Made by a program: the position numbers and the translations under genes. A DNA stretch of 64,000 nucleotides from Candidatus Poribacteria bacterium (GTDB taxonomy: Bacteria > Poribacteria > WGA-4E > WGA-3G): positions 1 through 64,000 of the forward strand of contig JAPPBX010000001.1 of NCBI GenBank assembly GCA_026702755.1, written 5' to 3'. Below the pieces are notes generated by a model, which searched no databases, was not told the origin of the DNA, and saw only the letters and a list, made by a program, of their open reading frames with translations. This document shows, in pieces, positions 1 through 64,000 of the stretch. Numbering within the stretch: position 1 is the first letter of the stretch; each line of letters opens with the position of its first letter.

Positions 1-1
1 A

Positions 2-190
2 ACCGCAGTCGCTACGAAGCCGAAGCCCCAACCTTTAGGTTGTGGGTGCTATCACATCCTTGGCAGCGAAAGAGAAAACGGAGAACGTTCTCTGGATGTT
101 GAGGTATTTTATGCCGGTGGCATCACAGCAATCGACAAACTGCCGGTGCGTTGGGGTGAACTCAAAACAGAACACGCAACCCAACCTTAG
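2..190 (+). CDS. 3' end of a protein carrying the W-G-x-L-K C-terminal tail (5' end outside window)
   Basis: Only the last 62 codons are present; the frame is open to the left edge and ends at a TAG. The fragment has no domain I recognise. Its last residues read KLPVRWGELK followed by a short polar end. That matches the C-terminal tail of four secreted proteins further along this window (genes ending near 10323, 12520, 13587 and 60315). By analogy it is probably the end of an exported protein, but the N-terminus needed to see a signal peptide is outside the window. Confidence 0.6.
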   Translation, partial: TAVATKPKPQPLGCGCYHILGSERENGERSLDVEVFYAGGITAIDKLPVRWGELKTEHATQP

Positions 191-232
191 CGTCAAATTT
201 GGCAAAAGATATGGCTCGTGAGATGGAAGGCT

Positions 233-1003
233 ATGAGAATTCCAAAAACATTTGCGTTCACTGTTTCTAACCTGATAAGTTTCACTGTTTCTCTGTTTGT
301 GTCTTGGATTTCATTCTCTGCATTAGCTACGCTCTCAGACGATCCATTCATATATGGCACATGGCCAGATGTGATTGCGGCAGCCTCCGTTTGGACAGCT
401 CTTGCACTCATCATTGGAGAAATTGTTTCCGATTTCGCATATGAGGTATATCCAATTGCCATATTCTCCGCCCTCCTTATCAGTTTCTGCAAGGTGCAGG
501 GTCACTTAAAAGGAATTATCAAAGAACGCCAGATTTGGGTCCAATGGTATCACCAACAACGGGATTCAATAACACAAGGAAACATCCTTCAAGAGATGCC
601 ATTTGTATCCGAGAACATAGAGAGCATTTCCTATTTCAGGAAAGCACAAAGGATTCTGTTCCGCCTGATTCGACATCTGATGTCCTTTGTCGTTCACTTT
701 TCATGCTGGTTTTCTGTTTTTTCTCTGTTAGCTACGATCATACAACCGAACAACGGAATTGTAGAAGCAGCACATTATCTCGTGAGGTCCTTTCCTGATA
801 TTGCCATCCCTGCTGTTATACACGCGTTTCTCTCCAGTTATCAAGGCACAAGAGGTAGTATAAAAGGAACTAACACGGAGCGACAAACGTGGATGGAGTG
901 GTATGACATGTGGATGAAATGGCATCAGAGACAACACGGAGCGAAAGCATACGGATACACCCTCACCGAGGCACCCCCACTACCACCATTAAACGCTTAC
1001 TAA
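233..1003 (+). CDS. membrane protein with two repeated halves, function unknown
   Basis: A protein of about 256 residues with hydrophobic stretches that look like membrane segments. It is an internal duplication: the first half has an S-F-T-V-S-L-F-type helix, then SALATL, and later KGIIKERQIWVQWY. The second half repeats these as S-F-V-V-H-F-S, SLLATI and KGTNTERQTWMEWY. I do not recognise the family. The ATG at 233 is preferred over an in-frame GTG at 218, although the GGAAGG before it is unusually close (2 nt). A third partial module follows at 1071-1202, so the locus seems to have been built by repeated duplication. Confidence 0.55.
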   Translation: MRIPKTFAFTVSNLISFTVSLFVSWISFSALATLSDDPFIYGTWPDVIAAASVWTALALIIGEIVSDFAYEVYPIAIFSALLISFCKVQGHLKGIIKERQIWVQWYHQQRDSITQGNILQEMPFVSENIESISYFRKAQRILFRLIRHLMSFVVHFSCWFSVFSLLATIIQPNNGIVEAAHYLVRSFPDIAIPAVIHAFLSSYQGTRGSIKGTNTERQTWMEWYDMWMKWHQRQHGAKAYGYTLTEAPPLPPLNAY

Positions 1004-1070
1004 CCGCCATGGAAACAGCGTACGTTCGTAGGAGGCACATACCACGAAAATCCGACAAACGCTGCTATTC

Positions 1071-1202
1071 ATGCTTTGGAATCCGATCCCTCTCATTGCT
1101 CATTTAACGTGGTGGTTTCTGTTTGCTGCTTGGGGAGTCGTGGCAGATGATCCATTCATAGAAGGAACGTGGCCCCATACAGAAGCATTTCTAATCCTAT
1201 AA
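1071..1202 (+). pseudogene. orphan fragment of the repeated membrane-protein module
   Basis: An open frame of 43 codons reads a hydrophobic helix followed by ADDPFIEGTWP. That is nearly the same as SDDPFIYGTWP in the first half of the upstream gene at 233-1003. It lies in a different frame from any extension of that gene and ends soon after the motif. The simplest reading is a decayed third copy of the module. A short expressed peptide cannot be excluded, because an AGGAGG lies upstream at about 1029-1035, but the spacing to the ATG is too long. Confidence 0.4.
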
Positions 1203-1311
1203 ATCTCTGAATCCTGATTTTGACAACTGACAACCATCCCGCCAAAAAAGATTGACTTCTCAAACGGAATAGGATATGATAGGGCAAATTGTAAATTTAA
1301 AGGAGCCACAA

Positions 1312-2709
1312 TTGAGCAGACCAAATATCCTATTCATTATGTCTGACGACCACGCATCACACGCTATCAGCAGCTACGGGAGTCGGATTAACCAAACACC
1401 AAATCTCGACCGTATCGCAGACGGCGGTATGATTCTTCAAAATTGTTTCTGTGTCAATTCCATCTGTACACCGAGCCGTGCGAACATTTTGACGGGTAAA
1501 CACAGCCACCTCAACGGTGTTAAAACATTGTCGGATCCTATTGATGGTAGAAAACCGAACGTCGCGAAGATGCTCCAAGCGGATGGCTATCAAACAGCAA
1601 TGGTCGGCAAATGGCATCTTGGGCATGGCGGTAATGCCGACCCAACCGGTTTCGACTATTGGAATGTCTTACCGGGACAAGGACTCTATCATGATCCAGT
1701 AATGATCGAGCCGGATGGCAGAAAAACACACCAAGGTTACACTACGGACATCATCACCGATTTCTCGTTGGAATGGCTACAGAATCGTGACAAAGAACGC
1801 CCGTTCTTTATGATGTGTCATCACAAGGCACCACACCGACCATGGGATTCCGATGAGAAGCACGCCGACATGTTCGAGGATGAAGATGTCCCGATGCCGG
1901 ACAACTTTTTCGACGATTACGCGAACCGTTCAAACGCTGCAAAGGATGCGAAGATGCGCGTCTTCGGTCACATGAGCGAAAGAGATCTCAAGATAGACAC
2001 ACTCGGTCCACCACCTGAAGGGTTATCAGAGAAAGAGCTGGCGAACTGGCAGTATCAGCGGTACATCAAGGAGTATCTCCGCTGTGTCGCCTCGATTGAC
2101 GATAACGTTGGACGGATGCTTGATTACCTCGACGAAGAAGGTATCGCAGATGACACGCTCGTCATCTACACCTCGGATCAGGGCTTCTTCTTAGGCGACC
2201 ACGGTTGGTATGACAAGCGGTTCATGTATGAAGAATCCTTACGGATGCCCTTTCTCATCCGCTACCCCAGGGAAATTCAATCCGGTAGTTCATCCGACGC
2301 AATGGCGTTGAACATCGACTTCGCAGAGACCTGGCTCGACTACGCAGGATTATCGATTCCAGATGACATGCAAGGCACCAGCCTACGTCCAATTCTCAAC
2401 GGTGAAACCCCAGACGATTGGCGAGCCTCAATGTATTACCGCTACTGGATGCACCTCACGCATCACTATGTTCCCGCGCACTACGGGATACGGACGCATC
2501 GTTATAAACTTATCTATTACTACGGCGAAGCACTCGGCACAACAGGCTCAATCGATGAGCCGAAAGAACCGGAATGGGAACTCTTCGATCTTGAAAAAGA
2601 TCCGAATGAGATGTGCAGTGTCTACGACGATCCAACTTATGCAGACATCGTCACCGAATTGACAGCAGAGTTATACCGACTCAAAGCAGAAGCAGGCGAT
2701 GAAGAATAG
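1312..2709 (+). CDS. sulfatase (arylsulfatase family, formylglycine type)
   Basis: Predicted to hydrolyse sulfate esters, probably of sulfated polysaccharides. The N-terminus has the metal-binding S-D-D-H (D12, D13). C52-T-P-S-R is the sulfatase signature whose cysteine becomes formylglycine. A D-Q-G near residue 289 and G-D-H-G-W-Y-D-K after it complete the alkaline-phosphatase-fold metal site. Length (465 aa) is normal. The TTG at 1312 is chosen because AAGGAG sits 7 nt upstream and the protein then begins MSRPNILFIMSDDH, as most family members do; an in-frame ATG at 1276 lacks a ribosome site. I see no signal peptide, so it may be cytoplasmic. The SUMF1-like protein in this window (7699-8565) lacks the catalytic cysteines and is unlikely to be its maturase. 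Confidence 0.93.
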   Translation: MSRPNILFIMSDDHASHAISSYGSRINQTPNLDRIADGGMILQNCFCVNSICTPSRANILTGKHSHLNGVKTLSDPIDGRKPNVAKMLQADGYQTAMVGKWHLGHGGNADPTGFDYWNVLPGQGLYHDPVMIEPDGRKTHQGYTTDIITDFSLEWLQNRDKERPFFMMCHHKAPHRPWDSDEKHADMFEDEDVPMPDNFFDDYANRSNAAKDAKMRVFGHMSERDLKIDTLGPPPEGLSEKELANWQYQRYIKEYLRCVASIDDNVGRMLDYLDEEGIADDTLVIYTSDQGFFLGDHGWYDKRFMYEESLRMPFLIRYPREIQSGSSSDAMALNIDFAETWLDYAGLSIPDDMQGTSLRPILNGETPDDWRASMYYRYWMHLTHHYVPAHYGIRTHRYKLIYYYGEALGTTGSIDEPKEPEWELFDLEKDPNEMCSVYDDPTYADIVTELTAELYRLKAEAGDEE

Positions 2710-2879
2710 TTAGCATACATGTTTTCATTATTGGCAAGGGAGATAATCTTTGACTTTCAGCAGTCAATTGTCAATTACTTACTCGTTTTGGCGGTTAGGA
2801 TCGTTCTATCCGCTACACAGAAATTCTGGCTGACCGCTGACTGCTAATGGCTGATTGCTACAAAAAATGGAGGCAGAAA

Positions 2880-3899
2880 ATGGTAAACCAAAGTCCATTG
2901 AGCAAAATTGAACCCGGTATGAAAGTTACGGCGCAGATGTCGCCGGAACCGAGTGAGGCAGACCTGCAGCTCGCTAAGCAGATGGATGTTGAATATGTAG
3001 TCCTTTGGACAAACGGCGAAAATGCGAATTACGACTATTTCATGAGTCGCCGCGAGATTTTTGAGAACGCGGGACTCAAAATCTATGGGTTTGGCAATAG
3101 CGATGTTCACAATCAGGACGGGATCGTGCTGAACTTGGAGAACCGAGACGCGAAGATTGAACAGTACAAGCGGTATATCCGAGACCTCGGTAGAGCAGGG
3201 ATTCCGTATACGACCTACGCGCACATGGGCAACGGTATCTGGAGCACGGAACGGGAGACAACTCGCGGCGGTGCAAGCGCGAGGGCATTTAACCTTGAGG
3301 CAGCACAAGAGGGGCATTGGGGAGGCAAACTGTATCCGATGCCGCTTTCACACGGTCGCGAATTCAGTGAGGAGGAGATCTGGGATAATTACACCTACTT
3401 CATTAAACAGGCAGCACCTGTCGCTGAGGAAGCCGGTGTAATGATCGGTATCCATCCCGATGATCCACCGGCGGTGCATCTCGCTGGAATTCCGAGGTGT
3501 ATCTTTAGCAGTTTTGAAGGCTACAAACGCGCCCTTGAAATCGCTGATAGCCCAAATGTCGGCATGTGTTTCTGTGTCGGATGTTGGCTGGAAGGTGGCG
3601 AACTTATGGGCAAAGATGTCATTGAGTCTATTCGTTATTTCGGGGAACGGAACAAGATTTTCAAAGTCCATTTCCGTAACGTCGATCAACCGCTCCCGCA
3701 TTTCGTTGAAACCTTCGTTGATAACGGCTATCAGGATATGTATCACGTGGCAAAGGCACTCCGCGAAGTTAATTTCAACGGTGTGCTGATTCCCGACCAT
3801 ATCCCATCAATGGGGGGTGATGGTCGTATCGGAACAGCCTATACGATCGCCTACATGAACGCGCTGGTGAAGCGAGCAAATGAGGAGGTCGCTGCGTGA
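2880..3899 (+). CDS. mannonate dehydratase-like (UxuA-related) enzyme
   Basis: A TIM-barrel protein of 339 aa resembling mannonate dehydratase, which turns D-mannonate into 2-keto-3-deoxygluconate in hexuronate breakdown. The family blocks IGIHPDDPP, GIPRCIF, GMCFCVGCWLEGG, KVHFRNV and IPDHIP are visible; the His, Cys and Asp residues in them form the metal site in UxuA. It is shorter than E. coli UxuA and may have a different sugar-acid substrate. The ATG at 2880 is preceded by TGGAGGC at good spacing, so the in-frame ATG at 2847 is rejected. Its stop overlaps the next start (GTGA), so it is translationally coupled to the PQQ-like gene. Confidence 0.8.
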   Translation: MVNQSPLSKIEPGMKVTAQMSPEPSEADLQLAKQMDVEYVVLWTNGENANYDYFMSRREIFENAGLKIYGFGNSDVHNQDGIVLNLENRDAKIEQYKRYIRDLGRAGIPYTTYAHMGNGIWSTERETTRGGASARAFNLEAAQEGHWGGKLYPMPLSHGREFSEEEIWDNYTYFIKQAAPVAEEAGVMIGIHPDDPPAVHLAGIPRCIFSSFEGYKRALEIADSPNVGMCFCVGCWLEGGELMGKDVIESIRYFGERNKIFKVHFRNVDQPLPHFVETFVDNGYQDMYHVAKALREVNFNGVLIPDHIPSMGGDGRIGTAYTIAYMNALVKRANEEVAA

Positions 3900-5233
3900 G
3901 GGCACCTGCACGAGTCATTTTGCTATTGCTCAGCCTGCCGCTGATTGTGCTGGCAGACACGCTCGCTTCCGACTGGAACGATTTTCTCGGTCCAGAACGA
4001 AACGGCAAGTCTCAAGAAAAGATAGACATCGGCCCATGGGGAAAAACAGGTCCCGCAGTCGTCTGGCACAAGAAGATTGGTGTTAGCTACGGTGCACCTG
4101 TCGTTGCCGACGGACGACTGTTCATGTTCGCGCGTCATGGTAACATGGCGCGCCTCACTTGCATGGAAAGCGACACCGGTACAGAACTCTGGCGGTTTGA
4201 GTATCCAACGGACTACGAAGATATGTACGGCTACAACAACGGTCCGCGCTCTTGTCCTGTCGTTGATGAAGAACATGTTTATACTTTCGGTGCCGAGGGA
4301 ATGTTGCACTGCTTACGTGTTTCGGATGGAAAATTGCTGTGGAAGATAGACACAGCAGCACGCTTCAACGTGGTCCAAAACTTTTTCGGTGCCGCCTCAA
4401 CACCGGTTGTTGAAGGCGACTTACTCATTGCGCAAATCGGCGACTCTCCACCAGGAACTCCAAAGGACCCCTGGGCATCAAACGGCAAACCACCGCCGAA
4501 CGGCACCGGGATCGTCGCTTTCAACAAAAAGACAGGCGAAGTGGTTTACGAAATCAGCGACGAATTAGCGAGCTACGCCAGCCCTATCATGGCAACAATC
4601 GACGGACGGCGTTGGGGATTCATGTTCGCGCGCGGTGGACTCGTCGGTTTTGAACCAGCAACGGGAAAAATCGATTTCTCCTATCCGTGGCGCTGCTCGA
4701 AGATCGAATCTGTCAATGCTTCGTCTCCAGTTGTTGCTGACGATCTCGTCTTCATCAGTGAATCTTATGAGATCGGCAGCTCCGTCCTCCAAGTGTATCC
4801 AGGTGGCTACAAAGTCATTTGGAAAGACTCACCGCGCAGCCGAAACAAATCAATGCGCTTGCACTGGAACACTGCTGTCCATCACGAGGGTTACCTCTAT
4901 GGTTGTAGCGCAAGACATTCCAGTGGCGCGGATATTCGGTGCGTGGAATTCAAAACGGGTAAAGTCGTATGGGCACAACGCGTTAACGAACGTGCTTCGC
5001 TACTCTGGGTGAATGACCACTTCATCTACCTCGGTGAGCGCGGACGTTTGATGCTGCTCAAATGCACGCCAGAAAAGATGGACATCCTTTCTGAAACAAT
5101 CCCAAGAGACAAAAATGGGAGACAATTTATAGAATATCCTGCCTGGGCGGGACCTGTGGTGTCAAACGGATTGCTATACGTCCGAGGCGATGATAGGTTA
5201 ATCTGCTTTTCGCTCACTGCTCAAAAAGACTGA
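3896..5233 (+). CDS. secreted PQQ-like beta-propeller protein
   Basis: A 445-residue exported protein. The first 20 or so residues form a signal peptide (RVILLLLSLPLIVLA). The mature part starts with W-N-D-F-L-G-P-x-R-N-G, typical of the planctomycete/poribacterial outer-membrane-type PQQ-like repeat family. Blade motifs with D-T-G-x-E-L-W, G-K-L-L-W-K and T-G-K-V-V-W-A recur along the chain. The repeats form a propeller, but binding of PQQ is not certain, since many relatives are structural or binding proteins. It starts at a GTG overlapping the stop of the mannonate-dehydratase-like gene by 4 nt, which suggests a two-gene operon for sugar-acid use. Confidence 0.85.
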   Translation: MRAPARVILLLLSLPLIVLADTLASDWNDFLGPERNGKSQEKIDIGPWGKTGPAVVWHKKIGVSYGAPVVADGRLFMFARHGNMARLTCMESDTGTELWRFEYPTDYEDMYGYNNGPRSCPVVDEEHVYTFGAEGMLHCLRVSDGKLLWKIDTAARFNVVQNFFGAASTPVVEGDLLIAQIGDSPPGTPKDPWASNGKPPPNGTGIVAFNKKTGEVVYEISDELASYASPIMATIDGRRWGFMFARGGLVGFEPATGKIDFSYPWRCSKIESVNASSPVVADDLVFISESYEIGSSVLQVYPGGYKVIWKDSPRSRNKSMRLHWNTAVHHEGYLYGCSARHSSGADIRCVEFKTGKVVWAQRVNERASLLWVNDHFIYLGERGRLMLLKCTPEKMDILSETIPRDKNGRQFIEYPAWAGPVVSNGLLYVRGDDRLICFSLTAQKD

Positions 5234-5235
5234 GG

Positions 5236-6321
5236 CTAAGGCTTCCACAAAGTCGCCTCAATGAACCGTTCACCGTCAGGTTCCTCATCAAAATAGTAGG
5301 CGGTCACTATGGTTCCATCAGGACGTTGAACCGTACGGGGATATCCGACATCATGATCACCACCATTATCGCGCAAGACAATCTCTTCCCCCCACGTCTC
5401 GCCAGCATCACTACTTAACTTCGCACATATCCGATGAGGTGCATCCCGATACCCGTAAATAAGACACAGCCGTCCATCGTGAAGGAGGGTGAGCGTTGGT
5501 GGATTCCCGCCGCGTCCTGTATTTTCCACAGGTCTATTCACATAATCCCACGTCTGCCCGTTATCATCTGAGACGTAGAGATCAATCCAGTTCTCCCATT
5601 TCTCCCAGTCGGATGGGGAATCACCACCAGCGCGGCAGCGAACCGCCACCAGAATCTTTGAATCAGATAACCGAACACTCGCAGGCATAATCGCGAACCC
5701 TTCGGGTTCCGGTCCAATCTGAGACAGCAATGAAAAGGATTCACCACCATCGGCTGTCTGAGCACAGAATACTAAGCCTTCCTCACCGTCCGATTTCGAT
5801 GCCGTGAGAAACAGCATACATTCATCTGCGCTTGAAACGAGATAATCCGTCCGCGCAGCAATGCCTGTATAGTCGAACATCGGCAGTCGGAAGGGACCAT
5901 TCCAACTCTGGCACCGATCCGTAGAGGTATAAAACCACGAGTATGAGCCAGCCCGCAGCCCGGACCTGCTGCACATCATCGCAAAATCTGGATGCGTGAA
6001 ATTAACGCGATGCGGTGTATCGAACGCAGTCTCCGCTTCCGATCTATGCCGTTCTTCTACATGTTCATCTGCTGAGAGCGTGCCTCTCGCAGGCAGACGA
6101 CACGGTGTTTCCGAAACACTCCATGTCTCACCACCATCGAAACTTCTCGCCTGCATCCCTATAAATGGCTTATCGCGGTCGCGGCGATGGAACCCCGCAT
6201 CCGATTTATGATACCCCACAGTAAAACCGACAACGATCTCATTGTCCCATGCCCAAATGCCGTAATTCGCTGGCCAGCCAGCATAGCGGCCCGGTTCACG
6301 ATAGATTGTAACCTGTTGCAT
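5236..6321 (-). CDS. sialidase-like BNR-repeat protein
   Basis: A 361-residue protein with at least five Asp-box (BNR) repeats of the form S-x-D-x-G-x-x-W: SFDGGETW, STDRCQSW, ADGGESF, SDDNGQTW and SSDAGETW. This is the six-bladed propeller of exo-sialidases and related glycosidases. No signal peptide is visible. Catalytic residues cannot be assigned with confidence, so it may act on a glycan other than sialic acid or only bind it. It converges with the PQQ-like gene, with 2 nt between the stops and no visible terminator. Confidence 0.8.
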   Translation of the reverse strand: MQQVTIYREPGRYAGWPANYGIWAWDNEIVVGFTVGYHKSDAGFHRRDRDKPFIGMQARSFDGGETWSVSETPCRLPARGTLSADEHVEERHRSEAETAFDTPHRVNFTHPDFAMMCSRSGLRAGSYSWFYTSTDRCQSWNGPFRLPMFDYTGIAARTDYLVSSADECMLFLTASKSDGEEGLVFCAQTADGGESFSLLSQIGPEPEGFAIMPASVRLSDSKILVAVRCRAGGDSPSDWEKWENWIDLYVSDDNGQTWDYVNRPVENTGRGGNPPTLTLLHDGRLCLIYGYRDAPHRICAKLSSDAGETWGEEIVLRDNGGDHDVGYPRTVQRPDGTIVTAYYFDEEPDGERFIEATLWKP

Positions 6322-6560
6322 CTTCGTTTTAATTCTCCCATCTTTATGATATAGATTTGCAAATGATACTTTAAAAAAAGTCTACAGATAAGTATAGCAC
6401 CGATACACCTTTTTCACTACAAAAAACTTGACGTTTTTCGGCATTACGGTTAAAATTTAATATAGGAAGAAGTAAGCACAAGCAACGCGTCGTGCTGGAT
6501 ATACATAATGGATCTTTTTTGATAAGCCTTCCTGACTGAACCGCAAGGGAAAAGAAAAAA

Positions 6561-7730
6561 ATGCGAAACTGGTTGAAAATTGTCATCATCCTCTGGTTCT
6601 GTTCGCCACTGTTGGGAATCACCGACGAAAAATCTGGTGACCACAGCACTTATATCCAACATGTAGAGCAAGCCTTCCTTTTCATGTTCCAAGGCGATAA
6701 TCTCGGAGCTATCTCCGAGTTTGAAGCCGCATTGGTAATCGAACCCGATCACCCTGAAATTTTGCACTATCTCGGCATGGCAAATGCGCAAGAAGAATTC
6801 TGGAACAAAGCCGCCGAAAGCTGCCAACGCTCCTTAGCACTGGTGCCCGACAACATTGAGGCACTCTACTCACTCGGTGTTGTTTATTTTAAACTCGATC
6901 AGTGGGCAGACGCAGTAGAAACACTCCAACGAGTTATAGAACTTTCACCGAAACACGGACGCGGCTATGAAATGCTCGGCAAATCACTGGTAAAACTGCG
7001 TCAGTATGCGGAGGCTATTCCAATCTTGCTGCAAGCACTCGCACTGACACCGCGGTCCCCAGGACTCTATTATGAACTCGGCATGGCACATCTCAATTTA
7101 AAGGCATATCCAGAAGCAATAGAAAACTTCAAACAGGCGATAGCGTATGGACCCACCGGTTACGCTGAGCCGTACCATGGCCTCGGCACCGCGTATTTCC
7201 GCTTAGGCGACAGAGAAAAAAGCAGAGTCGCAATGCAAACCTATCAACAACTCCAAAAGGGATTTGCTGAATACGAACGCCTCACACGTCTCACACGTGC
7301 AGAACCGAAAAACCTTGAGGCATGGACGGCGTTAGCCACACTCCTAATGGACCAAAAAAGTTTTGCCAAAGCAGTTCCAATCTTTCAGAAATGCATCGAA
7401 CTCTCGCCCGACAACGCCGACTTCTATCACGGACTGAGCCGTGCCTTCATGAATCTCAACTATCCGAAGCACGCAGCAGAAGCCGCCAGAAAAGCCATTC
7501 AATTGATGCCCAACCAAGCGATTCTCTATAACACCCTTGGTGGTGCTTATGCGATGCAAGGCGACTCACAAAAAGCAATTGGTGCCTTTCGAAAAGCGGT
7601 TGAACTCGACGGCGAGCAACCCTACTATCACCTCAACCTTTCAAGACTCTATCAGGGCATCGGCAACCAAAAACTCGCGCAGGAACACCAACGCGTCTAT
7701 GAATACCTTTTATCTCAAAAGAAGAAGTAG
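6561..7730 (+). CDS. secreted tetratricopeptide repeat protein
   Basis: A 389-residue protein with a signal peptide (MRNWLKIVIILWFCSPLLG) followed by TPR units almost to the end. Typical TPR positions appear repeatedly: EILHYLGMANAQ, EALYSLGVVYFKL, GLYYELGMAHLNL and ILYNTLGGAYAMQGD, each about 34 residues apart. TPR arrays are protein-binding scaffolds. The next gene starts inside this one (7699), and the UnbV-type gene follows at once, so the three probably form one operon making periplasmic or surface proteins. The roughly 240 bp between it and the divergent BNR gene hold no other gene. Confidence 0.88.
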   Translation: MRNWLKIVIILWFCSPLLGITDEKSGDHSTYIQHVEQAFLFMFQGDNLGAISEFEAALVIEPDHPEILHYLGMANAQEEFWNKAAESCQRSLALVPDNIEALYSLGVVYFKLDQWADAVETLQRVIELSPKHGRGYEMLGKSLVKLRQYAEAIPILLQALALTPRSPGLYYELGMAHLNLKAYPEAIENFKQAIAYGPTGYAEPYHGLGTAYFRLGDREKSRVAMQTYQQLQKGFAEYERLTRLTRAEPKNLEAWTALATLLMDQKSFAKAVPIFQKCIELSPDNADFYHGLSRAFMNLNYPKHAAEAARKAIQLMPNQAILYNTLGGAYAMQGDSQKAIGAFRKAVELDGEQPYYHLNLSRLYQGIGNQKLAQEHQRVYEYLLSQKKK

Positions 7731-8565
7731 CTACTTCGGCATTATCATCCTGCTCTTGAGTGTCGGTATCTGTTTCGGGGCATTCGCGCAGGACACAGAG
7801 GAACTCATATTAGTCTCCGCAGGTACCTTCACGATGGGCAGCGATACCCGCGCCGCTGATGAAAAACCGATGCACAAGGTCTACCTTGATGCCTATTACA
7901 TCAGCAAATACGAGGTCACAAACGCCGAGTATTACGAATTCTGGAAACAGCAATTAGAGACCACCTCTCCAGAAAAAACGCCGCCACACACCCCAGAAAA
8001 TTTCACACATCTTCCACAGATCGGCGACTGGCCCGCACGCGCAAAACAGTTCCCGAATCATCCTGTTGTCGGTGTGTCGTGGCACGACGCAAACGCTTAC
8101 GCCGCTTGGAAAGGCATGCGACTCCCAACAGAAGCGGAGTGGGAGAAGGCTGCACGCGGCTATACCAATAGAACATGGCCCTGGGGAAACGCCTTAGAAC
8201 CGTATGCGAATACCACTGCCAAGGATGACGGCTACGAGAACAGTCTCGCCCCTGTGGGCAGCTTCCCGAAAGGCAAAAGCTACTATGGCGCAATGGATAT
8301 GGCGGGCAACGTCTGGGAGTGGACCGCCGATTGGTACAGCGATGTCTACTATTGGCACAGTTCACAAGCCGCGACGAAACGTCCCAAGCGGAATCCAACG
8401 GGACCGGCTGTCGGCAGCTGGCGCGTTATCCGCGGCGGTTCATGGATTGACACGATCGCCCGATGTAGCACCACGTTTCGGTTCTATCTCTATCCTAACC
8501 TAAAAACCTCCTTTGTCGGCTTCCGATTGGCAAAGACTGCCGAAAAAACGAAAAGTAAGCCATGA
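7699..8565 (+). CDS. SUMF1/EgtB/PvdO-family secreted protein (FGE-like, catalytic Cys missing)
   Basis: A protein of 288 aa with a signal-anchor segment (FGIIILLLSVGICFGAFA) and then the formylglycine-generating-enzyme fold. It shows VSAGTFTMGSD, the ISKYEVTNAEYYEF block, RLPTEAEWEKAARG, AMDMAGNVWEWTADW and VIRGGSWIDT. True aerobic FGE enzymes carry two cysteines just after the G-G-S block; here the region reads GGSWIDTIARCSTTFRFY, with only one. It is therefore more likely a binding or otherwise altered member than an active FGE. The ATG at 7699 lies inside the preceding TPR gene; the longer in-frame start at 7537 is rejected because it would hide the signal sequence. Confidence 0.85.
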   Translation: MNTFYLKRRSSYFGIIILLLSVGICFGAFAQDTEELILVSAGTFTMGSDTRAADEKPMHKVYLDAYYISKYEVTNAEYYEFWKQQLETTSPEKTPPHTPENFTHLPQIGDWPARAKQFPNHPVVGVSWHDANAYAAWKGMRLPTEAEWEKAARGYTNRTWPWGNALEPYANTTAKDDGYENSLAPVGSFPKGKSYYGAMDMAGNVWEWTADWYSDVYYWHSSQAATKRPKRNPTGPAVGSWRVIRGGSWIDTIARCSTTFRFYLYPNLKTSFVGFRLAKTAEKTKSKP

Positions 8566-8584
8566 AACCTTGTCCAGTGATACA

Positions 8585-10234
8585 ATGCGAATAAATCAAA
8601 ATCTGAAGTCGTTTTTACCATCCCTTTTAATTTTTCTGCTAACCGCAGGCAGTGTCGTCTCGCAACCTCCTACCTTCGTGGATGTCACCGAAGAAGCAGG
8701 CATCCACTTCAAACACAACAGCGGCGCAACCGAGCACAAGCATATCATCGAAACAATGGGGTCAGGTGGGATCTTCTTTGATTACGACACCGACGGCGAT
8801 GTTGACCTCTATTTTGTTGACAGTGGTAACGTCCCCTCAGAGAAACAGCAAGCATCTGGTAACGTCCTCTACCGAAACGAAGGTGATGGGCGTTTCACGG
8901 ATGTTACTGAAATCTCAGGAACAGGGGATACAGGGTACGGGATGGCGGCATCTGCGGGGGATATCGACAATGACGGCCATCCCGACCTCTATGTCGCCAA
9001 CTTTAGGCAGGACAAACTCTACCGAAACAATGGAGACGGCACCTTTACCGACATCACCGAAGCTGCAGGTATTGATAACACCCTCTGGAGTATTGGTGCT
9101 GTCTATCTCGATTTCGATGTCGATGGGGACTTGGATATCTTCATCGTCAATTATCTTGTGTATGAGACCTCAATGCCAGTGACAACCTACAAAGGTATTG
9201 TCGGTTACGGGCATCCGCGCAGCTACGAAGGCACTCCCGATGTGCTTTACCGAAACAACGGTGATGGCACCTTCACCAATATCTCGGAAATGGCGGGCGT
9301 GACAAACCCCGTCGAGGGCAGGGGTATGGCAGCCGTCGCTTGGGACTACGATCAAGATGGATTGCCTGATATTTACGTCGCCAATGATACCAACAGAAAC
9401 TTTCTGTACCATAATAACGGTGATGGCACCTTCACGGATGAAAGTACTTTCATCGGCGTGGGATATGACGAGAGAGGTGTCGCCGAAGGTTCCATGGGAG
9501 TAGACAGTGCTGATTATGACGGCGATGGATGGTTCGATCTAATCGTTGCGAATTCGGAGAAGGCAACCCTCTATAAAAACGAGGAGGGACTTTTCTTTTT
9601 CGATGCAACAGCGGACAGCGGGTTGGAACAACCGACACTGCCGTTCATCGGTTTCAGTCCGCTCTTTCTGGATTACGATAACGACGGACACGTCGACATG
9701 TTCTGTGCGAATGGAAACCCACAAGATGTCGTTGAACTATTGGTGGACCATGACACCTACGCCCAACGCGACCAGATGTTTCAAAACAACGGCGACGGCA
9801 CCTACAGCGATATATCAGAAGCCGCTGGGGATTACTTCTCAAAGGAATTCGTTGGTAGAGCCGCTGCGACCGCCGACTACGACAACGACGGCGATATGGA
9901 TATCGTCATCATGAATTCCAATCAACGCGCGGTCCTGCTTCGGAACGACGGAGGAAATCGGAAAAACTGGTTGGGCATTAAACTGGTCGGCACACAGAAC
10001 AACCGAGACGGGATTGGAACTAAGGTCACACTCACGACAGAGGACATGACACAGATAAGAGAAGTAAAAAGCGGTTCAAGCTACGCATCGGGCAGTGATA
10101 CGCGCTTGTTGTTTGGCTTAGGCGAGAGTCAGCATGTTAAGAAGGTGTCCATCGTCTGGCAAAGCGGCACCTTACAAGAATTGGAAGACATATCCGCCAA
10201 CCAGATATTGACGATTGTAGAATCGGAAGAGTAG
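8585..10234 (+). CDS. secreted FG-GAP/VCBS propeller with C-terminal ASPIC/UnbV domain
   Basis: A 549-residue exported protein with signal peptide (FLPSLLIFLLTAGSVVS). After F-V-D-V-T-E-E-A-G it has repeated calcium-binding loops of the FG-GAP/VCBS type: DYDTDGDVDLYF, DIDNDGHPDLYV, DFDVDGDLDIFI, DYDQDGLPDIYV, DYDGDGWFDLIV, DYDNDGHVDMFC and DYDNDGDMDIVI. The C-terminus is an ASPIC/UnbV domain (NWLGIKLVGTQNNRDGIGT, then KSGSSYASGSD and VSIVWQSG). These are seven-bladed surface or periplasmic proteins of unknown exact role. A second member lies at 60406-62103. It follows the SUMF1-like gene by 19 nt, in the same operon. Confidence 0.93.
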   Translation: MRINQNLKSFLPSLLIFLLTAGSVVSQPPTFVDVTEEAGIHFKHNSGATEHKHIIETMGSGGIFFDYDTDGDVDLYFVDSGNVPSEKQQASGNVLYRNEGDGRFTDVTEISGTGDTGYGMAASAGDIDNDGHPDLYVANFRQDKLYRNNGDGTFTDITEAAGIDNTLWSIGAVYLDFDVDGDLDIFIVNYLVYETSMPVTTYKGIVGYGHPRSYEGTPDVLYRNNGDGTFTNISEMAGVTNPVEGRGMAAVAWDYDQDGLPDIYVANDTNRNFLYHNNGDGTFTDESTFIGVGYDERGVAEGSMGVDSADYDGDGWFDLIVANSEKATLYKNEEGLFFFDATADSGLEQPTLPFIGFSPLFLDYDNDGHVDMFCANGNPQDVVELLVDHDTYAQRDQMFQNNGDGTYSDISEAAGDYFSKEFVGRAAATADYDNDGDMDIVIMNSNQRAVLLRNDGGNRKNWLGIKLVGTQNNRDGIGTKVTLTTEDMTQIREVKSGSSYASGSDTRLLFGLGESQHVKKVSIVWQSGTLQELEDISANQILTIVESEE

Positions 10235-10272
10235 GGCGATTTCAAAACACACTCACCAATAAACGTAGACAA

Positions 10273-10302
10273 CAAAAAACCCGCATCCAGTCGGATACGG
10301 GT
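10273..10302 (-). terminator. intrinsic terminator of the minus-strand tailed-protein gene
   Basis: Read on the minus strand, ACCCGTATCC pairs with GGATGCGGGT around a 4-nt loop, followed by a run of six T. It lies about 20 nt past the stop of the gene at 10323-11045. The UnbV gene converges on it from the other side. Confidence 0.85.
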
Positions 10303-10322
10303 TCCTTGTTAAATAATAAAGA

Positions 10323-11045
10323 TTACTGACGCTTGAGATCCGCCCACCGAACCGCCAGTTTACCTTTCGGTTCAACCGGTGTCAGGACATCCAAGAACTG
10401 GTTATCCAACGTGGGGGCGATGAGAAGGTCGGTATCAGCGGCATCAAAGCGGAGGTTGACGTAATCCGCGCCGCCCGATTCACCACATTTGAAGTGCAAG
10501 AAATTCTCACCCGCCTTAAAATTAACCTCTGTCGGTGTCAGGACTTCCCGAACACCGCCTGTCCATCTGGACTCATCATACACCTGCTCACCGTTAATCC
10601 AAATTTGGGCGTGATCGTCATGTGCGGGGTACATTGTCGCTGTCTGTGCCTCCGGTGCAATAACGACAATAATACCGTGCCACGTGATTTCCCCCCCATC
10701 AGCAAGACCGTGGCTTGTGGACATGTTCAGCTGGTCTTGTGTATTGATGTCAACAATCGACCAAGCGAGCGCGCCACCGTTGTCTGGAAGGTTCACGACA
10801 GCATTCGCTGTTTTTCCGGCACCGTCGCGCGTGGAAACGGAAGCGTTTGAAATCAAACCACCGCTGCCTTCAGCGAGGTAGTCGATACCTGCAGATGTGG
10901 TAAAACCACCGGTATTGGTGACGAGGTCGAGCCCCCACCATTTTGCAATCCAAGTATCACCTGCTGGCTGCCAATTTTGCGCAAACGCCATCGGCGAAAT
11001 CATGACAACGCAGGCAAGTGCGATAAAGATTGTGAATTTTTTCAT
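10323..11045 (-). CDS. secreted protein with C-terminal W-A-x-L-K tail, PA14-like fold possible
   Basis: A 240-residue protein. The signal peptide MKKFTIFIALACVVMISPMAFA is followed by an aromatic-rich N-terminus and a sandwich-like domain. HDDHAQIWINGEQVYD and FKAGENFLHFKCGES resemble the sugar-binding PA14-type fold, but only loosely. The last residues are P-V-E-P-x-G-KLAVRWADLK, the tail shared with four other proteins in this window. The ATG at 11045 has an AAGGAGA site; a longer in-frame start at 11081 is rejected. A promoter at 11310-11339 and a leader of more than 250 nt with hairpins lie upstream, so expression may be controlled after transcription starts. Confidence 0.8.
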   Translation of the reverse strand: MKKFTIFIALACVVMISPMAFAQNWQPAGDTWIAKWWGLDLVTNTGGFTTSAGIDYLAEGSGGLISNASVSTRDGAGKTANAVVNLPDNGGALAWSIVDINTQDQLNMSTSHGLADGGEITWHGIIVVIAPEAQTATMYPAHDDHAQIWINGEQVYDESRWTGGVREVLTPTEVNFKAGENFLHFKCGESGGADYVNLRFDAADTDLLIAPTLDNQFLDVLTPVEPKGKLAVRWADLKRQ

Positions 11046-11139
11046 AGCTATGAAATCTCCTTCTTTAAAAAATATACACAAGGTTCAGAATTTTTGAGTA
11101 AGAAGCGCGCTTCTCAAAATCCCATCACCTCATCAAATT

Positions 11140-11284
11140 TTACTTTTGGTGATAGCAGTACTGCGTGCTAATCACGCATTTTAAGGCTGACGTTCCATCG
11201 GTAAACCGATACCGATGTCGGTTTTCGCCAGCGGTGCGATTCCTCTTTTGATCCTTCGCGAGGTAGTATACGTCACCCGGAAGA
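11140..11284 (-). promoter_or_regulatory. structured 5' leader, possible cis-regulatory RNA
   Basis: This stretch lies in the transcript between the minus-strand promoter and the gene at 10323-11045. Reading the minus strand, GCTGGCG (11226-11232) pairs with CGTCAGC (11186-11192), and nested inside it CATCGGT (11211-11217) pairs with ACCGATG (11196-11202). A separate hairpin TGCGTG/CACGCA lies at 11162-11178. I could not match it to a known riboswitch class. The same strand is also an open frame of about 48 codons ending at 11140 with no start codon, so a decayed gene is the main alternative. The rest of the 11046-11518 gap holds only the two promoters listed. Confidence 0.4.
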
Positions 11285-11309
11285 AGTTAATAGAAGGCAC
11301 TTTAAATAA

Positions 11310-11339
11310 ATTATAGCACTTTTCACATATAAATTGCAA
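11310..11339 (-). promoter_or_regulatory. sigma70-type promoter, minus strand
   Basis: On the minus strand a TTGCAA box (11334-11339) and a TATAAT box (11310-11315) are 18 nt apart. It would give the gene at 10323-11045 a leader of about 255 nt. A weaker pair (TTGACA then TAAACT) lies further upstream. Confidence 0.65.
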
Positions 11340-11407
11340 GAAAAAAGTGCAAAGCAACCGATTTTCTATAAAGTTTAGCAGAAAACACCAATTCTGTCAA
11401 CTTTAAT

Positions 11408-11436
11408 TTGATCAACGCCGTTATGTATGATATAAT
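11408..11436 (+). promoter_or_regulatory. sigma70-type promoter for the tandem PD40 genes
   Basis: TTGATC (11408-11413) and a perfect TATAAT (11431-11436) are separated by 17 nt, about 80 nt before the ATG of the first PD40 gene. It diverges from the minus-strand promoter at 11310-11339. Confidence 0.65.
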
Positions 11437-11518
11437 AACTCGAATTCTGGAAAACACCAATTATCCCTTTCTCCACACATACTATGGAAACGTATTTTGA
11501 TCTCTTGGGTTACGTTTT

Positions 11519-12520
11519 ATGAAAACAATACGGTTGTTAGTTTTTGTCATACTGAATCTGTTCGTGCTAACCTTAAGCATTTCTCCGCTTTTTGCAAAAG
11601 CACCGACAACGCCTAAAATCCTGTTTACTTCTACACGTGATGGTGGTCAGCGCGATGTTTACATCATGAACCCGGATGGCACTGAACAGGTGAACTTGAC
11701 ACAACATCCCGCAGAGGACCTCGAAGCCGTCTGGTCCCCAACAGGCGAGAAGATTCTTTTTACCTCTGATCGTGGCCGTGCGCGTGATCTGTACGTGATG
11801 AATCCAGATGGCTCTAATATCCGACGCGTCTTCAAGTTTAAGACAACGAAGTGGAGAACAGACCCGACGTGGTCCCCCGATGGCAAACAGTTCGCTTATG
11901 AGTCTATAGATTGGGGTCGTCTCAAGTTCGCTCTCGACATTGCGATCCTTGGGGAACAAGACTCGGAAACTCTTGTGGAAGGTAGTTTTCCGGCATGGTC
12001 ACCGGATGGAACGGAGATCGCCTGTTCTGTAGCGGAACGACTCACATTAATCAATGTCCGCACAGGAAAACAAAAACAACTCCTACCCAAAAATGTGGAG
12101 CCTTTCCAACGCTTCCCATCTTGGTCTGCTGCGGGCGACAAACTCGCCTTCGCTTGGAATAAACACCGGGTGCCGCCTCCCGATGCGGATAGGGCTGTGC
12201 ACGCGGAATGGAAGGACAAAATAACAATCTATATCATCAACCGCGACGGCACTGGACTCCAGCAGCTTATCGAGGAAGCCGGTCCCTATGCCCAATATCC
12301 AGCACTATCGCCGGATGGAAATGAAGTCCTCTATACACAAGAAATTAAGGGAGATTTCCAAATTTTCAAACTTGATTTGAACAGCGGGGTTCGGACGCAG
12401 TTGACGCATATCATCGGGTGGAATACCGGTGGGGATTGGTTTGATCCGGCATACGCATTGCCCGTAGAGCCGCAACCAGATTTGTTAACAACGACCTGGG
12501 CAAAAGTGAAAAAGCAATAG
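11519..12520 (+). CDS. secreted TolB-like PD40 beta-propeller with C-terminal W-A-x-V-K tail (copy 1)
   Basis: A 333-residue exported protein with a signal peptide ending SISPLFA. The body is a PD40/TolB-type propeller with repeated blade motifs such as PKILFTSTRDG, RDVYIMNPDGTEQVNLT, VWSPTGEKILFTSDR, PTWSPDGKQFAY and PALSPDGNEVLYT. No catalytic domain follows, so the role is probably binding or scaffolding. The last residues are P-V-E-P-Q-x-DLLTTTWAKVK, the tail shared across this window. It is followed by a close paralogue, so this is a tandem duplication. A good promoter lies at 11408-11436. Confidence 0.88.
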   Translation: MKTIRLLVFVILNLFVLTLSISPLFAKAPTTPKILFTSTRDGGQRDVYIMNPDGTEQVNLTQHPAEDLEAVWSPTGEKILFTSDRGRARDLYVMNPDGSNIRRVFKFKTTKWRTDPTWSPDGKQFAYESIDWGRLKFALDIAILGEQDSETLVEGSFPAWSPDGTEIACSVAERLTLINVRTGKQKQLLPKNVEPFQRFPSWSAAGDKLAFAWNKHRVPPPDADRAVHAEWKDKITIYIINRDGTGLQQLIEEAGPYAQYPALSPDGNEVLYTQEIKGDFQIFKLDLNSGVRTQLTHIIGWNTGGDWFDPAYALPVEPQPDLLTTTWAKVKKQ

Positions 12521-12576
12521 ACGTAAATAATTTGTAGGGGTAAGTTTTGTGCCTACTCCCTTGCGAAGGATGTCGT

Positions 12577-13587
12577 ATGAAAATAACGCGATTGTTAGTT
12601 TTTGCTATATTGAATCTGGTCGTGCTGCCCCTAAGCATTTCTCCGCTTTTCGCAAAAGCACCGACAACCCCCAAAATCCTGTTTACCGCTGTCCCAGACG
12701 ATAATTATGAAGTCTACATCATGAATCCGGACGGCAGCGAACAGGTGAATCTAACGCAGCATCCCGGAGCAGATTTGAGTGCTGTCTGGTCACCAACGGG
12801 TGAACAGATTCTTTTTATCTCCGATCGCGATGGTGTTCGAGACCTATATCTCATGGATCCCGATGGTGCCAATGTGCGCCGCGTTTTTAAGAAGGAAGCT
12901 TATAGAGGCAGACCGGCGTGGTCACCCGATGGCAAAAAGATTGCTTACATGCACCTACGTTGGGACCTTAACGAGTATCCTATCTATATCGCTACGCTCG
13001 GAGAACAAAAAGAGAAGGAACTCATTATGAATGCTCATGATCCATCGTGGTCTCCAGATGGGACTGAAATCCTCTGCTCTTATCTTGTCCGACTTACTAT
13101 TATCAACGTCCGCACAGGAAAACAAAAACAACCTTTATCAAGGAAAGTAGCGGATTGGCAGCTCCAACCGTCTTGGTCGGCTACGGGTGACAAAATCGCT
13201 TTTACGGGACATAGGGATCCTCCATTACCACCGGACCGCAAGCCGGGAGATCCCTTCCCTCCTGGATGGGAGGAACCGCAGACAATCTACATCGTCAACA
13301 GCGACGGCACTGGATTCCGACAACTCGTTGATGAAGCGGGTCCGAAGGCAACACACCCCGTGATATCGCCAAATGGAGAAGAAGTCCTTTATACACAAGC
13401 AGTTAATGGCTTTTTACAAATCTTCAAAGTAGACGTAAACACCGGCGTTCGGACCCAGTTGACGATTGGGCAAAGGAATCTTGGCGGGGATTGGTTCGAT
13501 CCGGAATATGCTTTGCCTGTAGAACCACAACCACACTTGCTAACAACAACCTGGGCAAAAGTAAAAATTAAACAGAATACCCAATAA
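12577..13587 (+). CDS. secreted TolB-like PD40 beta-propeller with C-terminal W-A-x-V-K tail (copy 2)
   Basis: A 336-residue paralogue of the preceding gene. The signal peptide and first blades are nearly identical (SISPLFAKAPTTPKILFT, VYIMNPDGSEQVNLTQHP). The middle has diverged and contains a proline-rich insert (PPLPPDRKPGDPFPPG). It ends in P-V-E-P-Q-x-HLLTTTWAKVK plus six residues. Conservation of both ends with drift in the middle suggests the export signal and the tail are both under selection. The ATG at 12577 has GAAGG 7 nt upstream; the longer GTG start at 12547 is rejected because it would precede the signal peptide. Confidence 0.88.
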   Translation: MKITRLLVFAILNLVVLPLSISPLFAKAPTTPKILFTAVPDDNYEVYIMNPDGSEQVNLTQHPGADLSAVWSPTGEQILFISDRDGVRDLYLMDPDGANVRRVFKKEAYRGRPAWSPDGKKIAYMHLRWDLNEYPIYIATLGEQKEKELIMNAHDPSWSPDGTEILCSYLVRLTIINVRTGKQKQPLSRKVADWQLQPSWSATGDKIAFTGHRDPPLPPDRKPGDPFPPGWEEPQTIYIVNSDGTGFRQLVDEAGPKATHPVISPNGEEVLYTQAVNGFLQIFKVDVNTGVRTQLTIGQRNLGGDWFDPEYALPVEPQPHLLTTTWAKVKIKQNTQ

Positions 13588-13612
13588 TGCGAATGGGATT
13601 GAGGGATAAACA

Positions 13613-15853
13613 GTGCTAAATCACAACGGAAAAAACACCATGAACCGTTCCTACAAACGACAACGTTCCATGCGCGCGCTGCTCTTTGCAGCCGTTATCC
13701 ACCTTTGCCTCGCCATCGTTTTCACGTTCTCATTCTATACACAGAGACAGCATAGAAACGAAGACATGCTGGCGGTGGAGTTAATCGACCCGAAAGACGC
13801 ACCGGAAAAACGTCGCACTCTCAAACCGCCGCCACCCAAAAAACTACGGACACCACAGCAGACAGATCCTTCTACCGAATCAAGCCAGCGACATCTCGAC
13901 CTGATGGCTTCCGCGAATTTAATCGATGAAACCCTGCGCCAATCCGAGGAGGAGCTCCTCCACAGCGCAACCAAATCCGTGTCCGACACCGAGACGACAC
14001 TTCCGGATGTCACAACAGCAGCGAAACAGTACAACAGCCGAGAGACACCGATCTCAGAAGAAGTAGCGAGTCCTTTTGAAACCACCGCCGGTGCAGGTGT
14101 AGATAGTCCACGGCAACGCGTCAAAGGGGACAGTAGCGGTGGATTTCATAAACTGGAATCCACGGGCACTTCTGAAATCGGCACGATTGGCGACGGAGAT
14201 GGCACCGGTGACGGCGAAGGAACCGGTAAAGGTGATTCTACCAACCCCTTCGCTAAGGCACTCAAGCGCGTCGCTGACCATATCATTGGGACACGAGAAC
14301 TCGATAAGGTGAACGTCGTCTTTGTTCTCGATACGAGCGCAAGCATGCGTGACAACATACAGCAAGTTGCAGCAAATCTGTACGCCATGACCGATGAGTT
14401 CGATCTCGTCAATTTAGAGTACCATCTCGGCATGTCGGAATTCAGTGTCCGACGGCAGGGTCAAAATCTGGAGATCCGTTCCCTACTGCCCGATGTTGGC
14501 ATGCTCCGCAGACGGATGCAAAAAGCCACGCTCAGCGGGGACGAGCACGCGCTTGACGCGCTCGCAGATACGCCCTATCGTATCGACTTCCACGCCGATG
14601 CCGACAAATACATCATCCTCGTAACCGACGAACCCGCAAGCACCGCTTTTAAAAAGGATGGTGCTTATGACATGATGCGGGCAAAGGTCATCAAGGAATA
14701 TCAACTGCAGGAGGTCCGCGTCAACGTGCTTGGGCATCCAGAACCGTTCCAGCAAGAGTTGGCGGAGCTGACGGGTGGACTCTGGCAGCGCATCCCGGGA
14801 GACATCGGTAGTGCAACGACGCTGCCAAGTGATCGGGTCGCCAACGCAGGATTTCTCAAGGTATTTCGGGATATTGTCACCGACCTTCGCCGAAACAGCG
14901 GCAAATTACTCTTTAGCATGGAGTCTCAATTCGAGGTGCTACTTGAGGACGGCGATATCCCCATGCAAAAGTTGCTACGCGAATTCAAGCGAAACGGCAT
15001 CTCTTTATCCAACGGTGGAAGTCTGTTTAATAATGCCAAAGTCTGGGAGAAAGAAAAGGGCGATCTGTGGGTAATCACTGATTATGTAAACGGTCGCACT
15101 TATACCATCCGCAAAACCGGTGACAAATTGAACGTCTATGCCGGTGTCTTTCCTGAAAGTTGGAATACCTCTGAGAATCTCACCGCAATGCCACAACGGC
15201 ACGGCAGGCGATGGCTCATAAACGACCAGCACAACAAACGCATGTACACCATCCGAAGCGAAAAGAACCGATTGAACATCTACGACGGTGCAGCACTCAG
15301 CGCATCGCCTGACAAGGCTGTAAGGGGATTTGAACCCATCGTGGACATCGTTGTTATGCTTGACTATAGCCGGAGTATGGGCGGCAAATCGCAAGCAATC
15401 ATGCTCGGTTTGAGCACGCTTATCGGTAGATTAGACATCCTGCCCATCAAATATCGGATCGGACTTATCCGTTTCGCAGAGGCGACAGATGCCATCAAGG
15501 TCATCAACGGCGCAGTTGTGACGCAGATGCCACTCAACGAATCGATGCTGGAAAGCTACATGGAGGACCCATTTGGTGGAGACGAGCATCTCATTGACGC
15601 GATTGTGGAAGGTGTTCCGAAAGTGAAATTCAGTCCGTATGCAAGCCGATTCTTGCTCATTTTGACAGACGAACCGACGACAGGCAAATATCCACCCGAA
15701 CGCGCAATCAGTCTATGTCAATCGTTAGGCATCCGTGCCTACGTTATCGGACATCCGCGGGCTACGGATTTCCAGAAAGCCCTCGTCGAACAGACAGGTG
15801 GACGTTTCTTCACAATGCCGAAACATCTAAGCAAAACCTATCCAAATCAATAA
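13613..15853 (+). CDS. TonB-like membrane-anchored protein with two VWA domains
   Basis: A 746-residue protein. Residues 20-45 form one membrane anchor (ALLFAAVIHLCLAIVFTFSF), followed by V-E-L-I-D-P and a proline-rich stretch (LKPPPPKKLRTPQQ), the layout of TonB/TolA N-termini. After a low-complexity G-D-G-x-G-T-G linker come two von Willebrand A domains. Each has the MIDAS motif D-x-S-x-S (DTSAS near residue 240, DYSRS near 583). Between them is a repeated unit (WVITDYVNGRTYTIR and WLINDQHNKRMYTIR). The layout suggests a metal-dependent periplasmic adhesion or assembly factor fixed to the inner membrane. The GTG start has GAGGG 8 nt upstream; an in-frame ATG at 13640 is possible. Confidence 0.82.
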   Translation: MLNHNGKNTMNRSYKRQRSMRALLFAAVIHLCLAIVFTFSFYTQRQHRNEDMLAVELIDPKDAPEKRRTLKPPPPKKLRTPQQTDPSTESSQRHLDLMASANLIDETLRQSEEELLHSATKSVSDTETTLPDVTTAAKQYNSRETPISEEVASPFETTAGAGVDSPRQRVKGDSSGGFHKLESTGTSEIGTIGDGDGTGDGEGTGKGDSTNPFAKALKRVADHIIGTRELDKVNVVFVLDTSASMRDNIQQVAANLYAMTDEFDLVNLEYHLGMSEFSVRRQGQNLEIRSLLPDVGMLRRRMQKATLSGDEHALDALADTPYRIDFHADADKYIILVTDEPASTAFKKDGAYDMMRAKVIKEYQLQEVRVNVLGHPEPFQQELAELTGGLWQRIPGDIGSATTLPSDRVANAGFLKVFRDIVTDLRRNSGKLLFSMESQFEVLLEDGDIPMQKLLREFKRNGISLSNGGSLFNNAKVWEKEKGDLWVITDYVNGRTYTIRKTGDKLNVYAGVFPESWNTSENLTAMPQRHGRRWLINDQHNKRMYTIRSEKNRLNIYDGAALSASPDKAVRGFEPIVDIVVMLDYSRSMGGKSQAIMLGLSTLIGRLDILPIKYRIGLIRFAEATDAIKVINGAVVTQMPLNESMLESYMEDPFGGDEHLIDAIVEGVPKVKFSPYASRFLLILTDEPTTGKYPPERAISLCQSLGIRAYVIGHPRATDFQKALVEQTGGRFFTMPKHLSKTYPNQ

Positions 15854-15897
15854 GTTGTCAGTCGTTAGTTGTCAGTTATCAGTTAAAGAGAATGTTG

Positions 15898-17100
15898 ATG
15901 TCTTCAAAAACCACTATGAATACAACAATCCACACACACATAGAACACCTATCCAACCAACTCATAAAAAGATCCGATCTCCAATCCAGCACCGATTGGG
16001 TGAAACAGGCACTTTTCACCGTGCCGCGCCACCACTTCATCGAACAATACTACGACGACAAAGAGCCCGACGGAATCGTTCAAGTCGAATCCCCAAACCC
16101 GATGCCGGAACAACTGGAACAAATCTACTCCGACAGAGGCATGATGATCCGAGAGGAGCCACACAGTGCAGCGTCCCAACCCAGTCTTATCTTCGGCATG
16201 CTAAAGGACCTCCAACTGACCCACGGACATAAAGTCTTAGAAGTTGGAACCGGAAGCGGATGGAACGCAGGACTGATTGCGTTCAGCGTGGGAGACGAAA
16301 GCCTCGTCTACTCTGTTGACCTCCAAGCCGATTTGGTAGAGAAAGCGCGACAACATCTGAGCTCTATTGGATTTAATCGTGTCAACCTGAGAGCGGGTGA
16401 TGGTGGACTTGGATGGGACGGCGAGACCTTCGATCGAATAATCGTTACAGTCGGTTCCGCCGATATTCCGCCAGCGTGGATTCAATCCTTGACAGACGAC
16501 GGGATTTTGGTGATGCCACTTAAGACAAACGGGGTGGGAGACCCAATCCTTCAACTCCACAAACGGGGCGACAAATTGACAGGAAAATTCACACAATGGG
16601 CGGGTTTCATGAACCTACAAGGCAACTTCAAGTCCGATTCCGAGAACGCTCTGAAACCATCTTCGGATCCAGCCGTAGAAGCCTTATTGCGAGAGGAACC
16701 GACAACTGTTCCATTTCCGACAGCCTTTGGAACCGATTGCGCCTTTTGGCTCCGTTTAAACGGAGTCCCGATGCAAACGCTTTCGGAATACAAAGGGCAA
16801 CACGGAATGCACGTTGCCCTGCTGGATAAAGAATTGCCTGCCTTGTATGTTCCTCAATCCGTATACTCCACTAAGACCGGAAAGCGTATGGATGTCTACG
16901 GCAATCCACAATTTGTGGACCGCTTCATCGAAGGAATAGAGGAATGGGTGAGTCTTGGAAGCCCCAAACTCACAGACTATCACATCGAACTCATTGATCC
17001 TGCCGAGTCAGACGACACGGCATCTTATCATTACATCAACCAGAGACCGAATGCAACACTGCGGTTCTCTTTGAAGAATGCTTCAATATCACGGGATTAA
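15898..17100 (+). CDS. protein-L-isoaspartate O-methyltransferase-like protein
   Basis: A 400-residue protein. The N-terminal part matches PCMT enzymes, which methylate damaged isoaspartyl residues using S-adenosylmethionine. AALFTVPRHHF-type residues (FTVPRHHFIEQYY) and a Ser/Pro-rich pre-motif (HSAASQPSLIFGML) precede the SAM-binding loop VLEVGTGSGWNAGLIA near residue 113. Later come NLRAGDGGLGW and FDRIIVTVGSADIPPAW. The remaining 180 or so residues are an extension not found in the short enzyme, as in longer PCMT-like proteins of actinobacteria. The ATG at 15898 has AAAGAG at 7 nt; the frame is open further upstream, but that region is repeat sequence and the end of the VWA gene. Confidence 0.85.
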   Translation: MSSKTTMNTTIHTHIEHLSNQLIKRSDLQSSTDWVKQALFTVPRHHFIEQYYDDKEPDGIVQVESPNPMPEQLEQIYSDRGMMIREEPHSAASQPSLIFGMLKDLQLTHGHKVLEVGTGSGWNAGLIAFSVGDESLVYSVDLQADLVEKARQHLSSIGFNRVNLRAGDGGLGWDGETFDRIIVTVGSADIPPAWIQSLTDDGILVMPLKTNGVGDPILQLHKRGDKLTGKFTQWAGFMNLQGNFKSDSENALKPSSDPAVEALLREEPTTVPFPTAFGTDCAFWLRLNGVPMQTLSEYKGQHGMHVALLDKELPALYVPQSVYSTKTGKRMDVYGNPQFVDRFIEGIEEWVSLGSPKLTDYHIELIDPAESDDTASYHYINQRPNATLRFSLKNASISRD

Positions 17101-17142
17101 AACCGATCCAAAAGTTAATAACCGAAAGGAGATAACACTATA

Positions 17143-17664
17143 ATGTCAACAACTTCTACAAGTACACAACAACACCGAGAAATGGCAACCGAAGAGGGAC
17201 CTGTCGCCGTGGCGATCGTCACCGTCAGCGACACACGCACCCCCGAAACCGATAAAAACGCAGCATTCCTACGCGAACAACTCGCCGCAGAGGGAAACAG
17301 CGTCACCGCGTATCAAATCATCAAAGACGAACCCGACCAAGTCGCATCAGTATTAGACGAAATGGCGGAAAGCGATGCACAGGTCATCCTTTTCAACGGT
17401 GGCACCGGCATCGCCCCGCGCGACACCACATTCGATATTCTCAATCGGAAGTTGGAAAAGACACTTCCCGGATTCGGCGAACTCTTTCGGATGTTCAGTT
17501 ACGATCAAGTCGGTGCAGCAGCGATGCTTTCACGAGCGACTGCAGGGGTCTACCGCGGAAAAGTGGTTATTTCTACACCCGGTTCAACCGCCGCGGTGCA
17601 ATTGGCATGGGAAAAGCTGATTGGACCGGAACTGCAACATCTGGCATGGGAAGTCGGACGTTAA
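17143..17664 (+). CDS. molybdenum cofactor biosynthesis protein, MogA/MoaB family
   Basis: A 173-residue protein of the family that adenylylates molybdopterin before molybdate insertion. The family motif [11 protein letters not shown] is at about residues 86-96, and [11 protein letters not shown] opens the fold. Later STPGS and the P-G-F-G-E-L-F-R block match MoaB/MogA. An AAAGGAGA site precedes the ATG at 17143. Whether it is MogA-like or MoaB-like cannot be fixed from sequence alone. It is 40 kb from the MoeB-like gene in this window, so the pathway genes are not clustered. Confidence 0.9.
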
Positions 17665-17680
17665 CCCCATCCCTGCTCTT

Positions 17681-17757
17681 TGTAGGAGGGAACTCCGATT
17701 CCCGACTCTTGCTATAGGTGGGGAAACACCATAGCAAAAACACTCCGATTCCCGACT
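17681..17757. repeat. intergenic palindromic repeat cluster
   Basis: A 16-bp word, ACTCCGATTCCCGACT, occurs at 17692-17707 and again at 17742-17757. Between them GCTATAGGTG and CACCATAGC form a hairpin. The first copy starts with TGTAGGAGGGA, relating it to the GTAGGAGCGA-type repeats near 31673, 56421 and 57741. No gene lies between 17665 and 17812. Confidence 0.7.
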
Positions 17758-17812
17758 TTCCGTTTGTGTTACAAGCGTCCGGTGTGGACTCTGAACCTCG
17801 CCGAAGTTCAAT

Positions 17813-18071
17813 CTAATTTGCTTCTGGTACGGCAGCTTCATCTATCAATTCACAGTATCCAGCACTGAAAAGGTAGCCGTCGTGGCGGATTGACCATGTG
17901 CGTTTCTGTTCATCCGCGCCGGTTTCGGGATTGGGCCACAAGTATTCAGTCCAGTGTCCTGTTCCAGTTGCCATAGCGATCTCCATCCCTAAAGGTCTTT
18001 TTCCATAGAGTAAATTCTCTGAAAAAACTCCATAATGTTGCGTTGAAAATAGATCTATGAACTTTCTTCCC
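17813..18071 (-). pseudogene. remnant of a cache-type sensor domain gene
   Basis: The minus strand holds an open frame without an early start codon. It reads HYGVFSENLLYGKRPLGME, then HWTEYLWPNPETG and DGYLFSAGYCELI before a stop at 17813. W-x-E-Y-x-W-P-N-P-x-T-G followed by D-G-Y-x-F-x-x-G-Y is typical of the end of cache (extracellular sensor) domains. The upstream part of such a protein is absent, because a TAG closes the frame at the far end, where it overlaps the start of the PAP2 gene. I read it as a decayed gene end. Confidence 0.5.
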
Positions 18072-18887
18072 TACGATTGGGTTGCTATTGGATATTTAGC
18101 ACTTACAGGTGTACTTATCCTGATTTTCCACAAAAATGTCGCACACTACTCCCTCTATTTGCTCACACGTGTGCTCTGGATTGCTGGTATTGTATCACTA
18201 ACGTTCGTCAATGAACAGATGCCGTTTCCCTTGCAATTTCTACGCGATTGGTACCCACTGTCCACCATCGCAATTTTCTATTTCGAGATGGGAAAATTGA
18301 CACAGATGATGTTTCAACACTATTTCGATGAAACAGTGATCCACTGGGAAAAACGGGTCTTTAAAGGGATGCCAAGCCTTGAACTCAGCGATCGGTTTCC
18401 ATCCATAATCCTATCGGAGATTTTACACCTCTGCTACTTTAGTTACTACGTCATTGCCGTGTTTTTAGCGGCATGGCTCTACTTCGGCGGGAGGATAGGT
18501 CCTTTTCAAGAAACAGTTTTCGCAGAGACACTAACCTTTAATCTGAGTCTGCTTTGCTATCCGTTTCTGCCTGCCACCGGTCCGCGCTACCTTTTTGAAA
18601 AGATTCAAGGGAAATTGTCCAAGGGTTTCTTCTTCAGACTCACACATTCAATTGTCTCAAGAGGTTCATCGAAAGGCACAGCATTTCCGAGTTCACACGT
18701 CTCGCTATCAGTGATTGTGCTGCTTTACGCCCTCCGTTACGATAGTACAGCGTTTCTGATTCTACTGCCAATGTGTATTGGATTAACCCTCGGCACCGTC
18801 TACGGTAGATTCCACTATGCGATTGATGCACTCGTCGGCGCAGCGTTGGCTGGCATCGTCTTTGGCATCACGACCACAATCATTTAG
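18057..18887 (+). CDS. PAP2-superfamily membrane phosphatase
   Basis: A 276-residue multi-pass membrane protein with about six hydrophobic segments. Near residue 209 it has K-G-T-A-FPSSH, the second phosphatase motif (P-S-x-H). Further on, GRFHYAIDAL matches the third motif (R-x-x-x-x-H-x-x-x-D) containing the catalytic histidine. Such enzymes remove phosphate from lipids such as phosphatidate or undecaprenyl pyrophosphate, or transfer lipid headgroups such as inositol phosphate. The first motif is weak. The start at 18057 lacks a clear ribosome site, and the beginning overlaps the cache remnant on the other strand. Confidence 0.82.
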   Translation: MNFLPYDWVAIGYLALTGVLILIFHKNVAHYSLYLLTRVLWIAGIVSLTFVNEQMPFPLQFLRDWYPLSTIAIFYFEMGKLTQMMFQHYFDETVIHWEKRVFKGMPSLELSDRFPSIILSEILHLCYFSYYVIAVFLAAWLYFGGRIGPFQETVFAETLTFNLSLLCYPFLPATGPRYLFEKIQGKLSKGFFFRLTHSIVSRGSSKGTAFPSSHVSLSVIVLLYALRYDSTAFLILLPMCIGLTLGTVYGRFHYAIDALVGAALAGIVFGITTTII

Positions 18888-18948
18888 TCTTCATAGGAAT
18901 TTTGGTATAAAAAACTTAAAGATGGCCTCTCAGAGCACTGATTTTTCC

Positions 18949-18975
18949 TTGACAGTTTTTTGGATAATATATAAA
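18949..18975 (+). promoter_or_regulatory. possible promoter for the lipoprotein gene
   Basis: TTGACA at 18949-18954 is followed by TATAAA at 18970-18975 with a short spacer of 15 nt. It lies about 100 nt before the lipoprotein start in an AT-rich gap. Confidence 0.45.
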
Positions 18976-19077
18976 CTTAACGCAGATAGTTGAATGCAAG
19001 TGCTCTTCACGGAAACACATCCTCCAAACATTCGACACCTTACTCAAGAAACCTTACTCAAGAAAAAGGGAAAAACC

Positions 19078-19830
19078 ATGAAAAAATACGTTGTACGAAT
19101 TACGCTACTCCTTCTCATTTTCGTAACCGTTTTTGTTGGGTGTCAGGCAATATCGAATCTCGAAATACGGAGAGAGTTGGGCTTTGAAACACCCATAGAG
19201 AAATATACCGGACCCCAAACCGTTGAAGGTCTTATGGAAGCGTTTGATGCGAGATACAGTTCACAAGCAACAAAATGGGCTACCGCTTCAGAGACATCTT
19301 CTGGCAAAAAACGCCACCTTGAGTTTACACTGGAACATATAGATGCCGAATACCCTCGTGAAGAATGGCTTCAGATGCTTCTCAATAAAGGGGGCACGAT
19401 AGAGAATTTCGAGGCTTATAGTGGATACCTCAACGTCCGCTCGGATATGATCTTGAAAGAATTTCACACCGAAAATGACTGGGAGATCGTTAAAGCGAGT
19501 TATATTGACACCTTGATCCAAGAGTTCCAACATGAGCATCAACTCATCACTGAAGCGAACCGAGTCCATCCAGAAACAGAAGAGTGGGTTGTGATAGGTG
19601 AAAATGCGTTGCCCCAAATTCCGGGGAGAATCTACGTACAAAAAACGGAGTCAACGGCTAACATTTGGCATACGACGCGCACCACAACAAAATCGAAGAA
19701 CGGAGAGCATATTTCGACTAAGGGGCCCGAACTCTCTGAGAAACAGAAGCTTGATCTTTTGAATACTGGTGTGCAACCAGCAGGCTGGGAAGTCGTGTAC
19801 GTGGATGAAGATGGAAACCCCATCCGCTAA
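19078..19830 (+). CDS. predicted lipoprotein of unknown function
   Basis: A 250-residue protein with a lipoprotein signal: MKKYVVRITLLLLIFVTVF then V-G-C, placing the lipidated cysteine at residue 22. The rest is charged and mostly helical and shows no domain I recognise; Q-T-V-E-G-L-M-E-A-F-D-A suggests an N-terminal helix. The ATG at 19078 follows a purine-rich AAAAAGGGAAAAA; the longer start at 18994 is rejected because it would bury the signal. It stands alone, 33 nt before the DegT gene, and may be transcribed with it. Confidence 0.7.
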   Translation: MKKYVVRITLLLLIFVTVFVGCQAISNLEIRRELGFETPIEKYTGPQTVEGLMEAFDARYSSQATKWATASETSSGKKRHLEFTLEHIDAEYPREEWLQMLLNKGGTIENFEAYSGYLNVRSDMILKEFHTENDWEIVKASYIDTLIQEFQHEHQLITEANRVHPETEEWVVIGENALPQIPGRIYVQKTESTANIWHTTRTTTKSKNGEHISTKGPELSEKQKLDLLNTGVQPAGWEVVYVDEDGNPIR

Positions 19831-19863
19831 GACAGATAACTAACTGATAAATCGGAGATTTGC

Positions 19864-21093
19864 ATGTCCAACCAACTGGCAATTTCAGGCGGTACACCTG
19901 TCCGCAACATAGAAAGCGAACCGTGGTCCTCATGGCCCCTCACAACAACTGAAGAGTGGGAGTCAAAAGTCGAACCGCTGCTTCGAGAGGTATACCTGAG
20001 TAGTAATGAAGGCTCAGGAGGCGCGATGATTGAACGTTTCAACGAACAATACGCCCAATATTCCGGAACAAACTACGCCCTCTTCATGCCGCACGGGACC
20101 GATTCAATCAGTGCTGCTTTAGCCGGAGCACTGGACCTCGACGGATTTAGCGATGGAGGTGAGGTCATCGTGCCAAATTATACGTTCGTAGCGACTGCGA
20201 GCGCAGTGTTGGAACGTCGATGCACCGTGGTGTTTGTGGACATTTCACCAGAAACGTTTACGATTGACCCAGCAGGTGTTGAAGCGGCTATTGGTCCTGA
20301 AACTCGTGCGATTCTCCCCGTCCATCTCGGCGGTCATCCAGCAGATATGGGGGCATTACGTGAAATTGCCCAACGCCACCAACTTGCGATTATTGAGGAC
20401 TGCGCGCAGGCACACGGCGCAGAATATCAGACGAAAAAGGTTGGTTCTCTTAGTGATGTCGGTGCGTTTAGTTTCCAAGCCTCGAAGAATTTGACTTCCG
20501 GCGAAGGTGGCATGGTCACAACGAATGACAAAGACATCCACGACCGAGTCTGCGCCTTCATGAACGTCGGACGTGCTCCCGGTGGTGCAAGATGGGAATA
20601 TCCACGACTCGGTTGGAACTACCGCCCCTCAGAATATCTTGCAGCGATATTGCAAGTGCGCTTGGAACTGTTGGAGGCACAAACCGATCTCCGCAACCGA
20701 AACGCTGCTTATCTCTCCAACGCTCTGGCGACAATTGAGGGTATCACACCGCCAGAACTCGCGCCATGGGTTACCAAACACGGGTATCACCTCTACTGCC
20801 TGCGGTACGATTCCAAAGGCTTCGGTGGCAAATCGCGACAGGAATTTGTGGACGCGCTCTCTGCTGAAGGCATTCCGTGTTCCATCGGTTACCGTTCTCC
20901 ACTTTCACAGGAACCAGGAATGGCACACGTCGCGGAGAAATATCCTCACCTCATTCGATCGTTGCCTTGTCCAAATGCAGCATCAGTCTGTGAACAGAGC
21001 GTGTGGCTTTTCCAGAACCTCTTCCTCGGCTCGACAAGAGACATGGATCAGATTGCGGAAGCCATTGCTAAGATTCATCAGGCATGGCGTTAA
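19864..21093 (+). CDS. DegT/DnrJ/EryC1/StrS-family aminotransferase
   Basis: A 409-residue PLP-dependent enzyme. SNEGSGGAMIERFN, PNYTFVATASAV, LPVHLGGHPAD, IIEDCAQAHGA and FSFQASKNLTSGEGGMV are the family's landmarks; the lysine in S-K-N-L (about 208) should bind PLP. Members make aminosugars or reduce/aminate keto-sugars in surface glycan and antibiotic pathways. There is no neighbouring sugar-nucleotide gene, so the substrate is unknown. It is intact and normal in length. Confidence 0.93.
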   Translation: MSNQLAISGGTPVRNIESEPWSSWPLTTTEEWESKVEPLLREVYLSSNEGSGGAMIERFNEQYAQYSGTNYALFMPHGTDSISAALAGALDLDGFSDGGEVIVPNYTFVATASAVLERRCTVVFVDISPETFTIDPAGVEAAIGPETRAILPVHLGGHPADMGALREIAQRHQLAIIEDCAQAHGAEYQTKKVGSLSDVGAFSFQASKNLTSGEGGMVTTNDKDIHDRVCAFMNVGRAPGGARWEYPRLGWNYRPSEYLAAILQVRLELLEAQTDLRNRNAAYLSNALATIEGITPPELAPWVTKHGYHLYCLRYDSKGFGGKSRQEFVDALSAEGIPCSIGYRSPLSQEPGMAHVAEKYPHLIRSLPCPNAASVCEQSVWLFQNLFLGSTRDMDQIAEAIAKIHQAWR

Positions 21094-21153
21094 TCTTCTC
21101 CCTATGTTTAGCACAAAGCGTGAAGGATTGGGCAAATCTCGTCAGGGATTTTG

Positions 21154-22965
21154 ATGCAACCACAAAGCAGCAAACCGCTCCTTGTCTACGATAACGCCTG
21201 CGATTTTTGCCGATACTGGATCGCTCAGTGGCAGCATATCACCGGCGATCGCGTTGAGTATGCGCCGTATCAAGAGGTGGCTGCGGAATTTCCCGATATA
21301 CCCCTTTCAGCATTCGAGAGATCAGTTCAATTGATTTTCCAGAATGGAACAATTTTGAGCGGTGCAGAGGCTGTGCTGCGTGCCTTGAACAACGGCTTAC
21401 TTCTCTGGTGCTACTATCACCTGCCCGGGTTCGCAGGCGTGTCGGAGTGGGCCTACCGCTTCGTCGCACAGCACCGCCTGTTTTTCTCGGCACTGACGCG
21501 CTGGTTTTGGGGGGCACACACTGAGAGAACAACGTTCTATCTGTCGCGTTGGCTGTTTCTGCGAGGACTCGGTTGTATCTACCTCATTGCCTTTTTGTCC
21601 TTGTGGGTACAGATTCACGGGCTTGTTGGCAGCAATGGCATCCTACCAGCAGGGCAGTATTTGGAGGTTGTCCGTCAGCAAATCGGGACAGAAGGTTACT
21701 ATCTCGTTCCAACACTGTTCTGGTTGAACACGTCAGATGCCTTTCTCCATTTCCTGTGCGCTGGTGGCGTTGTTCTGTCTCTGGTCTTAATCGCAGGCTT
21801 TGTACCAACATTCGCCTTAGTCGGTTTGTGGGCGGTTTATCTGTCGCTCGTGACAGTCGGACAAGTTTTTCTGAGTTTCCAATGGGATGTCCTGCTCTTG
21901 GAGGCGGGCTTTCTGGCGATCTTTTTCGCGCCACTGCAACTGCGTGATACATTTACACGCACGTTCCAATCCTCCACTGCGTTTTTGTGGCTGTTACGTT
22001 GGCTCCTGTTCCGCCTGATGTTTGCCTCCGGGTTTGTTAAACTCGCGAGTGATGAGGTGTGGCGAAACCTCACTGCCCTCAACTTCCACTATGAAACACA
22101 ACCCCTGCCGACGTGGCTCGGATGGTATACCCATCAGTTCCCGGAATGGTTTCACAAAGCCTCAACTATCGGTATGTTTGCGGCTGAGTTGGTCGTTCCG
22201 TTTCTGATTTTCGCCCCGCGACGTGCTCGAACTGTGGGATGCATCGGATTGATAGTGCTCCAAATACTCATCATCCTGACAGGAAATTACTGCTTCTTCA
22301 ACCTACTGACAATTGTACTGTGCTTCTTGCTCATCGACGATGTGATGTGGAAAGCACTTCTTCCGAAACGGCTTATGCCGACCATCCACACAATTGAAAA
22401 ACCGCTTCGTCAATATAGACGTATCGGTATAGCGGTAGCAGCAGTGCTTCTCTTTCTGTTGAGCAGTATCCGATTCGGCGGACAACTCTTTAGAGAGGCA
22501 CAACTTCCAGATGTTGCATGGATCGCCCCATTTCGGAGTGTGAATACCTACGGACTGTTTGCGGACATGACGGAATCGCGTCCAGAAATTATCGTTGAGG
22601 GTAGCAATGATCGGATAACGTGGAAGCCTTACCAATTCCGATGGAAACCGGGAGACTTGACGGTTCCGCCTAAATGGGTTGCTCCACACCAACCACGACT
22701 CGATTGGCAGATGTGGTTTGCTGCCCTCCAAGGCAGCTATCGCAACACACCATGGTTTCTGAATTTCATGGGAGCGTTGCTACAAGGCAAATCTGAGGTG
22801 CTACGGCTATTAGCAGAAAATCCGTTTCCAGACTCACCGCCACGTTATGTCCGCGCGACCCTTTACGATTATAGATTCACGGACCTCACAACAAAACGTT
22901 CAGAAGGCACGTGGTGGTCCCGCGAATGGAAAAGGATTTATTGCCCAGCAATTTCACTCCGATAG
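21154..22965 (+). CDS. DCC thioredoxin-fold domain fused to LMF1-like membrane protein
   Basis: A 603-residue protein. Residues 8-110 form a DCC (DUF393) domain with VYDNACDFCRYW, the D-x-x-C-x-x-C motif of predicted thiol oxidoreductases. The rest is a multi-pass membrane region resembling lipase maturation factor 1 and HTTM/gamma-carboxylase-like proteins (GLVGSNGILPAGQYL, FLSFQWDVLLLEAGF, LFRLMFASGFVKLAS, ALNFHYETQPLPTW). A soluble C-terminus follows. The fusion suggests a membrane protein that helps fold or disulfide-bond exported proteins. ATG at 21154 has AGGGA upstream; TTG at 21151 is the alternative. Confidence 0.85.
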   Translation: MQPQSSKPLLVYDNACDFCRYWIAQWQHITGDRVEYAPYQEVAAEFPDIPLSAFERSVQLIFQNGTILSGAEAVLRALNNGLLLWCYYHLPGFAGVSEWAYRFVAQHRLFFSALTRWFWGAHTERTTFYLSRWLFLRGLGCIYLIAFLSLWVQIHGLVGSNGILPAGQYLEVVRQQIGTEGYYLVPTLFWLNTSDAFLHFLCAGGVVLSLVLIAGFVPTFALVGLWAVYLSLVTVGQVFLSFQWDVLLLEAGFLAIFFAPLQLRDTFTRTFQSSTAFLWLLRWLLFRLMFASGFVKLASDEVWRNLTALNFHYETQPLPTWLGWYTHQFPEWFHKASTIGMFAAELVVPFLIFAPRRARTVGCIGLIVLQILIILTGNYCFFNLLTIVLCFLLIDDVMWKALLPKRLMPTIHTIEKPLRQYRRIGIAVAAVLLFLLSSIRFGGQLFREAQLPDVAWIAPFRSVNTYGLFADMTESRPEIIVEGSNDRITWKPYQFRWKPGDLTVPPKWVAPHQPRLDWQMWFAALQGSYRNTPWFLNFMGALLQGKSEVLRLLAENPFPDSPPRYVRATLYDYRFTDLTTKRSEGTWWSREWKRIYCPAISLR

Positions 22966-23022
22966 GAAAGTAACAGACACACCAATGTGTTATCCAATTT
23001 CACGAATTAAATAGGAGAATTC

Positions 23023-23793
23023 ATGCCCAGTCAATTTTTAACGGTTGCCTTAGAAGCAGCCAAAAACGCCGAAGAAATTATCACCGCTTACTACACCGGC
23101 GATGCCATGAAAGTTGAAATGAAAGCCGATGAAACGCCGGTTACACTCGCCGATAGAGGCGCGGAAAAAATCATCCGTGAAACCATCAAACAAGCGTTTC
23201 CAGACCACGGATTCTTAGGTGAAGAGTATGGAATCGAAGAAGGAGATTCCCCTTATGTCTGGATTATCGACCCGATTGATGCCACAAAAAACTACATCCG
23301 TAAAATCCCGATTTTCGGCACGCAGATTGCGTTGATGAAAGGCGAAGAACTTATCCTCGGCGTTTCCAATGCCCCACTTTTAAACGAACTCCTCTATGCG
23401 GAAGCAGGCGAGGGTGCTTTCCTGAATGGTGAACCGATAACCGTTTCCAATGTGACGCACCCCGAAGACGCAATGGTATGCCACGGTGGGCTGAAGTGGT
23501 TTGTAGAAAAAGGCACCTTTCCCGGCATCTACAACCTTATCAACGATGCTGCACGCTCCAGAGGATTCGGAGACTTCTACATGTACCACCTTGTGGCTTC
23601 TGCAAGAGCGGATGCTGTCGTTGAAGCGGCGATTAGTATTTGGGACATCGCTGCCATCACTGTTATCGTGCAGGAAGCCGGTGGAAAGGTAACCGATATA
23701 CAAGGACAAGCGGTTACAAAGAATACTGCTTCATTGGTAGCGACAAATGGCATGCTGCATAACACCGTTTTGGACTATTTTAAAGATGCCTAA
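23023..23793 (+). CDS. inositol monophosphatase-family phosphatase
   Basis: A 256-residue metal-dependent phosphatase. FLGEEYGIEEG and WIIDPIDATKNYIRKIP (about residues 80-95) carry the E and the D-P-I-D metal ligands, and WDIAAITVIVQEAGGKVTD is the C-terminal motif. In most relatives the first block is D-P-I/L-D-G-T; here Gly is Ala (D-A-T), a mild change. The fold covers inositol monophosphatase, histidinol-phosphatase (HisN) and CysQ, and the substrate cannot be settled from sequence. An AGGAG site precedes the ATG. Confidence 0.88.
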   Translation: MPSQFLTVALEAAKNAEEIITAYYTGDAMKVEMKADETPVTLADRGAEKIIRETIKQAFPDHGFLGEEYGIEEGDSPYVWIIDPIDATKNYIRKIPIFGTQIALMKGEELILGVSNAPLLNELLYAEAGEGAFLNGEPITVSNVTHPEDAMVCHGGLKWFVEKGTFPGIYNLINDAARSRGFGDFYMYHLVASARADAVVEAAISIWDIAAITVIVQEAGGKVTDIQGQAVTKNTASLVATNGMLHNTVLDYFKDA

Positions 23794-23844
23794 CAGCGGA
23801 CTTATGATAAGTTTATGTTCTTGTCAGTAGTGTTTAGCAATTGA

Positions 23845-24738
23845 CTACCAAAAAGGGCGCGTTCGCGGAAGGCCGCTCCAATCAATTTCAGTACCAAAGG
23901 CCAATAACATCTCTACTTTTTCTGTCGGTTGGAGCATGCAACTGAGGGAACGGAGCGGATTTTCGTATCTACTCCCCTCAGCGGTTTTCCACGCGCGCGG
24001 GGCAGGAATCGCTGCTTGCACCGATGCAATAACCGCCATCGGGTCTTCATCTGGCACCATCGGGTCACGCACCAAGCCTTGCGGATGGTATTTTGAGGGT
24101 TTATCCCATTTCGCATAACCGACGATGCTTTTGCCGCGACGCAAAACACGATACTGCTTCATATTGAACTGATGCACCTCTGGATATTCAGGATTCCAAT
24201 ACACAGGAAAATTCTGGTCTGCCCATCTTTTTTTAATGTCATGCAGAACATCAAAGTCTTCAGGATTCACCGATGTCCATTTGAGTTCGGAAGCATCGGA
24301 ACGTGGCGAGAGTTGCGTGCGTACCTCCCTTGTAACCTCTTGACATCCGACCTTCCGATATAATTGATACGCTTCTCTTGTGTCCGTATCAAGAATACAC
24401 CCTCGATAATTTTTTCGCTCAAAATATGGATTCAGTTCCCGCATCAATCGGGTTGCGATACCTTGACGACGCATATCAGGGGCAACATACATAACTGTTA
24501 CCATCCCAAAATCTTGCGGTTTACCCTCAAGATACATATAAGTTTCTGAGCCGAATACATGTCCAACAACTCTTTCATTGACGAATGCTAAACGAACGCC
24601 TTCTGGTTCGAGGTATCCGTCGTTAAACTTTTTTTGGTAGTAATCTCTGTTGATATTGAAGGGCCCTGTTGACAACAACTCCCAAACTGCGTCATCGTCA
24701 CCGGGTTGCCAATGTCTGTAAGTAATCGGACTACGCAT
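23845..24738 (-). CDS. GNAT-family acetyltransferase (paralogue A)
   Basis: A 297-residue protein with an N-terminal GNAT domain: ITYRHWQPGDDDAV starts it, RLAFVNERVVGHVFG is the central strand, and MVTVMYVAPDMRRQGIATRLM carries the acetyl-CoA loop (R-R-Q-G-I-A). The C-terminal half is an extension also found in its neighbour, with W-D-K-P-S-K-Y and ending R-T-R-P-F-W. The acceptor is unknown. AAGGAGACAC precedes the ATG. It is the downstream member of a tandem pair that arose by duplication. Confidence 0.85.
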   Translation of the reverse strand: MRSPITYRHWQPGDDDAVWELLSTGPFNINRDYYQKKFNDGYLEPEGVRLAFVNERVVGHVFGSETYMYLEGKPQDFGMVTVMYVAPDMRRQGIATRLMRELNPYFERKNYRGCILDTDTREAYQLYRKVGCQEVTREVRTQLSPRSDASELKWTSVNPEDFDVLHDIKKRWADQNFPVYWNPEYPEVHQFNMKQYRVLRRGKSIVGYAKWDKPSKYHPQGLVRDPMVPDEDPMAVIASVQAAIPAPRAWKTAEGSRYENPLRSLSCMLQPTEKVEMLLAFGTEIDWSGLPRTRPFW

Positions 24739-24792
24739 GTGTCTCCTTTATTTTTTATCATAAATGACTCTTTTACGAACTCTTCATCAATT

Positions 24793-25668
24793 TCACCACC
24801 AAGCGGCTCGGTGGTGTTCTGTCAAATCAATTTCCTGACCGAAGGATGAAAGCATTATAACGGTTGTTGTGGGTTCAAATGTGCAACCGTATGCACGAAG
24901 AGGTGCCTCATACCTTCCGCCTTCCGCTGTTTGCCAAGTGCGGGTTGTCGGTATTGCCGATTGAATTGATGCAATAACCTCCATCGGATCCATATCTGGT
25001 GCAATAGGGTCACGAATTAACCCATGTCGATAATATTCTGAGGGTTCATCCCATCTTGCATAACCGACAATGTTTTGATCCTGACGTAAAATACGGTACC
25101 CACTCATAGTATACTGATGTACTTTTATGCTTTGTTGATGGCAGCTAACAGGGAAATTCTGTTTTGCCCACATCTCATCTAACTGAGGTATAGCACTTAA
25201 ATCGCTGAGATTCACTTCCGCCCATTTGAGTTGTGATGCATTCTGATTTGGTGGAAGTTGGGTTTGTAAATCTTGTGTCAATTGTTGGTAACCAACTTTC
25301 TGATACAATCGAATCGCTGCCTCTTCATCTGCATCAAGAATGCTGCCACGATACCCCTTTCTTTGGAAGTGTGTATGCAAATCCTGCATTAAGCGAGCAG
25401 CTATCCCTTGGCGACGCATATCTTGCGCAACAAAGACAGCACCTACACTTACAAACCTCTGGCACTTGTCTTCAATGAAAAATGAACAGGGCTCACCCCA
25501 CACATGACCTACGACCCTTTCATTGATAAGTGCTAAACGTATCCCTTCTGCTTCAATATCCTTATTTCTATAGATGTTCTCATCAACTTGCTCAGCAGGT
25601 AACAATAATTCCAAAATAGCATCATCATCACCGAGCTGCCAATGTCTGTAAATAATCTTCTGCCGCAT
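24793..25668 (-). CDS. GNAT-family acetyltransferase (paralogue B)
   Basis: A 291-residue paralogue of the next gene on this strand: IIYRHWQLGDDDAI, RLALINERVVGHVWG, VGAVFVAQDMRRQGIAARLM (acetyl-CoA loop R-R-Q-G-I-A) and the same C-terminal extension (ARWDEPSEYYRHGLIRDPIA). The copies have drifted a good deal, so the duplication is old. The ATG at 25668 has GGAAGG upstream; the longer start at 25698 is rejected. Acceptor unknown. Confidence 0.85.
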   Translation of the reverse strand: MRQKIIYRHWQLGDDDAILELLLPAEQVDENIYRNKDIEAEGIRLALINERVVGHVWGEPCSFFIEDKCQRFVSVGAVFVAQDMRRQGIAARLMQDLHTHFQRKGYRGSILDADEEAAIRLYQKVGYQQLTQDLQTQLPPNQNASQLKWAEVNLSDLSAIPQLDEMWAKQNFPVSCHQQSIKVHQYTMSGYRILRQDQNIVGYARWDEPSEYYRHGLIRDPIAPDMDPMEVIASIQSAIPTTRTWQTAEGGRYEAPLRAYGCTFEPTTTVIMLSSFGQEIDLTEHHRAAWW

Positions 25669-25749
25669 AGTCTTCCTTCCGGACGAAATAGTTTTCATTT
25701 ATACACCAAAACGGATGCACTTTGCTGGAGGACGCGAGATATGATTTCC

Positions 25750-25778
25750 TTGAATAATTCAAGAGGATGTGTTATACT
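25750..25778 (+). promoter_or_regulatory. promoter for the cyclase gene
   Basis: TTGAAT (25750-25755) and TATACT (25773-25778) are separated by 17 nt, about 55 nt before the cyclase ATG. Confidence 0.5.
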
Positions 25779-25832
25779 ACATATCAAGCCTTGTGAAGGC
25801 GACATGTTTGTAGGAAGGAGAAACACACCAAA

Positions 25833-26513
25833 ATGCACCTTGACTTTCAAAACGTGCTGGATCTGTCTTATGTGGTCGATGAAAATAGTCCATGTGAGCT
25901 GCCGATTGATCCTGCCAAAATTTATGACCAAGCGACGTTGGAAAAAGATGGTTATTTTGAAAGCCGTATTGACACGTCCGGACATTACTCTACGCACATG
26001 GATGCTCCCTGTTTAATGTATCCCGGTGGGGCAACTATCGCAGAAATTCCAAAGGAGAAACTGACCGGACACGCTGTGTTGATGGACTTTTCAGCGATTA
26101 AAAAACCGAACGACGCGGTGACCGCCGAAGATATTAAGGCGTGGATAGCCGAAAATGGTGAGATTCCAGAAGGCAGCATCGTCTTTATGCGGACAGGAAT
26201 GGATAGATTCGTCTATCAGGACAACTTTAACCGAGAGTGGATCGGCTTCAGTGAAGACGCTGCTGAACTCCTCGTCGAAAAAGGCGTAAAGGTTATCGGG
26301 ACAGACGCGTGTAGCATCGACTCGGTGGCAGGGCATCCACCCTTACACGACGGTTTACCTCCAGCACATCTCGTTTTTCTTGGAGCCGGTATCCCGCACG
26401 TTGAGGATTTGTGTAATCTAAGTCAACTGCCGACACATTTCTATGTTGTAATTGCACCCCTAAAGTTAGCACGGAGCTCCGGGGCACCGACACGTGTGTT
26501 CGCGTTTGTATAG
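25833..26513 (+). CDS. cyclase/kynurenine-formamidase-like hydrolase
   Basis: A 226-residue metal-dependent amidohydrolase-type protein of the cyclase family. The motif H-x-x-x-H-x-D appears as SGHYSTHMDAP, which binds the metal. IGTDACSIDS and PPLHDGLPPAHLVFLGAGI are further family blocks. Members cleave N-formylkynurenine or isatin, or act in polyketide cyclisation. No kynurenine pathway gene is nearby, so the substrate is open. GGAAGGAGAAAC precedes the ATG. Confidence 0.88.
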   Translation: MHLDFQNVLDLSYVVDENSPCELPIDPAKIYDQATLEKDGYFESRIDTSGHYSTHMDAPCLMYPGGATIAEIPKEKLTGHAVLMDFSAIKKPNDAVTAEDIKAWIAENGEIPEGSIVFMRTGMDRFVYQDNFNREWIGFSEDAAELLVEKGVKVIGTDACSIDSVAGHPPLHDGLPPAHLVFLGAGIPHVEDLCNLSQLPTHFYVVIAPLKLARSSGAPTRVFAFV

Positions 26514-26587
26514 GAAACTTAAAGATTAGATATATTTCTCCTTCAGACAGGATTACAACACGGGAACCTCATTTGATTCCAAAAGAA

Positions 26588-28027
26588 ATGACACCTAATA
26601 TCCCTGAACCGATCTTAAACCTGTTACATGAAATCGGTGAAGTAGGTGGAGAGGGAACCTACCTTGTCGGTGGATTCGTCCGAGACCTCCTGCTCAAACG
26701 ACCGAGTCTTGATATCGACATCGTTATAGAAGGAGACGCAATCCGAGTCGCAAATGCGATATGTGACAGGTGGAACGGGACATTAGAGGTGCATCCACAA
26801 TTCGGCACCGCAACCGTTACACCGGAAAATGTTAGCCTTCCGAAAGTGGACTTCGTGACGGCACGCCGTGAAACTTATCAAGACGCAGGCACGTTACCTA
26901 TAGTGCAAAGCGGGACTATCACTGACGATTTACATCGGCGGGATTTTTCAATCAATGCGCTTGCAATGCGTTTAGATACAAGTGCCTTCGGTGCCATCGT
27001 CGATAAGACCGGTGGATTAGAAGACCTCAAATCCGGTATCGTTCGGGTACTCCACAAGCAGAGTTTCATAGACGATCCGACGCGTATTTTTCGTGCGGCT
27101 CGGTATGCCGGACGCTACGGTTTTCGGATCGCTGAAACTGACACAATTCTGATTCAGGAAGCACTACCCGTATTAGCACGACTTAGCGGTGAACGGATAC
27201 GGAACGAGATTGACAGACTACTTCTTGAAAAGAATGCATCAGAGATTGTAGAACATCTCACACAACTCGACGTATGGAAAACTATCTCTGAAGGGTGGAA
27301 TATATCAACGACGTTTGCATGCGATTTTAAGAAAGCCGAACGGGCGATAGCTTGGGCATCTACACACCTTACGGATGAAGAATTTCAACCCGAACTCGTG
27401 CGCTGGATGGCATTTTTGGGAACCGGAACGCCAATCTATCAGATCGAGGCACTCAGTTTAAAACTCGTATTGGAGCATCAACTTCAACGACTCATAAGCC
27501 GGGCGAAAGCTGCAAAACATCAGGTGTCGCTCGAAAAAGTGACACACGCTGCCTTTGCGAAACTCGGAATTCCACTATCAGAGAACGCGTTTATCGAATA
27601 TCAAAAAGGAAAATGGTGCATTGTTGATACCGATAATACGATAACCTACGTATGCGGCGATGGGCATCTTTATCGAGTGCAAACGCCACTCACTGCTTAC
27701 AGAGAGTTGGAACAAACACTCGCGCCTGTGAAGGAAACAGCAAGACCGAGTGAAATATACCAACTGCTAAAACCCTATCCAACTGAAGCACTGGCACTCG
27801 GCTGTGTAAATACGACCCTGCCAAAATGGAAACGGGAGAAAATAAAAGACTACCTTTTTGTTTTGCGAAAGACCGAACCCTTTATCACAGGAAAAGACTT
27901 GATTACTTTGGGGGAAAAACCGAGCAAGAATTTTGAAACTCAACTTTGGAAATTGTTCGCGGCACAATTAGACGGAGAAATAAACAAAAAAGAGGAGGCA
28001 TATTCCCGCTTACGAACTTTTGTATAG
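26588..28027 (+). CDS. CCA tRNA nucleotidyltransferase / poly(A) polymerase-family protein
   Basis: A 479-residue class II nucleotidyltransferase. YLVGGFVRDLLL and then D-I-D-I-V-I-E-G-D form the catalytic G-G and D-x-D motif. FVTARRETY, RRDFSINALAM and DPTRIFRAARYAGRYGF are the next conserved blocks. A helical C-terminal region follows. It repairs the tRNA CCA end or adds tails to RNA; the two activities are not separable by eye. The ATG at 26588 is chosen, with a TTG at 26573 as alternative. The M50 protease gene follows 34 nt downstream. Confidence 0.88.
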   Translation: MTPNIPEPILNLLHEIGEVGGEGTYLVGGFVRDLLLKRPSLDIDIVIEGDAIRVANAICDRWNGTLEVHPQFGTATVTPENVSLPKVDFVTARRETYQDAGTLPIVQSGTITDDLHRRDFSINALAMRLDTSAFGAIVDKTGGLEDLKSGIVRVLHKQSFIDDPTRIFRAARYAGRYGFRIAETDTILIQEALPVLARLSGERIRNEIDRLLLEKNASEIVEHLTQLDVWKTISEGWNISTTFACDFKKAERAIAWASTHLTDEEFQPELVRWMAFLGTGTPIYQIEALSLKLVLEHQLQRLISRAKAAKHQVSLEKVTHAAFAKLGIPLSENAFIEYQKGKWCIVDTDNTITYVCGDGHLYRVQTPLTAYRELEQTLAPVKETARPSEIYQLLKPYPTEALALGCVNTTLPKWKREKIKDYLFVLRKTEPFITGKDLITLGEKPSKNFETQLWKLFAAQLDGEINKKEEAYSRLRTFV

Positions 28028-28061
28028 CAAGATTTGGCTTGCAAGCGGTGCCAAATAGATA

Positions 28062-28745
28062 ATGTCTAATTTCGATCCTTATGTAGCAATCCTTAGAGTT
28101 ACCCAGTTCATTATTCTGTTAACCTTTCACGAGTGGGGCCACGCCAAATCAGCAGATATGTTAGGGGATCCGACAGCGCGCGATCAGGGACGGATGTCAT
28201 TGAATCCGGGTGTACATATTGATATTATTGGCACCCTGATCCTCCCACTGCTCGGTACACTTTTTGGGGGCGGTTTCTTTGGTTGGGCAAAACCGGTGCC
28301 GGTTAACCCTTACAATTTGAAAAACCCAAGAAGAGACCTGATGCTTATCGCCGCTGCGGGCCCATTCATGAATATCGTTCTCACTTTTGTGATTTTGGGA
28401 GCACTCAGTATAGTATTGGAATTTACAGGTTTTAATCCGCGTCAATCTCCACTACATGATGAAATTAACAGGCAAGTCATTATTACAGCGTTGATTAGTG
28501 TGTTTCTCGCAGCATTCAATATGCTCCCACTTTTTCCGTTAGACGGTTTCAGTGTTGTGAGAGGTTTGCTCCCGAGAGAAGCAGCATTCCAATTTGAAAA
28601 ATTGAGTCCGTATGGCATGCCGATTCTGATGTGCCTTATTTTTCTTCCGGGTATCTTCGGTATACCAAATATTGTATTTAATTTCCTTGGCGATGTCAGT
28701 TACGGCACGCTCAATTTGATAGCAGAAATCGTGGGTCTACGATAG
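28062..28745 (+). CDS. site-2 protease (M50) family membrane metalloprotease
   Basis: A 227-residue multi-pass membrane protein. The zinc-binding HEWGH lies in the second segment (TFHEWGHAKSADMLGD), and the third zinc ligand is in NMLPLFPLDGFSV (the N-x-x-P-x-x-P-L-D-G motif). GRMSLNPGVHIDIIGTLILP is another family block. These proteases cut substrates within the membrane, often in regulated signalling. There is no PDZ domain, so it belongs to the short, Rip-like group. The substrate is unknown. Confidence 0.92.
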   Translation: MSNFDPYVAILRVTQFIILLTFHEWGHAKSADMLGDPTARDQGRMSLNPGVHIDIIGTLILPLLGTLFGGGFFGWAKPVPVNPYNLKNPRRDLMLIAAAGPFMNIVLTFVILGALSIVLEFTGFNPRQSPLHDEINRQVIITALISVFLAAFNMLPLFPLDGFSVVRGLLPREAAFQFEKLSPYGMPILMCLIFLPGIFGIPNIVFNFLGDVSYGTLNLIAEIVGLR

Positions 28746-28827
28746 GCAAAATTACCATTCTACCTTAAAATTCGGAAACACATATCCACAAATACCACAG
28801 AGACTACCTTCACTAAAAAAGATAAAA

Positions 28828-29658
28828 ATGTTAACTGAAACGACTCCAACTTCTGACGCTACAGTCCCGATGTACTCCGTGAAATTAGATGGTTTTGAAG
28901 GACCATTAGATTTGCTCCTCCATCTGATTCAGAAGGAGGAGATGGATATCTATGATATTCAGATCGCGCAAATTACGGATCGGTATCTGGAGTATGTCAA
29001 TTTAATGGAGCAGCTGGATCTTGATGTGGCATCCGAATTTTTGGTGATGGCAGCGACACTTCTGCATATTAAATCGCAGAGCATTCTTCCGCAACTCACT
29101 CCAAGTGCCGAACACGCAATCGGCGACCAAGAGCAACTCGTTAAACAGCTCTTAGAGTACAAACAATTCAAAGAGGCTGCTCAAGTCTTAGATGTCTACG
29201 CTGAACGACAGACATGGGTCTATAATAGAAGTCCTAAACTGCATGCCGATTTAGATGGCACACGTGAATTCGAGATTAAAGCGTCGCTGTTTGATCTGCT
29301 TACCGCTTTCAAGACGATAAATGACCGCGCTGCAGAGGTAGACCCCGAAGAGTTGTACGAAACAGTCGAAGAAGAAACAATCACCGTTGAAGACAAAATC
29401 GGCTTCATAGAGAGGCAGTTGGAGATCGCAGACCAACTTTTATTCGATGAACTGTTTCCGTTATCCGCAAGCAAAGCGGATTGGATTGTTACGTTCCTCG
29501 CCATTTTAGAACTTATTCGGATAGGGAAAATTGTCACCGTTCAAACCGACCACTTTGAGAGCATTTACATCGTTAAACAGGAACATCAAGCGTCTGCGCG
29601 CGAGGTCGCGCCGCCTCCGACCGTAGAAAATCCTCGTTCAGAAGAACGAGACTATTAG
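28828..29658 (+). CDS. scpA: segregation and condensation protein A
   Basis: A 276-residue kleisin subunit that links the two SMC heads of the bacterial condensin and helps chromosome segregation. VKLDGFEGPLDLLLHLIQKEEMDIYDI (blocks F-E-G-P-L-D-L-L and E-x-M-D-I-Y-D-I) is the N-terminal signature, and FLVMAATLLHIKSQ follows. The C-terminal winged-helix part has VTFLAILELIRIGKI. ScpB follows 11 nt downstream, the standard pairing. The gene is intact. Confidence 0.95.
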   Translation: MLTETTPTSDATVPMYSVKLDGFEGPLDLLLHLIQKEEMDIYDIQIAQITDRYLEYVNLMEQLDLDVASEFLVMAATLLHIKSQSILPQLTPSAEHAIGDQEQLVKQLLEYKQFKEAAQVLDVYAERQTWVYNRSPKLHADLDGTREFEIKASLFDLLTAFKTINDRAAEVDPEELYETVEEETITVEDKIGFIERQLEIADQLLFDELFPLSASKADWIVTFLAILELIRIGKIVTVQTDHFESIYIVKQEHQASAREVAPPPTVENPRSEERDY

Positions 29659-29669
29659 GAACTTTGTTT

Positions 29670-30308
29670 ATGGATTCTGAATATGTTACCGCTGTCGATC
29701 CGGTAGAGGAACCGGGCCCAATATCGATGCCAAAACCTAAATCAATTTTGGAAGCGATTCTGTTCGCTGCGAGCGAACCGATTTCGGTGGACCAGTTTCA
29801 AGCAGTGCTGCCGGAGTTAGACAAGCGCGCTATCCGGAGAGAACTCGACGAACTGCGCCAAGACTATCAAGAAATGAGACGCAGTTTCCGCCTTGTTGAA
29901 ATAGCAAACGGCTATCAAATTTGCACGCGTCCACAATACGCGGAGTGGATTCAGAAGTTTTATACTCGACAGGTTCGCGTTACGCTCTCTCCATCTGCCT
30001 TAGAGACGCTTGCAATTGTTGCCTACAAACAGCCTATCACACGTGCTGATGTCGCAGCACTCCGCGGCGTAAATAGCGATAGCGTCCTCAATTCACTCCT
30101 TGAAAAAGGGCTTGTTTGTATCGCTGGCAGAAAGGCGGGTCGCTCACTGCTCTTCTCAACCACAGACGAATTTCTCCAACAATTCGGATTGAAGGATGCA
30201 TCTGAATTGCCTTCACTCGATGAAATTGACGAACTCCTCAATACACCTAACATGGGCGAACCTACCGAAAGCCTACTTCCAGAAATGATGGAGGAGCGCG
30301 CAGAATAA
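29670..30308 (+). CDS. scpB: segregation and condensation protein B
   Basis: A 212-residue partner of ScpA in the SMC-ScpAB complex. ILEAILFAASEPISVDQF opens the first winged-helix domain, and SALETLAIVAYKQPITRAD followed by G-V-N-S-D-S-V-L is the second. The ATG at 29670 has AGGAA at about 8 nt; an in-frame TTG at 29664 is less likely. Its stop overlaps the threonine synthase start by 1 nt (TAATG), so translation is coupled. Confidence 0.95.
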   Translation: MDSEYVTAVDPVEEPGPISMPKPKSILEAILFAASEPISVDQFQAVLPELDKRAIRRELDELRQDYQEMRRSFRLVEIANGYQICTRPQYAEWIQKFYTRQVRVTLSPSALETLAIVAYKQPITRADVAALRGVNSDSVLNSLLEKGLVCIAGRKAGRSLLFSTTDEFLQQFGLKDASELPSLDEIDELLNTPNMGEPTESLLPEMMEERAE

Positions 30309-31636
30309 TGAACTACAATTCATGGTTCCAGTGCAGCGAAGGATGTGATGAAACGTATCCGCTCACTGAAGTTATCTACCGGTGCAAAAACTGCGGCGGG
30401 CTTTTAGAAGTCCAACACGACATAGATGTGCTGAAACAGCGTAGTGCTGCGGACTGGAAATCGCTCTTTGAGCACCGCTACATGAGCACACAATATCCGT
30501 ACGGTAGCGGTGTATGGGGAAAGAAGGAACTCGTTTGTCCGAACATTGATGATAAGAACATCATCTCTATGTGTGAGGGTGGCACCAATCTGTTCTGGGC
30601 AGAACGTTTCGGGGCACAACTCGGCTTAAGGGACCTGTGGATTAAGCAGTGTGGTAACAGTCATACCGGTTCTTTTAAAGACCTTGGTATGACCGTTCTG
30701 GTCTCAATGGTAAAACAGATTATGTCTGAGTCTGGAGACCTCCGCGCTGTTATGTGTGCTTCTACTGGTGATACCTCTGCCTCTTTGGCAGCGTACGCCT
30801 CCGCGGCAGGTATCCCAGCAATAATTCTCTTACCGAAAGAGAAGGTTACGCGTGAGCAGCTCATTCAACCCATCGCCAATGGTGCGTTGACCCTTTCGCT
30901 TGAGACGGATTTCGATGGATGTATGGAAATCGTCCAAAAACTCTCTGCCCGAAAAGATTTCTATCTTGCGAACTCCATTAATTCTATCCGCATTGAGGGG
31001 CAGAAAACGATTAGCATCGAAATCGTCCAACAGTTCGATTGGGAAGTGCCTGATTGGATTATCATCCCAGGGGGGAACCTCGGCAACGTTTCAGCACTCG
31101 GACTCGGTTTTCTAATGATGTTGGAACTCGGTATCATCGACAAACTTCCGCGGATTGCTTGTGCCCAAGCCGAACGCGCAAATCCGCTCTACCGAAGTTA
31201 TCAGACAGATTTCACGGAGTTCCACGCCATCACAGCACAAGCGACACAAGCCACAGCAATCCAGATCGGCAATCCCGTCTCAATCCACCGTGCTATCCGA
31301 ACCCTGCGACGGTTCGATGGAATTGTTGACCAAGCAACAGAAGCAGAATTAGCAGACGCTGCGGCGAAAGCCGATAGAACAGGGTTATTTAACTGCCCAC
31401 ATACCGGAGTAGCATTGGCTGTCCTTAAAAAAATGGTTGAGCAAAAGCAGATCCTCCCCGATGACAGGGTCATCGTTATCTCCACAGCCAACGGACTCAA
31501 GTTCCCGGATTTCAAGGTCGCATATCACAACTTCACACCTGATGAACCACCACCCCGTTACCTAAATGCCCCAGTTGAATTAGAAGCAGACTATGAAGGC
31601 GTTCTGAAACAGATTTCCACACACCTTGATGTATAA
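30308..31636 (+). CDS. thrC: threonine synthase
   Basis: A 442-residue PLP enzyme converting O-phosphohomoserine to threonine. The N-terminus has a zinc-ribbon-like set of cysteines (C9, C13, C26, C29), as in the archaeal/plant-type class. CGNSHTGSFKDLGMTV carries the PLP-binding lysine (about 123), and CASTGDTSASLAAYAS is the phosphate-binding loop. FPDFKVAYH ends the fold. It is translationally coupled to scpB, an unusual partner that suggests co-transcription rather than shared function. Confidence 0.93.
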   Translation: MNYNSWFQCSEGCDETYPLTEVIYRCKNCGGLLEVQHDIDVLKQRSAADWKSLFEHRYMSTQYPYGSGVWGKKELVCPNIDDKNIISMCEGGTNLFWAERFGAQLGLRDLWIKQCGNSHTGSFKDLGMTVLVSMVKQIMSESGDLRAVMCASTGDTSASLAAYASAAGIPAIILLPKEKVTREQLIQPIANGALTLSLETDFDGCMEIVQKLSARKDFYLANSINSIRIEGQKTISIEIVQQFDWEVPDWIIIPGGNLGNVSALGLGFLMMLELGIIDKLPRIACAQAERANPLYRSYQTDFTEFHAITAQATQATAIQIGNPVSIHRAIRTLRRFDGIVDQATEAELADAAAKADRTGLFNCPHTGVALAVLKKMVEQKQILPDDRVIVISTANGLKFPDFKVAYHNFTPDEPPPRYLNAPVELEADYEGVLKQISTHLDV

Positions 31637-31672
31637 TGTGCTGCTTACAGAAGTGTCCTTCTGCACTAAGAC

Positions 31673-31694
31673 CGTAGGGGCGATCTCCTGAGGA
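31673..31694. repeat. copy of the GTAGGGGCGA-type intergenic repeat
   Basis: CGTAGGGGCGATCTCCTGAG at this place is a degenerate member of the GTAGGAGCGATCTC-type palindromic family also found near 17681, 56421 and 57741. The 31637-31874 gap otherwise holds the promoter and operator of the xylose isomerase gene. Confidence 0.5.
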
Positions 31695-31789
31695 CGATAG
31701 CACGTCTTCTAATCAGCATCTGCGGACCTCAACGACACATCCAATAGAGCACCTTCTTTGAAACCAACGCAAGAGGTATTGGTCAGAAT

Positions 31790-31819
31790 TTGCAAAAAAT
31801 ATGCCAAATATGGTATAAT
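31790..31819 (+). promoter_or_regulatory. promoter of the xylose isomerase gene
   Basis: TTGCAA (31790-31795) and TATAAT (31814-31819) are 18 nt apart, about 55 nt before the ATG. Confidence 0.65.
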
Positions 31820-31825
31820 CTAAAT

Positions 31826-31839
31826 GTTAGTTTACTAAC
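31826..31839. promoter_or_regulatory. operator-like inverted repeat over the xylA start site
   Basis: GTTAG and CTAAC flank TTTA, forming an inverted repeat placed right at the expected transcription start. The TTAGT half-site resembles operators of ROK-family xylose repressors (XylR). This is inference; no repressor gene is in the window. Confidence 0.45.
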
Positions 31840-31874
31840 TTAAGCCAAAATTAATAAACAATAGGAGTGAATGA

Positions 31875-33044
31875 ATGTCAGAACAGTATCAGCCTAAGCC
31901 TGAACATAAATTTACCTTTGGATTGTGGACCGTCGGTAATCCAGGACGGGACCCATTTGGTGATGTTGTCAGGCCCCCCTTGAAACCCACATACACTGTC
32001 CAAAAATTGAGCGAATTGGGTGCTTATGGTGTCAATTTACACGATAACGACCTTGTTCCTTTCGATGCCACAGCTGTCGAACGCGATAACATTGTCAGCG
32101 AATTCAAAAAGGCACTCGCCGATCACGGCATGAAGGTGCCAATGGCGACAACGAATCTTTTCTACCACCCAATCTTCAAGGACGGCGCGTTTACCTCTAA
32201 CGACCCGAAGGTCCGGGCGTTTGCAATCCAGAAAACCTTGAACGCTATTGACCTCGGCGTAGAATTAGGTGCGACCATTTACGTCTTTTGGGGTGGACGC
32301 GAAGGCGCAGAAGTAGATGCCTCTAAAAACGGACCGGATACCGTCAAATGGAACCGCGAGGCGATGAACTACTTCACGCACTACGTCAAAGACCAAGGGT
32401 ATGATCTCCGATTTGCGCTTGAGGCGAAGCCGAATGAACCGCGCGGCGACATCTACCTACCCACGACAGGGCACATGCTTCACTTTATCGAAACGCTTGA
32501 CCACCCGGAAATGGTCGGCGTTAATCCCGAATTCGCCCATGAAACGATGGCGGGGTTAAACTTTCTCCACGGTGTCGCACAAGCTTATGAAGCAGGCAAA
32601 CTCTTCCACATCGACCTCAATGACCAGAAGATGAGCCGTTTCGACCAAGACCTGCGCTTCGGTTCCGAAAACATCAAAGGTGCGTTTTTCCTCGTTAAAT
32701 TCCTTGAGGACATGAACTGGGATGGCAGCCGCCACTTTGATGCTCACGCGTATCGCACTGAAGATGAACAAGGGGTTTGGGACTTCGCTGCAGGATGCAT
32801 GCGGAGCTACCTGATTTTGAAGGAAAAAGCACGCCGTTTCAACGAAGACGCGGAAATTCAGGGGATTCTTGCGGAACTGCAAGCACGCGATCCCGAACTT
32901 GAAGCACTCATGGCAAACTATAACGCTGAGAGCGTCGGGAAACTGAGAAAGATAGACTTTGAACCGGACACCCTTGCACAAAAAGGACTTGGATACGAGA
33001 AATTGGATCAACTCACATTTGAAGTTTTGACGGGAGTCAGGTAA
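31875..33044 (+). CDS. xylA: xylose isomerase
   Basis: A 389-residue TIM-barrel enzyme interconverting xylose and xylulose, and glucose and fructose. [18 protein letters not shown] and [12 protein letters not shown] (with the catalytic His) are the hallmarks of the short actinobacterial-type class I enzymes. [13 protein letters not shown] and [13 protein letters not shown] carry metal ligands, and HIDLNDQ is the last metal site. AGGAG lies 6 nt before the ATG at 31875. The promoter and operator upstream suggest sugar-controlled expression. Confidence 0.95.
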
Positions 33045-33080
33045 TCTAAGGCTCCCTGGAAAAAAGTTGGAGCTTCGCCT

Positions 33081-34973
33081 ATGAATACGCTTATTATCGC
33101 TGTTTTGAGTTTTGTCGGCTTCATCGTCGCCTATCATACGTACGGTAAATGGTTAGCGAGAAAAATTTTCGGATTAGATGCCCAAGCAACGGTTCCGAGT
33201 CAAGAACTGAGAGATGATGTCGATTACGTCCCCACCAAAAAAGAGGTCATCTTCGGGCATCACTTCACAAGCATCGCTGGCACAGGTCCGATTGTTGGAC
33301 CCGCAATTGCCGTTTTTTGGGGATGGTTACCGGCATTGCTGTGGGTCGTCCTTGGGTCCGTTTTTATAGGTGCTGTTCACGACTTTGGCGCGCTCGTGGT
33401 TTCGCTACGTAACCGTGGGCAGAGCGTTGGCGAAGTTGCGGGTCGAATGATAGGACCCCGCGCAAAATTTCTCTTCCTTTTCGTTCTCTTCATGGGCTTG
33501 ACGATTGTCCTTGCTATCTTCGGTTTGGTCATCGCCCTCATTTTCTCCTATTATCCAGAATCTGTGCTGTCGGTCTGGGTGGAAATCCCGCTCGCTATCG
33601 CCATCGGTCTCTGGATCTATCGCAGGGGTGGCAATATCCTGATCCCATCTATCGTTGCACTCGGTATCATGTACATAGGGATGGCAGTTGGGGCATACAT
33701 TTTACCGATCGACTTAAGTCAATGGCTCGGCATTCCACTCCTTGGACAAACCTATCTGAACGTTGTGGTGATCTGGACGCTGGTGCTTTTTGTCTACTGC
33801 TTTATCGCTTCCGTACTACCAGTCTGGACACTTCTACAACCCCGCGATTTTATTAATAGCCACGAACTTGTATTAGCACTGCTCCTACTGGTGCTTGGAC
33901 TCGCCGTAGCAGGCTTAACCGGCAGAGCAGATTTAACGGCATCCGCCCCTGCTGTTGCCTCAGACATTCCACCGGATGCCCCACCGATCTGGCCCTTCCT
34001 CTTCATTACGATTGCGTGTGGTGCCGTCAGCGGTTTCCACTGTATGGTGAGTTCTGGGACCTCCAGCAAACAGGTTGCCTCTGAGAGCGACGCGCAATAT
34101 GTAGGATACGGGGCAATGCTACTCGAAGGTGGACTTGCCGTTATCGTTATTCTCGCTTGTTGTGCTGGCATCGGTATGGGGATTTTTAATCGCGCTGGTA
34201 CTGGTGCAAATTACAGGTTTGAACCTATTGTCAAAGCAGATAGTGCAGTCCCTGTTACGAATCATGATGCTTGGAAAGCGCGTTATGCTATCAAAACGGA
34301 AACGAATGCTGATGGAACTACCACGGTCGTCAGCGGTTGGGTAAGCCACGGACTCAAGGCAAAGGTAAGCGCGTTTGTTGATGGGGGTGGGAATTTCCTC
34401 GCCTCCCTCGGTATCCCGCTTAAGATGGGGATTGCGATTATGGCGGTCCTCGTTGCGAGTTTCGCTGCTACAACGTTAGACACAGCCACCCGACTCCAAC
34501 GGTATGTTATCTATGAACTGGCACAAACGGTTAACTTCAAGCCTTTGATGAACCGTTATATAGCAACTGCGTTTGCATTAGTGCTCGCTGCTGCAGTTGC
34601 CCTGCTACAAGGACCGAGCGGTCCCGGCAGTGGTGGTTTGACGCTTTGGCCCCTCTTCGGCGCAACGAATCAACTCTTAGCAGGATTAGCCTTCATGGTC
34701 ATCGTCTTCTACCTCGTCCGTCGGAATAAACCGATCTGGTTCGCAGCCCTTCCGATGATTGTCATGCTCATCATGCCTGCGTGGGCAATGCTACACCAGA
34801 TGTTCAATCCGGAAACAGGTTGGCTCTTTGAAGGCAAGTATTTGCTCTTCGGATTCGGTGTTGTCGTGGAAGCCTTACAGATTTGGATGATCGCTGAAGG
34901 TGTCATCGCATGGAGAAACGCCCGCGGGAATTACCCGGAACTACCGCCGTTGGAAAGCGTTGCTGCCGATTAA
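33081..34973 (+). CDS. cstA: CstA-family carbon starvation / peptide transporter
   Basis: A 630-residue multi-pass membrane protein. The N-terminal blocks FGHHFTSIAGTGPIVGPA and HDFGALVVSLRNRGQSV are typical of CstA, a peptide or pyruvate uptake carrier induced by carbon shortage. GFHCMVSSGTSSKQ and AATTLDTATRLQRYV are further family blocks. The gene sits 36 nt after xylA and may share its transcript, which would couple sugar use with starvation uptake. It is full length. Confidence 0.94.
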   Translation: MNTLIIAVLSFVGFIVAYHTYGKWLARKIFGLDAQATVPSQELRDDVDYVPTKKEVIFGHHFTSIAGTGPIVGPAIAVFWGWLPALLWVVLGSVFIGAVHDFGALVVSLRNRGQSVGEVAGRMIGPRAKFLFLFVLFMGLTIVLAIFGLVIALIFSYYPESVLSVWVEIPLAIAIGLWIYRRGGNILIPSIVALGIMYIGMAVGAYILPIDLSQWLGIPLLGQTYLNVVVIWTLVLFVYCFIASVLPVWTLLQPRDFINSHELVLALLLLVLGLAVAGLTGRADLTASAPAVASDIPPDAPPIWPFLFITIACGAVSGFHCMVSSGTSSKQVASESDAQYVGYGAMLLEGGLAVIVILACCAGIGMGIFNRAGTGANYRFEPIVKADSAVPVTNHDAWKARYAIKTETNADGTTTVVSGWVSHGLKAKVSAFVDGGGNFLASLGIPLKMGIAIMAVLVASFAATTLDTATRLQRYVIYELAQTVNFKPLMNRYIATAFALVLAAAVALLQGPSGPGSGGLTLWPLFGATNQLLAGLAFMVIVFYLVRRNKPIWFAALPMIVMLIMPAWAMLHQMFNPETGWLFEGKYLLFGFGVVVEALQIWMIAEGVIAWRNARGNYPELPPLESVAAD

Positions 34974-35034
34974 CTTGCCGATAAGTAGTACCGTCTCACT
35001 GGTCAAAACCTCTCACAAGGATAACTGAAACGAA

Positions 35035-35328
35035 GTGTTAACCAATCGAATTTCCGAAAGCCCTCTACTTTTACGAGAAGGCTGGAAAACGCTAATGTCC
35101 CTTCAAGGGGAAATTAAAAAAATAACGGACCAGTTGAAAAAAGGAAATATGAATCCCGGAATAGGAAATAAACCAATTGGCAACGGAATTACCGAATCAC
35201 GAACCCGCGGCGGTGCGCGGGTCTACTGGAGAATCAGAGGCGGTCAGACTGAAATTTTAGGAATTTCTGGCAAAGACAATCAGCAGAAGGTAATCAACGA
35301 GGTTTTACAACATTTTGGAGATAAATAA
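35035..35328 (+). CDS. small RelE/colicin-type toxin-like protein
   Basis: A 97-residue protein. The C-terminal part, GARVYWRIRGGQTEILGIS followed by GKDNQQKVI, resembles the end of RelE/ParE-type and CDI nuclease toxin domains. The N-terminal half is helical (EIKKITDQLKKGN). A small acidic protein follows 2 nt downstream and could be its antitoxin or immunity partner. The GTG at 35035 is uncertain; an ATG at 35095 would cut the N-terminus. The match is by pattern only, so the role is tentative. Confidence 0.5.
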   Translation: MLTNRISESPLLLREGWKTLMSLQGEIKKITDQLKKGNMNPGIGNKPIGNGITESRTRGGARVYWRIRGGQTEILGISGKDNQQKVINEVLQHFGDK

Positions 35329-35330
35329 AA

Positions 35331-35723
35331 ATGGATAAACCTTACGTAACTATTCAGCGAAATAATTATAAACTAACGATCTATTGCGGAATCACACCTC
35401 TGGATCCCAACAATGATAACGTTGATGTTCAAGTCACTTTTCCGAACGGTGAAAGTTTTTCCGCAGTCTTTTTTACTCTTCAGAATATTGACACTTTGAT
35501 GAAAGACTACGAAAAGACTGGAGAAGGTGCTAATGGCTTGTATTTTTGGACATCTGATATGCTGATTGTTCAAAGACTTACGGAACAAACTATCTGTGAA
35601 GCAATTGACAATTTGTTAGCAGAAGAAGAGTTTGAATCTGTTTTTTCAAAAGATCAGGACTCTACGATTATTTCTCCCAAAGACGGGGCTCGGCTCTTCA
35701 AGCAGTTCGATGAATCTTTATAG
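35331..35723 (+). CDS. small acidic protein, possible partner of the upstream toxin-like gene
   Basis: A 130-residue acidic protein that I do not recognise. It reads as a mixed alpha/beta fold (YVTIQRNNYKLTIYCGITP, VQVTFPNGESFSAVFF) with a helical, acidic tail (NLLAEEEFESVF). It starts 2 nt after the toxin-like gene, so the two are probably co-transcribed. Immunity proteins of nuclease toxins are often acidic and of this size, which is the main reason for suspecting a pair. Nothing else lies in the 35724-35915 gap. Confidence 0.5.
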   Translation: MDKPYVTIQRNNYKLTIYCGITPLDPNNDNVDVQVTFPNGESFSAVFFTLQNIDTLMKDYEKTGEGANGLYFWTSDMLIVQRLTEQTICEAIDNLLAEEEFESVFSKDQDSTIISPKDGARLFKQFDESL

Positions 35724-35915
35724 AACTCCTATTTCTCAGAAATCCACTGTTTTTATGTAATCGGTTTTTCAGCAGCATCAACGCCGGGAACAGCGTATCC
35801 GTGCTGCGCGAGTGCAAGGCATAATTGTCCTGACACACAACTGATGTCTAATTCACCGGTCAAACCTCTCAAACCAACTTACATGACAGATCAATTTTTA
35901 TATTGAAGTCACGCT

Positions 35916-36782
35916 ATGCCAAGTTCAACATTTTCCTTTAACGTGCCCAGCGAATTTGAATCCACAGAAGTTCCGATCTATTTCACAAGCGAAGACAATT
36001 CCCCCTCTGATGCCCACATTGACGTGTTTGTCAATAAAGTGAAACTCAGGCTTTTTATTGATACTGGACACGGGTATGGCACTGTGAGTCTACCACCATC
36101 TGTTTTGAACAGATTAGAGGTCATATACACAGGTGGCACCAAAGAAAACCACGATTTCAAAGGGCAGAAATATGAGTCACGCCAGTACCTTCTACCCAAA
36201 GTCGAAATCGGATCTCTCGTTTTGGACCAATTGCCAGGTTACGAATTCTTCTCAAGATACGATGACTTGGGCGGGCTTATCGGTTTAACGTTCCTAAATC
36301 AATTCAACGTCCTCATTGACTATCCAAACAGAAAATTCGGTCTGTATCGGAAAGATTTCTATCCAGATTACCTAAAATCGCAAGGTTGGACGAAAGTTCG
36401 GTTAGTTCCACCACTGAGCTTACCGGTTAAACTCAAAGACTATGAGGAAACCTTCATTTTCTGCTTAGATACGGGAGTTGTAGCTGTTGACGAGGAGAGG
36501 CATTCCTACGGGATGATCCGTTCTGCGTCGAAACTCGGTAAGTTGCTACAGCAAAACGAAACCCTTGAACCCGATCCAAGCGACGTTGAAGTATTGGGAA
36601 AATTTAGTTCAAATCAGTTCCGAACACCTTGCAATTACCCACTCGCGCCGATGGATTTTATGCTTGTGGACTATGAATATCCCAAGAGGGACGGTTTTTT
36701 AGGGCATAATTTCTTTTCCAAGTATTCAGTCTTTATCGATTTCACTCAGGATGAACTCCATCTCCGCCCACGTAATAACTAA
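35916..36782 (+). CDS. retropepsin-like aspartyl protease family protein
   Basis: A 288-residue protein with two aspartic-protease signatures. The first is LFIDTGHGYGTVSLP (D49-T-G), and the second is FCLDTGVVAVD near residue 184. The regions after each, with G-L-I-G-L-T-F-L and F-L-G-H-N-F-F, are typical of the flap and G-hydrophobic motifs of bacterial retropepsin-like proteins. One chain carrying both halves would form a pepsin-like active site. No signal peptide is visible. Relatives cleave membrane or self-attached substrates, but this target is unknown. Confidence 0.78.
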   Translation: MPSSTFSFNVPSEFESTEVPIYFTSEDNSPSDAHIDVFVNKVKLRLFIDTGHGYGTVSLPPSVLNRLEVIYTGGTKENHDFKGQKYESRQYLLPKVEIGSLVLDQLPGYEFFSRYDDLGGLIGLTFLNQFNVLIDYPNRKFGLYRKDFYPDYLKSQGWTKVRLVPPLSLPVKLKDYEETFIFCLDTGVVAVDEERHSYGMIRSASKLGKLLQQNETLEPDPSDVEVLGKFSSNQFRTPCNYPLAPMDFMLVDYEYPKRDGFLGHNFFSKYSVFIDFTQDELHLRPRNN

Positions 36783-36889
36783 TTTGGAAAATCCGTTCTT
36801 ACGGAAAATTTGGTTGATAGTAGCGGAGGGCACGTTGACGTAAAGCGGAGCAAAGGCTTACGAAGACTCAAAATGAGGAGGAAACTCTA

Positions 36890-37090
36890 ATGAATGAACC
36901 TTGGATTAGCAATATGGGAATGGTAGGCGGCATACTCGATTCATTGCTGCCCCCTTTGCAACTCAGGATCGCCTTCTGGAGATTCCGACAAATGCTCATC
37001 AAACCAAGTAAGTACCCGCTGCCAATAGTCAACCACATTCGGATAACGTCCTCGTTGCGGTGTATGCCCTTCATTCTCATATCGTGCTAA
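36890..37090 (+). pseudogene. truncated start of an unknown gene
   Basis: A strong GAGGAGGAAACTC precedes an ATG at 36890. The reading frame starts MNEPWISNMGMVGGILDS, resembling the N-terminus of a small membrane protein. It then runs antisense into the 3' end of the S9 peptidase gene at 36941 and loses coding character. I read it as the first 20 or so codons of a gene cut by a rearrangement. Confidence 0.35.
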
Positions 37091-39229
37091 AACTGCCTTT
37101 TTTCCGAGTCTACGTAAACCGGAGAACATTTCCCCTGCCTGCGGGACAGCATCGTCGTCTAATGCACCAACAATCAATAATAAGGGTGTTTCCACCTTGT
37201 CAAGGAAAAAGATCGGGGAGTTTTCAATATATCGTTCTCGGAATTCCCAAAGGGAACCCCCCATTTTGCCCTGACTCCTCTCCGCCCAAGTGATCCAAGG
37301 GCTATCTCCGCCTTCTGTTAAATATCCATATAAACTAATCAAATCGCTAACCGGTGCACTACTGACAGCAGCCGCAAACCGAGACGTTTGCGTAATCAAT
37401 GCATTGACACAGTACCCTCCGTAACTGTGCCCCATCACTCCTAAACGTTTGGCATCAGCAATTCCCATGTCAACTACCGCATCTATACCAGAGAGAACAC
37501 ACTCGGTTAATTCCTGAATCGGTGCGTTGGTTTCCATAGGCATATCTGGGAGAAAGACAACGTAACCTTGCTTCGTGAGCAGAAAATTATGTCCCGTACC
37601 ATCTGTTCCGAAATCGTTGCCCCTATGTGATAGAAAAGAACCACCATAAACCTGTGTGATTAACGGGTAACTCTGTCCTTCAACATAGTCTGCAGGGAAC
37701 AACAATGCGCCTCTTAACTGTTTTCCAACGGGAGTCTGCCAAGTAATACTCTGAAAAGTACCGAGAGGTGTCTTTTCAATGCCGGAATTTAGGCGGGTAA
37801 GTTGTCTTGGGTTTTGAAAGTCAGCATCCGCTATCCACATCTCGGACGGATGACTTATATCTTCAACACTATAGAAAATATTACCCGTCTGAGGTGCAAC
37901 ATCCATATTTCCCTTCCTATTATACACCCGCGTTTCTTCAACCAACCTTGTGATTTTCCGAGTTTTCAGGTTGATGCGATGAAACCCATGTTCTGTCCCC
38001 CTCAATGTCTGAACGGACACCGACTCAGTATTGTCTGGTGACCAGACGGTATCTGCTTCAGCCTGTCGAACAAGCCGAACGACACGTCGGTCAAATCCAT
38101 CTGTTAGTTTCTCAATGGCTCGACTGGCGACCTCAATGCGCCAAAGATGCCCTCGGGCAACACAGAACAGGTGTTGGCTATCTGTACTCCATAAAGGTGG
38201 GTGTGAACTGTTTGCCAGTTCAACATCGGTATCCTGAGTGAGGTTTACTTGACTACCATCAACCGTCGAAATGAGAAAAAGCTCCGATTTTGATGCTTCG
38301 GTTGAGCCGGGATACCCCTCTGTTGTATAAGCAATATAGCGACCATCTGGAGACCAACTAAACAAAAGTCCATGGAACTTAAGTGAATCCGCAATCAACT
38401 TTGGCGGAGTGCCATCAAGCGGAAAAAGATAAAACTCGTACATTCCTTGAGCGTTTTCTAATTTCTCAAATCCCCGAAAGTTCACAACCCCGACAGTTGC
38501 ACCATCAGGTGAAAGACGAAGACCAAATGGATGGAATCCTTGCGCTAACGTCTGGACTTCACCCGTTCCGATTGTTATCACGCCTACATCTGAGCGAAAC
38601 CAATGTCCCCATGAGGGCCACCATAGTTCAGATTCACCTTCGGGGTTTTCTTTGTTTATAGGTGTTTCCTCAGGAACACAACTCGCAAAAACTGTAACAG
38701 ATACCGCTTCTCTGTCTGGTAGTGTTTCTTCCATCACCTCTGTTTCCGGTTGCAGCTTGACAACGATCCGCGTCCCATCAGGTGTCCAGAGCGGCGGTGG
38801 ACCGCTCTGCGAAAACGGTCGAATTGTGACCTCACTCGCGAGTCGCGGCTCATCTTCGCCCCTTTCCCATACCCACAACTGTGCCTTCCCATGCTTATCC
38901 GAATAAAAAGCCAGTTTCTTTCCATCCGGTGACCATGCAGATCTATAACTTGTCCCCCAATTCGGTGTGAGATTTCGTGATTCTCCGTTCTTAACAGTAG
39001 CAAGCCAAATTTCACTTCCTTCAAACCCCTTGTTCAAACCTGAAGGTAGGAAACGTTCAGATATCCTCCTTGCTTGATGTCTACGATAATTCTGAACAAC
39101 GACAGCAAGCTGATTGCCATCAGGCGAAACAGCAATTGAATGAGAATTAGAGAGAAGTTCCAGGCAAAGAATATCATTAATACTCTCCCGCATATCGTTA
39201 TACTGCACCATTCCATCCTTGTCGATCAA
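36941..39229 (-). CDS. S9-family prolyl-oligopeptidase-like serine peptidase
   Basis: A 762-residue protein. The first 450 residues form a propeller of PD40-type blades (SIAVSPDGNQLAV, SAWSPDGKKLAFYSD, FSWSPDGRYIAYT, HPPLWSTDSQHLF), a gate over the active site. The C-terminal alpha/beta-hydrolase domain has LGVMGHSYGGYCVNAL with the catalytic serine (about 602), GALDDDAVPQ with the aspartate and NEGHTPQR with the histidine. It should cut short peptides, probably in the cytoplasm since no signal peptide is visible. The two small genes upstream on this strand (39240-39996) have no clear link to it. Confidence 0.9.
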   Translation of the reverse strand: MIDKDGMVQYNDMRESINDILCLELLSNSHSIAVSPDGNQLAVVVQNYRRHQARRISERFLPSGLNKGFEGSEIWLATVKNGESRNLTPNWGTSYRSAWSPDGKKLAFYSDKHGKAQLWVWERGEDEPRLASEVTIRPFSQSGPPPLWTPDGTRIVVKLQPETEVMEETLPDREAVSVTVFASCVPEETPINKENPEGESELWWPSWGHWFRSDVGVITIGTGEVQTLAQGFHPFGLRLSPDGATVGVVNFRGFEKLENAQGMYEFYLFPLDGTPPKLIADSLKFHGLLFSWSPDGRYIAYTTEGYPGSTEASKSELFLISTVDGSQVNLTQDTDVELANSSHPPLWSTDSQHLFCVARGHLWRIEVASRAIEKLTDGFDRRVVRLVRQAEADTVWSPDNTESVSVQTLRGTEHGFHRINLKTRKITRLVEETRVYNRKGNMDVAPQTGNIFYSVEDISHPSEMWIADADFQNPRQLTRLNSGIEKTPLGTFQSITWQTPVGKQLRGALLFPADYVEGQSYPLITQVYGGSFLSHRGNDFGTDGTGHNFLLTKQGYVVFLPDMPMETNAPIQELTECVLSGIDAVVDMGIADAKRLGVMGHSYGGYCVNALITQTSRFAAAVSSAPVSDLISLYGYLTEGGDSPWITWAERSQGKMGGSLWEFRERYIENSPIFFLDKVETPLLLIVGALDDDAVPQAGEMFSGLRRLGKKAVLARYENEGHTPQRGRYPNVVDYWQRVLTWFDEHLSESPEGDPELQRGQQ

Positions 39230-39239
39230 ATCAAATTCT

Positions 39240-39569
39240 CTAGCTCGGTGAGAAGTCCGTAATATCTGTTAATTCTGATTCTGCTATCAAGAGCGGCATA
39301 CCTCGCAGTACACCACGGTTCGGCGTACATACAAGATAGGTCATCGACTCAAGTATCGCAACCACAAATTCTTTGTTACGCGGGTCCGGTTTCCCCACCT
39401 CCACATAATAGTCTTTGCCTCGTTTCTGATAGGCAATACTGAAAATACGTCGATCTGAGACATCCCAGTCCAGCGTCTCTTCCGCAAATTTCTTGACAGA
39501 TTCCCAGACTTCCTCTGCTTGGGCATCGTCTTTCGCTTTAGGAATAAAAAATTTTGTTTCCGTCGTCAT
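39240..39569 (-). CDS. hypothetical protein, 109 aa
   Basis: A 109-residue protein I do not recognise. The sequence is mixed alpha/beta with a charged N-terminal helix (AQAEEVWESVKKFAEE), two strands with YQKRGKDYYVEVGKPDP, and a hydrophobic C-terminal part (VVAILESMTYLVCTPNRG). AGAGGA precedes the ATG at 39569 at good spacing; a longer start at 39584 is rejected. It stops 10 nt before the S9 peptidase start and may be co-transcribed with it. Confidence 0.6.
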   Translation of the reverse strand: MTTETKFFIPKAKDDAQAEEVWESVKKFAEETLDWDVSDRRIFSIAYQKRGKDYYVEVGKPDPRNKEFVVAILESMTYLVCTPNRGVLRGMPLLIAESELTDITDFSPS

Positions 39570-39648
39570 TTTGATTCCTCTCAAAAATCATCTGGTACAG
39601 GGAACATTGTGATTTAGAAATTCTGAAGTGATAGCACCTATGCCTCAG

Positions 39649-39996
39649 CTAAGCAGCTACTTTTTCGGAAAAGTAGCGATCTAACAATTCTTCCAAATCA
39701 AACAGAGAACCATTTAAATGGACAGGATCAATTGTTAATTCTGTTGCCTCAAGGACAAGATTATCTAACAACTCTGATGTAATAACAGTATTATCCAGAT
39801 CAAACAGATAATGATTTAATTGGACAAAATCTGCGTTTATTTTCTCTGCAAATGTGGTTCCTCTTCGGTTCACTGCGCTAATGCGATCCTCAATTTGCGA
39901 TGCAAGCAACCGCTTTCGCGTAGATTCCACTATTTCCTCAAAGATACCCTCCTCTTTGAGAAAATCATCAAAACTGTCTCCTTCATACTTATTCAT
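39649..39996 (-). CDS. hypothetical acidic protein with internal repeat, 115 aa
   Basis: A 115-residue acidic protein. The N-terminal helix (SFDDFLKEEGIFEEIVES) resembles the start of some antitoxin-like or XRE-partner proteins, but there is no clear helix-turn-helix. The C-terminal half contains two similar segments of about 35 residues: VQLNHYLFDLDNTV and, later, VHLNGSLFDLEELL. I do not recognise the family. The ATG at 39996 is used; a start two codons upstream is equally possible. Confidence 0.5.
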   Translation of the reverse strand: MNKYEGDSFDDFLKEEGIFEEIVESTRKRLLASQIEDRISAVNRRGTTFAEKINADFVQLNHYLFDLDNTVITSELLDNLVLEATELTIDPVHLNGSLFDLEELLDRYFSEKVAA

Positions 39997-40080
39997 AATC
40001 AACCTTTGTGGTAGTACGAAAGAAGGCGAGGCATAGAGACCCCGCCTAATAATAAATCTTGGAGCTACCAGAAGCAGGCA

Positions 40081-40860
40081 CTATGCTGGCAATGCCTCAA
40101 CCGCCTCAAAGAAATCAGCATTCGACGCACTAAACCCGTACTGCTGTTCCACCTCCCGAATAGCGATTTCCGTTGTGAACAGGTTATCGTAAGTATCCGG
40201 GAATTCCACGCCGGTTGTGGCATCACGAAACAGGATGATATTATACCCGTACCGTGCCATCGAACGGATACCGTAATCTCTCCCCAAGACACACCAATTC
40301 GTTGCGAAACCAGCGAAGAGCAGATGCAAGATACGCCGCTCCTCCAAGAGTTCATGCAACTGCTGCCCGGTTGCGATGACGAACTCTTCCGGTTTCACAT
40401 CAATCGCAGGGGAGACAGCAAGTTGCGATGCGAGTTTGTCCCAATGGATGCCGATACCCGGCGGCTGGCTGCGAGGTCCCTGATAAACGGCGTAGTCCCC
40501 CGCACGGCTTCGGAAATCGGAGGGGGGCCATGCTGAAGGTGTAGACGGTTCAGGCGGTTTGTGCCGTTCGAGTTGCGGATATTGCTCCGCTACCGACGGA
40601 GAAGGGGCATGAACGATCGTCAAACCCGCTTCCCGTGCAGCATTTATCACAGGGACAACGCACTCCTTCGTTATCTGCGCCGCGCGTTCTATCCAGCTTT
40701 CAATGAAATGCACGTTCCACAAATCAACGAGGACCAAAGCGGTCTCATCAACCGGTAACGGCATCTCAAATTCGCGCCGGATGAAAGCAGTTTCACGGCA
40801 CGGCACATCTGCTGGCGTACTATCCTGAAAATATCGGACGCGTAAATTTAGCGTTTTCAC
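40081..40860 (-). CDS. isochorismatase-family cysteine hydrolase
   Basis: A 259-residue hydrolase with the isochorismatase/nicotinamidase triad: ALVLVDLWNVHF (Asp), a lysine later, and FAGFATNWCVLGRDYG (Cys about 190). Members act on nicotinamide, ureidoacrylate, biuret or isochorismate. YNIILFRDATTGVE is the C-terminal block. The start is a GTG overlapping the stop of the M16 gene by 3 nt, so translation is coupled. Substrate unknown. Confidence 0.88.
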   Translation of the reverse strand: MKTLNLRVRYFQDSTPADVPCRETAFIRREFEMPLPVDETALVLVDLWNVHFIESWIERAAQITKECVVPVINAAREAGLTIVHAPSPSVAEQYPQLERHKPPEPSTPSAWPPSDFRSRAGDYAVYQGPRSQPPGIGIHWDKLASQLAVSPAIDVKPEEFVIATGQQLHELLEERRILHLLFAGFATNWCVLGRDYGIRSMARYGYNIILFRDATTGVEFPDTYDNLFTTEIAIREVEQQYGFSASNADFFEAVEALPA

Positions 40861-43007
40861 TTTGGCTCCTGAAATAGCGATTCGTCAAGTTCAGCGTTTA
40901 TTGTGACACTACTTATACGAGTTTCAGTGAACTGTTCACCCTCTACATTCTGCACAACATGATAAGGGATTTTGACACCCTCAACATCGCGATAATCGTC
41001 CATGACGGCTTCCTTATTCAGTGCAACACCCTGTTCCGTCTCGCGGAATTCCATTTTCACTATATAGTGGGTCTCTTCACTGATAAAGACTTTGAGTGCT
41101 TCACCCGAAGGCTGTTTGACAAGCAGAATGGCAGTGGGTTTTCCCATTACCTCCTCCGTGCCAGCGTGTTGGACCGAACCATTGTCCTGTATCAGATTTG
41201 CAAGTAGCCAAATCGGCTCTCTGAAAATGCCGTCCTTCAAGGAAGCCGTCATTTCCGGAGGCAAGGGTTGCGGTCCCATAGGGGTCAGTGCAAATCCAGA
41301 AGTGCCATCAAAGGCAACACTCATTTCTCCTTGGGGCATCTTGATATCTTGACGCAATTTGTCCGGATAGACTTGGTATATTTTTACATCAAGGTTCATC
41401 GGTCCCATTGGTGAATTAGCCGCAGTGCGCCCCTCTACAACAATATTTTTCACTGCTTGCAACTTCTCAAGACCACCGTGTGCCTCGACTGCCATTGCGA
41501 CGATCTCTTTGGCTTTCGCCATGTCGCCTTCACTCGCTTCAGGCATCGGTTCCGCAGGTGGTGGAGGTGCGGGTTGCTCTATCTCAATCACGTTAACTTC
41601 CCCGAACTCATCAAGCGGTCGGTCAAAATTGGCTTTGTTTCCGACAGTAACAATCGTGAGTGCGTCCGGATGGAGATACTTCTGTGCGACTGCCTGTACA
41701 TCCTCCGCTGTGACCTTAGCAATGTTATCGGTAAAGGTTTCAAGGAAGCCTGGGGCATAACCGCGATAGTCGAGCATCATCTGCTGAAAGGCGATCTGTG
41801 CACTACTCTCAAACCCAAAGACAAACGAATTGATGAGTGAATCTTTGGTACGCTGCAACTCTGCTTCCGGTACAGGCGTATCTCGGAGACCTTTGACGAC
41901 ATCAACAATGAGTGAGATCGCTTCTGCCGTTTTCTCGGTACGGGTTTGCGAATAAGCGAACCATTCCCCCGGATTCGTGTAGTAACTCGTTTGCATTATG
42001 CTACCGACCATATAAGCGAGACCGTGTTTCTCGCGCACTTCCCTCATCAAGCGAGACGTGAATCCGCCTTCACCGAGTATATCGTTCATGACCCGAAGTG
42101 CAAAGAAGTCGGGAAAATCAGGTGTGCGCTTGATGCCGAAATGCCCGATTAACATCACTGACTGCGGGAGATTCTTGAAAATATAATTAACGGAGGGTTT
42201 CGGGGTAGGATCCACGGTTGGAACATCAGGAAATGCAATAGCTGCGGGTTCCCAACCCTTAAACACTTTTTCCAACTGTGCGATCAAGGTTTCCGTTTCA
42301 AAGTCACCGGTAATCGCGAGCATCATGTTATCGGGGTGGTAATATTTCGCATGAAAGGCTTTGAGATCATCAACAGTGATACTTTCTATGCCCGCCATTT
42401 CGGTATACCACCCGAAGGGATGGTCGATTCCGTAAAGCAGCGCAGAGAAGTTGCGCCACGCGAGTTGAATAGGGTTATCGTTGCGGCGACGGATACGTTC
42501 GATCGACTGCTGCTTGCGGAGTTCCAATTTGTCTTCACGAAACGCGGGATTCCTGAGCACATCCGCAAAGATTACCAATCCTTTCTCGATGTCTTCTGCG
42601 AGTGTTGAGAGATTAATCGTGCCATACTCGCGGGACATGCCGACTTCAACAGAAGCCGCCATTGATTCTAATTCCTCGTTCAGTGCGTCCGGTTCACGCG
42701 ATACCGTGCCACCTGTTCGCATAACGGTTGCGAATATTGATGATAAACCCACCTTATCCGCAGGATCGTAGATGTCACCGGTTTTAATCAAGCCGCTGAT
42801 GTTGAAAAGCGGTAACTCGTGGTCCTCAAGGAGGTAAAGCACCATCCCGTTCGAGAGCATCCGTTTCTCTGGAACAGGCGGTTTAAACTCAATCGGTTCA
42901 AAGGTAAGTTCTTCGTGTGGTTTCGCGAATGTAGACGGAATACCCCACACGATAAGGCAGGCAATCAGCGTCGCGATGCCCAATCCGGTAAAGGTTTGTT
43001 TCTTCAT
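40857..43007 (-). CDS. inactive-type M16 peptidase subunit with C-terminal LolA-like domain
   Basis: A 716-residue exported protein with signal peptide (IATLIACLIVWGIPSTFA). Residues 45-470 form the two-half M16 fold, but the zinc motif HxxEH is missing: the place reads GLSSIFATVMRTGGT (87-101). It is therefore the non-catalytic partner of the HxxEH-bearing subunit next to it. Residues 490-716 form a beta-rich domain (VKIYQVYPDKLRQDIKMPQ, VFISEETHYIVKMEF, YHVVQNVEG) similar to LolA-type lipoprotein carriers. The fusion is notable. The upstream gene's stop overlaps this start (TAATG). Confidence 0.88.
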   Translation of the reverse strand: MKKQTFTGLGIATLIACLIVWGIPSTFAKPHEELTFEPIEFKPPVPEKRMLSNGMVLYLLEDHELPLFNISGLIKTGDIYDPADKVGLSSIFATVMRTGGTVSREPDALNEELESMAASVEVGMSREYGTINLSTLAEDIEKGLVIFADVLRNPAFREDKLELRKQQSIERIRRRNDNPIQLAWRNFSALLYGIDHPFGWYTEMAGIESITVDDLKAFHAKYYHPDNMMLAITGDFETETLIAQLEKVFKGWEPAAIAFPDVPTVDPTPKPSVNYIFKNLPQSVMLIGHFGIKRTPDFPDFFALRVMNDILGEGGFTSRLMREVREKHGLAYMVGSIMQTSYYTNPGEWFAYSQTRTEKTAEAISLIVDVVKGLRDTPVPEAELQRTKDSLINSFVFGFESSAQIAFQQMMLDYRGYAPGFLETFTDNIAKVTAEDVQAVAQKYLHPDALTIVTVGNKANFDRPLDEFGEVNVIEIEQPAPPPPAEPMPEASEGDMAKAKEIVAMAVEAHGGLEKLQAVKNIVVEGRTAANSPMGPMNLDVKIYQVYPDKLRQDIKMPQGEMSVAFDGTSGFALTPMGPQPLPPEMTASLKDGIFREPIWLLANLIQDNGSVQHAGTEEVMGKPTAILLVKQPSGEALKVFISEETHYIVKMEFRETEQGVALNKEAVMDDYRDVEGVKIPYHVVQNVEGEQFTETRISSVTINAELDESLFQEPK

Positions 43008-44524
43008 TATTCGCTGCCCTCCGTATCTTCACCGGCGGGTGCTTCTGCCTCTTTTTTAACGAGTGTACCGACGGTGCGGTTGCTTTTCGTGAAATAGGTT
43101 TTTGCGACTCTCATGATGTCCTCTGGCGTAACTTTGTATATGTTTTCACGCCATTGTAGAATATAACGCCAATCGCCAGCGATCGCTTCAAAGAAGGTGA
43201 GTTGACGTGCCATACCAGCGTTCGAGCTGAGCCCTCGGATGAAACTGGCATCCACCTGTTTGAGAATCCGTTTGAACTCTTTCTCAGCAACGGGTTCGGT
43301 TTTGAGCCTTTCAAGTTCGGCGTAAATCGCTTCTTCAAGGTCGACAGTTGTGTGTGGCGATCGTGGTGCACCATCTATGACGAAAAGATTGTCGTAGCGC
43401 GCCCCCGGATACCCGTTCAATGAATCAGCAGAGATGGCTATCCCCTTCTCAACAATGTTTTTGTAAAACCGAGAGGTGCGTCCATCGGAAAGGATCGCGC
43501 TGATAAAATCGAGTACATAGTCGTCGAAATGTGGAATTGTCGGTTTATGGTATCCAATCATGATTTGCGGTTCGGCATCAAATTCGACTTCCACACGACG
43601 TTCACCTTCCTGTGGCAGTTCCTTAGTTGTCACTTCAGGAGGGAGCGGCTGTGACGGTATATCACCGAAATGCTTCTCAATGAGCGAGATGGTCTCGTCT
43701 ATGTCGATATTCCCGATAATAGCCATGACAGAGTTATTCGGGGCATAGTGGATACGAAAAAACTCTTCCGCCTTGCGCCGATTCAGCATGGCAATATCCG
43801 AGGGCCATCCGATAATTGGTATGCCGTAAGGGTGTGCAGTGAATGCAGTCGCCATAAACTGTTCATAGAGTTTACCACCCGGTTGGGTATCAACACGCAT
43901 CCGGCGTTCCTCTTTGACCGCCTCGCGTTCTACATAAAATTCGCGTAGAACAGCGTTCTTAAGCCGATCTGACTCCAGGGTCGCCCATAACTCTAACTTG
44001 TTAGACGGCAACTCCACAGTGTAAATGGTATAGTCAACCGAAGTTCCAGCGTTGAAGCCCGTGCTACCGTGTTGCGTATATATTTCGGTGTATTCGCCGG
44101 TGACAATCCACTCTTTTGCGAGTTCCTGTTGTGTTTTGAGTGCCTCTTCTAACTCAGCTATCTTTTCTGCATCTGCTCTGGAGCCTTTTGCGCGTTCCAT
44201 ATCAAGTGCGTCGCCTATCCGATCAATTTCGGCAAGCACTACCTGTTCTTTTTCATAGTCTCTCGTGCCGATTGTTTTAGTGCCTTTGAACAGCATGTGT
44301 TCGAGCATGTGTGCGATACCGCGTGTATCATCTGATTCATCCACGGAACCGGCTTTAAAGAGGATGTATGGTGCGATCGTAGGAGACGTGTCGCGTTTGA
44401 TCATCAATAACTTCAGACCGTTGGGGAAAATGTGCTCCACCACCCGATCTCCGAGGTCTTGCGCTGATGCTATCCCGTGTAAAGCAACGAAGAATAGAAT
44501 CAGCAAATAACGTATCTGTTTCAT
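43007..44524 (-). CDS. M16-family zinc metallopeptidase (active subunit)
   Basis: A 505-residue exported protein with signal peptide (YLLILFFVALHGIASA). The inverted zinc motif is DDTRGIAHMLEHMLFKGT, with H72, E75 and H76; the distal glutamate should lie in the following helix region (YVEREAVKEERR). It carries the catalytic site of a clamshell peptidase whose second half comes from the next gene on this strand, which lacks HxxEH. The pair is coupled by TAATG. It probably degrades peptides in the periplasm. Confidence 0.92.
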   Translation of the reverse strand: MKQIRYLLILFFVALHGIASAQDLGDRVVEHIFPNGLKLLMIKRDTSPTIAPYILFKAGSVDESDDTRGIAHMLEHMLFKGTKTIGTRDYEKEQVVLAEIDRIGDALDMERAKGSRADAEKIAELEEALKTQQELAKEWIVTGEYTEIYTQHGSTGFNAGTSVDYTIYTVELPSNKLELWATLESDRLKNAVLREFYVEREAVKEERRMRVDTQPGGKLYEQFMATAFTAHPYGIPIIGWPSDIAMLNRRKAEEFFRIHYAPNNSVMAIIGNIDIDETISLIEKHFGDIPSQPLPPEVTTKELPQEGERRVEVEFDAEPQIMIGYHKPTIPHFDDYVLDFISAILSDGRTSRFYKNIVEKGIAISADSLNGYPGARYDNLFVIDGAPRSPHTTVDLEEAIYAELERLKTEPVAEKEFKRILKQVDASFIRGLSSNAGMARQLTFFEAIAGDWRYILQWRENIYKVTPEDIMRVAKTYFTKSNRTVGTLVKKEAEAPAGEDTEGSE

Positions 44525-44683
44525 TTTTTATTGCGGCACCTCGTCTCAGATAGAGACCCGATATTGGGCAGCGCCGCTTCCTTTCCTTTCAAAGCCCTCA
44601 GTTAGAAAACAGGGCTGTTGGCATTTTCAAGTATCAATTAAGAAAATAAAAAAATAAGGAATACAATAGAAAACGGAAAAGAA

Positions 44684-44705
44684 GCCTCAACTACGGAATT
44701 GAGGC
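44684..44705 (-). terminator. terminator of the rubredoxin-like gene
   Basis: On the minus strand GCCTCAA pairs with TTGAGGC, followed by a T-rich TTCTTTTCC. It lies just past the stop at 44718. The rest of the 44525-44683 gap holds only AT-rich sequence and a weak hairpin. Confidence 0.7.
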
Positions 44706-44717
44706 TCCTCCAACGCT

Positions 44718-44975
44718 TTATTCTTTCGGCAAGTCACCGAGTAAGCCAACAAGGGCAAACCTGATGTGCGACGAGAGTGCAGAGTTCTCCGCGCGAAGGT
44801 CTGCTCCTTCTTCATCTGGATACATGACATGTGCTGCCACCGCACGTTTCACCCATCGCTCTGCTCTATCATCGTAAGGGATATACTTTTCTTTGGGTGC
44901 CGTGCACGCAGGACACTCTTCTGGTGGGCTATCTGCTTCCTTCCACAAATAACCACAGGCTACACAAACAAACAT
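44718..44975 (-). CDS. rubredoxin-like small iron/zinc protein
   Basis: An 85-residue protein with two C-x2-C pairs (C4, C7 and C21, C24): FVCVACGYLWKE and EECPACTAPKEKY. This is the rubredoxin or rubrerythrin-tail metal site. The C-terminal 50 residues are helical and not part of rubredoxin. It may carry electrons in oxidative-stress defence. GAAAGGACT precedes the ATG. Confidence 0.8.
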   Translation of the reverse strand: MFVCVACGYLWKEADSPPEECPACTAPKEKYIPYDDRAERWVKRAVAAHVMYPDEEGADLRAENSALSSHIRFALVGLLGDLPKE

Positions 44976-45102
44976 TGCAAAGTCCTTTCTCTATTTTGAA
45001 ATAAATTGAAGTTATAGGTTTTAAAGTTACAATCAACGACTGCATTTTAGCAGATTACACTTTGAGATACAAGTTTTAAATTCCGAGATTTTATTTAAAG
45101 CC

Positions 45103-47160
45103 TCAAGCCGACTTTGCCGCCGATTGCTCCTTCAGTTCAGCAATCTGGTCACGTAAGGCGGCGGCTTCCTCATAATCAAGGTCCAACGCTGCTTTTCGCA
45201 TCTGCCGTGTTAAGTCCGTAATTATCGCTTCAATATCTTGCGGTTCAATGGTTTCTGCCACAATAGGCGGCTTTTCAGACTTCTTGGTCTTATACTCGTC
45301 GCTCGATTCAGCGATAAGCTCCTGAATTGCCTTCTCAATTGTCGCGGGTGTGATGTTGTTATCGGTGTTATACTGGAGTTGAATATCACGTCGGCGCTGC
45401 GTCTCTTGTATCGCCTCTCCCATTGCCTCCGTAACGCTATCCCCGTACAAAAGCACCTCACCGTCAACGTTCCGTGCAGCACGTCCAGCAGTCTGAACGA
45501 GGGATCTAACAGAACGGAGGAAACCGGGTCGGTCAGCATCTAAGATCGCAACGAGAGAAACTTCAGGGAGATCAAGCCCTTCTCGAAGGAGGTTAATACC
45601 GACCAGCACATCAAAAACACCCTCACGAAGTTCGCGCAGAATACGCGCACGATCGAACACGTCAATCTCAGAGTGCATATAGTCAGCACGGATACCCGCT
45701 TCCGTTAAATACTCGGTCAAGTCTTCCGCCATCCGCTTGGTGAGCGTCGTGACGAGGATGCGTTGCTTATGACTGACACGCTCTTTAATCTTGCCGATGA
45801 GATGGTCGATCTGTCCTTTCACTGGATGGATCGTAATTTGGGGATCAATGAGTCCTGTCGGACGGATAATCTGCTCAACAATTTGCGTGCCGCTCTCCAT
45901 TTCATAGGAACCGGGTGTCGCGGAGACAAAGATCACTTGGTTGACGCGCGCTTCAACCTCGTCGAAACGGAGCGGACGATTGTCCAGTGCGGAGGGCAGA
46001 CGGAAACCATACTTGACAAGCGTTTCTTTTCGGGATCTGTCGCCACGATACATACCTCGTAGCTGCGGAATCGTCACATGGGATTCATCGATAAAGAGCA
46101 GAAAATCATCGGGGAAGTAGTGCATCAGGCAGTAGGGCGGATCTCCCGGTTGTAATCCAGAGAGATGTCGAGAGTAATTCTCAATACCGGAGCAGTAGCC
46201 GACCTCGCGCAACATCTCCAGATCGAAGCGAGTGCGTTGCTCAATGCGTTGCGCTTCGATCAATTTATTCTCTTTTTCAAATTTCAGAACCCGATCCTGA
46301 AGTTCAAGTTCAATATCAATCAACGCTTGGTCGAAGATTTCACCGTCGGTCATGAAATGCTTGGCGGGGTAGATTTCAAGGAAGTCCCGTTGTGCCAACA
46401 CCTCTCCGGTTGTGGTATCAATTTCATTAATTCGATCAATTTCATCACCGAAGAGCTCAATACGATAGGCATTTTCGCTATAAGCGGGAAACACCTCAAC
46501 CACATCGCCGCGGGCACGGAACACCCCTTGCCAGAACTCAACATCGTTGCGGACGTATTGAATATCAACCAAGGCTCGCAGGAGGGCATCGCGTCGGACG
46601 ACCGCTCCGACCTCTATCTGAACTCTCTGATTCTCAAATTCATCAGGGGATCCGAGACCGTACAAACAAGAAACACTCGCAACGACGATAACATCGCGAC
46701 GTGAGATTAAAGACGCTGTTGAGGCAAGCCGCATCCGTGTAATCTCCTCGTTGATGCGGACATCTTTTTCAATAAAAGTATCGGTCGCTGGAATGTATGC
46801 TTCCGGCTGATAGTACTCGTAGTCGCTGACGAAGTAGTGAACGGCGTTATTTGGGAAAAATGTTCGGAATTCGTTGTAAAGTTGTGCGGCAAGCGTCTTA
46901 TTGGGTGAGATGACGAGTGTTGGCAATTGTACATTCTGAATCACATTCGCCATCGTGTAGGTTTTTCCTGAACCTGTCACGCCGAGGAGTGTTTGTGCTT
47001 TGTCTCCACGTTGGAGTCCTTCTGTGAGTTCGTCAATGGCTTGCGGTTGGTCGCCTTGGGGTGTGAAGTCTGAGATTAGTTCAAACTGCAGGGCATCCGA
47101 TTCCGAGGCATCATCTTTTGGATCGTCAATCTTTGTCAGCAATTCCCAATTCTCTCTCAT
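45103..47160 (-). CDS. uvrB: UvrABC system protein B
   Basis: A 685-residue helicase-like protein that loads onto damaged DNA in nucleotide excision repair. Walker A is GVTGSGKT (60-67), followed by the UvrB hairpin region YYQPEAYIPATDTFIEKD. FLLFIDESHVTIPQ is Walker B, and VGINLLREGLDLPEV and DADRPGFLRS are helicase motifs. The C-terminal UVR domain (QMRKAALDLDYEEAAALRDQ) binds UvrC. Length is normal. The region upstream (47161-48022) holds no gene but many repeats. Confidence 0.97.
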   Translation of the reverse strand: MRENWELLTKIDDPKDDASESDALQFELISDFTPQGDQPQAIDELTEGLQRGDKAQTLLGVTGSGKTYTMANVIQNVQLPTLVISPNKTLAAQLYNEFRTFFPNNAVHYFVSDYEYYQPEAYIPATDTFIEKDVRINEEITRMRLASTASLISRRDVIVVASVSCLYGLGSPDEFENQRVQIEVGAVVRRDALLRALVDIQYVRNDVEFWQGVFRARGDVVEVFPAYSENAYRIELFGDEIDRINEIDTTTGEVLAQRDFLEIYPAKHFMTDGEIFDQALIDIELELQDRVLKFEKENKLIEAQRIEQRTRFDLEMLREVGYCSGIENYSRHLSGLQPGDPPYCLMHYFPDDFLLFIDESHVTIPQLRGMYRGDRSRKETLVKYGFRLPSALDNRPLRFDEVEARVNQVIFVSATPGSYEMESGTQIVEQIIRPTGLIDPQITIHPVKGQIDHLIGKIKERVSHKQRILVTTLTKRMAEDLTEYLTEAGIRADYMHSEIDVFDRARILRELREGVFDVLVGINLLREGLDLPEVSLVAILDADRPGFLRSVRSLVQTAGRAARNVDGEVLLYGDSVTEAMGEAIQETQRRRDIQLQYNTDNNITPATIEKAIQELIAESSDEYKTKKSEKPPIVAETIEPQDIEAIITDLTRQMRKAALDLDYEEAAALRDQIAELKEQSAAKSA

Positions 47161-47371
47161 GTCTTGCTCCTTGTGAATTTTTCAATCGTCTTTACAATTC
47201 GGGCTTGCAAGCAGTGTCCATATTAAGGCTACAAGAAATTTGTATGGCAGATGTACGGCTTATATAGTATACCGTACTCCATCAAAAATGTGTAGAGAGA
47301 TATTGGCTGTTTCAGAGGCATTCGGTTTTCAGCCACCAGCAGTCAGCAAAGAGTGATTGGTTGTCAGATGC

Positions 47372-47990
47372 GCAAAGGCGAGGATACAATCCTCGCCAGC
47401 GGCAGGAGAGGCACTTCTCCGAAACGAGCATCGAATCGCGCAACGGGCAAATACAATCCTCACCAGTGGCGGGAGAGGTGCTCCTCAAGGTCCCGGTGCG
47501 GTTAGGAGACCGCACCATAGGTGTCAATTTAGTGATTTTCACGGAAACCTTTTGAGGAACGTCTCCTCAAATGCCGCCCCTACGGGGAAACCTTATCTTT
47601 CTCTGATTCCCATTTCTACACAGATACCATCCCTACGGGATTCAAGAGGTTTTTGAAAACTTCAAGGTTGCTGTGTAAAATCCGGTTGGGTTAGGAAATC
47701 ACACCATAACTGTCAATTTTAGGAAAATAGACGTGTTTTTTACGCTAAGGGAAGTGTTCTGAAGTGCGAACACCAACCCTATCGCGGAAAAAATCTTCAA
47801 TGAAGACGTGTTCTTTAGTCCCGTAGGGACGGCATCTATGTAGAAATGCGTTTACCCCAATGCTTTAGCCCCGTAGGGGCGGCACCTGTTTAGATCCTGA
47901 TCTGAAATGATGTGCGAAATCCTTAAATTGACACCCATGGTGCGGTTAGGAGACCGCACCTATCGATTTTAGAAAACGGATGGGCACCCA
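47372..47990. repeat. repeat-rich intergenic island
   Basis: In a gap of 860 bp without genes, several related repeat families are packed together. A perfect 22-bp inverted repeat (GGTGCGGTTAGGAG then ACCGCACC) occurs at 47495-47516 and 47939-47960, with a degenerate copy near 47683. CCGTAGGGA or CCGTAGGGG palindromes sit at 47819-47831 and 47868-47880. A pair of units reading AATCCTC-x-CCAG-x-GGC-GGAGAGG lies near 47390 and 47456. They resemble REP or extragenic palindromes. No ORF, tRNA or CRISPR pattern is present. Confidence 0.7.
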
Positions 47991-48022
47991 CAAGGGATGC
48001 CCCTACAAAACAATCCTACATG

Positions 48023-50533
48023 TTATCTGTGAAGATGACAAAGTTCTTTTGGTTGTTGTCCTTCGATGAACGGCTCTCTGCTAATGTTCTCCTCCGGACA
48101 CTTGCCTGCGCGTCTAAGACGACCACTCACTTTGTCAATCTCCGCGAAGACAATGCCTTCAGGAACAGGAAATTCCTTCTCGGGTCCGCGGGCTGCCTTA
48201 ATCATGAATTCCGCCCAGATCGGCAGTGCCGCCCACGCCCCTTGTTGATTGTAATTCGGTCGATTCGCTCGATTTTTATCAAATCCGACCCAAACACCGA
48301 CAATCAAATCCGTAGTATAACCGACGAACCAAGCGTCCACATATTCATTGGTTGTTCCTGTTTTGCCAGCGGCGGGTCGAGTCAGTCCCATTCTTATAGC
48401 GCGTCTGCCGGTCCCATGTTTAATCACATTTTCCAAACACGAGGTAATCTGGTACGCCACTTTTTCATCCAGCACGCGGTCACGTTGAACCTGAAGTTCA
48501 TCGGAGGAATAGATAATGTTCCCGTCTGTGTCCACGACGTACTGAATGTATATCGGCTCCACACGGACACCACCGTTTGCGAAAATTCCATACGCCGAAG
48601 TTAACTCAAGAACTGTCATTTCAGCTGCACCTAAGGAGAGTGCAGGGAATGGATTCAGTGGACTTTTAATGCCCATCCTTTTTGCCAAATTTATGACGCG
48701 ATTTAGCCCCTCCCATGTACCGTTCTCAGCTATAGGTGTCTCCAACACTGCCTTCGCCGTTGGCACGTTAATGGAACTCGTGAGAATGTCGCGTATGATG
48801 ACCGGTCCTCTAAATCTCCCTTCCGTATAATTGTCTGGAGCCCACCATTGTCCAGGAAAAGGCACCATCCCCCACGGTTCATCAATAATAACCGTTCCGG
48901 GTGTTACAATTGAAGGTTCTTCTAACAAGGCAGCAAAAACAATCGGCTTAAAGGCGGAACCGGGTTGCCGCCTTGCAGTTCCAACGGCGCGATTATAGAA
49001 ACTAATCTGATCTCCGGTGATGTTGTAATCTCTACCGCCTACCATCGCTTTAACGTGCCCCGTCCTCGGTTCAAACGCAATGAGTGCCCCTTGCAAGTAA
49101 TCATCAATCAGATTAACGCCGTTTGGATTCTGTTTACTATCATCATAATCCGGTAGACTCGTTGGACCGTATGTCTCATCCATCACGCGGAGGTGCTTTG
49201 CTGTCCCTTTCTCTGCAACAACCTGCATGGTCATGTCTATAGTTGTGTAAACCTTCAATCCACCACTATACAAATTATCTTTGAGTTCAGGAAGGTCCCT
49301 GAGTTTTTCATGGACCTCCTGCAGAAAGTGTCCCGCTTCCTTGAATGCAGTTCTTGTCCCTCTTTGGTGCAGGTTTTGTGGAAAGAGCGGCGCGTCTCGG
49401 CTCGCGCGCCATTCAGATTCAGTAGGGATATAGTTTTGATCAAACATCGCGTCAAGCACGAGGTTACGTCGATTTCTGGCTCGTTCCGGGTTGAAAAACG
49501 GCGAAAACGCGTGGGGACCTTTCGGAAGTGCTGCGAGCAACGCGCACTCGTGATAGTCTAATTCCGAGACCTCTTTCCCGAAATAACCGAGTGCTGCTTG
49601 ATGAACGCCGTGATACGTTTTCCCACCATACATGGATCTACCTAAATCAACATGGTTCAGATAGCGCTCAGAAATCTCATCCTTAGAGAAGGCTTTCTCA
49701 ATTTTCACCGCCAGCAGTATCTCTCTCGCTTTTCGGACATAATCTCTTTTTGACCGCTGATTAAAGAGATAAATATTCCGTGCTAACTGTTGCGTTAGTG
49801 TGCTTGTACCAGACAAGCGTTCTCCATATAACACCGTATTTCTAAACGCGCCAGTGAGGCGTATAAGGTCAATTCCCCAATGTTCATAAAATCGTCGATC
49901 CTCAATTGCCGTGAATGCCCCTATAACCTTCTCAGACATTTGCAGGAGCGGAATTAGGCGGCGTGTGGAACCTTCATCGTCAGCAAATTCGTCTAACTTC
50001 TCCGGTTCAAGGTAGAAATTTTGGCGCACAGAACCATTTTCATTCCGGATAGCGGCAATTTCTCCGTTCTTAACTGAAATTTGAACGTGCCCTGCCTCTA
50101 CATCAAGATGCGGATATTCAAAATCCCGTAGATGGATACGCACAGTTCCGTTCGGTTTTTTTTCAGCCTTTGGATCCCAAGATACAGGTGCATCCAAAGA
50201 TACAGCATACGCCCCCGGTGGGCTCAACTTTGGAATGATTTCCGAGACCTTTTTATATTCCAAACGTTCTAACTTATCAAGCAAAAATACAACTTTATCT
50301 GTCTTTTGCACTTCACACACTGAAGAGTAAACCTCCAGATGTTGTCGCCACGTCTCAACATCAACATCGTATTCAAGTCGATCTAAGTCAATGTCGCGTA
50401 CATCTTCCCAACACGCGAGTAGCATACCACCTGCAAACCCGATGCCAGCGAAAACCGCTATAAATATGAGAATGCATGCACTCCAGAAGAGGGTTAGCAC
50501 TGCCTGAAAACAGTGGTATAAGAATCGAAGCAT
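48023..50533 (-). CDS. class A penicillin-binding protein 1A (glycosyltransferase/transpeptidase)
   Basis: An 836-residue cell-wall synthase with an N-terminal membrane anchor (ALTLFWSACILIFIAVFAG). The GT51 transglycosylase domain has AIEDRRFYEHWGID and TSTLTQQLARNIYLF, then KDEISERYLNHVDLG. The transpeptidase has S-x-x-K in RQPGSAFKPIVFAALL (about 526), S-x-N in TSSINVPTAKAV and K-T-G in AAGKTGTTNEYVDAWF (about 726). It polymerises and cross-links peptidoglycan at the inner membrane. Length is normal. Confidence 0.95.
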   Translation of the reverse strand: MLRFLYHCFQAVLTLFWSACILIFIAVFAGIGFAGGMLLACWEDVRDIDLDRLEYDVDVETWRQHLEVYSSVCEVQKTDKVVFLLDKLERLEYKKVSEIIPKLSPPGAYAVSLDAPVSWDPKAEKKPNGTVRIHLRDFEYPHLDVEAGHVQISVKNGEIAAIRNENGSVRQNFYLEPEKLDEFADDEGSTRRLIPLLQMSEKVIGAFTAIEDRRFYEHWGIDLIRLTGAFRNTVLYGERLSGTSTLTQQLARNIYLFNQRSKRDYVRKAREILLAVKIEKAFSKDEISERYLNHVDLGRSMYGGKTYHGVHQAALGYFGKEVSELDYHECALLAALPKGPHAFSPFFNPERARNRRNLVLDAMFDQNYIPTESEWRASRDAPLFPQNLHQRGTRTAFKEAGHFLQEVHEKLRDLPELKDNLYSGGLKVYTTIDMTMQVVAEKGTAKHLRVMDETYGPTSLPDYDDSKQNPNGVNLIDDYLQGALIAFEPRTGHVKAMVGGRDYNITGDQISFYNRAVGTARRQPGSAFKPIVFAALLEEPSIVTPGTVIIDEPWGMVPFPGQWWAPDNYTEGRFRGPVIIRDILTSSINVPTAKAVLETPIAENGTWEGLNRVINLAKRMGIKSPLNPFPALSLGAAEMTVLELTSAYGIFANGGVRVEPIYIQYVVDTDGNIIYSSDELQVQRDRVLDEKVAYQITSCLENVIKHGTGRRAIRMGLTRPAAGKTGTTNEYVDAWFVGYTTDLIVGVWVGFDKNRANRPNYNQQGAWAALPIWAEFMIKAARGPEKEFPVPEGIVFAEIDKVSGRLRRAGKCPEENISREPFIEGQQPKELCHLHR

Positions 50534-50598
50534 CTGTTTCTTGCTCCTTGTGTGATATTTAATAGAGAGATTGCGGCTTGAAGGTAGAATTTATTTTT

Positions 50599-51264
50599 TT
50601 AAGGTGTTCTATCCACGCTCGTCTTCCGAACGCGTTTAATTGTACACCCGATTGCTCTCGTTTTTTTCGATGCCTTCGGAATATCTTTTCCGGCGATGAC
50701 TAAATCCAAAGCGTCTTTGAGATAGTGTCTCGTCGGTTCCTTTGGACTGTTGTCAATGGCACCAGCATAGCGTAGCACACGTTTCCCATCGAGAAGAAAG
50801 ACTTCAGGGGTTCTTCTCGCCCCGAAATAGTCAGCAATTTTGTTTTCTGGATCTTTTAGCACAGGAAATTCAAAACCGTGCTTCTCGTTGTACGCCGAAA
50901 TCTCCTCAATCTTCTCCTGTTTGTTTGAATTGATTCCAATAAACTGTACTTTCTTTTCGCCATAAGTTTTAACCAAGGCAACAATCCGCTCCACATAGTC
51001 TGTCGCTATTGGGCATTGTGTAGCGAGAAACAGGACAACTGTAGCAGGTTTATCCTCGCTCAGCTTATAGAGCGTATGAGATTCGCCATCAGCATCCTTG
51101 CGCGTAAAATCTGCAACGATGGTATCAAGCTTCACCTTCTCTGTTTTCTCTTTCGCCAAACCTACACCCAAGGTTCCGATAACGAAAGCAATGAGCAGAC
51201 AGACATAACAAAAAGCAACGCGGTGCTTCGCGAAAAAATGTGTAACAAGATTTAGCCTTCGCAT
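50599..51264 (-). CDS. membrane-anchored redoxin (AhpC/TSA or thioredoxin-like)
   Basis: A 221-residue protein with an N-terminal membrane segment (VAFCYVCLLIAFVIGTLG), then a thioredoxin-fold domain. VVLFLATQCPIATDYV places a single active cysteine where redoxins have C-x-x-C or C-x-x-x. QFIGINSNKQEKIEEIS and DYFGARRTPEVFLLDGK (cis-Pro at T-P) complete the fold. It is similar to redoxin-domain proteins common in planctomycetes and acidobacteria. It probably reduces peroxides or thiols outside the inner membrane. Confidence 0.82.
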   Translation of the reverse strand: MRRLNLVTHFFAKHRVAFCYVCLLIAFVIGTLGVGLAKEKTEKVKLDTIVADFTRKDADGESHTLYKLSEDKPATVVLFLATQCPIATDYVERIVALVKTYGEKKVQFIGINSNKQEKIEEISAYNEKHGFEFPVLKDPENKIADYFGARRTPEVFLLDGKRVLRYAGAIDNSPKEPTRHYLKDALDLVIAGKDIPKASKKTRAIGCTIKRVRKTSVDRTP

Positions 51265-51368
51265 TTTGTAGATTTTCCTCTAATTAAGACGTTAATAGCA
51301 CTGGTCGGTTTCAATTTTCTGATTGAAGGACACGCGAACATGCCGATAGAAAATATTTGATTTTTTTC

Positions 51369-51397
51369 TTGCTTTTTTAAACTAAATATAGGATAAT
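51369..51397 (+). promoter_or_regulatory. lexA promoter
   Basis: TTGCTT (51369-51374) and GATAAT (51392-51397) are 17 nt apart, about 40 nt before the ATG. No certain LexA operator was identified in this AT-rich stretch. Confidence 0.5.
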
Positions 51398-51437
51398 ATA
51401 TAAATATAAACTGATATTCACTACGGGAGATCAATTC

Positions 51438-52103
51438 ATGGCAAAGCATTTGACCGATAGACAACGCGAGATTTTTAACTATATCCAGCGGCGTATCAAA
51501 GAGGGCTATCCACCAACGATACGCGAGATTGGTAGCGAATTCGGCTTCTCTGAAAAGGCTGCACATGATCATCTCAATGCCCTTGAGAAAAAAAAGTATA
51601 TCGAACGAGAAGATGGCAAGCCACGCGCGATTTCCATATTGAAGGAAGCGGACCCGAAACTCGCCACCAGTAAATGGTTAGAAGGACAAAACGCAAACCC
51701 AGTTTTGTCGGAAACGCAACGCGATATTACGGAGATTCCGATTTTTGGGCGCGTAGCAGCAGGCACCCCCCTCCTCGCATCACAGAATATTGAAGGCACC
51801 CTTCCGATGCCGACACGCATGCTAAACGATCACGAGTGCTTCGCACTCCGTATTATTGGATCCAGCATGATCGGCGTTGGAATCATGGAAGGTGACTTTG
51901 TGATTGTTAGAAGGCAGCCTGATGCCGACCCGGGCGATATTGTCGTAGCAATGGTTGAAGACGAGGCAACAGTGAAACGCTTCTTCGTTGACGGCGATCA
52001 AGTCCGGTTACAACCGGAAAATCCGATGATTGAACCAAGCGTCTTCAACACGAGGGACGTGATAATACTCGGTAAAGTTATCGCGCTTCACCGAGAAATG
52101 TAG
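51438..52103 (+). CDS. lexA: LexA repressor
   Basis: A 221-residue SOS repressor. The winged-helix N-terminus reads LTDRQREIFNYIQRRI, PPTIREIGSEFGFSEKA and HLNALEKKKYIER. Self-cleavage should occur between A108 and G109 in RVAAGTPLL, using S143 in IIGSSMIGVGI and K180 in ATVKRFF. The protease domain is complete. GGGAGA lies before the ATG. UvrB in this window is a likely member of the same regulon. Operator sequence unknown here. Confidence 0.96.
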   Translation: MAKHLTDRQREIFNYIQRRIKEGYPPTIREIGSEFGFSEKAAHDHLNALEKKKYIEREDGKPRAISILKEADPKLATSKWLEGQNANPVLSETQRDITEIPIFGRVAAGTPLLASQNIEGTLPMPTRMLNDHECFALRIIGSSMIGVGIMEGDFVIVRRQPDADPGDIVVAMVEDEATVKRFFVDGDQVRLQPENPMIEPSVFNTRDVIILGKVIALHREM

Positions 52104-52135
52104 CGACACACGCTTATTCCCGCAATCTTAATCCG

Positions 52136-52161
52136 ATGGGCAGAACGTGATTTCTGCCCAT
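52136..52161. terminator. hairpin between convergent lexA and HAD genes
   Basis: ATGGGCAGAA (52136-52145) pairs with TTCTGCCCAT (52152-52161). There is no T run after it on either strand, so it is only a likely terminator by position. Confidence 0.45.
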
Positions 52162-52176
52162 TACCTTCCAAAAACT

Positions 52177-52926
52177 CTATTTCACATCCAAAAAATCGGT
52201 CAATTCGTGTAGATGAGAGAGTTGCACATCTACCATGGACGGATCCGGACACGCTCTGGGTTGATCTCCAACGAGCCACGCCGTCCACATCCCCGCGTTC
52301 TTGCCGCCAATCATATCTGCGGAGTAACTATCTCCAACGTAGATGGCATGTGCAGGCGCAACCTTCAATTCTGACAATGCCGCTTCAAAAATGCGAGCGT
52401 CCGGCTTTGCTATCCCTAAAACAGTTGAATCTACAATCACCTCAAGCAAAGGCGTGAGTCCATATTCATCACACCAACCGCGAGTATTCCCAAAGTTATT
52501 ACTAATCACAGCAAGTTGATAGGTGCCGTAAAGCGTCTCGAACCACTGACGATTTGCTGCGAGGATCTCAGTGGCACCCGCGCAAAACCACTCAACGTAC
52601 TCGTCTTTCATTTTCTCACTCAATCCGAGTCGTTGGTAAATCCCCGCTGCAATCGCATCGGCAGTCTCTCGCAACGAACAACGCGCCGCATGTTCAGACG
52701 CAACTGCACCGATCGGTAGCATTGAACCGTCTTGGTACGACCACTCAATAGACGAATCACCGAGTGCGAATTCTGTTATCGTCGCTCTATCGGCCTCGTC
52801 AAACGCTTCACGCGTAATTTCTGGATGCCGCTCTTCGATAAACTGATACGTTCGCTCCAACCAATGGATACCGTTTCCATCTAAGGTTCCGCCGAAATCA
52901 AATACTAGTGCGCGGATATCCTTCAT
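52177..52926 (-). CDS. HAD-superfamily hydrolase
   Basis: A 249-residue phosphatase-like protein. Motif I is VFDFGGTLDGNG (D at start), motif II is AVISNNFGN, motif III includes the lysine in LGIAKPDARIFE, and motif IV is YVGDSYSADMIGGKNAGM. The usual second aspartate of motif I (D-x-D) is a glycine here, as in some HAD proteins. The cap is helical. Substrate unknown. It sits 28 nt after the GT9 gene and is probably co-transcribed with it, suggesting a sugar-phosphate target. Confidence 0.88.
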   Translation of the reverse strand: MKDIRALVFDFGGTLDGNGIHWLERTYQFIEERHPEITREAFDEADRATITEFALGDSSIEWSYQDGSMLPIGAVASEHAARCSLRETADAIAAGIYQRLGLSEKMKDEYVEWFCAGATEILAANRQWFETLYGTYQLAVISNNFGNTRGWCDEYGLTPLLEVIVDSTVLGIAKPDARIFEAALSELKVAPAHAIYVGDSYSADMIGGKNAGMWTAWLVGDQPRACPDPSMVDVQLSHLHELTDFLDVK

Positions 52927-52953
52927 TCAGTGTTCCTTTTTGTAATTTTGACG

Positions 52954-53982
52954 TTAGGTAACATGTGTCTTGTGCCGTAATTTTATCTCCAATGCATTTA
53001 CGACTTCACCGATGCTAATTTCCTTCATGCAAAGATAAGGCACATCTGTTCGCTGACAGGTCCGTTTATAGCACGGGCGACACGAAACGGATTTCTCAAT
53101 GACTTCATGCCCACTACTATAAGGACGATGCCGCACGGGATCGGTTGGACCGAAGAGTGCGACCGTCGGTGTTCCAACCGCTGCAGCGATGTGCATTGGA
53201 CCGCTATCACACGTCAAACACACCTCACACCTCTCCAATAACGCTCCGAGTTGCAGAATCGATGTCTTGCCGACAAGATTAATTATCGGGAGTGATGCAG
53301 ACACGCCTTCCGTGAACGACTCCTCCGTAGGTGATCCAGTTAATACAATTCTGGTCTCTGGTGCGAGATACCCGATCTGTCGGATAACCTCGGCGAAATT
53401 CGCCACATCCCACTGTTTTGTCTTCCATGTTGTGCCGAGATTGACGGCAATAAGCCGATCTTGGGGCGATACCCCCTCACGATCCAAGAGACTTTCAACA
53501 AACTGCCGGTCGGTATCTGTGTGCCAAAATTCTAAAACATCCGAAACAGCGTCAACATCCAGCAGCTGAAGCACCCGTAGATATCGACGCACCTCATGGA
53601 CGGTAGTATCGTCTTTGAAGGATCTCGTCAGCAGCATGCCACGCCCACTAATACCCGTCCCCACGCGAATTGGTACTCGGGCAAGAAACGGTAGGAGCGC
53701 GTTTCGGAACGAAGTCGGATGCAACACAACAGCAACGTCAAAAGCCCTATCCCGTATCTGGAATACCGACCTTACTATCGATCGGTAGCGTCCCGTCGTC
53801 TTGTCATCAACAATGCAAGCGTCAACATAAGGATGGGTCTCCATCAAATCCACGACGCGAGGACGTAAGAGGAGTTCGAGATGGGATTCGGGATAGGCCT
53901 GCTTCAAGGCACGCAACGCGGGTGTCAGCAGTACCATATCACCGATCCAACCACCTGTTTGGCACACCAGAATGTTTTGCAT
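52954..53982 (-). CDS. glycosyltransferase family 9 (heptosyltransferase-like)
   Basis: A 342-residue GT-B glycosyltransferase. LVCQTGGWIGDMVLLTPAL is the N-terminal motif, and LTCDSGPMHIAAAVGTPTV followed by ALFGPTDP is the nucleotide-sugar site. These are marks of ADP-heptose:LPS heptosyltransferases. It therefore suggests a lipopolysaccharide-like outer leaflet, although other sugars are possible. The C-terminus has SVSCRPCYKRTCQ, a family-typical cysteine cluster. Downstream on the same strand is the HAD phosphatase. Confidence 0.9.
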   Translation of the reverse strand: MQNILVCQTGGWIGDMVLLTPALRALKQAYPESHLELLLRPRVVDLMETHPYVDACIVDDKTTGRYRSIVRSVFQIRDRAFDVAVVLHPTSFRNALLPFLARVPIRVGTGISGRGMLLTRSFKDDTTVHEVRRYLRVLQLLDVDAVSDVLEFWHTDTDRQFVESLLDREGVSPQDRLIAVNLGTTWKTKQWDVANFAEVIRQIGYLAPETRIVLTGSPTEESFTEGVSASLPIINLVGKTSILQLGALLERCEVCLTCDSGPMHIAAAVGTPTVALFGPTDPVRHRPYSSGHEVIEKSVSCRPCYKRTCQRTDVPYLCMKEISIGEVVNALEIKLRHKTHVT

Positions 53983-54014
53983 TACAGCACCAACGAGAAC
54001 GCCAAGATTTTGCC

Positions 54015-54890
54015 TTAGAAAAAGAACGGGTTCGACCAGGCTTTTTTACCGGTTTCGTCTGTCACTTCAACACGAACGTATTTCGCACCGTTCGGAATGC
54101 TATACGTCGCCTCAGTCAAGAGTTCACCGTCTGGCAGGAGGATTCGTCGACCGCGACTACACTCCGCTTTAAAAACAATCGATTGTGCTGGCGAACACTT
54201 AACCGTTAACTCGTTATCCTCTAACGCTAGATCTTCAATTTCGGGTCCGAGTGTAGAATAAAACGCGCCTGTTCGGAACGCTTTCATGATGCTCTCAATC
54301 GTCAACTCTTCCGCTTTCACCATGATCCACCCGTGAAAGCAGTCGTGTTCGGTTCCGTGTGCATCATCTGAAGCGATGCCGAGAACAGGTCCACCTCTAT
54401 CCAACAAGTCATCCCATGCCTGTTCCGAGAAACCTTTGCCGATGCCCATACACGTGTCGTTGTAGACCTCAATGGCGAAGTACCCGCGTAACGGTAGGTA
54501 ATCGGTAATCGTGTGTCCGGACCAATACGGATGACACAAAACGGCTTCACCGCCCTGCGCTTTAATCTCATCAAGCACTGCGTTCGGGTGCATCTTTGCG
54601 CAATTGATCGTCTCATGAATGTTAATCGCGACAAAATGATAGGTCGCACCGCCATAAGGGTTTGATGGATGAACTTCGCTCCCAGATATTGCCAAAAAGT
54701 CTGGTGTACTGTAAGCACTCACATCGTTTACCTTACGGTGATCTGTTAGGACTAAGAAATCGTAGTCCGCTTCACGGTAGGCTGCGAACCGGTCCGACAT
54801 GGAAAGCTGCCCATCGGATTCCGTACTATGGCTATGTGTATTCCCTCGATACCATTGCCCCGGCTGGCGGAAAGGATTTGCGTTGAACAT
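54015..54890 (-). CDS. PHP-domain metal-dependent phosphoesterase-like protein (copy 1)
   Basis: A 291-residue PHP protein. NTHSHSTESDGQ carries the first metal motif (H-x-H), LVLTDHRKVND the second, and LCHPYWSGH the third. GIASDDAHG is the last. PHP domains hydrolyse phosphoesters, for example in polymerase proofreading or nucleotide breakdown. The C-terminal 60 residues form a beta-domain (SRGRRILLPDG, YVRVEVTDETGKKAWSNPFFF). ATG at 54890 has AAGGAGCAACC. A nearly identical gene lies at 55235-56110. Confidence 0.9.
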   Translation of the reverse strand: MFNANPFRQPGQWYRGNTHSHSTESDGQLSMSDRFAAYREADYDFLVLTDHRKVNDVSAYSTPDFLAISGSEVHPSNPYGGATYHFVAINIHETINCAKMHPNAVLDEIKAQGGEAVLCHPYWSGHTITDYLPLRGYFAIEVYNDTCMGIGKGFSEQAWDDLLDRGGPVLGIASDDAHGTEHDCFHGWIMVKAEELTIESIMKAFRTGAFYSTLGPEIEDLALEDNELTVKCSPAQSIVFKAECSRGRRILLPDGELLTEATYSIPNGAKYVRVEVTDETGKKAWSNPFFF

Positions 54891-55015
54891 TGGTTGCTCC
54901 TTGTTCGGTGATGATGTGTTCACATCTTTACGGATGATGCATTACTCCACTGGATGGACTTCACACGTCCATATCTATTTTACCATATCCAAAATTCACT
55001 TGTCAATAATTGCTC

Positions 55016-55192
55016 AAATTTCACAGGGTTATTCAGTTTTCCAGAGAAAAAGCGTCAAGTCCCCCTGATAAGGGGGATTTAGGGGGTTAATATCAACGAA
55101 AAAACCGAAAACTAAAGAACCCTAAAATTTCACAGGATTATTCAGTTTTCCCGTAAAATATGCGAAAAGTCCCTGATAAGGGGATTTAGGGT
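55016..55192. repeat. tandem palindromic repeat between the PHP copies
   Basis: Two units of about 70 bp (55016-55087 and 55125-55192) share AAATTTCACAGG, TTATTCAGTTTTCC and a palindrome AGTCCCCCTGATAAGGGGG or its shorter form. Each ends with GATTTAGGG. The stems CCCCCTGATAAGGGGG and CCCTGATAAGGGG differ in length by two pairs, so the units have drifted while keeping the hairpin. Confidence 0.75.
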
Positions 55193-55234
55193 TCTTTTGG
55201 ACAAAAAACCAAAAAATAAATAGACCTACTTACC

Positions 55235-56110
55235 TTAGAAAAAAAATGGGTTCGACCAAGCTTTTTTACCGGTTTCGTCGGTTATTTCAACCCGAACATA
55301 CTTGACACTTTCCGGAATGCTATAGGTTGCCTCCGTCAAGAGTTCACCGTCGGGTGGCAGAATTCGCTGACCTCGACTGCATTGTGCTTTAAAAACAATT
55401 GATTGTGCTGGCGAGCATTTGACTGTCAACGCTTTATCATCTAACGCCATATCCATAATTTCGGGTCCCATTGTAGAATAGAACGCGCCCGTCCTGAATG
55501 CTTCCATGATACTTTCAATCGTCAACTCCTGTGCCTTGACCATAATCCATCCGTGGAAGCAATCGTGATCGGTGCCGTGTGAATCATCAGAAGCGATGCC
55601 GAGAACGGGTCCGCCTCTATCCAGCAAATCGTCCCACGCTTGTTCTGAAAATCCTTTGCCGATCTCCATACAGCCATCATTGTAGACTTCAATCGCGAAA
55701 TAACCCCGCAGCGGTAGATAATCCGTAATTGTGTGTCCAGACCAGTAGGGATGGCATAAAACGGCTTCGCCACCTTGCGCCTTAATCTCATCAAGCACAG
55801 CGTTCGGGGGCATCTTTGCGCAATTGATTGTCTCATGGATATTAATCGCGACAAAATGATACGTCGCACCACCATAGGGGTTTTCAGGATGCACCTCGCT
55901 TCCTGATATCGCCAGAAAGTCCGACGTGCTGTAAGCACTCACATCGTTTACCTTACGGTGATCTGTTAGGACTAAAAAATCGTAGCCTGCTTCACAGTAG
56001 GCTGCGAATCGATCCGACATGGAAAGTTGACCGTCGGATTCTGTGCTATGGCTATGTGTATTTCCTCGGTACCACTGTCCGGGTTGGCGGAAGGGATTTG
56101 CGTTGAACAT
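55235..56110 (-). CDS. PHP-domain metal-dependent phosphoesterase-like protein (copy 2)
   Basis: A 291-residue protein nearly identical to the PHP gene at 54015-54890, with the same metal motifs (NTHSHSTESDGQ, LVLTDHRKVND, LCHPYWSGH, GIASDDSHG). Differences are mostly conservative and spread through the chain. Same length, same start context (GAGGAGTTATCG before the ATG at 56110). The promoter-proximal copy of a tandem duplication. Both copies keep all the motifs, so both may be active. Confidence 0.9.
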   Translation of the reverse strand: MFNANPFRQPGQWYRGNTHSHSTESDGQLSMSDRFAAYCEAGYDFLVLTDHRKVNDVSAYSTSDFLAISGSEVHPENPYGGATYHFVAINIHETINCAKMPPNAVLDEIKAQGGEAVLCHPYWSGHTITDYLPLRGYFAIEVYNDGCMEIGKGFSEQAWDDLLDRGGPVLGIASDDSHGTDHDCFHGWIMVKAQELTIESIMEAFRTGAFYSTMGPEIMDMALDDKALTVKCSPAQSIVFKAQCSRGQRILPPDGELLTEATYSIPESVKYVRVEITDETGKKAWSNPFFF

Positions 56111-56310
56111 CGATAACTCCTCATTCTGTGATGATATGTTCACGTCTTTAGGCGGTGATGTATGAATCTATTGGATGGATCTCGCATGTCCACATTTATT
56201 TTAGCGTGTCTATAGTCCATTGTCAATAATTGTCCGATTGGTAATCAGCCTATGCAATTTTCGATTTTCAATTATCAGCAGGTACGGATTGGTGAGGGGC
56301 AACCATAATT

Positions 56311-56351
56311 GTCTGAATCAGGATTTACAAGATTAGAGGATTTTCAGGATA
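56311..56351. repeat. degenerate A/G-GGATTT repeat
   Basis: The words AGGATTTACAAGATTAGAGG and then ATTTTCAGGATA repeat the pattern AGGATT-TACAGGATT, a short low-complexity element. It lies in the 56111-56556 gap, which otherwise has a GTAGGAGCGA repeat and AT-rich sequence. Confidence 0.5.
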
Positions 56352-56420
56352 GGGACGCTTCTTGATTGCCGGAAGCATTCAGTTTTCAGTTAGATTGATT
56401 TGTATTCCCGGTCCTCTTCT

Positions 56421-56445
56421 GTAGGAGCGATCTCTGGATCGCGAC
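56421..56445. repeat. GTAGGAGCGATCTC palindromic repeat
   Basis: GTAGGAGCGATCTCTGGATC then GCGAC: GCGATC and GATCGC are inverted within the unit. Reverse-oriented copies lie at 57741-57765 and 57772-57795. Confidence 0.65.
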
Positions 56446-56556
56446 GCTTTTGTGGATTAGTAATTACCTCAGTTCCTCTTTTCTTTCCTCAGTCATTTCT
56501 TTTTCTTTCAATGTAGAAAGAATTATTGTTAAAAGACAAAAATATGCGAAAATTAC

Positions 56557-56585
56557 TTGACATTATGCGTATAATGTAGTATTAT
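56557..56585 (+). promoter_or_regulatory. promoter of the predicted small RNA
   Basis: TTGACA (56557-56562) and TATTAT (56580-56585) are separated by 17 nt. No coding sequence follows on the plus strand before the hairpin terminator at 56669. Confidence 0.65.
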
Positions 56586-56591
56586 ATAATT

Positions 56592-56669
56592 GCCAGTGGA
56601 CAAAATTCGGGTTCACCCGTGTGATTGGAAGGCCACGGCCCAGCACAATCCTATATCCCTGGCTTTTTT
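56592..56669 (+). ncRNA. predicted small RNA with three-way-junction fold and intrinsic terminator
   Basis: About 78 nt between a good promoter and a T-run. GCCAG (56592-56596) pairs with CTGGC (56659-56663), which is directly followed by six T. Inside, CGGG-TTCA-CCCG (56608-56619) forms a tetraloop hairpin, and GATTG (56623-56627) pairs with CAATC (56646-56650) around a purine/pyrimidine-rich loop (GGAAGGCCACGGCCCAGCA). No open frame is present. It overlaps the end of the DUF3800 gene on the other strand by 2 nt. It does not match SRP RNA or any riboswitch that I can recall. Confidence 0.5.
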
Positions 56670-57522
56670 ATTTTCTTTCCCTTAAGGTTTCTGCTGTGAG
56701 CGGCTTATTTTGTGTGTAATAGACACCATAATGTGTCTCGCGTGTGTCGTCCATATCGTGTACAAGTCCAAAAGCCTGCCATAGATATACCAAATATCGG
56801 TCTTCACCTCGCTCATAAAGCCTCTGTAACGCCCAGATGAAATAATCAACAGCCTGCAAACCGGCATGTTCTTTTGGAGTCGCTGCAGATACCTTCAAGG
56901 ATACATTGGTTAGTATACTACTGGGTAAATTGATCTGATTTTGTAGCAAATCCGGTGCAAATTCAATTGCTCGACGCAAAGAATGCGTGCGCCCAGATTT
57001 GCCGCGTTTTGAGAAGATAATATCGTATCTACTACGCTGGCGTAACCTTTCCTTGAACAACCGACCTGTTAGATAATCATAAAGTTCATTCGGATGATAG
57101 CGATAAGCAAGTTCCCGTTTGTTGCGTTGGCGCACATATTCAAGGACACTCAATTTATCAGCAACAACAGCGAAAAAACGTAATCCTTCGGTGTCACGTA
57201 AAATCTGAAAAACATCCCTGCGGACTTCTGGTAAATCATCTTTAGCGTGGAATGCGAGTGCTGTTTTACGCTCGTCTGGTTGCATAGATGGTACACGCTT
57301 GAAATAAGAATCGCTCATAAGTTGTGCCCGCAGCTCATCAAAACGAACCTTTAATGCCACTGGATCCGGTACATCCAACAAACCAAGTATGAAAAATCGG
57401 GAACATCCTTCTGTCCCAACCAATACCTTCCCAGTTCTGGAAAAGAGAGTGCTGTCACCGCCTTCATCTACAAAGTAATGGCGGATCGAAGGATGTATTT
57501 CTGGGATTTGTTTACTTTCCAT
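56668..57522 (-). CDS. DUF3800-domain protein
   Basis: A 284-residue protein of the DUF3800 family, which has an RNase-H-like fold. YFVDEGGDSTLF is the N-terminal block with acidic residues, FHAKDD follows, and LQAVDYFIWALQRLYER is the C-terminal block with the conserved aspartate. The acidic residues may bind metal for nuclease activity, but the function is not established. DUF3800 genes are often near mobile elements and defence loci; no such genes are seen here. Confidence 0.85.
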   Translation of the reverse strand: MESKQIPEIHPSIRHYFVDEGGDSTLFSRTGKVLVGTEGCSRFFILGLLDVPDPVALKVRFDELRAQLMSDSYFKRVPSMQPDERKTALAFHAKDDLPEVRRDVFQILRDTEGLRFFAVVADKLSVLEYVRQRNKRELAYRYHPNELYDYLTGRLFKERLRQRSRYDIIFSKRGKSGRTHSLRRAIEFAPDLLQNQINLPSSILTNVSLKVSAATPKEHAGLQAVDYFIWALQRLYERGEDRYLVYLWQAFGLVHDMDDTRETHYGVYYTQNKPLTAETLRERK

Positions 57523-57740
57523 AAAATGTCTTATTCAACGCCCATCTTCCTCACTGACGGCAAAATCTGTGTCCCTTATTTCAGAACAGAGTATGTCGTA
57601 GAAATTGGCAAAGAAGTTCGGATTGGTTTTGCGGAGTGTGGTGGCTTAGAAATGGAGTTTCCAAGTTAAAACAATTTATTTTAAATTTACCATGCATCAG
57701 GCGAGAAATCAAGGAGATATCCCGTTTTGCTGGGGAAGAG

Positions 57741-57795
57741 TCCGCGATCGGGAGAGTGCTTCTACAAAAAATCGCGATCGGGAGGTCGCTCCTAC
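57741..57795. repeat. two GTAGGAGCGA-type repeats in reverse orientation
   Basis: CGCGATCGGGAGAGTGCTTC and CGCGATCGGGAGGTCGCTCC occur one after another (57741-57765, 57772-57795), each ending in CTAC. They are reverse complements of the unit at 56421. The 57523-57947 gap has these repeats and the promoter listed. A short frame (57526-57669) on the plus strand cannot be supported. Confidence 0.65.
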
Positions 57796-57833
57796 AAGCG
57801 GATTGGATGCCTATAGCACTGAAAAATAAAAGA

Positions 57834-57862
57834 TTGACAATATCACGTCTCTGTGATATAAT
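57834..57862 (+). promoter_or_regulatory. promoter of the rhodanese-MoeB gene
   Basis: TTGACA (57834-57839) and TATAAT (57857-57862), both perfect, are separated by 17 nt, about 85 nt before the ATG. Confidence 0.75.
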
Positions 57863-57947
57863 TTTGCAAACGCAAGAGACTAAAATTCATAAAATAAGAA
57901 TATGAAAGCGCAGACCTTCATATTCCATCTCTGCAGGAGAAAATCTT

Positions 57948-59135
57948 ATGAAATCCTACAGGCAAATCGTTGAGGAAGCCAAAACAGAAATCCCAGAGGT
58001 AACCATCGACGACGTAAAAGCCGAACAGGAAAAAGACAGCGATTTCGTGTTACTGGATGTGCGTGATGAAGACGAATATCGCGCCGGTTATATCCCTAAT
58101 GCGGTTCATGTCACACGTGGCATGCTGGAATTTTCGGTTGAAAACTATATTCCCGATCGCGACCAAAAGGTTGTCATTTACTGTGCGGCGGGACTCCGTT
58201 CTCTCCTCGCTGCCAAGTCGCTTCGTGAGATGGGTTACACGGACACCGTCTCCCTTGCTGGCGGATATCGCGATTGGTCAGCAGCGGGTTACCCCACTGC
58301 TCAAGATAAACCGATGTCGCACGAGCAGCTCGATCGTTACAGCCGACACTTTATGCTCACCGAAGTCGGAGAACAGGGACAAGCGAAACTATTGGATGCC
58401 AAGGTGCTACTCGTCGGAGCAGGTGGTTTAGGTTCACCTGCAGGGGTATATCTCGGTGCCGCTGGTGTCGGACACATGGGCATTATCGATTCCGATGTCG
58501 TAGAGTTAAGCAATCTACAGCGTCAGATACTTCACCGGACAGAAGCGGTCGGCACACCGAAGGTACAATCCGCGACGACAACAATTAAGTCGTTGAACCC
58601 GGATATCGACATCACGCCGTATAACCTTCGGTTAACTGCTGATAACGTTGAAGAAATCTTTTCGGAATACGATCTGATTGTCGATGGATGCGATAATTTC
58701 GCCACCCGTTTTCTCGTCAACGATGCCGCTGTGTTGATGAATAAACCGATTGTTCACGGCAGTATTTTCCAATTTGAGGGACAGGTATCACTCTTTAAAC
58801 CGCACGAGGGACCTTGCTACCGATGCATGTATCCAACACCGCCGCCACCGGGTATGGTGCCCAGCTGAAGTGAAGCCGGTGTCCTGGGCGTGCTCCCAGG
58901 CGTGATTGGTGTCATGATGGCAACCGAAGCAATTAAATACATTATCGGTATCGGCGAACCCCTTATCGGTAGGCTCATCCTCTATGACGCACTCAGCATG
59001 ACCTATCGCGAGATGAAAATTAACCGAGATGAGAATTGCCCACTTTGTGGCGACAACCCAACCGTTACCAAACTGATTGATGATTACGAAGCAGCGGCGG
59101 AAAATCCAGAAACTTTTGCCCCCGCCGCTGATTAA
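57948..59135 (+). CDS. rhodanese-MoeB/ThiF-like selenoprotein candidate (in-frame TGA = Sec307)
   Basis: A 395-residue protein if the TGA at 58866-58868 is read as selenocysteine. The N-terminal rhodanese domain has VLLDVRDEDEYRAGYIPN and VIYCAAGLRS (C79). Then the E1-like MoeB/ThiF domain has LLVGAGGLGSPAGVYLGAAG (ATP site), SDVVELSNLQRQILH and VDGCDNF. Two zinc C-x2-C pairs (C290, C293; C364, C367) are intact. After PPPPGMVPS the codon is TGA, followed in frame by SEAGVLGVLPGVIG, where relatives have P-S-C-A-E-A-G-V-L. Sequence on both sides is fully conserved, so neither decay nor frameshift fits. MoeB/ThiF adenylates the C-terminus of MoaD/ThiS-type carriers for sulfur transfer. MOCS3 carries its rhodanese domain at the other end. 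Confidence 0.85.
58866..58900 (+). promoter_or_regulatory. SECIS-like hairpin for selenocysteine insertion
   Basis: TGA at 58866-58868, then CCTGGG (58883-58888) pairs perfectly with CCCAGG (58895-58900) around the loop CGTGCT. The loop begins 20 nt after the TGA and has G as its second base. This fits the bacterial SECIS rule of an apical loop 16-37 nt downstream with an early G. The hairpin also encodes the conserved V-L-G-V-L-P-G stretch. Confidence 0.8.
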
Positions 59136-59184
59136 CCCTTAGCAATCGATCTTGTGATCGAGAGGACTCCGAAGAGGCACGTAT

Positions 59185-59427
59185 ATGCTACCTTGCCCTG
59201 ATTGTAATAATCCGTTGACGCAGTTTCCGATTGAACAAAACGACACAGATCTCGTCAGTTGCGACGGCTGCTACGGGGTCTGGCTTGTTTATCCGGGTGA
59301 TGATCTTGAGCGTGTAGATAACGTCACTTTTGATGACCTTGTTGAAGCATACGGCACCGAGTATCCGATTGATGTTGACCCAAGCACGGTCGAACTCCCC
59401 GAAGAAGTCGAAGACGCGCTGATGTAA
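59185..59427 (+). CDS. small zinc-ribbon protein
   Basis: An 80-residue protein with two C-x2-C pairs (C4, C7, C26, C29) in MLPCPDCNNPLTQ and LVSCDGCYGVWLV, the TFIIB-type zinc ribbon seen in many small bacterial proteins. The C-terminus is acidic (VDPSTVELPEEVED). It starts 49 nt after the selenoprotein candidate and is probably co-transcribed with it. A role in sulfur or metal handling is only a guess. Confidence 0.7.
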   Translation: MLPCPDCNNPLTQFPIEQNDTDLVSCDGCYGVWLVYPGDDLERVDNVTFDDLVEAYGTEYPIDVDPSTVELPEEVEDALM

Positions 59428-59610
59428 CTGAGAGAATGCACGCTGCGTTCTACAACAGTAGAAGTAATCTTCAAATCGTTTAATGAATGCGCAGTTTGTC
59501 TCTGTTTGAGATTTTGCGCTCTTTCACGCAAAATGTAGAAAAATGTAGCACTTTTTTCTGCAATCTGCTATAATGGTTTTTAATCTACTTTTTAAGGAGG
59601 TTTGTTGTTA

Positions 59611-60315
59611 ATGCGAACTACCATTCTACTGACAATGTTGATCCTTATTGTTTCGCCCGCATTCGCACAAAAATATATAAGTTGGGAAGCGGAAGACTTT
59701 AACGATTCAAACGGCACGAAATTTGAAGTCTTTGATGTTCCGTCCGATCAGCCGGGCAACGCAGGTGAAGGCGTAGACGATTACACCGTCGCCGAAGCGT
59801 CCGGCGGTGCTTTCATCGGCTCAGCGAACGGTACTGGAAACGATGGCGGTGATTGGGTAAAATATGAATTCTCAGTCGACGCAGGTGATTGGCACTTCTG
59901 GGGACGTGTTATCGCTCCGTCAGTTGCTGATAACTCTGCTTACTGGGCACTCGATGCCGCCGATGGTGATGTTGCTTCGACCAATAACGCCACCATGAAT
60001 ATCTGGGATTTCTTTGAAGCAGGGGAACTCCGGGAAAACTATACGACTGACTGGGTCTGGTTCCGATTGAATTCGCGCGACGGTCCATTTGAAGGATTCG
60101 AGCTTGTTCAACACAACGAGGATCCGGTTCCCGTGGAACTGGATGCCGGTGATCATACACTGCACATCGCCCATCGCGAAGATGGCACATATATCGACCA
60201 AATTTTCGCGACAACAGATGTCGAATTCGATCCGAATGAAACCGATCCACAGACTGCCGTTGAACCGCAAAACAAACTTACGACAACTTGGGGTGCGCTC
60301 AAAGGCGGATTCTAA
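59611..60315 (+). CDS. secreted protein with C-terminal W-G-x-L-K tail, CBM-like
   Basis: A 234-residue exported protein with signal peptide (TTILLTMLILIVSPAFA). The mature part resembles carbohydrate-binding modules: YISWEAEDFNDSNGTKF and GDWVKYEFSVDAGDWHFWGR, then VWFRLNSRDGPFEGFEL and HTLHIAHREDGTYIDQIF. The last residues are A-V-E-P-Q-x-KLTTTWGALK, the shared tail. AAGGAGG lies 10 nt before the ATG at 59611; a TATAAT-like box is at about 59571. The intrinsic terminator follows directly. Confidence 0.82.
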   Translation: MRTTILLTMLILIVSPAFAQKYISWEAEDFNDSNGTKFEVFDVPSDQPGNAGEGVDDYTVAEASGGAFIGSANGTGNDGGDWVKYEFSVDAGDWHFWGRVIAPSVADNSAYWALDAADGDVASTNNATMNIWDFFEAGELRENYTTDWVWFRLNSRDGPFEGFELVQHNEDPVPVELDAGDHTLHIAHREDGTYIDQIFATTDVEFDPNETDPQTAVEPQNKLTTTWGALKGGF

Positions 60316-60330
60316 GTAGAACAAACATTT

Positions 60331-60366
60331 AAAAGCACCCACGCGTTGGGTGCTTTTATTTTTTTT
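60331..60366 (+). terminator. intrinsic terminator after the tailed CBM-like gene
   Basis: AAAAGCACCCA (60331-60341) and TGGGTGCTTTT (60347-60357) form an 11-bp stem around CGCGT, followed by a long T run. Confidence 0.9.
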
Positions 60367-60405
60367 AAACTAACTGCTACCAACAGCGCGGGATATACGG
60401 AAACA

Positions 60406-62103
60406 TTGAAAAACGACTGTTATTTCTCGCTGAGTGCCAAGACAGAAATCCTCCTATTCGCCTGCCTGATACTTATCAGCTGCACTGCGATACCGTCCGC
60501 GGCTGAAACAACACTCCACTTTACGGATCAGACGCAGCAAGCCGGTATCCACTTCAAACACACCAACGGCGCATCCGAACAGAAATACCTCCCAGAAACG
60601 ATGGGATCCGGTGGACTCTTTTTCGACTACGACAACGATGGGCATCTCGACATCTATCTCGTCAACAGCGGTACTCTCAGTCGCACGCCACAGCCCCACA
60701 GACCTCCTGACCATACGAATGTTCTCTATCGCAATCAGGGGGATGGAACATTTGTCGATGTCCCAGTAGGTGCAGGACTTCAACAAAACAAGGGTTACGG
60801 GATGGGATGTCTCGCTGCAGATTACGACAACGACGGCGACGCTGACCTCTACCTCACCAATTTCGGTAAAAACCAGTTATACCGGAACAACGGTGACGGC
60901 ACCTTTACCGACGTTACATCGCACGCGGGTGTCGGGGACGGCAACTGGAGTGTCAGTGCCTCCTTCGGCGATTTCAACCTTGACGGATACCTCGATCTTT
61001 ACGTAGCGAACTATCTGGACTATCAACTTGAAGCAGCTCATGCCTGCTTTCTGGAAGGGGTTCACATCTACTGTGGTCCGCACGAATATCCGGGTGCACG
61101 TGATACGCTTTATCGAAACAACGGCGATGGCACTTTCACGGACGTTACAACTCGTGTGGGGGTTAACAACACCGGTAAAGGGTTAGGCGTACTCTTCACA
61201 GATTACAATGATGACGGTTATCCAGACATCTTCGTCGCTAATGATGCCGTTCCTGATTTTCTTTATCGCAACAACAGAGATGGCACCTTCACAGACATGG
61301 CTGGCACGGTAGGTGTCGCCTATAATTCAGAAGGGCGGGCAACCGCCAGCATGGGTATCGCCTCTGGTGACTACAATAACGACGCGATTGGAGACTTTTT
61401 TATTACCAATTTTTCCTTAGAAATTAACAGCCTCTTTCACAACGACGGTGATGGTTTCTACACGATGACAACATTTGAAGCGGGACTTGCCGATTCAAGT
61501 TTTTCACAACTCGGTTTCGGAACCCAGTTTCTCGACGCGGACAACAACGGTGCGCTTGATCTTTTCGTCGCAAACGGGCATGTATGGGACAACGTATCAG
61601 ATATTACGCCATCGCTCTCCTACAAACAGAAGTGTCAGATTTTTAAGAACACAGGAGACGGGCAGTTCAAAGATGTATCCGAGACAGCAGGTCCATTCTT
61701 CAAGCGTCCTATTGTCGGGCGCGGTGTAGCCATCGGCGACTATAACAACGACGGTGCAATGGATATTCTCGTTACACGTTGCGGTGAAGTCCCCGTGTTA
61801 CTGCGAAATGATTCCCGAACACACAACTGGGTAAAAATCCGACTCGTCGGGACTGAAAGCAATCGTGATGGTATCGGGGCGAAAGTCTGGGTCCAGACAA
61901 ACGAAACAATGCAGTTCAGAGAAGCGATTTGTGGTGGAAGTTACGCCTCTGGTAGCGAACTCATGCTCCATTTTGGTATCGGCACACACGAAACAATCCA
62001 ATCCATCAAAGTAAAATGGCAAAACAGGCACACCCAAACACTGGATTTCTCAGACAGTCCGGTAAATCAAACTATACACATCACTGAAAACCCACCGAAT
62101 TAG
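60406..62103 (+). CDS. lipoprotein-type FG-GAP/VCBS propeller with ASPIC/UnbV domain
   Basis: A protein of about 565 residues, paralogous to the gene at 8585-10234. The N-terminal hydrophobic run ends LLFACLILISC, a likely lipobox, so it may be lipidated. Then HFTDQTQQAGIHFKHTNGAS opens the propeller, with loops DYDNDGHLDIYL, DYDNDGDADLYL, DFNLDGYLDLYV, DYNDDGYPDIFV, DADNNGALDLFV and DYNNDGAMDILV. The C-terminus is ASPIC/UnbV (NWVKIRLVGTESNRDGIGA, GGSYASGSELMLHFG). The start is uncertain: TTG at 60406 is preferred, since the frame above overlaps the terminator hairpin. Confidence 0.9.
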   Translation: MKNDCYFSLSAKTEILLFACLILISCTAIPSAAETTLHFTDQTQQAGIHFKHTNGASEQKYLPETMGSGGLFFDYDNDGHLDIYLVNSGTLSRTPQPHRPPDHTNVLYRNQGDGTFVDVPVGAGLQQNKGYGMGCLAADYDNDGDADLYLTNFGKNQLYRNNGDGTFTDVTSHAGVGDGNWSVSASFGDFNLDGYLDLYVANYLDYQLEAAHACFLEGVHIYCGPHEYPGARDTLYRNNGDGTFTDVTTRVGVNNTGKGLGVLFTDYNDDGYPDIFVANDAVPDFLYRNNRDGTFTDMAGTVGVAYNSEGRATASMGIASGDYNNDAIGDFFITNFSLEINSLFHNDGDGFYTMTTFEAGLADSSFSQLGFGTQFLDADNNGALDLFVANGHVWDNVSDITPSLSYKQKCQIFKNTGDGQFKDVSETAGPFFKRPIVGRGVAIGDYNNDGAMDILVTRCGEVPVLLRNDSRTHNWVKIRLVGTESNRDGIGAKVWVQTNETMQFREAICGGSYASGSELMLHFGIGTHETIQSIKVKWQNRHTQTLDFSDSPVNQTIHITENPPN

Positions 62104-62266
62104 ATTTAATTCCTACTTAACAGGCAATAAACTTCGTCTTACAAGTGATGTGTTGTAGTAATGCGATTCATCGCACGTTCTAAAGGTATCTATAACGGGC
62201 AATAAATTGCCCTACTACGAGCGGGCGGACTTGAAGCGTGAAAAACTAAATAATCCTACATTTCGG

Positions 62267-62296
62267 TTGACATTATTTGACACCCGCGCGTATAAT
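62267..62296 (+). promoter_or_regulatory. promoter of the cysC leader
   Basis: TTGACA (62267-62272) and TATAAT (62291-62296) are 18 nt apart. Transcription would begin near 62303. Confidence 0.7.
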
Positions 62297-62321
62297 AGTA
62301 ATACAATTAGATTTGATGATA

Positions 62322-62349
62322 GAGGCAGACTTGGAAGCCTCAATTTTTT
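62322..62349 (+). terminator. terminator-like hairpin inside the cysC leader
   Basis: GAGGC (62322-62326) and GCCTC (62337-62341) pair around a 10-nt loop and are followed by AATTTTTT. It sits between the promoter and the start codon, so it could act as an attenuator of cysC. Confidence 0.6.
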
Positions 62350-62379
62350 GACTTTATTTAATATGTGAGGAATAATCGA

Positions 62380-62997
62380 TTGGCTCAACAGAAAGCAACT
62401 AACATTACGTGGCACGACGCAGCTGTCACAGTAGAAGACAGAGAAAAATTGTTGAATCAGAAAGGCTGTGTGATTTGGTTTACAGGTCTTTCGGGTTCAG
62501 GGAAATCAACATTAGCGAACGCAGTCGAACAATTATTACACCAACAGCGGCACCACACCTATGTCTTGGATGGCGATAATGTCCGACACGGATTGAACAA
62601 GAATTTGGGATTTTCACCCGAAGACCGCGAGGAAAACATCCGGCGCATCGGTGAAGTGGCGAAACTTTTTGCGGATGCGGGAACCATCGTCATGACAGCC
62701 TTCATCTCACCTTATCGTGCCGACAGGGATCAAGCAAGGGAACTCATTGCTGAGGGCAGGTTTGTTGAAGTTTTTGTCGACTGTCCGCTTGAAGTCTGCG
62801 AAGAACGCGACACGAAGGGCTTATATAAAAAGGCACGCGCTGGAGAGATTAAGGAATTTACCGGTATCAGTGCACCTTATGAACCGCCTCCGAACCCTGA
62901 AATCACGGTGAATACAGCAGAACTTTCCCTTGAAGAATCCGCGCATGCAGTCGTTGCGTCCCTTGTAGAAGCTGGCTTAGTTCCGGCTGGAAACTAA
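62380..62997 (+). CDS. cysC: adenylylsulfate kinase (APS kinase)
   Basis: A 205-residue kinase that phosphorylates adenylylsulfate to PAPS, the sulfate donor for sulfation and reduction. [11 protein letters not shown] is the P-loop (residues 34-44). [20 protein letters not shown] is the APS-binding region, and [13 protein letters not shown] contains the phospho-acceptor block. The TTG at 62380 has GAGG 9 nt upstream; GTG at 62365 is the alternative. The leader has its own promoter and a terminator hairpin. Together with the sulfatase it points to sulfate-ester chemistry. Confidence 0.93.
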
Positions 62998-63053
62998 AAC
63001 GCGAGAAAAGGTATATCGCGCAACGCGAACGGTGCCGCACCGAGAACATAGAA

Positions 63054-63872
63054 ATGGAAGCAATCATCAGGAACTTCAATGAAAATGGGTTCGCTATTCT
63101 ACGCGGCATTTTGGAGCAGGAAACGCTTGACGCTATCAAACACGAATGCGAGGCGTTAGTTGCCGAACTCGCGTTGCAGCGGTCTGCTGAAGGTAAACTG
63201 ACGAATACATATCCCGACACTCCTTTTGAAACCCGCCTGATTCGGCTCTACGAAAATTACCCAGATGAAAATCCGACGATCTTTCGTCCTGAACTGCATC
63301 GGGAAGGGTTTTTCGGCGTGTTCGCACATTCTACCCTACTTGAACTCGCGGGTATCATCCTCGGTCCAGAGATCCGATTGTATCCGAACTATTCCGTCCG
63401 TCCAAAGTTACCCGCAAACAAACGAACTGAGGTCCTATGGCATCAAGATGCTGGCTATACTTCAAAAGAAGCAGATGTCTTACGGATGATGAACGTCTGG
63501 ACCCCTTTAGTACCCGTCAATGTTGAAAATGGGTGTATGGAATTCATTCCGCAGAGCCACAAGTGGGGCGTTGTTCCGCACGAACAAGACGAATACTATC
63601 TCCGCATCCACGATGATTATATCAAGCCGGTTGAAGGAGATGCGGTACGTATTGAGATTGAGCCGGGAGATGTCGTTATTTTCAGTAATCTCTTATTTCA
63701 CCGCGGTTTGCCGAACCGTACTGAATACATACGCTGGAGCTTAGATTGGCGCTATCAAGATGCCAGGCAACCGACGCTCCGGACAACACAAGGACATTTA
63801 CTGAGTTCACAACGGACACCGGACGCGGTCGTCAAAGACGCTAAGACGTGGGCAAAACTCGAATTTTCCTAA
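63054..63872 (+). CDS. phytanoyl-CoA dioxygenase (PhyH) family protein
   Basis: A 272-residue Fe(II)/2-oxoglutarate dioxygenase. The metal motif H-x-D is at VLWHQDAGYTS (about 129-131), and the second His lies in NLLFHRGLPNRTEYIRWS (about 216), with the 2-oxoglutarate-binding Arg nearby. FDENGFAI-type N-terminus (NFNENGFAILRGIL) and TPLVPVNVENGCMEFIPQSH are family blocks. Substrates of such bacterial enzymes are rarely known. Expanded PhyH families are a recognised trait of Poribacteria, which supports the taxonomic reading. It starts 56 nt after cysC. Confidence 0.92.
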   Translation: MEAIIRNFNENGFAILRGILEQETLDAIKHECEALVAELALQRSAEGKLTNTYPDTPFETRLIRLYENYPDENPTIFRPELHREGFFGVFAHSTLLELAGIILGPEIRLYPNYSVRPKLPANKRTEVLWHQDAGYTSKEADVLRMMNVWTPLVPVNVENGCMEFIPQSHKWGVVPHEQDEYYLRIHDDYIKPVEGDAVRIEIEPGDVVIFSNLLFHRGLPNRTEYIRWSLDWRYQDARQPTLRTTQGHLLSSQRTPDAVVKDAKTWAKLEFS

Positions 63873-63978
63873 ATTAAAAACGAGCGCGTGAAACTTGGAA
63901 CGAAGTGGAAAGCGGGTGTACGAAGAAGAACGATCTCGTCTGAACTTGCCACACCGAACCGCAAGGAAAATTAAAAGC

Positions 63979-64000
63979 ATGAAACTAATTCAATTTCATT
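63979..64000 (+). CDS. start of a gene cut by the right edge
   Basis: An ATG at 63979 opens MKLIQFH and runs off the end. Only seven residues are visible. The beginning is like that of fumarylacetoacetate hydrolase-type proteins, but this is too short for a call. Confidence 0.3.

What the first reader, a model, noticed from the sequence alone, without database searches (positions are those of the whole stretch)
56557..56669. Standalone small RNA with promoter, three-way junction and terminator
Seen: TTGACA-17-TATTAT, then about 78 nt with GCCAG/CTGGC closing stem, a CGGG-TTCA-CCCG hairpin, a GATTG/CAATC stem and a terminal T6 run. It is oriented against the DUF3800 gene and overlaps its stop by 2 nt, so no gene follows for it to control in cis. 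The closing stem doubles as the terminator stem. It lacks the SRP GGAAGCAG tetraloop region and other known signatures.
Basis: partly seen in the sequence, partly recalled or inferred. Interest (0 to 1): 0.62.

Follow-up and report, generated by a model that had tools for sequence, protein, structure and literature searches.

The report
Small RNA partner of DUF3800 nuclease
A 78-nucleotide RNA with its own promoter and terminator faces a DUF3800 (RNase H-like) gene in a sponge-symbiont bacterium; it belongs to a new, widespread RNA class tied to that gene family, and is most likely an RNA antidote that some phages also carry.

Summary
At window 56557-56669 (+) there is a TTGACA-17-TATTAT promoter, a 78-nt RNA with a three-way junction, and a closing stem that doubles as the terminator. 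It is a real conserved structured RNA. A covariance model finds it in 35 of 85 genomes of the phylum (Candidatus Poribacteria), and homologues occur in Latescibacterota, Chloroflexota, Cyanobacteria, other phyla and phage contigs. On 30 diverse sequences, 10 of 22 pairs show changes on both sides (0 of 500 shuffles reach this). It matches no Rfam family.

It is not simply standalone. In Poribacteria, all 17 DUF3800 genes of one clade have it convergent at their 3' end, and none of 29 other DUF3800 genes does. In Cyanobacteria and Chloroflexota, 18 of 20 clade members have it, one more by eye. The Rfam family DUF3800-IX shares this architecture, so this is a new class of DUF3800-associated RNA.

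The RNA often persists, with promoter and pairing intact, where the protein is lost or broken. Two phage genomes carry it without the protein, one of them in a tRNA cluster. This asymmetry suggests an RNA antitoxin against a DUF3800 nuclease, with phage copies as decoys. Toxicity, binding and expression are untested.

The parts
56557..56585 (+). sigma-70-type promoter: TTGACA, 17 nt, TATTAT
   Evidence: Best promoter score of 9/12 or more in 14/16 Poribacteria homologues beside intact DUF3800, 21/25 others, 11/16 in other phyla, versus 6-11% of shuffles
56591..56669 (+). DUF3800-associated small RNA, about 78 nt (start site inferred from the -10 box)
   Evidence: covariance model R1 match 56588-56666, 88.7 bits; homologues; covariation
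56592..56600 (+). P1 5' strand GCCAG-U-GGA (closing stem)
   Evidence: sequence; P1 cells paired 94.5% with 4 pairs changed on both sides
56608..56619 (+). P2 hairpin CGGG-UUCA-CCCG (other members UGGC/GCCA, CGGC/GCCG)
56623..56650 (+). P3 GAUUG/CAAUC (56623-56627 with 56646-56650) enclosing P4 GGC-CACG-GCC (56631-56640)
   Evidence: G-C to A-U double change in P3 of L043; many double changes in P4
56656..56669 (+). P1 3' strand UCCCUGGC plus U6: terminator sharing the closing stem
   Evidence: T-rich run kept in most homologues
56668..57522 (-). convergent DUF3800 gene (284 aa), predicted RNase H-fold nuclease; stop codon overlaps the RNA's T-run by 2 nt
   Evidence: PF12686 E 5.9e-10; PADLOC DUF3800_VII E 2.1e-12; AF2 model pLDDT 79.9, pTM 0.83; best solved match RNase HII 1eke, E 1.9e-4, TM 0.37-0.45

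Best explanation
The locus encodes a two-part module: a DUF3800 protein (predicted RNase H-fold nuclease) and a 78-nt structured RNA transcribed from its own promoter towards the gene's 3' end. SHOWN by sequence: the RNA is conserved, folded and obligately linked to this DUF3800 clade; it is often kept where the protein is broken or absent; it occurs alone in phage genomes. INFERRED: the RNA binds the DUF3800 protein directly and holds it inactive, as RNA antitoxins do in type III toxin-antitoxin and AbiF systems. Loss or competition of the RNA, for example during phage attack, would free a nuclease that stops growth or degrades invader nucleic acid. RNA copies carried by phages, and by bacteria that have lost the protein, would act as antidotes or decoys.
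For: (1) Linkage: 17/17 clade members in the phylum have the RNA at the 3' end, 0/29 other DUF3800 genes do; the other DUF3800 loci held give no hit to the clade HMM. In Cyanobacteria and Chloroflexota, 18 of 20 clade hits have an R1 match there at E 0.022 or better, one more by eye, the last an 84-aa fragment. (2) Structure: 94.6% of cells paired, 10 pairs with changes on both sides versus 4.7 in shuffles (0/500), slid controls 3-6; many G-U pairs, which would be A-C mismatches on the other strand. (3) Asymmetry: DUF3800 of this clade is not seen without the RNA, but the RNA is seen beside DUF3800 remnants or with no DUF3800 in about 25 loci, with promoters (21/25) and pairing (98.6% versus 99.6%) intact. 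(4) Phages: solitary RNA in a contig with terminase and tRNAs, and in one with terminase, portal and capsid genes, with no DUF3800 in those records. (5) Nuclease fold with invariant acidic residues D19, E20, D96, D226, D256, D259. (6) Precedents: AbiF/RCd22 RNA antitoxin (PMC12373285); phage pseudo-ToxI RNA decoy (PMC5449768). (7) Setting: type III restriction-modification islands.
Against: No expression, binding or toxicity data. A cofactor RNA would also be obligately linked. Solitary copies beside type III Mod genes are so regular (RNA start to Mod stop 76-80 nt) that they may have a job of their own. The phage records are fragments, so an unseen DUF3800 partner is possible. The second phage copy (L114) lacks the usual P2 hairpin.
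Confidence: 0.6

Rival explanations
1. The RNA is an essential activating cofactor or sensor of the DUF3800 effector (an RNP in which the RNA is needed for activity, or is sensed or cut), not an inhibitor.
For: Obligate linkage of DUF3800 to the RNA and conserved unpaired nucleotides (ACRAAA, loop UYCAU, GUGUG, CUAUA) suggest a protein-binding RNA. DUF3800 proteins accompany RNA-guided Cas12a2 systems and an RNase H fold is predicted for them (PMC10910872).
Against: A cofactor has no reason to outlive its protein, yet many solitary copies keep promoter and structure, and phages carry the RNA alone. No variable guide segment exists, so it is not a guide RNA.
Confidence: 0.2
2. The RNA is a trans-acting or antisense regulator: it pairs with mRNAs (its convergent neighbour, or Mod) or regulates the type III restriction-modification genes.
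For: It is convergent with and touches the 3' end of the neighbour gene; 13 Poribacteria loci have it behind a type III Mod gene without DUF3800.
Against: Overlap with the gene is only a few nt (2 in the window, up to about 20), the same RNA faces unrelated genes, and the conserved parts are structural, with compensatory changes throughout. Outside Poribacteria it is beside DUF3800, not Mod.
Confidence: 0.1
3. It is only a convergent terminator or an intergenic mobile repeat (MITE-like) parked at gene ends.
For: It sits at gene ends and is patchily distributed (35/85 genomes).
Against: One copy in the own genome, a promoter conserved across phyla, covariation in every helix, and strict linkage to one protein clade.
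Confidence: 0.04

Closest known systems
DUF3800-IX RNA (Rfam RF02968), one of the DUF3800 RNA classes of Weinberg et al. 2017 (doi 10.1093/nar/gkx699, cited in PMC10910872)
   Same: Same position (convergent, RNA start 55-82 nt from the DUF3800 stop in L197, L198, L199, L203), same plan: closing stem that is also the terminator, CGAA-type 5' joining strand, two hairpins, 3' joining CUA(G); solitary copies also occur (L195, L196, L200, L202).
   Different: The Rfam model does not match our RNA even at E 10; hairpin sequences differ; its DUF3800 proteins are a different clade (no hit to our clade HMM).
AbiF / RCd22 RNA antitoxin system (PMC12373285)
   Same: Abortive-infection protein with a small structured RNA that has its own promoter and terminator and neutralises the protein by direct binding, in cis or trans.
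   Different: Unrelated protein family (Abi_2); the RNA lies upstream in the same orientation; different RNA motif.
Type III toxin-antitoxin systems (ToxIN) and phage pseudo-ToxI (PMC5449768)
   Same: RNA antidote to a nuclease toxin; phage RNA mimic as escape.
   Different: Type III antitoxin RNAs are tandem repeats upstream of the toxin gene and cut by it (general knowledge); here a single unit, convergent, with its own promoter.
PADLOC DUF3800_VII model (to my knowledge the effector of type VII retrons)
   Same: The window protein matches it (E 2.1e-12): a DUF3800 effector whose partner includes a non-coding RNA.
   Different: No reverse transcriptase was noticed beside the RNA in the window, and the RNA has no retron-like inverted-repeat layout (not tested further).

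Membership tests
DUF3800-associated RNA (as a kind) | structured RNA consistently next to a DUF3800 gene | tested here: met
   17/17 clade genes in the phylum, 18/20 in two other phyla
DUF3800-associated RNA (as a kind) | conserved secondary structure supported by covariation | tested here: met
DUF3800-IX (RF02968) and every other Rfam 15 family | score at or above the gathering threshold | tested here: not met
   no match in the window at gathering or E 10, nor in 20 homologous or near-homologous loci
Type III toxin-antitoxin | RNA antitoxin binds and inhibits a nuclease toxin | not testable with these tools
   needs binding and toxicity assays
Type III toxin-antitoxin | tandem-repeat antitoxin RNA upstream of a ToxN/AbiQ-family toxin | tested here: not met
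   single unit, convergent, DUF3800 protein
AbiF RNA system | Abi_2 protein partner with AbiF RNA motif | tested here: not met
   partner is DUF3800; no Rfam AbiF match. An Abi_2 gene lies near one solitary copy only (L174)
RNA-guided system (crRNA, omega RNA) | variable guide segment | tested here: not met
   all segments conserved across phyla
Retron type VII | reverse transcriptase with msr-msd RNA beside the DUF3800 effector | not tested
   no dedicated search for reverse transcriptases was run

The most novel reading that the evidence does not exclude
DUF3800 proteins with their RNAs form a large, overlooked class of RNA-antidote defence modules. Phages, at least one carrying the RNA in its tRNA cluster, have captured the RNA alone as a counter-defence decoy, and bacteria keep orphan copies as immunity RNAs.
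Probability: 0.4. Interest if true: 0.78.

Novelty: new member of a known kind. Interest (0 to 1): 0.58.

Why it matters
DUF3800 RNAs have been listed in Rfam (source paper of 2017), and no functional study of them turned up in the library I could search. The strict one-way linkage found here (protein not seen without RNA, RNA often without protein) plus phage-borne copies turns a catalogue entry into a directly testable toxin-antidote and counter-defence hypothesis, with cyanobacterial members (Tolypothrix, Anabaena, a Synechococcus elongatus plasmid, an Annamia plasmid) to test it in.

Tried and rejected
Rfam scan of the whole window and a permissive scan of the locus: nothing. Single-sequence folding energy as evidence: not significant. 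Minus-strand element (3' UTR of DUF3800): it folds slightly better on its own, but the conserved promoter, the T-run and the many G-U pairs put the RNA on the + strand. RNA as antisense to one gene: rejected because it faces DUF3800, Mod or other genes. Repeat or MITE: one copy in the own genome. Phage and plasmid named collections: no phage match; plasmids gave a Synechococcus elongatus copy and an Annamia DUF3800-RNA pair. Pattern hit L113 was false (no R1 match). PDB by sequence: only weak, implausible matches. Weinberg 2017 could not be read here. A c5-type protein of 512 aa and the c19/c20 pair in the same islands gave no useful family match.

Full report
WHAT IS THERE. The window belongs to a Candidatus Poribacteria genome (G000): named records of the collection that give the same RNA at matching contig lengths are mostly Poribacteria MAGs, and the window lies in G000:C1. 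At 56557-56585 (+) there is TTGACA-17-TATTAT, followed by GCCAG-U-GGACAAAAUU-CGGGUUCACCCG-UGU-GAUUG-GAAGGCCACGGCCCAGCA-CAAUC-CUAUA-UCCCUGGC-UUUUUU, which ends at 56669, 2 nt inside the stop of the convergent DUF3800 ORF 56668-57522. The fold of this sequence alone is ordinary (z -1.43) and Rfam has no match, so everything rests on comparison.

CONSERVATION AND STRAND. BLASTN found clear homologues in relatives. A covariance model R1 built from 28 of them finds 41 copies in 35 of 85 genomes of the phylum and one in the own genome. A DNA pattern scan of 84,980 species genomes added Latescibacterota, Caldilineaceae/Caldilineales, Anaerolineales, a deltaproteobacterium, Phycisphaerales, Fermentibacteria, Tolypothrix and Anabaena. 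On 30 diverse sequences (A3, aligned on sequence alone) the 22-pair structure keeps 94.6% of cells paired; 10 pairs have changes on both sides (shuffles 4.7, 0/500; slid controls 3-6), covariation score 0.242 versus 0.147. All four helices have such pairs: P1 (GC/AU/UA at its base), P2 (CG/UA; also G-C or C-G next to the loop, which the aligner splits), P3 (GC/AU) and P4 (GC, GU, AU, CG). Many variants are G-U, which would be mismatches on the other strand. The promoter is also conserved: 9 or more of 12 matches in 14/16 Poribacteria copies beside an intact DUF3800, 21/25 others and 11/16 in other phyla, against 6-11% in shuffled upstream DNA. So the + strand is the transcribed one. Transcription itself is inferred.

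THE PARTNER. The DUF3800 protein of the window defines a clade (alignment A2, 21 sequences). In the phylum, 17 of the 46 DUF3800 hits belong to it and all 17 have the RNA convergent at their 3' end; none of the other 29 does (searches compared), and all the non-clade DUF3800 loci held from this phylum give no hit to the clade HMM. In 244 cyanobacterial and 251 Chloroflexota genomes, 20 clade members were found; 18 have an R1 match at the same place (E 0.022 or better, filters off), one more is visible by eye (L225), and the last is an 84-aa fragment. These diverged RNAs rewrite P1 and P3 completely but keep the P2 hairpin (UCGGCUUCAUGCCGUGUG) and the 3' joining CCUA. A virus-classed contig, L226, also carries both parts. 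The protein is predicted as an RNase H fold (AF2 pLDDT 79.9, pTM 0.83; RNase HII 1eke first, E 1.9e-4, prob 1.00, TM 0.37-0.45: moderate), with invariant D19, E20, D96, D226, D256 and D259, in line with the RNase H fold reported for DUF3800 (PMC10910872).

ASYMMETRY. Beside some RNAs the DUF3800 gene is a remnant (G066a, G061a, G058a, G058b, G058c, G048, G053, a Caldilineales genome, a Phycisphaerales genome with an internal stop). In 13 Poribacteria loci (G055, G022, G012, G045, G001, G025a, G024, G035, G029b, G098, G010, G026, G005; G025a is degenerate and lies farther off, G001 is cut by the contig end) no DUF3800 is seen and the RNA sits behind a type III Mod gene, often with Res, DUF4411 and XRE-ImmA genes on the other side. 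The copies without an intact DUF3800 keep pairing (98.6% versus 99.6%) and promoters; G022 even shows a compensatory G-C to A-U change. Protein decays, RNA stays: this is the signature of an antidote rather than of a cofactor.

PHAGES. Four IMG/VR records first matched the pattern; L113 is false. L112/L115 (records of 55 and 112 kb, same phage type) carry the RNA downstream of tRNA-Pro, with no promoter or terminator of its own; the 112-kb record encodes a terminase. L114 carries a weaker copy (34 bits) with P1 and P4 rewritten but complementary and P2 altered, in a contig with terminase, portal and capsid genes. L166/L173 (short, viral status unproven) carry a copy 70/77 identical to a cyanobacterial one, with similar -10 region and T-run, just upstream of a DNA methyltransferase gene. 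None of these records has a DUF3800 gene. This is expected of decoys, by analogy with pseudo-ToxI.

WHAT IT IS LIKE. A different DUF3800 clade in Chloroflexota has the Rfam RNA DUF3800-IX in the same place and with the same plan, and DUF3800-IX also has solitary copies. So this is a new class of a known kind, outside every Rfam family. It works most like AbiF/RCd22, but membership of type III toxin-antitoxin, AbiF or retron families is not claimed.

LIMITS. No RNA-seq, binding or toxicity data; viral records are fragments; the pattern scans see only copies keeping the core; R1 includes the window in its training set; related Poribacteria copies are not independent, though the other phyla are.

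Noticed in passing
L112:601-704 and L115: Just upstream of the phage RNA copy is a tRNA- or tmRNA-like sequence (acceptor-like GGGCCTG...CAGGTCCA, T-arm GCGGGTTCAATTCCCGC) that ARAGORN and Rfam do not call; the RNA begins right after it.
   Followed up: partly
L046 8453-9991; L048 6430-9994; also L036, L045: Families in the type III RM islands with no useful family match: c5 (about 512 aa), c19 (984 aa) and c20 (212 aa). c19/c20 travel as a pair beside Res or Mod genes.
   Followed up: partly
L174 2792-4066 (Synechococcus elongatus UTEX 3055 plasmid): A solitary RNA copy (53 bits) lies between an Abi_2 gene and an integrase gene, with no DUF3800 of this clade in the plasmid.
   Followed up: partly
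window 54015-54923 and 55235-56143 (-): Tandem near-duplicate 302-aa genes (NTHSHSTESDGQ motif, PHP-like by eye); the second has no Pfam match, the first was not scanned.
   Followed up: no
G000:C69:44634-45185: A second DUF3800 gene of another clade in the same genome, with no matching RNA beside it.
   Followed up: partly
window 57948-58868 and relatives L033, L036, L044, L045: The site beside the rhodanese/MoeB-like gene is a recurrent insertion place: DUF3800-RNA, Mod-RNA, or RNA with c19/c20 in different Poribacteria.
   Followed up: partly
L175 2770-2850 (Annamia plasmid): A second, DUF3800-less copy of the diverged RNA (by eye) lies upstream of the DUF3800-RNA pair.
   Followed up: no
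L038 (G066), RNA copies at 9908-9985 and 12115-12192: Four type III Mod genes in a row interleaved with two RNA copies and a DUF3800 C-terminal remnant.
   Followed up: partly
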